In this document: positions 1 to 10,879 of the stretch, one piece after another
Layout of the letters: each line of letters starts with the position of its first letter
How positions within the stretch are numbered: the stretch's first letter is position 1
NCBI GenBank assembly: GCA_005239845.1
Contig: SBBD01000013.1
Span: 1 to 10,879, forward strand
DNA length: 10,879 nt
Origin: an archaeon
GTDB taxonomy: Archaea > Micrarchaeota > Micrarchaeia > Norongarragalinales > SBBD01
Direction: 5' to 3'
Translations under genes and position numbers: made by a program
The notes under the pieces: model-generated
The model's input: only the letters and a program-made list of their open reading frames with translations
Told to the model about the DNA's origin: nothing
Database searches by the model: none

Positions 1-29
1 CCCGTTTCGCGTGGAAAGGCGCTGCTCAT
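1..29 (-). CDS. possible 5' end of a gene leaving the window on the left
   Basis: An ATG on the minus strand at 29-27 opens a frame with no stop up to the edge; only MSSAFPRET is visible, so no function can be given. Two signals favour a real start: a GAGG-type ribosome-binding sequence at 44-41, 11 bases before the ATG, and a TATATA box at 62-57 about 30 bases upstream. The two conflict mildly, since a transcript set by that TATA box would begin near 34 and exclude the GAGG. Nine codons are weak evidence, and the frame may be chance. Confidence 0.3.
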
Positions 30-56
30 GTTTTATTCTTCCTCGCCAAAGGTTAC

Positions 57-62
57 TATATA
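57..62 (-). promoter_or_regulatory. TATA-like box (orientation uncertain)
   Basis: TATATA, preceded on the minus strand by ACAAAAC, which resembles an archaeal purine-rich BRE followed by TATA box. Spacing to the minus-strand ATG at 29 suits a leaderless or very short-leader transcript. The hexamer is self-complementary, so plus-strand use is possible, but no credible plus-strand gene begins within the next 600 bases. Confidence 0.35.
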
Positions 63-67
63 GTTTT

Positions 68-83
68 GTGCCAAATTCGGCAC
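68..83. repeat. near-perfect 16-bp palindrome, candidate operator
   Basis: GTGCCAAATTCGGCAC: arms GTGCC and GGCAC flank a centre whose AATT is itself palindromic, so 14 of 16 positions are symmetric. It lies five bases upstream of the TATATA box at 57-62 when read on the minus strand, a usual place for an activator or repressor dimer site. As RNA it could also form a 5-bp hairpin. No regulator gene is visible in the window. Confidence 0.45.
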
Positions 84-167
84 TACAATGCCAACTTTCA
101 GAAGGAATCTAGCCAACGGCTTGGCCTCCGACCAAGGCGCTTTAGTGGAAGCAGCGGCGCCCTTACC
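84..167. other. non-coding stretch downstream of the toxin gene
   Basis: No credible gene on either strand. The only structure seen is a weak 5-bp inverted repeat (CTTGG 120-124 with CCAAG 132-136) downstream of the toxin stop. It lacks a following T-run and is too short to call a terminator. Confidence 0.4.
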
Positions 168-434
168 TTAACCATAAGTATGTTCGTCGCGGCGCTGGAA
201 GTCAAGCACTTGGATTTTCTTTGCTTTCCAGTCCACGAAATACTTGAGGTGGAAGCTGGACAGGCGGACGCGGTAAAAACCGTCGCTGCCGGAAAGCTTG
301 GTTAAGTCGTAGCGCTTTGCCGGAACCGGCTCGGTTTGCAGTACCCCGACAAGATCATGCATTCTTTGCCTGATTTTCGCGTCCGTCTTACGGATGGCCT
401 TTAGGGCGCGGGGGTGAATCTCCACGGAAAACAA
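168..434 (-). CDS. RelE/ParE-family toxin
   Basis: Small basic protein of 88 residues, probably an mRNA interferase of the RelE superfamily that is held inactive by the antitoxin encoded just upstream. Family features seen: an N-terminal IHPRALKAIRK helix (residues 6-16), then the core beta-strands with YRVRL (54-58), KYFVD (64-68) and the terminal IQVLDFQRRDEHTYG (74-88), where R81, R82 and Y87 occupy the usual catalytic zone. The family often has an Arg in the strand after YR(V/L)R (GDYR-like); here it is H62 (SSFH), so activity is not certain. I chose the TTG at 434 because AGGTG lies six bases before it and the product then opens with the usual MFSVEIHP form; a GTG at 443 (three residues longer) overlaps that ribosome-binding sequence. 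It follows the antitoxin stop by 17 bases and is surely cotranscribed. Confidence 0.82.
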   Translation of the reverse strand: MFSVEIHPRALKAIRKTDAKIRQRMHDLVGVLQTEPVPAKRYDLTKLSGSDGFYRVRLSSFHLKYFVDWKAKKIQVLDFQRRDEHTYG

Positions 435-451
435 GGAAAGCACCTAAATAA

Positions 452-643
452 TTAGAAGAGGCCTTTCGTGTAGGCGACGGCTTTCCCCGAATCCATCTCG
501 GCCTTTATCCTGCGCAGCCTCGCCAACTCCTTGGCGCTAACGCTTTCTTCTGAAATCAGGCTCAAGAGCAACGCGTTATTCTTCTCCACTTCCTCCTGCA
601 AGTTCCTCACTTTCCGGTACAACAGGCCGACGTTGACTTCCAT
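452..643 (-). CDS. RelB-like antitoxin
   Basis: 63-residue acidic/basic helical protein: an N-terminal predicted coiled coil (residues 8-30, LYRKVRNLQEEVEKNN and following), a short linker (SEESVSAKEL) and a C-terminal tail (AEMDSGKAVAYTKGLF) of the kind small archaeal antitoxins use to wrap their RelE partner. The call rests on size, composition, order upstream of the toxin and tight spacing rather than a diagnostic motif. The frame extends to 664, but the ATG at 643 is preferred: AGGTGG (655-650) precedes it by six bases, and the TATA-like box at 676-685 would start transcription near 654, downstream of the longer start. Such antitoxins usually repress their own operon; no clear operator is seen. 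Confidence 0.72.
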   Translation of the reverse strand: MEVNVGLLYRKVRNLQEEVEKNNALLLSLISEESVSAKELARLRRIKAEMDSGKAVAYTKGLF

Positions 644-649
644 CCAAAT

Positions 650-655
650 CCACCT
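650..655 (-). promoter_or_regulatory. ribosome-binding site deciding the antitoxin start
   Basis: AGGTGG on the minus strand, six bases before the ATG at 643, complementary to the archaeal 16S 3' end. It lies inside the longer frame that opens at 664 and argues against that start. Confidence 0.6.
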
Positions 656-675
656 AAGTAGCATTGGAAACCGCG

Positions 676-685
676 ATATTTAAAA
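676..685 (-). promoter_or_regulatory. TATA-like box of the toxin-antitoxin operon
   Basis: TTTTAAATAT on the minus strand. With the usual 25-27 base offset, transcription would begin near 654, giving a leader of about 11 bases that just includes the ribosome-binding site. The TTTAAA core is self-complementary, so weak plus-strand use toward the cyclophilin gene is also possible. Confidence 0.5.
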
Positions 686-742
686 CGAACCCGCCTAGGG
701 AATCGCGACATTTTCCTGGTTTCATTCGAGAAAATAAGATGA

Positions 743-748
743 TTTATA
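743..748 (+). promoter_or_regulatory. candidate TATA box for the cyclophilin gene
   Basis: TTTATA within GATTTATACCTTAG, about 100 bases before the cyclophilin start; transcription would begin near 772 with a leader of about 75 bases. It is the best match on this strand in the 644-846 gap, which otherwise holds only the antitoxin promoter and no gene. Other AT-rich stretches (802-810) are too close to the ribosome-binding site. Confidence 0.3.
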
Positions 749-831
749 CCTTAGCTTTTTCTTCAGGGTGGCTGCCATACGCACGACTGTTCGCGGGAAG
801 GGATTATTATTCCTTTTCCGCGTGGTTTCGT

Positions 832-839
832 GAGGTGAT
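832..839 (+). promoter_or_regulatory. strong Shine-Dalgarno fixing the cyclophilin start
   Basis: GAGGTGAT, a full match to the archaeal anti-Shine-Dalgarno sequence, seven bases before the ATG at 847. It rules out the in-frame starts further upstream (664, 739), whose added N-terminus has no family similarity. Confidence 0.8.
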
Positions 840-846
840 TTTCTGC

Positions 847-1323
847 ATGCCTAACGCCTCCTCCAACCCTCATGCCATCATGGAAACGACTCTTGGAACC
901 ATTGAGGTCGAGCTTTTCCAGGACAAGGCCCCCAAGACCGTGGCCAACTTCGTTTCGCTGGTGAAGAAAAAATTTTATGACGGTTTGACGTTTCACCGTG
1001 TGATTCCGGGCTTCATGATCCAAGGCGGCTGTCCAAACGGAAACGGCACGGGCGGGCCCGGCTACGAGATTAAGGACGAGTTCGGCCCCGGCTTGAAACA
1101 CGATAGCGAAGGCATTCTTTCCATGGCCAACGCAGGCCCCAACACGGGCGGCAGCCAGTTCTTCATCATTCTTGCCGCGACGCCTTGGCTTGATGGGCAT
1201 CATGCGGTTTTCGGAAAGGCAGTGAAGGGAATGGAGGTCGTGCAGAAGATTGCGTTAGTGAAAAGGGACGGAAATGATCGGCCGCTTACTCCAGTAATCA
1301 TGAAAACGGTTACGATTGTTTGA
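847..1323 (+). CDS. cyclophilin-type peptidyl-prolyl cis-trans isomerase
   Basis: 158-residue single-domain cyclophilin that catalyses cis-trans isomerisation of X-Pro peptide bonds; no signal peptide, so a cytoplasmic folding helper. The active-site set known from human CypA is intact: R51 in FHR (49-51), F56, M57 and Q59 in GFMIQGG (55-61), the [15 protein letters not shown] strand-loop (93-107) with F106, W114 in WLDG and H119 before AVFG (120-123). The N-terminal [11 protein letters not shown] strand and APKTVANF helix are also typical. Length matches the short prokaryotic form, without the extra loop of many eukaryotic cyclophilins. The start is set by the strong ribosome-binding site at 832. 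The phosphatase gene follows 61 bases later on the same strand, possibly in one transcript. Cyclophilins are patchily distributed in archaea (FKBP types dominate), so acquisition from bacteria is plausible but untested. Confidence 0.95.
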
Positions 1324-1372
1324 AATGGCGAACGAGTAGGATAAGAGGGAACGGAAGAGTAGTTAATTGGTA

Positions 1373-1378
1373 GGAGGT
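1373..1378 (+). promoter_or_regulatory. Shine-Dalgarno fixing the phosphatase start
   Basis: GGAGGT six bases before the ATG at 1385. It excludes the TTG at 1367, whose codons would overlap the site. Confidence 0.75.
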
Positions 1379-1384
1379 TTTGTA

Positions 1385-1990
1385 ATGGTGAAGCGCATCT
1401 TGCTTGCAAGGCACGCGGAGACCACGAGCAATAGGGACTGGATTTTCCAAGGCCAGACGGACTCGCCCTTGACGGCTTTGGGGAGGAGACAGGCGAAAGC
1501 CCTCGGGGAAGCCATCTCCATTTATCAGCCTGACTCTGTTTTTTGTTCCGATTTGGGGAGGGCAAAAGAGACGCTTCGAGGGATGGGGTTGCCGAGGACT
1601 ACGCGCCTCTTTTACTCTAGTCTATTGCGGGAAAAGTCGTATGGGGTCCTGGAGGGCGTGCCTTGGAAGCGCGTGAATGGATGGCGGGAATACCACGCGG
1701 ATCCCTACAAGAGCGCGGAAGGCGGGGAAAGCATGCTGGACGTGGCCAAGCGCCTGTTGCCCTTCTTCCGGAAAATCCAGCAGCGCCGCGAGGAAACCGT
1801 CCTCATCGTGACGCACCACAACCCGCTCGCCGTTCTCTTGTGTGACTTCTTGGGCATGCATTACAAGGAATGGAGGCGGTTCAAGCTCAGCCTTGCCGGG
1901 GTTTCGGAAGTCGTGTTCGAGGAAGGCCTTTGGAGGGTCGCAAAACTGAACGAGACCGGGCATTTGGGAGACCTCAAGAGCGTCGGCTAA
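1385..1990 (+). CDS. histidine phosphatase superfamily protein (phosphoglycerate-mutase-like)
   Basis: 201-residue cytoplasmic enzyme of the phosphoglycerate mutase/acid phosphatase fold, which works through a phosphohistidine. Seen: the N-terminal catalytic motif as LLARHAETTSN (6-16) with R9 and H10, an Ala replacing the Gly of the classic RHG; QGQTDSPLTALGRRQA (22-37), matching the usual sugar-phosphate loop; second Arg R59 in SDLGRAKET (55-63); the acid E83 with the LxEG element (89-91); the EGGES element (112-116); and the second catalytic His, H144, in VTHHN (142-146) where most members have SHG. All catalytic positions are present, so an active phosphatase or mutase is likely, but the substrate cannot be told; candidates include phosphoglycerate, alpha-ribazole phosphate or another small phosphoester. 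It lies 61 bases after the cyclophilin gene and converges on the protease gene, with 15 bases between the two stops. Confidence 0.9.
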   Translation: MVKRILLARHAETTSNRDWIFQGQTDSPLTALGRRQAKALGEAISIYQPDSVFCSDLGRAKETLRGMGLPRTTRLFYSSLLREKSYGVLEGVPWKRVNGWREYHADPYKSAEGGESMLDVAKRLLPFFRKIQQRREETVLIVTHHNPLAVLLCDFLGMHYKEWRRFKLSLAGVSEVVFEEGLWRVAKLNETGHLGDLKSVG

Positions 1991-2005
1991 TTGGCTCAAG
2001 GAACT

Positions 2006-4102
2006 CTAGTTGTTGGACTTGGCGGTCCAGAAGGCCCAGGCCACCACGGCAAGGGCCAGCACGAAGAACACGGCAGCGTACTGTTGGTAAAGCCCGGCAA
2101 TGCGGGTCTTGGCCATGCTGAGGACGCTTTCGAGCCTGTCTTTGGCTACGACCAACGTTTGCGCGGACTCCTCGTCTTTTCCTTGTTCCTCCAATTGCTT
2201 GGCTTCCTCCACGAGGCGCTGTACGTCCTGCAAGTCGGTGGAAGGCATCTGCACGCTGAGCTGGCTGACCAAGTAGCTCATGCTGTAGAGTTCCAGCTTG
2301 AGGGCCGATACGCTGCGCGTGACGGGCGGCGCCGGAGTAGGAGTGAGAACGATCCCGGGCACGCGGATGCCAATGCCCGCCTCGTCGAACTGCCGCTGCA
2401 GTTCCTGGCGTTCCCGTTGCGAGGGCACGGCTTTGCCGCTGACCGGTAATTTCCCGCAGCCCGTCGGTTCTGGGGCGTTCTGGAAAGTATAGGCTATTAA
2501 CTGTTCAACGTCTAGTACATCGATTACTCCATTTCCGTCCACGTCCGCACTTTCTAAGACGATGGGCGCTTTTCCTTCACGGAAGACATAGTCAACGAGT
2601 AGCACGACGTCGAAAATGTTGATGACGCCGTCGTTATTCAAATCGCCGCAAATATATCCTTCACCGAAAAATTGGCTCTCCAATTGCAGGGTCAGCGCCA
2701 TGGCGTAGCCACTGTTCGAGATGTTGGAAATGTTGACCCCCGTCTTCTGTCCAGCATAATTGTGGGAACTCGGGGTGCTGACGGCGTTAAAGAAGCGGTT
2801 GTTCGTGCTTCCAGGGTAAGGGTCTCCTGCGTTTCCTTGGTTTATGTTTCTTTCGAGTTCCCAGAGGCCGTCCGCTTGTTCCAAGGCTACTTTGTAGTGC
2901 CCGCTGGCGTTATAGCCCGGATACCACTCTCTGGTGTTTGAACCCTGCGCTTCGTCCACATGCCAGATGAGGAGGCCGCTTCCAGGAAGCGCTGCGTCAT
3001 ACCCTATTTTTTGCCTGTTTTCGATCATGAAGTATTCTCTGGAAGGCGTGTTGTTCAAAGGAATGCGATAAATGGCGTCTCCCGAGGTTTCCGCATTCAA
3101 GAGCTGCACCGTGCCGGAAGTGGTAAGGTTGTTGGCAGGCGTGAATCCCAAGAATTTTTTGCTCCAGGCATCAAAGTGGGCGGGCGAGCTTCCCAGCCTT
3201 CCGTTCCACGAGCCTCCAGCCATGACGCTCCATCGCCCAACACCTCGCGAGCTATGGTCCACATCATACAAGTCCGGCAAGCCGAAGTTGTGGCCGAACT
3301 CGTGGGCGTAGACTCCAATCGTCATGTCGTTGGGGTTGATCCAGTATTCGGGTTCCGTGTCATAATCCGAAATGTTGACGCCATCCCGTTTTCTGGGAGT
3401 GATTCCCCACTTATGAGACCAGATGTCGTTAACGCTTCCGCTGAGTTCGGCGCCCCGTCCCGCGTGCACTACCGTGATGCCCTCTACTCTTCCGTCGCCG
3501 TCGTTGTCATAATCCGCAAAATTGATGAAGGGGTCCACGATGTCCACGAGGTCTTCGACGAGCTTTTGCGTGTTTTGCGGATAACTTCCCATACCGTAGA
3601 CATTATTCGTGTAGTACGCGAGTGTTTGGGGCGCACGCTTCCACCCCAGCGAGGAAGGCAGGTTCACGGTAATCAAGTCGAGCTGGCCGTACGAGTTTTC
3701 CAAGTAGAACATCCTGACCGAGGAAGTCAAGTTTGTGAAAATGAGGCTGTCAAAGAAGGGCGGGTTTACTTTGGCGGGCTTGTCGGGGAAGTCGACGAGG
3801 AGGACGAGCTTGCGGAAGGTTCGAGTGATAGTTCCCGCTTTAGTGGAAAAGCCTGCGCGCAGCTTTCCGAGTTCCAACTTCTGGGATGGCGCGTCGATTC
3901 CTGCGTTCTGGAGTGCTTGCGGATTTGTGAACCAGAAGGGTTCAGCGACTCTTTTCTCCCCTATTTTTTCCAAGAGTTCCGGGGCAGGGGGCATGGGGTG
4001 GATGGAGGTACCCGAAACGGGTTGGAGGGAGGCGTGGATGCCGCCTCCCGTAAAAACAAGGAGCGTGAAGAGGATGACGATGGCCTTCCAGCCTGTTTTC
4101 AT
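2006..4102 (-). CDS. secreted membrane-anchored M6-family metalloprotease with dockerin domain
   Basis: 698 residues. A signal peptide (1-25) leads to an M6 (immune-inhibitor-A-like) zinc peptidase domain, about 95-475: LVDFPDKP (102-109), an Asp-rich loop DYDNDGDGR (197-205), the zinc motif HEFGHNFGLPDLYD (267-280; H267, E268, H271) and the WSVMAGGSWNG turn (291-301). A type I dockerin follows (484-548) with two calcium loops, GDLNNDG (486-492) and ADVDGNG (519-525). Next come a Pro/Thr-rich stretch (582-596), a helical stalk (598-670) and one membrane span (675-692) with a short KSNN tail. The peptidase would therefore face outward, tethered to the cytoplasmic membrane. Dockerins bind cohesins, but no cohesin is recognised here. 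The start ATG has a TATA-like box about 30 bases upstream. It is divergent from the large surface protein gene and carries a stalk motif like those in both downstream membrane proteins. Confidence 0.92.
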   Translation of the reverse strand: MKTGWKAIVILFTLLVFTGGGIHASLQPVSGTSIHPMPPAPELLEKIGEKRVAEPFWFTNPQALQNAGIDAPSQKLELGKLRAGFSTKAGTITRTFRKLVLLVDFPDKPAKVNPPFFDSLIFTNLTSSVRMFYLENSYGQLDLITVNLPSSLGWKRAPQTLAYYTNNVYGMGSYPQNTQKLVEDLVDIVDPFINFADYDNDGDGRVEGITVVHAGRGAELSGSVNDIWSHKWGITPRKRDGVNISDYDTEPEYWINPNDMTIGVYAHEFGHNFGLPDLYDVDHSSRGVGRWSVMAGGSWNGRLGSSPAHFDAWSKKFLGFTPANNLTTSGTVQLLNAETSGDAIYRIPLNNTPSREYFMIENRQKIGYDAALPGSGLLIWHVDEAQGSNTREWYPGYNASGHYKVALEQADGLWELERNINQGNAGDPYPGSTNNRFFNAVSTPSSHNYAGQKTGVNISNISNSGYAMALTLQLESQFFGEGYICGDLNNDGVINIFDVVLLVDYVFREGKAPIVLESADVDGNGVIDVLDVEQLIAYTFQNAPEPTGCGKLPVSGKAVPSQRERQELQRQFDEAGIGIRVPGIVLTPTPAPPVTRSVSALKLELYSMSYLVSQLSVQMPSTDLQDVQRLVEEAKQLEEQGKDEESAQTLVVAKDRLESVLSMAKTRIAGLYQQYAAVFFVLALAVVAWAFWTAKSNN

Positions 4103-4130
4103 GCGACCTATCCTATCACTTTTTCGCCGT

Positions 4131-4138
4131 TTTTAAAA
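4131..4138 (-). promoter_or_regulatory. TATA-like box of the metalloprotease gene
   Basis: TTTTAAAA within AGTTTTAAAAACG on the minus strand. Its centre is about 33 bases before the ATG at 4102, which predicts a transcript start near 4108 and an almost leaderless mRNA. Between box and ATG there is only a partial ribosome-binding match (GATAGG). Confidence 0.55.
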
Positions 4139-4156
4139 CTATGGTTGGCTTCAGGC

Positions 4157-4169
4157 AGGAGTGACTCCT
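4157..4169. repeat. 13-bp perfect palindrome in the divergent promoter region
   Basis: AGGAGTGACTCCT: 6-bp arms around a single G. It lies 18 bases upstream of the protease TATA box and about 90 bases before the one for the large surface gene, so a bound dimer could control the protease or both. No second copy was noticed in the window. Confidence 0.35.
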
Positions 4170-4257
4170 CGGCTTTTAGCGCTCTACTGCAGTTTTTTGG
4201 AAGCCGTTCCAGGAAACGAATCGGGTTCCATGGGGGCCATCGCGTGAATAGTAATCC

Positions 4258-4265
4258 ATTTAAGG
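4258..4265 (+). promoter_or_regulatory. candidate TATA box of the surface-protein operon
   Basis: ATTTAAGG, about 50 bases before the GTG start. The predicted transcript start is near 4288 with a leader of about 20 bases that contains the AAAAGGGG ribosome-binding stretch (4295-4302). The rest of the 205-base gap (4103-4307) holds no gene. Confidence 0.4.
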
Positions 4266-4307
4266 CGTCCCCGCCTTTAGCCTGCTGTCTCAAGAAAAGG
4301 GGTTCGC

Positions 4308-7300
4308 GTGCGAATAAGCTATAGACGCCAAGGTTCTTTCATTTTTTTGGCTTTTTTGCTGGCAAGCCTAGCATTCCAAACCTCGGAAGCCAAGGAAATC
4401 AATGCTTCGGGGGCCGACGGCCTTGTTGCGTACGTGCCCACGCTTCCCGGCAACGTCGTCTTTTACCGCACGTGGAGCAATGACAACAAGAACTTCAGCG
4501 ATCAAGCGAGCACCATCAATTCTCTTACAAACAACGTGATGTGGGCCAACGTTCGGGCCAACCACGAGCGCGACGAGTTTTTGATGAGCACGTTTACGTC
4601 GGGCACGCTCCGCATTCACACTCAAGTCTTCAATGGGACCGGGTGGAACAACCTGACGCAGCATACTGCTACTGCGGAAAACGCGGCGCAACGGCAGGTG
4701 GATGCGGCCTACGAAGACCTGTCGGGGGATGCCTTGATTGTCTTCGAGAACTCGAGCACTGCCGACGACGTGTTCGCCTTCACAATATGGAACGGCACCG
4801 CTTACGCCTCTCCACGCCCCTATCACCGAGGCTCGAGCGCGGAAATCAGGTGGATTCGCTTAGTGCCAAAACCCGCTTCCGACGACATCATGCTAATCCT
4901 TTTGGACAACCAGTTGGACATGCACGCCGTCTTGTGGAACGGGACGGACTTTGACGCGAGCACGGCCTTGAACTTGACCACGGTAGCCTCTACGTTCACG
5001 GAAGAACAGTTCGACTTTTCGTGGGAAAGCCTCAGCGGCGACGGCTTGATGGTTTACGGCGTCTCCACGCCAGGAATCAGCTGGGCTTTCCGCACCTACG
5101 ACGCTTCCACGAAGCTGTGGAGCAGCCAAGGCACGTTTTTCACGCTCAACGGCGGAGCTCCCCGTTTCACGAGGCTGTGCAGCGACCCCAACTCCGATTA
5201 CGTGGGCGCCATTTTCTACGACACCACCAGTGACGTCAACGTGCGCATGTGGGATGGCGAACTCGTCCAAAACGCCCCCGCTCCTCCTTCCGAGGATGCG
5301 ACGACGGAGGCGAGCGCGAGCGCCAGGCATGCGAACTGCCAGTGGGTGGCTTCGGGAGCCTATGCGGCTTTCGTGTTCGTGGACGCCGTCAACTTTACGA
5401 CTTTGACGTATGTGAATTTCACGCAAAGCCCCGATGCTTGGTCCGTATCGAACTTGGAGTTGGCTGCTGAAACGAGTGCCGTGGGATCCAACCGCATCCG
5501 TGCGGTGGATTTCGTGTCCAATCCCGTGACGGATGAAATCATGGCGGTTACGCTGGACATTAATGAAAATGCGAGGGCCGTCCGGTGGAACGCCACGGGC
5601 TGGATATTGCCTCCTGCAGGCAACATTCCTTTGGAGGCCACGACCGAATGCTTAGATGGCCAGACGGGTTGCGCGGGCTTCGACTGGTTCCGTTATGACC
5701 CGGCGCCCAACGTCACCATCGAGTCTCCCCTTAACGGCACGAATTTTGCCGCCAACGCGCTCGCTGCATTCAATGTCAGCGTGCGGGACAACGTGAACTC
5801 TTCTTTTGCCATGGCAAACATCACGCTTCCCAACGGTACGCTAGTGCAACTCCCCTTATCCAAATTCAATTCCACGTACTTCAATGCCAGCTTTTCGCAA
5901 ACCGGATTGAACGGCACCTACACTTTTGTGATCATTGCCAATGACAGCGTGGGCCTCAAGAGCCACCAAAACCTCAATACGAGCCAGCAAGGAAATTTCA
6001 CGGTAGCTGATTTCGTTGCTCCCAACGTGACTCTCATTCTCCCAACGGCCGGGCAGGCCTTCAACCAAAGCAACGCCGTAAACATCACTGCAAATGTCTC
6101 GGACAACGTCGCCCTGCATCGCGTGATAGCCAACGTGACGCTCCCCAATGCCAGCGTCGAGCAACTGAACCTGACCACTTCAGGCGGCATTACCTATACG
6201 GCCAACTTCACGAACACGGGAACGTCAGGCAACTATTCGGTTCGCATCCACGCCAACGACACTTCCGGAAACCTGAACGGCACGCAAACCGTCAACTTTT
6301 CTGTCGGGGACGCCACCCCGCCTCGCGTGGCCGACCTAACTCCAGCAGAAGGCAGCGCGCATGCGGCCAACACCACGATTCCGCTCACCGCAAACGTTTC
6401 AGATGAAGTGAACCTTTCCTCGGTGAGGGCCAACGTCACCCTTCCCAACAGTACCATCCTCCAGCTTCTCATGACGGACGTGGACTTGAACGGCACGTTC
6501 GAAGCCAACCTTACCGTTACTCCCTTGATGGGAAATTATTCTTTCCGCCTCATCGCCAACGACACGTCCAACAACGTCAACAGCTCGTTGGCAAGAAACT
6601 TCAGCGTGGGCGACGTCGTCTTTCCCAGCGTATTAATCAGCGCTCCCGCCAACCTCTCCAACTCCTCCAATTCCACGCAACAGTTCACTTTTACTGCAAC
6701 CGACAACGCCGCTTCCACGTTGAACTGTTCCCTGTACCTCAACGGGGCGGCAAGCCAAAGCAATTCCACGGTCTTCAACAACACGCCCACGACGTTCGAG
6801 GCAACGGGGCTCTCCGACGGAAGCCACTCGTGGAACGTGAGCTGCAGCGACGCGCTCCCAAACACGAATACGACGCTCACCCGAATCGTGAACGTGGACA
6901 CGAAGGCGCCCAACTTTGTTTCGCTGGATACGTTTCCAGCAGATGAACAAGCGTTGGATCCCAACGTTCAAATCAACGTGACCGCCAACCTCACGGACAA
7001 CGTGACGGCTCCCCACACCGTGTTTTTGCAGCGGAAGCTCTCCAACGAAACCAATTATACGAACCAGTCCATGGCCTACAATGCTTCTTCCGGGTTGTTT
7101 GAAGCCAACTTCACTCCTTCCCTCAACGGCACCTACGAGTTGCGGTTGTGGGCCAATGATACGGTGGGGAACGGCAACTTCAGCAACGGCGCAAACCGGA
7201 GCGTGCAACTTGACTCCAACTGGACTCGCAGCCCTGCGGCTTTCGCGCCCGTGGGCGGCGGCTTCAACGCTTCCGTCCACATCGGGAACCTCACCCTCAA

Positions 7301-9302
7301 CAACACGGCCGACGTTTCCCTCAACTTCACGGTGTCCTCCGATTTTGCCAACGTGAGCTTCAACGAGACTTTTCCCCTCAACATTTCTGCCAACACGGTG
7401 AAACAAGTGCGGGTCAACGCTTCCACCAACAGCACTCCCGGCGCCATTTCCATCCTTCTTACCATCTCTTCCTCGAGCGAGGGAGTTCCTTCGACGCTCA
7501 CGACCAGCGCTTCCGTGGTCGTAGCTGAAGACGCCTTCCTTTCCGCCACGGTCACCAGCGCTCCCACTAGCGTGAGGCGGGGCGACACGGGCGTTGAAAT
7601 CGTCACGAAAATAAAGAACGTGGGAAGCAAGAACGCCTCGAACGTCACGCTGTACACGGGAATTCCTCCCGAGTGGACGCTTACTTTCGGCAGCCTCACG
7701 CTGTTCTTGTCCGAGTTGAACGTCTCAGAGGAGGAAACCAACATCGTCCAGGCAACTATTCCCTCCAACGCCACGCTGGGGACGCAGTTCGTCTACGCCA
7801 ACGCGACCGGCTCTAACTTTACGGGAACGAACCTGGAGACATTGAGCGCGGTCCTCAACGGCAGTGCTTCCGTCGTGGTATTGGAAGCGACGGCCCCCCT
7901 CGGAACCTCCCCGGCTCCCTCCTCCAGCGGGACCGGAAGCTCCGGAACAACCTCGGGATCGACGTCCAGCCAAAGCGTGGCCACGGCCTCGAAGCCCGAG
8001 TCGAAGCTGCAAGAAAAACTCAAATCCTCCTTCATTGAGTCCAACGATACGGTGCGCGTAACGCGGGGCACCCAAATCGCTTTTCCATTAAAAGTCAGGA
8101 ACCCGTTCGCCAACGTCTCCTTGCAAAACATTTCGTTGTTCGTGGAAGGCCCGCTGGCGCAATTCATTTCCTACTCTCCCGAATCCTTGCATGAAATTCG
8201 GTACGGGGAAGAAAAAAGCTTTGAAGTAGTAGTTCGCGCGCCTGCCTACCAAGAAAAGGAGGCGTTCGAGGTCACGTTTTTCATTCGAGGAAAAGCGGTT
8301 TCGGAAGGAGAGGAAGTCGAGTTTGTCGAAAGGAGGGTGGTAACGGTTTTCATCACTTTCTTCACGCGCGTGGAAGTCACTCAGTCCAAACTCGAGGCCG
8401 AGCAAGCCATTCGAGACATGGAAAAGGCAGGCTTTTCCGCAAGACAGGCCCGCGCCTATTTCGAGGAGCTCGAGAAAGCCCTGGCGGAAGAGGACTTTGA
8501 TAGGGCAGAAGACTTGAAAAACCTCATCCTCGCGCTCCGCAACGACGCCGTGGAAGCTTCCCGCCTCATTCAGGAAGTGAGGCAGGCGGTGGAACGGGGA
8601 ACGAGGCAGGGGTTTGACGTGAGCGAGGCGAAAAAGCTGTTGGCGTTGGCGGAGGCCGCCTTTGCCTCGGAAGACTATGAGACGGCCAAGGAGCGGGCCC
8701 GGCAAGCGTTGCTCGTTGCAGGCATCGAGGCCAGCGGCGCCAACGTGTTCGGCTTCCTCGTGCAGTACTGGCCCTTTGTGGGAATATTTTTAGCCGGCGT
8801 CGGAATCTTCGCTGTCATTGCCTACCAACGCGAGCAGGCCCGCAGGCTCCATGAACGCTTGGACGCCTTGGCGAAAGAGGAACTGCAAGTGTTTTCGTTG
8901 ATGCGGGAGGCTCAGGACAAGTGCTTCAAGAAACAGCTCCTCAGCCTTTCCGACTACTATTCCGTGATGCACAAGCTGGAGAAGCGGCTGGAAGGCCTGC
9001 ACCGCGAAAGGAGCAAGCTTCGCAGGAAGCGGCTCCTCCTTTCCACTCCCGAGCAAGAGTTGGAGCAGCTTGCGAAGGAAAAGGCGCACCTGTTGCGGCT
9101 GCTGCAGTCCGTGCAGGAAATGCGGTTCGTGAAGCGGAAACTGGGCCAGGAAAAGTACGAGGGCACGAGGAACGCCTGCATTTCCATGCTCAATGAGGTC
9201 GAGGAAGAATTGGCTGTTTTGACGGCGAGCTTGCGTTCGGGAAAAAGGAGCGGCAAAGACGAGGGGCTGAAGCTTTTGCAACACCAACGGGGAATGCCAT
9301 GA
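4308..9302 (+). CDS. giant surface protein: predicted propeller, Ig-like array, membrane span, cytoplasmic coiled coil
   Basis: 1664 residues from a GTG preceded by AAAAGGGG five bases upstream. Order: signal peptide (1-28); seven repeats of about 53 residues ending in WNGT-like turns (109, 161, 210, 264, 315, about 372, 427), read as a seven-bladed beta-propeller (about 35-462); five Ig/cadherin-like domains (467-566, 571-668, 670-769, 770-866, 867-968) with ANVTLPN and NYSxRxxANDTS phrases; two CARDB/NEW3-like domains (969-1075, 1076-1192); a Ser/Gly/Thr linker (1199-1224); another beta domain (about 1240-1350); a helical stalk (1356-1471); one membrane span (1482-1505); and a basic cytoplasmic coiled coil (1506-1664) with two tandem hairpins. 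N-glycosylation sequons are very dense: 19 between residues 468 and 621. Probably a glycosylated adhesin, receptor or cell-wall component; ligand unknown. Its stop overlaps the next start (ATGA). Confidence 0.88.
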   Translation: MRISYRRQGSFIFLAFLLASLAFQTSEAKEINASGADGLVAYVPTLPGNVVFYRTWSNDNKNFSDQASTINSLTNNVMWANVRANHERDEFLMSTFTSGTLRIHTQVFNGTGWNNLTQHTATAENAAQRQVDAAYEDLSGDALIVFENSSTADDVFAFTIWNGTAYASPRPYHRGSSAEIRWIRLVPKPASDDIMLILLDNQLDMHAVLWNGTDFDASTALNLTTVASTFTEEQFDFSWESLSGDGLMVYGVSTPGISWAFRTYDASTKLWSSQGTFFTLNGGAPRFTRLCSDPNSDYVGAIFYDTTSDVNVRMWDGELVQNAPAPPSEDATTEASASARHANCQWVASGAYAAFVFVDAVNFTTLTYVNFTQSPDAWSVSNLELAAETSAVGSNRIRAVDFVSNPVTDEIMAVTLDINENARAVRWNATGWILPPAGNIPLEATTECLDGQTGCAGFDWFRYDPAPNVTIESPLNGTNFAANALAAFNVSVRDNVNSSFAMANITLPNGTLVQLPLSKFNSTYFNASFSQTGLNGTYTFVIIANDSVGLKSHQNLNTSQQGNFTVADFVAPNVTLILPTAGQAFNQSNAVNITANVSDNVALHRVIANVTLPNASVEQLNLTTSGGITYTANFTNTGTSGNYSVRIHANDTSGNLNGTQTVNFSVGDATPPRVADLTPAEGSAHAANTTIPLTANVSDEVNLSSVRANVTLPNSTILQLLMTDVDLNGTFEANLTVTPLMGNYSFRLIANDTSNNVNSSLARNFSVGDVVFPSVLISAPANLSNSSNSTQQFTFTATDNAASTLNCSLYLNGAASQSNSTVFNNTPTTFEATGLSDGSHSWNVSCSDALPNTNTTLTRIVNVDTKAPNFVSLDTFPADEQALDPNVQINVTANLTDNVTAPHTVFLQRKLSNETNYTNQSMAYNASSGLFEANFTPSLNGTYELRLWANDTVGNGNFSNGANRSVQLDSNWTRSPAAFAPVGGGFNASVHIGNLTLNNTADVSLNFTVSSDFANVSFNETFPLNISANTVKQVRVNASTNSTPGAISILLTISSSSEGVPSTLTTSASVVVAEDAFLSATVTSAPTSVRRGDTGVEIVTKIKNVGSKNASNVTLYTGIPPEWTLTFGSLTLFLSELNVSEEETNIVQATIPSNATLGTQFVYANATGSNFTGTNLETLSAVLNGSASVVVLEATAPLGTSPAPSSSGTGSSGTTSGSTSSQSVATASKPESKLQEKLKSSFIESNDTVRVTRGTQIAFPLKVRNPFANVSLQNISLFVEGPLAQFISYSPESLHEIRYGEEKSFEVVVRAPAYQEKEAFEVTFFIRGKAVSEGEEVEFVERRVVTVFITFFTRVEVTQSKLEAEQAIRDMEKAGFSARQARAYFEELEKALAEEDFDRAEDLKNLILALRNDAVEASRLIQEVRQAVERGTRQGFDVSEAKKLLALAEAAFASEDYETAKERARQALLVAGIEASGANVFGFLVQYWPFVGIFLAGVGIFAVIAYQREQARRLHERLDALAKEELQVFSLMREAQDKCFKKQLLSLSDYYSVMHKLEKRLEGLHRERSKLRRKRLLLSTPEQELEQLAKEKAHLLRLLQSVQEMRFVKRKLGQEKYEGTRNACISMLNEVEEELAVLTASLRSGKRSGKDEGLKLLQHQRGMP
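8445..8531 (+). repeat. stalk motif copy 1 (giant protein residues 1380-1408)
   Basis: First of five 29-residue helical motifs that align without gaps across three proteins of this window. Key positions here: FEELEKAL (1385-1392) then EEDFDRA (1394-1400). The pattern is roughly A..LL..A..AF..ED(Y/F/L)E.A. It lies on the outer side, before the membrane span. Confidence 0.6.
8625..8711 (+). repeat. stalk motif copy 2 (giant protein residues 1440-1468)
   Basis: Second copy, 60 residues after the first, with LLALAEAAF (1444-1452) then SEDYETA (1454-1460). It ends about 14 residues before the membrane span. Confidence 0.6.
8877..9020 (+). repeat. cytoplasmic hairpin copy 1 (giant protein residues 1524-1571)
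   Basis: A 48-residue helical hairpin. It aligns without gaps with copy 2 at residues 1591-1638 and with residues 251-298 of the next protein. Shared positions, numbered within the motif: E1, L8, Q13, aromatic 17 (F1540 here), I/L 22 in two of the three copies, Y27 (Y1550 here), L38 and E44. Confidence 0.6.
9078..9221 (+). repeat. cytoplasmic hairpin copy 2 (giant protein residues 1591-1638)
   Basis: Second copy of the hairpin, 67 residues after the first, keeping E1591, L1598, Q1603, F1607, Y1617 and E1634. It indicates an internal duplication of the cytoplasmic tail. Confidence 0.55.
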
Positions 9303-10219
9303 AACATCTTGTGCCTGTTTTCTTGTGCTTTTTGTTGCTGTTTTCCGTTTTTACGGAAGGGCAAAGTGAGACAAACAAGCTGGAAGGGGAAGCGGAACTG
9401 GCGCTCATCGAGGCGGAAGTCGTCCTCCAGGAAATGAGGCAGCAGGGCATGGGCACCGCTTACGCGGACGATTTGCTGCTCCAGGCCCGCCAGGCTTTTG
9501 AAGGAGAAGACTTGGAACTGGCGTTGACAAGAGCGAAATACTTGAACCAGACCGGACAGGAAGAGGAAGCCCGAGCACTCCTGCAGCAAGTCGTTGACGC
9601 CCAACGGACGGGAAGCAAGCTGAATCCCGACTACAAGACGGCGCTCTTGAAGGTCCGCCAAATCCAGGAAAGGAAAAAAGAGGCGTACGCCCTCCGCGAC
9701 CAGTTGCAGGAAGTTAACCTAACGTTAAACGAATTGGAAGGAAGCCCCTTCGACCTCTCGGAAAGCCATCGTTCTTTCCAGCTTGCCGAAGAAAGCTTCA
9801 AGCTCGAGCGCTTTCCGGAGACGCGCACGTACCTGAACCAAACCCTGCAAAACATTCATGCCGCGAAAGCGGAATATTCCGTGTTGAACGCGTTGCTGAA
9901 GGCCTCCCGCAACAACGTGGAATCCTTCGTGAAAGAGAACGGCTATGCCCTTCTCGCCGCCTTTTTCGCGCTCAGCGTTCTCGGCTACCTTTCCTACCGC
10001 GTGCTTCGAAAGCGGCGTTTGGAGGAACGCGTCCGCTTCTTGAAGAAAGAGGTTGCCGTGCTTCAGGAACTCCTCAAGCGCATCCAGGAAGACTTTTACT
10101 TAAACCACGCCATCTCGAGGCAAGTGTACGAGCTGCGGAAGGAACAGTACCAGCGCAAACTCTTAAAAATCAAGTCCGAGTTACCCGTTATGGAAAAACA
10201 ACTGAAACGCTTCCTCTAA
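9299..10219 (+). CDS. single-pass membrane protein with helical ectodomain and cytoplasmic hairpin
   Basis: 306 residues, no named family recognised. A signal peptide (1-22) is followed by an almost all-helical, Glu/Gln-rich outer part (23-210), one membrane span (215-234) and a basic cytoplasmic coiled coil (235-306). The outer part contains two stalk motifs (55-83 and 155-183) of the same kind as the stalk of the preceding giant protein, and the tail contains one copy (251-298) of the hairpin that occurs twice in that protein's tail. It therefore looks like a paralogue of the giant protein's C-terminal third without the large beta head. The ATG lies within the preceding stop (ATGA), so translation is probably coupled and the two products likely accumulate together, perhaps pairing through stalks and tails. 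One or two potential Asn-glycosylation sites lie outside (N83, N180), far fewer than in its neighbour. Confidence 0.85.
   Translation: MKHLVPVFLCFLLLFSVFTEGQSETNKLEGEAELALIEAEVVLQEMRQQGMGTAYADDLLLQARQAFEGEDLELALTRAKYLNQTGQEEEARALLQQVVDAQRTGSKLNPDYKTALLKVRQIQERKKEAYALRDQLQEVNLTLNELEGSPFDLSESHRSFQLAEESFKLERFPETRTYLNQTLQNIHAAKAEYSVLNALLKASRNNVESFVKENGYALLAAFFALSVLGYLSYRVLRKRRLEERVRFLKKEVAVLQELLKRIQEDFYLNHAISRQVYELRKEQYQRKLLKIKSELPVMEKQLKRFL
10049..10192 (+). repeat. cytoplasmic hairpin copy 3 (306-residue protein, residues 251-298)
   Basis: Third copy, in the partner protein, keeping E251, L258, Q263, Y267, I272, Y277, L288 and E294. Its position just after the membrane span matches that in the giant protein. 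Confidence 0.6.
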
Positions 10220-10297
10220 GTGTGAGCAGGAAAAGGCAAGAAAGGCGATGGGTAGGGGCTCCATAATCCTCTGGCGTGTTTGGGGCAAGGTGTTTTC
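10220..10297 (+). promoter_or_regulatory. short gap before the ATPase gene with its ribosome-binding site
   Basis: 78 bases without a gene. AAGGTG (10287-10292) lies five bases before the ATPase ATG. A poor TATA-like CCATAATCC occurs at 10260-10268, and no T-run terminator follows the preceding stop, so readthrough from the upstream operon is as likely as a separate promoter. Confidence 0.45.
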
Positions 10298-10879
10298 ATG
10301 AGGAGAACAAAAAAACGCAACAAAAAAGCCGTCAGGACGAAACCCTTTTTGAGGCCACAAGAGCGTCCGTGGATTCGCACGGGCATTGCCGGGTTTGACG
10401 AGTTGCTTGACCAAGGCATTCCCCGGGGCGCTTCCGTTCTTGTTACGGGAGGCGCGGGTTCCGGGAAGACCATTTTCTGCCTCCAACTCGCCCATTCTTT
10501 GGCACGGCAAGGATTGACGTGCCTGTACATGAGCCTCGAGGAATCCGAAGAGCGTTTGGTGGAACACATGCGGGACTTTGGCTGGCATCCCGAGGCTTTG
10601 CAAGGGGGCCGCCTGCTCGTCAAGCGCTTCAACTTGTTTGACGTGACGACGCAGGTGGACGCCATGCTGGAAAAGGCGCGGGGGGAGCTGTTGATCGACT
10701 TGGATCCCCTGCTTTCCTCGCAGCTTCCGGCGGGCTTCAAGCCGGACGTGGTGGTGCTGGATTCCCTTTCTGCGGTGGCGGCCGCGTTTACGGGAAAACC
10801 CGAGGCCTACCGGGCCTACTTGGAGCAATTGTTCCGCATTTTAGAGAAAATGAGGGCCACGTCCTTCCTCGTCGTGGAA
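10298..10879 (+). CDS. KaiC/RAD55-like RecA-fold ATPase, 3' end outside window
   Basis: 194 codons are visible and the frame is open at the edge. After a very basic N-terminus (RRTKKRNKKAVRTK, 2-15) comes the KaiC-domain opening TGIAGFDELLDQGIPRG (28-44), Walker A GGAGSGKT (51-58), the paired acidic residues E81-E82 in MSLEESEERL (78-87) that serve as catalytic glutamates in KaiC, and Walker B PDVVVLDS (149-156; D155). These mark an ATP-binding protein of the RecA superfamily, KaiC/RAD55 branch, members of which act in signalling, motility (ArlH) or DNA-related roles. No signal peptide or membrane segment is seen, so it is cytoplasmic. Its place 78 bases after two membrane proteins with cytoplasmic coiled coils suggests, without proving, that it acts on them. 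Whether it has one or two KaiC domains cannot be seen. Confidence 0.93.
   Translation, partial: MRRTKKRNKKAVRTKPFLRPQERPWIRTGIAGFDELLDQGIPRGASVLVTGGAGSGKTIFCLQLAHSLARQGLTCLYMSLEESEERLVEHMRDFGWHPEALQGGRLLVKRFNLFDVTTQVDAMLEKARGELLIDLDPLLSSQLPAGFKPDVVVLDSLSAVAAAFTGKPEAYRAYLEQLFRILEKMRATSFLVVE

Follow-up and report, generated by a model that had tools for sequence, protein, structure and literature searches.

A giant surface protein, a small membrane partner and a KaiC-like ATPase recur as a three-gene module in DPANN archaea

Results

Organisation of the locus

The stretch of DNA analysed here, called the window below, comprises 10,879 nucleotides of a micrarchaeal contig (SBBD01000013.1, assembly GCA_005239845.1). 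It carries the following genes and features:

2006..4102, minus strand: M6 metalloprotease of 698 aa with a type I dockerin and a C-terminal stalk and span of its own (Pfam and NCBIfam matches)
2108..2302, minus strand: stalk region of the M6 protease, residues 601-665, compared with the module hairpins
4308..9302, plus strand: giant surface protein of 1664 aa, a variable-type head on a conserved C-terminal anchor (ORF, domain scan)
7986..8372, plus strand: giant, conserved membrane-proximal domain of predicted beta type before the hairpins, residues 1227-1355 (alignment across giants)
8391..8537, plus strand: giant, juxtamembrane hairpin 1, residues 1362-1410 (hhalign against small hairpin 1, 96.1%)
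8538..8732, plus strand: giant, juxtamembrane hairpin 2, residues 1411-1475 (hhalign against small hairpin 2, 95.2%)
8766..8822, plus strand: giant, membrane span, residues 1487-1505 (hydropathy peak)
8823..9017, plus strand: giant, cytoplasmic coiled-coil hairpin copy 1, residues 1506-1570 (hhalign against the small cytoplasmic part, 98.4%)
9018..9257, plus strand: giant, cytoplasmic coiled-coil hairpin copy 2, residues 1571-1650 (hhalign against the small cytoplasmic part, 98.8%)
9299..10219, plus strand: small partner of 306 aa, with an N-terminal hydrophobic segment, two hairpins, a span and one cytoplasmic coiled-coil hairpin
9380..9613, plus strand: small partner, hairpin 1, residues 28-105 (alignment, hhalign)
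9614..9913, plus strand: small partner, hairpin 2, residues 106-205 (hhalign)
9950..10006, plus strand: small partner, membrane span, residues 218-236 (hydropathy peak)
10010..10216, plus strand: small partner, cytoplasmic coiled-coil hairpin, residues 238-306 (hhalign)
10280..10879, plus strand: KaiC-like ATPase (PF06745) that runs off the contig; its earliest in-frame ATG lies near 10298

The start of the small gene overlaps the giant gene by 4 bases, and the KaiC-like gene adjoins the small gene downstream, beyond the coordinates given in the initial annotation of this DNA. The open reading frames of that annotation, and the five 29-residue segments in which it saw a single stalk motif (beginning at residues 1380 and 1440 of the giant, 55 and 155 of the small protein and 626 of the M6 protease), were all read out at the residues it had named. 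The head of the giant combines Big_7 and Big_13 Ig-like domains with one NEW3/NPCBM_assoc domain, and its anchor (residues 1227-1649) matches the family HMM, which includes the window's own row, at 422 bits. Hairpin 1 of the small partner contains an insertion that is absent from four relatives in the Micrarchaeota.

A common anchor in the giant and small proteins

The ten segment pairs were scored ungapped with BLOSUM62 and compared with 5000 shuffles preserving the hydrophobic pattern. The strongest pair was giant 1440 with small 55 (+38, 12 of 29 identical; 0.000 against the shuffles), followed by giant 1380 with giant 1440 (+33; 0.024), giant 1440 with small 155 (+31; 0.001) and giant 1380 with small 155 (+18; 0.019); the remaining pairs from these two proteins were giant 1380 with small 55 (+4; 0.21) and small 55 with small 155 (-6; 0.09). 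Compared as single sequences, the giant and small proteins reach no more than 8 bits per domain. A protein search with the single small protein found only itself among 6020 candidates and a contig scan with the same query found no relative in 80 stretches, while a profile search returned 10 others. The weak single-sequence comparison is what one would expect if Glu/Ala-rich helices had converged in two proteins of separate ancestry. This reading is contradicted by the profile comparisons, by the fact that hairpins, span and cytoplasmic hairpin follow one another in the same order in both proteins, and by gene fusion (see below). With profiles of relatives, none of 100 column shuffles, whichever of the two kinds was used, matched the hairpin 1 or the hairpin 2 comparison between giant and small, and stalk against stalk gave 98.6% in hhalign (E 8.6e-16). 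Convergence is thus scarcely credible for this pair, and we reject it on these two results. Judged on alignments of relatives, the two anchors are homologous far beyond chance, and the common type proposed in the initial annotation holds by descent for the four giant and small segments, which form one homologous set; the M6 segment is suggestive only.

The likeness between giant and small runs on past the membrane, where the initial annotation had ended. The small protein has one cytoplasmic coiled-coil hairpin and the giant has two; these parts align at 98.4-98.8% between the proteins, and the two giant copies align with each other at 98.4%. Within the stalk of the giant, hairpin 2 aligns with hairpin 1 at 93.0%. 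The best Pfam match of the small partner, DUF2989, was rejected as a name for it, since its 16.9 bits lie below the cut-off of 23.8, and a PDB profile search with the small family gave no convincing match (best E 0.0078, TPR and SNF7 chains).

The M6 protease as a neighbour

The M6 protein matches PF05547 (93.6 bits), PF00404 (37.5 bits) and TIGR03296 (216 bits, cut-off 110.8), with both the M6 catalytic domain and dockerin I above their cut-offs, and its translation contains HEFGHNFGLPD, which we take to be the M6 catalytic motif. The initial annotation had placed it with the giant and small proteins in one surface assembly built on one type of stalk. There is something to be said for this: the M6 stalk, a single hairpin, aligns with small hairpin 2 in the register then proposed, at 84% with M6 as query, better than 100 of 100 shuffles, and with the hairpin 2 model its relatives L101 and L105 were equalled by 0 of 205 helical decoys. 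In the reverse direction, however, the alignment falls to 25%, and against the hairpins of the giant it gives 0.3-3% one way and 6-30% the other. The four M6 segment pairs score only -6 to 0 (0.90, 0.65, 0.45 and 0.04 against the 5000 shuffles). The M6 stalk itself was equalled or beaten by 5 of 205 real helical windows for small hairpin 2 and equalled by 13 of 184 for small hairpin 1 and, with the two hairpins of the giant, by 17 of 194 and by 51 of 206; its kinship to the module hairpins is uncertain. The M6 protein also lacks the cytoplasmic domain common to giant and small, and no M6 or dockerin match was found in the stretches fetched for 80 related loci selected by their KaiC-like gene. 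We therefore consider a three-protein complex including the protease very unlikely: the shared stalk holds for giant and small, a shared assembly is probable for these two, and the protease does not seem to be part of their module with the ATPase. The third partner is the KaiC-like ATPase.

The M6 stalk-plus-span matches four other open frames in genome G001, a member of the window's family; among all open frames then fetched, it found only itself, L101 and L105. A cohesin search of the genome gave one match (G000:C53) of 19.3 bits, under the cut-off of 24.1.

Two clades of KaiC-like ATPases

The ATPase fragment in the window matches PF06745 at 106.4 bits (cut-off 26.6). By pattern, the family retains the P-loop in 80 of 81 sequences, the EE pair in 81 of 81 and Walker B in 80 of 81, the only row without a P-loop (L044) being an incomplete frame; from these motifs the ATPase looks active. 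The proteins of loci L010 and L013 fall below the equivalog or hypothetical-equivalog cut-offs of circadian KaiC, ArlH and four archaeal NCBIfam KaiC families (best scores 107.6 of 408 bits for KaiC, 88.9 of 307 for TIGR03877 and 87.8 of 249 for TIGR03880, with 41-49 of 215 for ArlH).

The ATPases form two clades, and the small proteins fall into the same two groups (97/96). Clade A, in which 45 of 50 ATPases end in a C-terminal LT, accounts for 41 of the 57 module loci. Clade B ATPases adjoin histidine kinases, receivers and inactivated-KaiC-like (pseudo-ATPase) genes: two-component or inactivated-KaiC-like genes lie in the stretches of 21 of 30 clade B loci versus 2 of 50 in clade A. These signalling genes are present at 10 of 15 clade B loci with the module and 11 of 15 without it, and thus follow the ATPase and not the giant. 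The clade of the window ATPase is not certain, because its sequence is truncated and its branch in the tree is long.

Recurrence, linkage and fusion of the module

A variable-head giant, a small partner and a KaiC-like ATPase make up a three-gene module found repeatedly among DPANN archaea and in a few others besides. Counting as anchor either a small or a giant protein (the A3 model also matches giant anchors), anchor and ATPase occurred together in 47 of the 54 genomes that had at least one of them (371 searched; 6.9 expected together), in 29 of 36 (155 searched; 6.8 expected) and in 7 of 8 (301 searched); the Fisher p-values for co-occurrence treat related genomes as independent. Where both occurred, they shared a contig and lay no more than 12 kb apart in 40 of 47, 23 of 29 and 7 of 7 genomes. 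The ATPase was found without an anchor in 4 of 51 and 6 of 35 genomes, and an anchor without the ATPase in 3 of 50, 1 of 30 and genome G154. In the window's own phylum the module is sparse (7 or 8 of 301 genomes), and it was not found in G001 or G002, both members of the window's family. The A3 sequences were hand-picked from 49 of the 52 small-bearing loci and from other sources, leaving out L061, L064 and L086 (over-long) and L027 (a fragment). Matches in G072 (5.6e-9 and weaker, in one 403-aa and one 5638-aa frame) were excluded from the counts. A match in G113 was rejected as a relative, as it sits in a 1067-aa frame with a start resembling that of an isoleucyl-tRNA synthetase.

The 36 loci with all three genes show seven gene orders. 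Giant and small lie on one strand in 34 pairs, with a gap of -40 to +60 in 31 and of exactly -4 in 15. They are fused in one frame in three ORFs that we inspected (L019, L073 and L074), and 7 of 30 carriers in a sample of Aenigmatarchaeota (G305, G688, G692, G697, G709, G710 and G765) have two small-model matches within a single in-frame ORF, placing the fusion in at least seven genomes. In the fusions, the N-terminal hydrophobic segment of the small protein becomes an internal span, which fits a topology with the hairpins outside and the coil inside. Among the 81 ATPase loci, 24 lack any module gene of at least 50 bits: nine are clade A loci, all within 3.3 kb of an end of the stretch, and 15 belong to the 30 clade B loci, several well inside contigs. 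While the anchor is constant, the heads differ widely between carriers; the giants range from 1035 to 3127 aa, with beta-helix, LamG or RCC1 heads among them.

Discussion

The fusions, the co-occurrence and the conserved linkage with the KaiC-like ATPase argue that giant and small belong to a common assembly, and the company that these anchor proteins keep suggests an energy-driven switch acting on a cell-surface protein. The likely role, as far as sequence can indicate it, is that of a KaiC-driven switch on a giant adhesin. The giant has a variable head (here of Ig-like repeats) and a constant anchor, in which a predicted beta-type neck is followed by two helical hairpins, a single span and a pair of cytoplasmic coiled-coil hairpins; the small partner has the same hairpins and span with one cytoplasmic hairpin and no head. 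In our model, the two proteins may associate laterally by their stalks and spans, and the ATPase would dock on the three cytoplasmic hairpins of the pair. ATP-dependent changes of the KaiC ring could then control the display, clustering or posture of the head, an adhesin or a coat protein (adhesion being suggested by its domain types), probably in answer to internal or two-component signals. We give this trans-envelope module, taken as a whole, a probability of roughly 55%.

It is possible, though somewhat unlikely, that signals run in the opposite direction, the head serving as a receptor that, on touching a host or surface, would signal by way of the paired stalks to the KaiC-like ATPase as a hub and not as an actuator. 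The histidine kinases, receivers and inactivated-KaiC-like genes beside clade B ATPases would suit such sensing, and KaiC-like proteins have reportedly been put forward by Makarova in 2017 as archaeal signal hubs. Giants of this size with beta-helix, LamG or RCC1 heads nevertheless resemble adhesins more than ligand sensors, and clade A, to which most module loci belong, has signalling genes at very few of its loci. Passages in PMC5847659 and PMC6393860 cite Makarova 2017 for the hub role. Clade B loci are like such hubs in that their KaiC-family ATPase has receivers, histidine kinases and inactivated KaiC-like proteins for neighbours, and differ from them, as known by citation, in the dedicated partnership of a giant with its small homologue.

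Ig-like and NEW3 domains are frequent in archaeal S-layer-like proteins. The giant could accordingly be read as a coat protein, with the small protein as a spacer anchor and the ATPase only regulating expression or assembly, a reading we find doubtful. It would agree with the entry in Table 1 of PMC6393860 for the DPANN cluster cls.004306 (NEQ255), a secreted protein often next to arCOG02487, for which Table 2 of PMC5898192 predicts an S-layer protein carrying an Ig-like domain. A passive coat, however, needs neither conserved cytoplasmic hairpins in both proteins nor tight linkage to an ATPase, and the heads differ widely between carriers. By description, cls.004306 resembles the present case in being secreted, in belonging to DPANN archaea and in having an S-layer-like Ig protein as neighbour, and it could be the small partner; its description in PMC6393860 states no KaiC link.

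Returning to the KaiC-driven switch, a more specific version, of a kind of machine not described before, is a speculative one that we hold to be unlikely: a KaiC-type ring would grip the three coiled-coil tails and move the outer giant adhesin by ATP, two giant/small pairs offering six grips to a six-fold ring. Such inside-out control of adhesion could let DPANN cells hold or release a host cell and, if true, lineages could switch target by changing the head while the motor anchor stays constant. The module bears on how ultra-small archaea attach to their hosts and on what the many archaeal KaiC-like ATPases act on. It sets one KaiC-like family beside a definite target on the surface, one that has a defined cytoplasmic handle, and its named loci, its fused genes and a handful of domains make binding testable. 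The trio of giant, small and KaiC-like proteins had no description in the literature that we searched, a search that did not extend to the KaiC study of Makarova 2017.

Among known systems, the nanohaloarchaeal SPEARE giants are close in layout, as described in passages of PMC6642349 and PMC10266531: they too belong to DPANN symbionts and have a giant Ig-like/LamG ectodomain, a span near the C-terminus and a conserved, ATPase-tied cytoplasmic part. In SPEARE, that part is itself read as a VirB4/TraG-like ATPase, whereas here the giant has a double coiled-coil hairpin, the ATPase is a KaiC-like protein of its own, and a small homologue of the giant accompanies it. Scans of 15 giants over their full length, at E limits of 0.1, 0.01 or 1e-4, listed no ATPase domain, VirB4/TraG-like or other. 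ArlH/FlaH of the archaellum likewise joins a KaiC-like ATPase to a membrane-bound surface structure (PMC4858521), but the L010 and L013 ATPases reach only 41-49 of 215 bits on the ArlH model, and no archaellum genes were seen among the recurrent neighbours looked at. Membership of a type IV pilus was dropped as an identity for the module, as no pilus ATPase or platform was present among 17 recurrent-neighbour proteins scanned, which speaks weakly against it. The protease beside the module resembles peptidase M6/dockerin proteins in its M6 catalytic domain and dockerin I, and differs from them in its C-terminal membrane anchor, which it has in common with the four frames of G001.

The giant and small proteins share a membrane anchor

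Our analysis showed that the giant surface protein of this locus and its small partner are built on a common anchor. The window is a complete contig (G000:C129), and the genes concerned are as follows.

2006..4102 (-), M6 metalloprotease
4308..9302 (+), giant surface protein, 1664 residues
9299..10219 (+), small partner, 306 residues
10280..10879 (+), KaiC-like ATPase (PF06745), cut by the contig end

The three proteins and five 29-residue segments described in the initial annotation are present in the sequence, and its proposal of one stalk in all three stands for the giant and the small protein, on profile comparison and shuffles. Among 147 genomes, the small protein has four distant Micrarchaeota relatives (G005, G112, G039 and G136; a fifth match, in G113, was discarded). 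A giant of 2253-3203 residues adjoins it in three of the four, and in G112 a giant-like match sits on a different contig. By alignment, the giant and small proteins are colinear, with hairpin 1, hairpin 2, the membrane span and a cytoplasmic coiled-coil hairpin, the last present in two copies in the giant. The hhalign probability was 98.6% for giant stalk versus small stalk, 98.4% and 98.8% for the small cytoplasmic hairpin versus giant copies 1 and 2, and 98.4% between these two copies; hairpins 1 and 2 matched each other at 93.0% within the giant and 55.7% within the small protein, and cross-comparison of stalk with cytoplasmic parts gave at most 2%. In all four tested module pairs, none of 100 column shuffles of two kinds came near the real score. 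All 49 small proteins in the anchor model A3 show two hydrophobic peaks and no more, one N-terminal and one further on; 40 lie within the set limits on peak position, and in the other nine the second peak falls at 48-55% of the length.

The 15 giants scanned over their whole length contain Ig-like, LamG, beta-helix/NosD, RCC1 or FG-GAP parts, except that of locus L061, which gave no family at all; NEW3 was listed in 10 and exceeded its cut-off in 7. One giant (L040:10752-16265 (+)) has a head of many RCC1 repeats, which is unusual in a surface protein.

A KaiC-like ATPase is linked to the anchor

The ATPase was used as bait, and the best 80 of 92 loci in named genomes were kept. They come from Micrarchaeota, Aenigmatarchaeota, Pacearchaeota, Woesearchaeota, Nanoarchaeota, Diapherotrites and Nanohaloarchaea, with a few from Thermoplasmatota and Hydrothermarchaeota and two from bins labelled bacterial. 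Counting the window, 57 of 81 loci have a small or giant gene at 50 bits or more (small 52, giant 41, both 36), or 58 without this limit (52, 43 and 37), scores that are not independent of the loci since the second-round models were built from them; the same families were recovered in the first round, with models from five small and four giant sequences and ten database proteins. All three genes occur in 36 loci in seven orders and orientations, and the trio thus stays linked through rearrangement.

Among 34 same-strand giant/small pairs, 31 are spaced by -40 to +60 bases and 15 overlap by four bases, as in the window. The two genes form a single frame in L019, L073 and L074, and such fusions, taken as two in-frame matches per open frame, occur in 7 of 30 Aenigmatarchaeota carriers. 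The 1815-residue frame at L078:10239-15686 (+), adjoining the ATPase, joins another large head to a small-type anchor that follows it. A possible fourth component is encoded in nine of the 81 loci (L017:11782-12180, L021:64-516, L024, L025, L043, L046, L047, L049 and L053): another small protein, which has two hydrophobic stretches, exceeds the cut-off of no Pfam family and often lies between the genes of the small partner and the ATPase.

In whole genomes, anchors were counted with A3 at E 1e-12, which also matches giants, and ATPases with model A1 at E 1e-55, in samples drawn from larger groups and with part of the candidates per genome scored. Of 371 genomes in the phylum of L018, 50 have the anchor, 51 the ATPase and 47 both; in that of L028 (155 genomes) the figures are 30, 35 and 29. 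The window's phylum (301 genomes) has 8 anchors (1e-12) and 7 ATPases (1e-60), with both in 7; the eighth anchor (G154) is a partial match at a contig start. Fisher p values, which ignore kinship, are 4e-51, 2e-24 and, for 7/7, 2e-14. Anchor and ATPase lie on one contig within 12 kb in 40/47 and 23/29 genomes of the first two phyla; the remainder comprise one pair 21.9 kb apart and 12 on different contigs. Weak cytoplasmic-hairpin matches were seen in 5638- and 403-residue frames of G072 (C75:17614-17868 and C1:28094-28327), and a profile search of this genome found no ATPase.

The module falls into two clades

The ATPase tree separates clade A (50 sequences, support 100/100) from clade B (31, including the window), and the small-protein tree splits alike (40 versus 11 plus the window, 97/96); in these trees, the rows for the window are long or truncated. 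Clade A ATPases end in LT (45/50), FT (two), LS, LC or LA (one each), and the tail before the final LT varies, a pattern that would suit recognition of the precise C-terminus by a partner. Histidine kinases, receivers or KaiC-like proteins without a visible P-loop accompany 21 of 30 fetched clade B loci and 2 of 50 in clade A; 'inactivated KaiC' is one reading of the last class, as its DUF7504 or KaiC matches all stay below curated cut-offs. These clade B signalling genes are equally common without the module (11/15 loci) and with it (10/15). No receiver domain was seen in four of seven Micrarchaeota carriers, including the window's genome, and the module can therefore do without two-component genes.

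The trio is best read as a switch acting on a surface protein, because the handles inside are conserved, the heads outside are variable and the ATPase is dedicated. As far as sequence goes, the fusions support a pairing of giant and small proteins; from gene linkage only, we infer that the ATPase would dock on the anchor. The SPEARE giants and ArlH are relatives in their way of working, and by their membership criteria the module belongs to neither. The trio is not described in the parts covered of PMC6393860, PMC9563170, PMC5847659, PMC6642349, PMC10266531, PMC4858521 and PMC5898192, a set that does not include Makarova 2017, on KaiC-like hubs, and one table row of PMC6393860 may be an earlier record of the small family.

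The M6 protease is kept outside the module

For the third protein, the proposed common stalk is only a possibility. The neighbour is a genuine M6 protease that carries a dockerin, and its stalk was compared as an alignment of three sequences (M6, L101 and L105). It scored 12, 25 and 14% with the small family as query and 3, 0.3 and 0.6% with the giant family; as query, M6 gave 42% (small 1), 84% (small 2), 30% (giant 1) and 6% (giant 2), values reached by none of 100 shuffles; the one exception was giant 2, whose score one pattern shuffle in 100 reached. Decoys, real helical windows from neighbour genes, equalled or beat M6 in 13/184 (small 1), 5/205 (small 2), 3/206 (small stalk), 17/194 (giant 1), 51/206 (giant 2) and 11/208 (giant stalk) cases; for L101 and L105 they numbered 0 on small 2 and small stalk and 23 to 124 on the other four models. 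Judged from its sequence, the M6 stalk may be a lone, distantly related hairpin of the module kind. The M6 anchor (window 2045-2302 (-)) also matches four other frames of G001 (C8:15390-15704, C6:75667-75984, C2:284381-284599 and C2:194132-194437; E 3.3e-8 to 7e-4), so that the C-terminal stalk and span look like an anchor common to several proteins of the same family that otherwise differ. Loci L015-L094 gave no M6 or dockerin match. Because of the decoy results, the G001 matches and this absence, M6 was left out of the module, its hairpin kinship being only possible.

Dockerin-type domains (window 2489-2647 (-), G000:C135, G000:C50) recur in the window's taxonomic family, in the genome of the window itself and in six or more frames of G002, and the sole cohesin match in four genomes (G000:C53, L107) is below cut-off; they are possibly a docking system of the cell surface that lacks a recognised partner. 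The upstream neighbours encode a cyclophilin and a member of the histidine phosphatase family (window 664-1323 and 1367-1990 (+)), and histidine-phosphatase-like frames are also found in G112, several kb away from the module.
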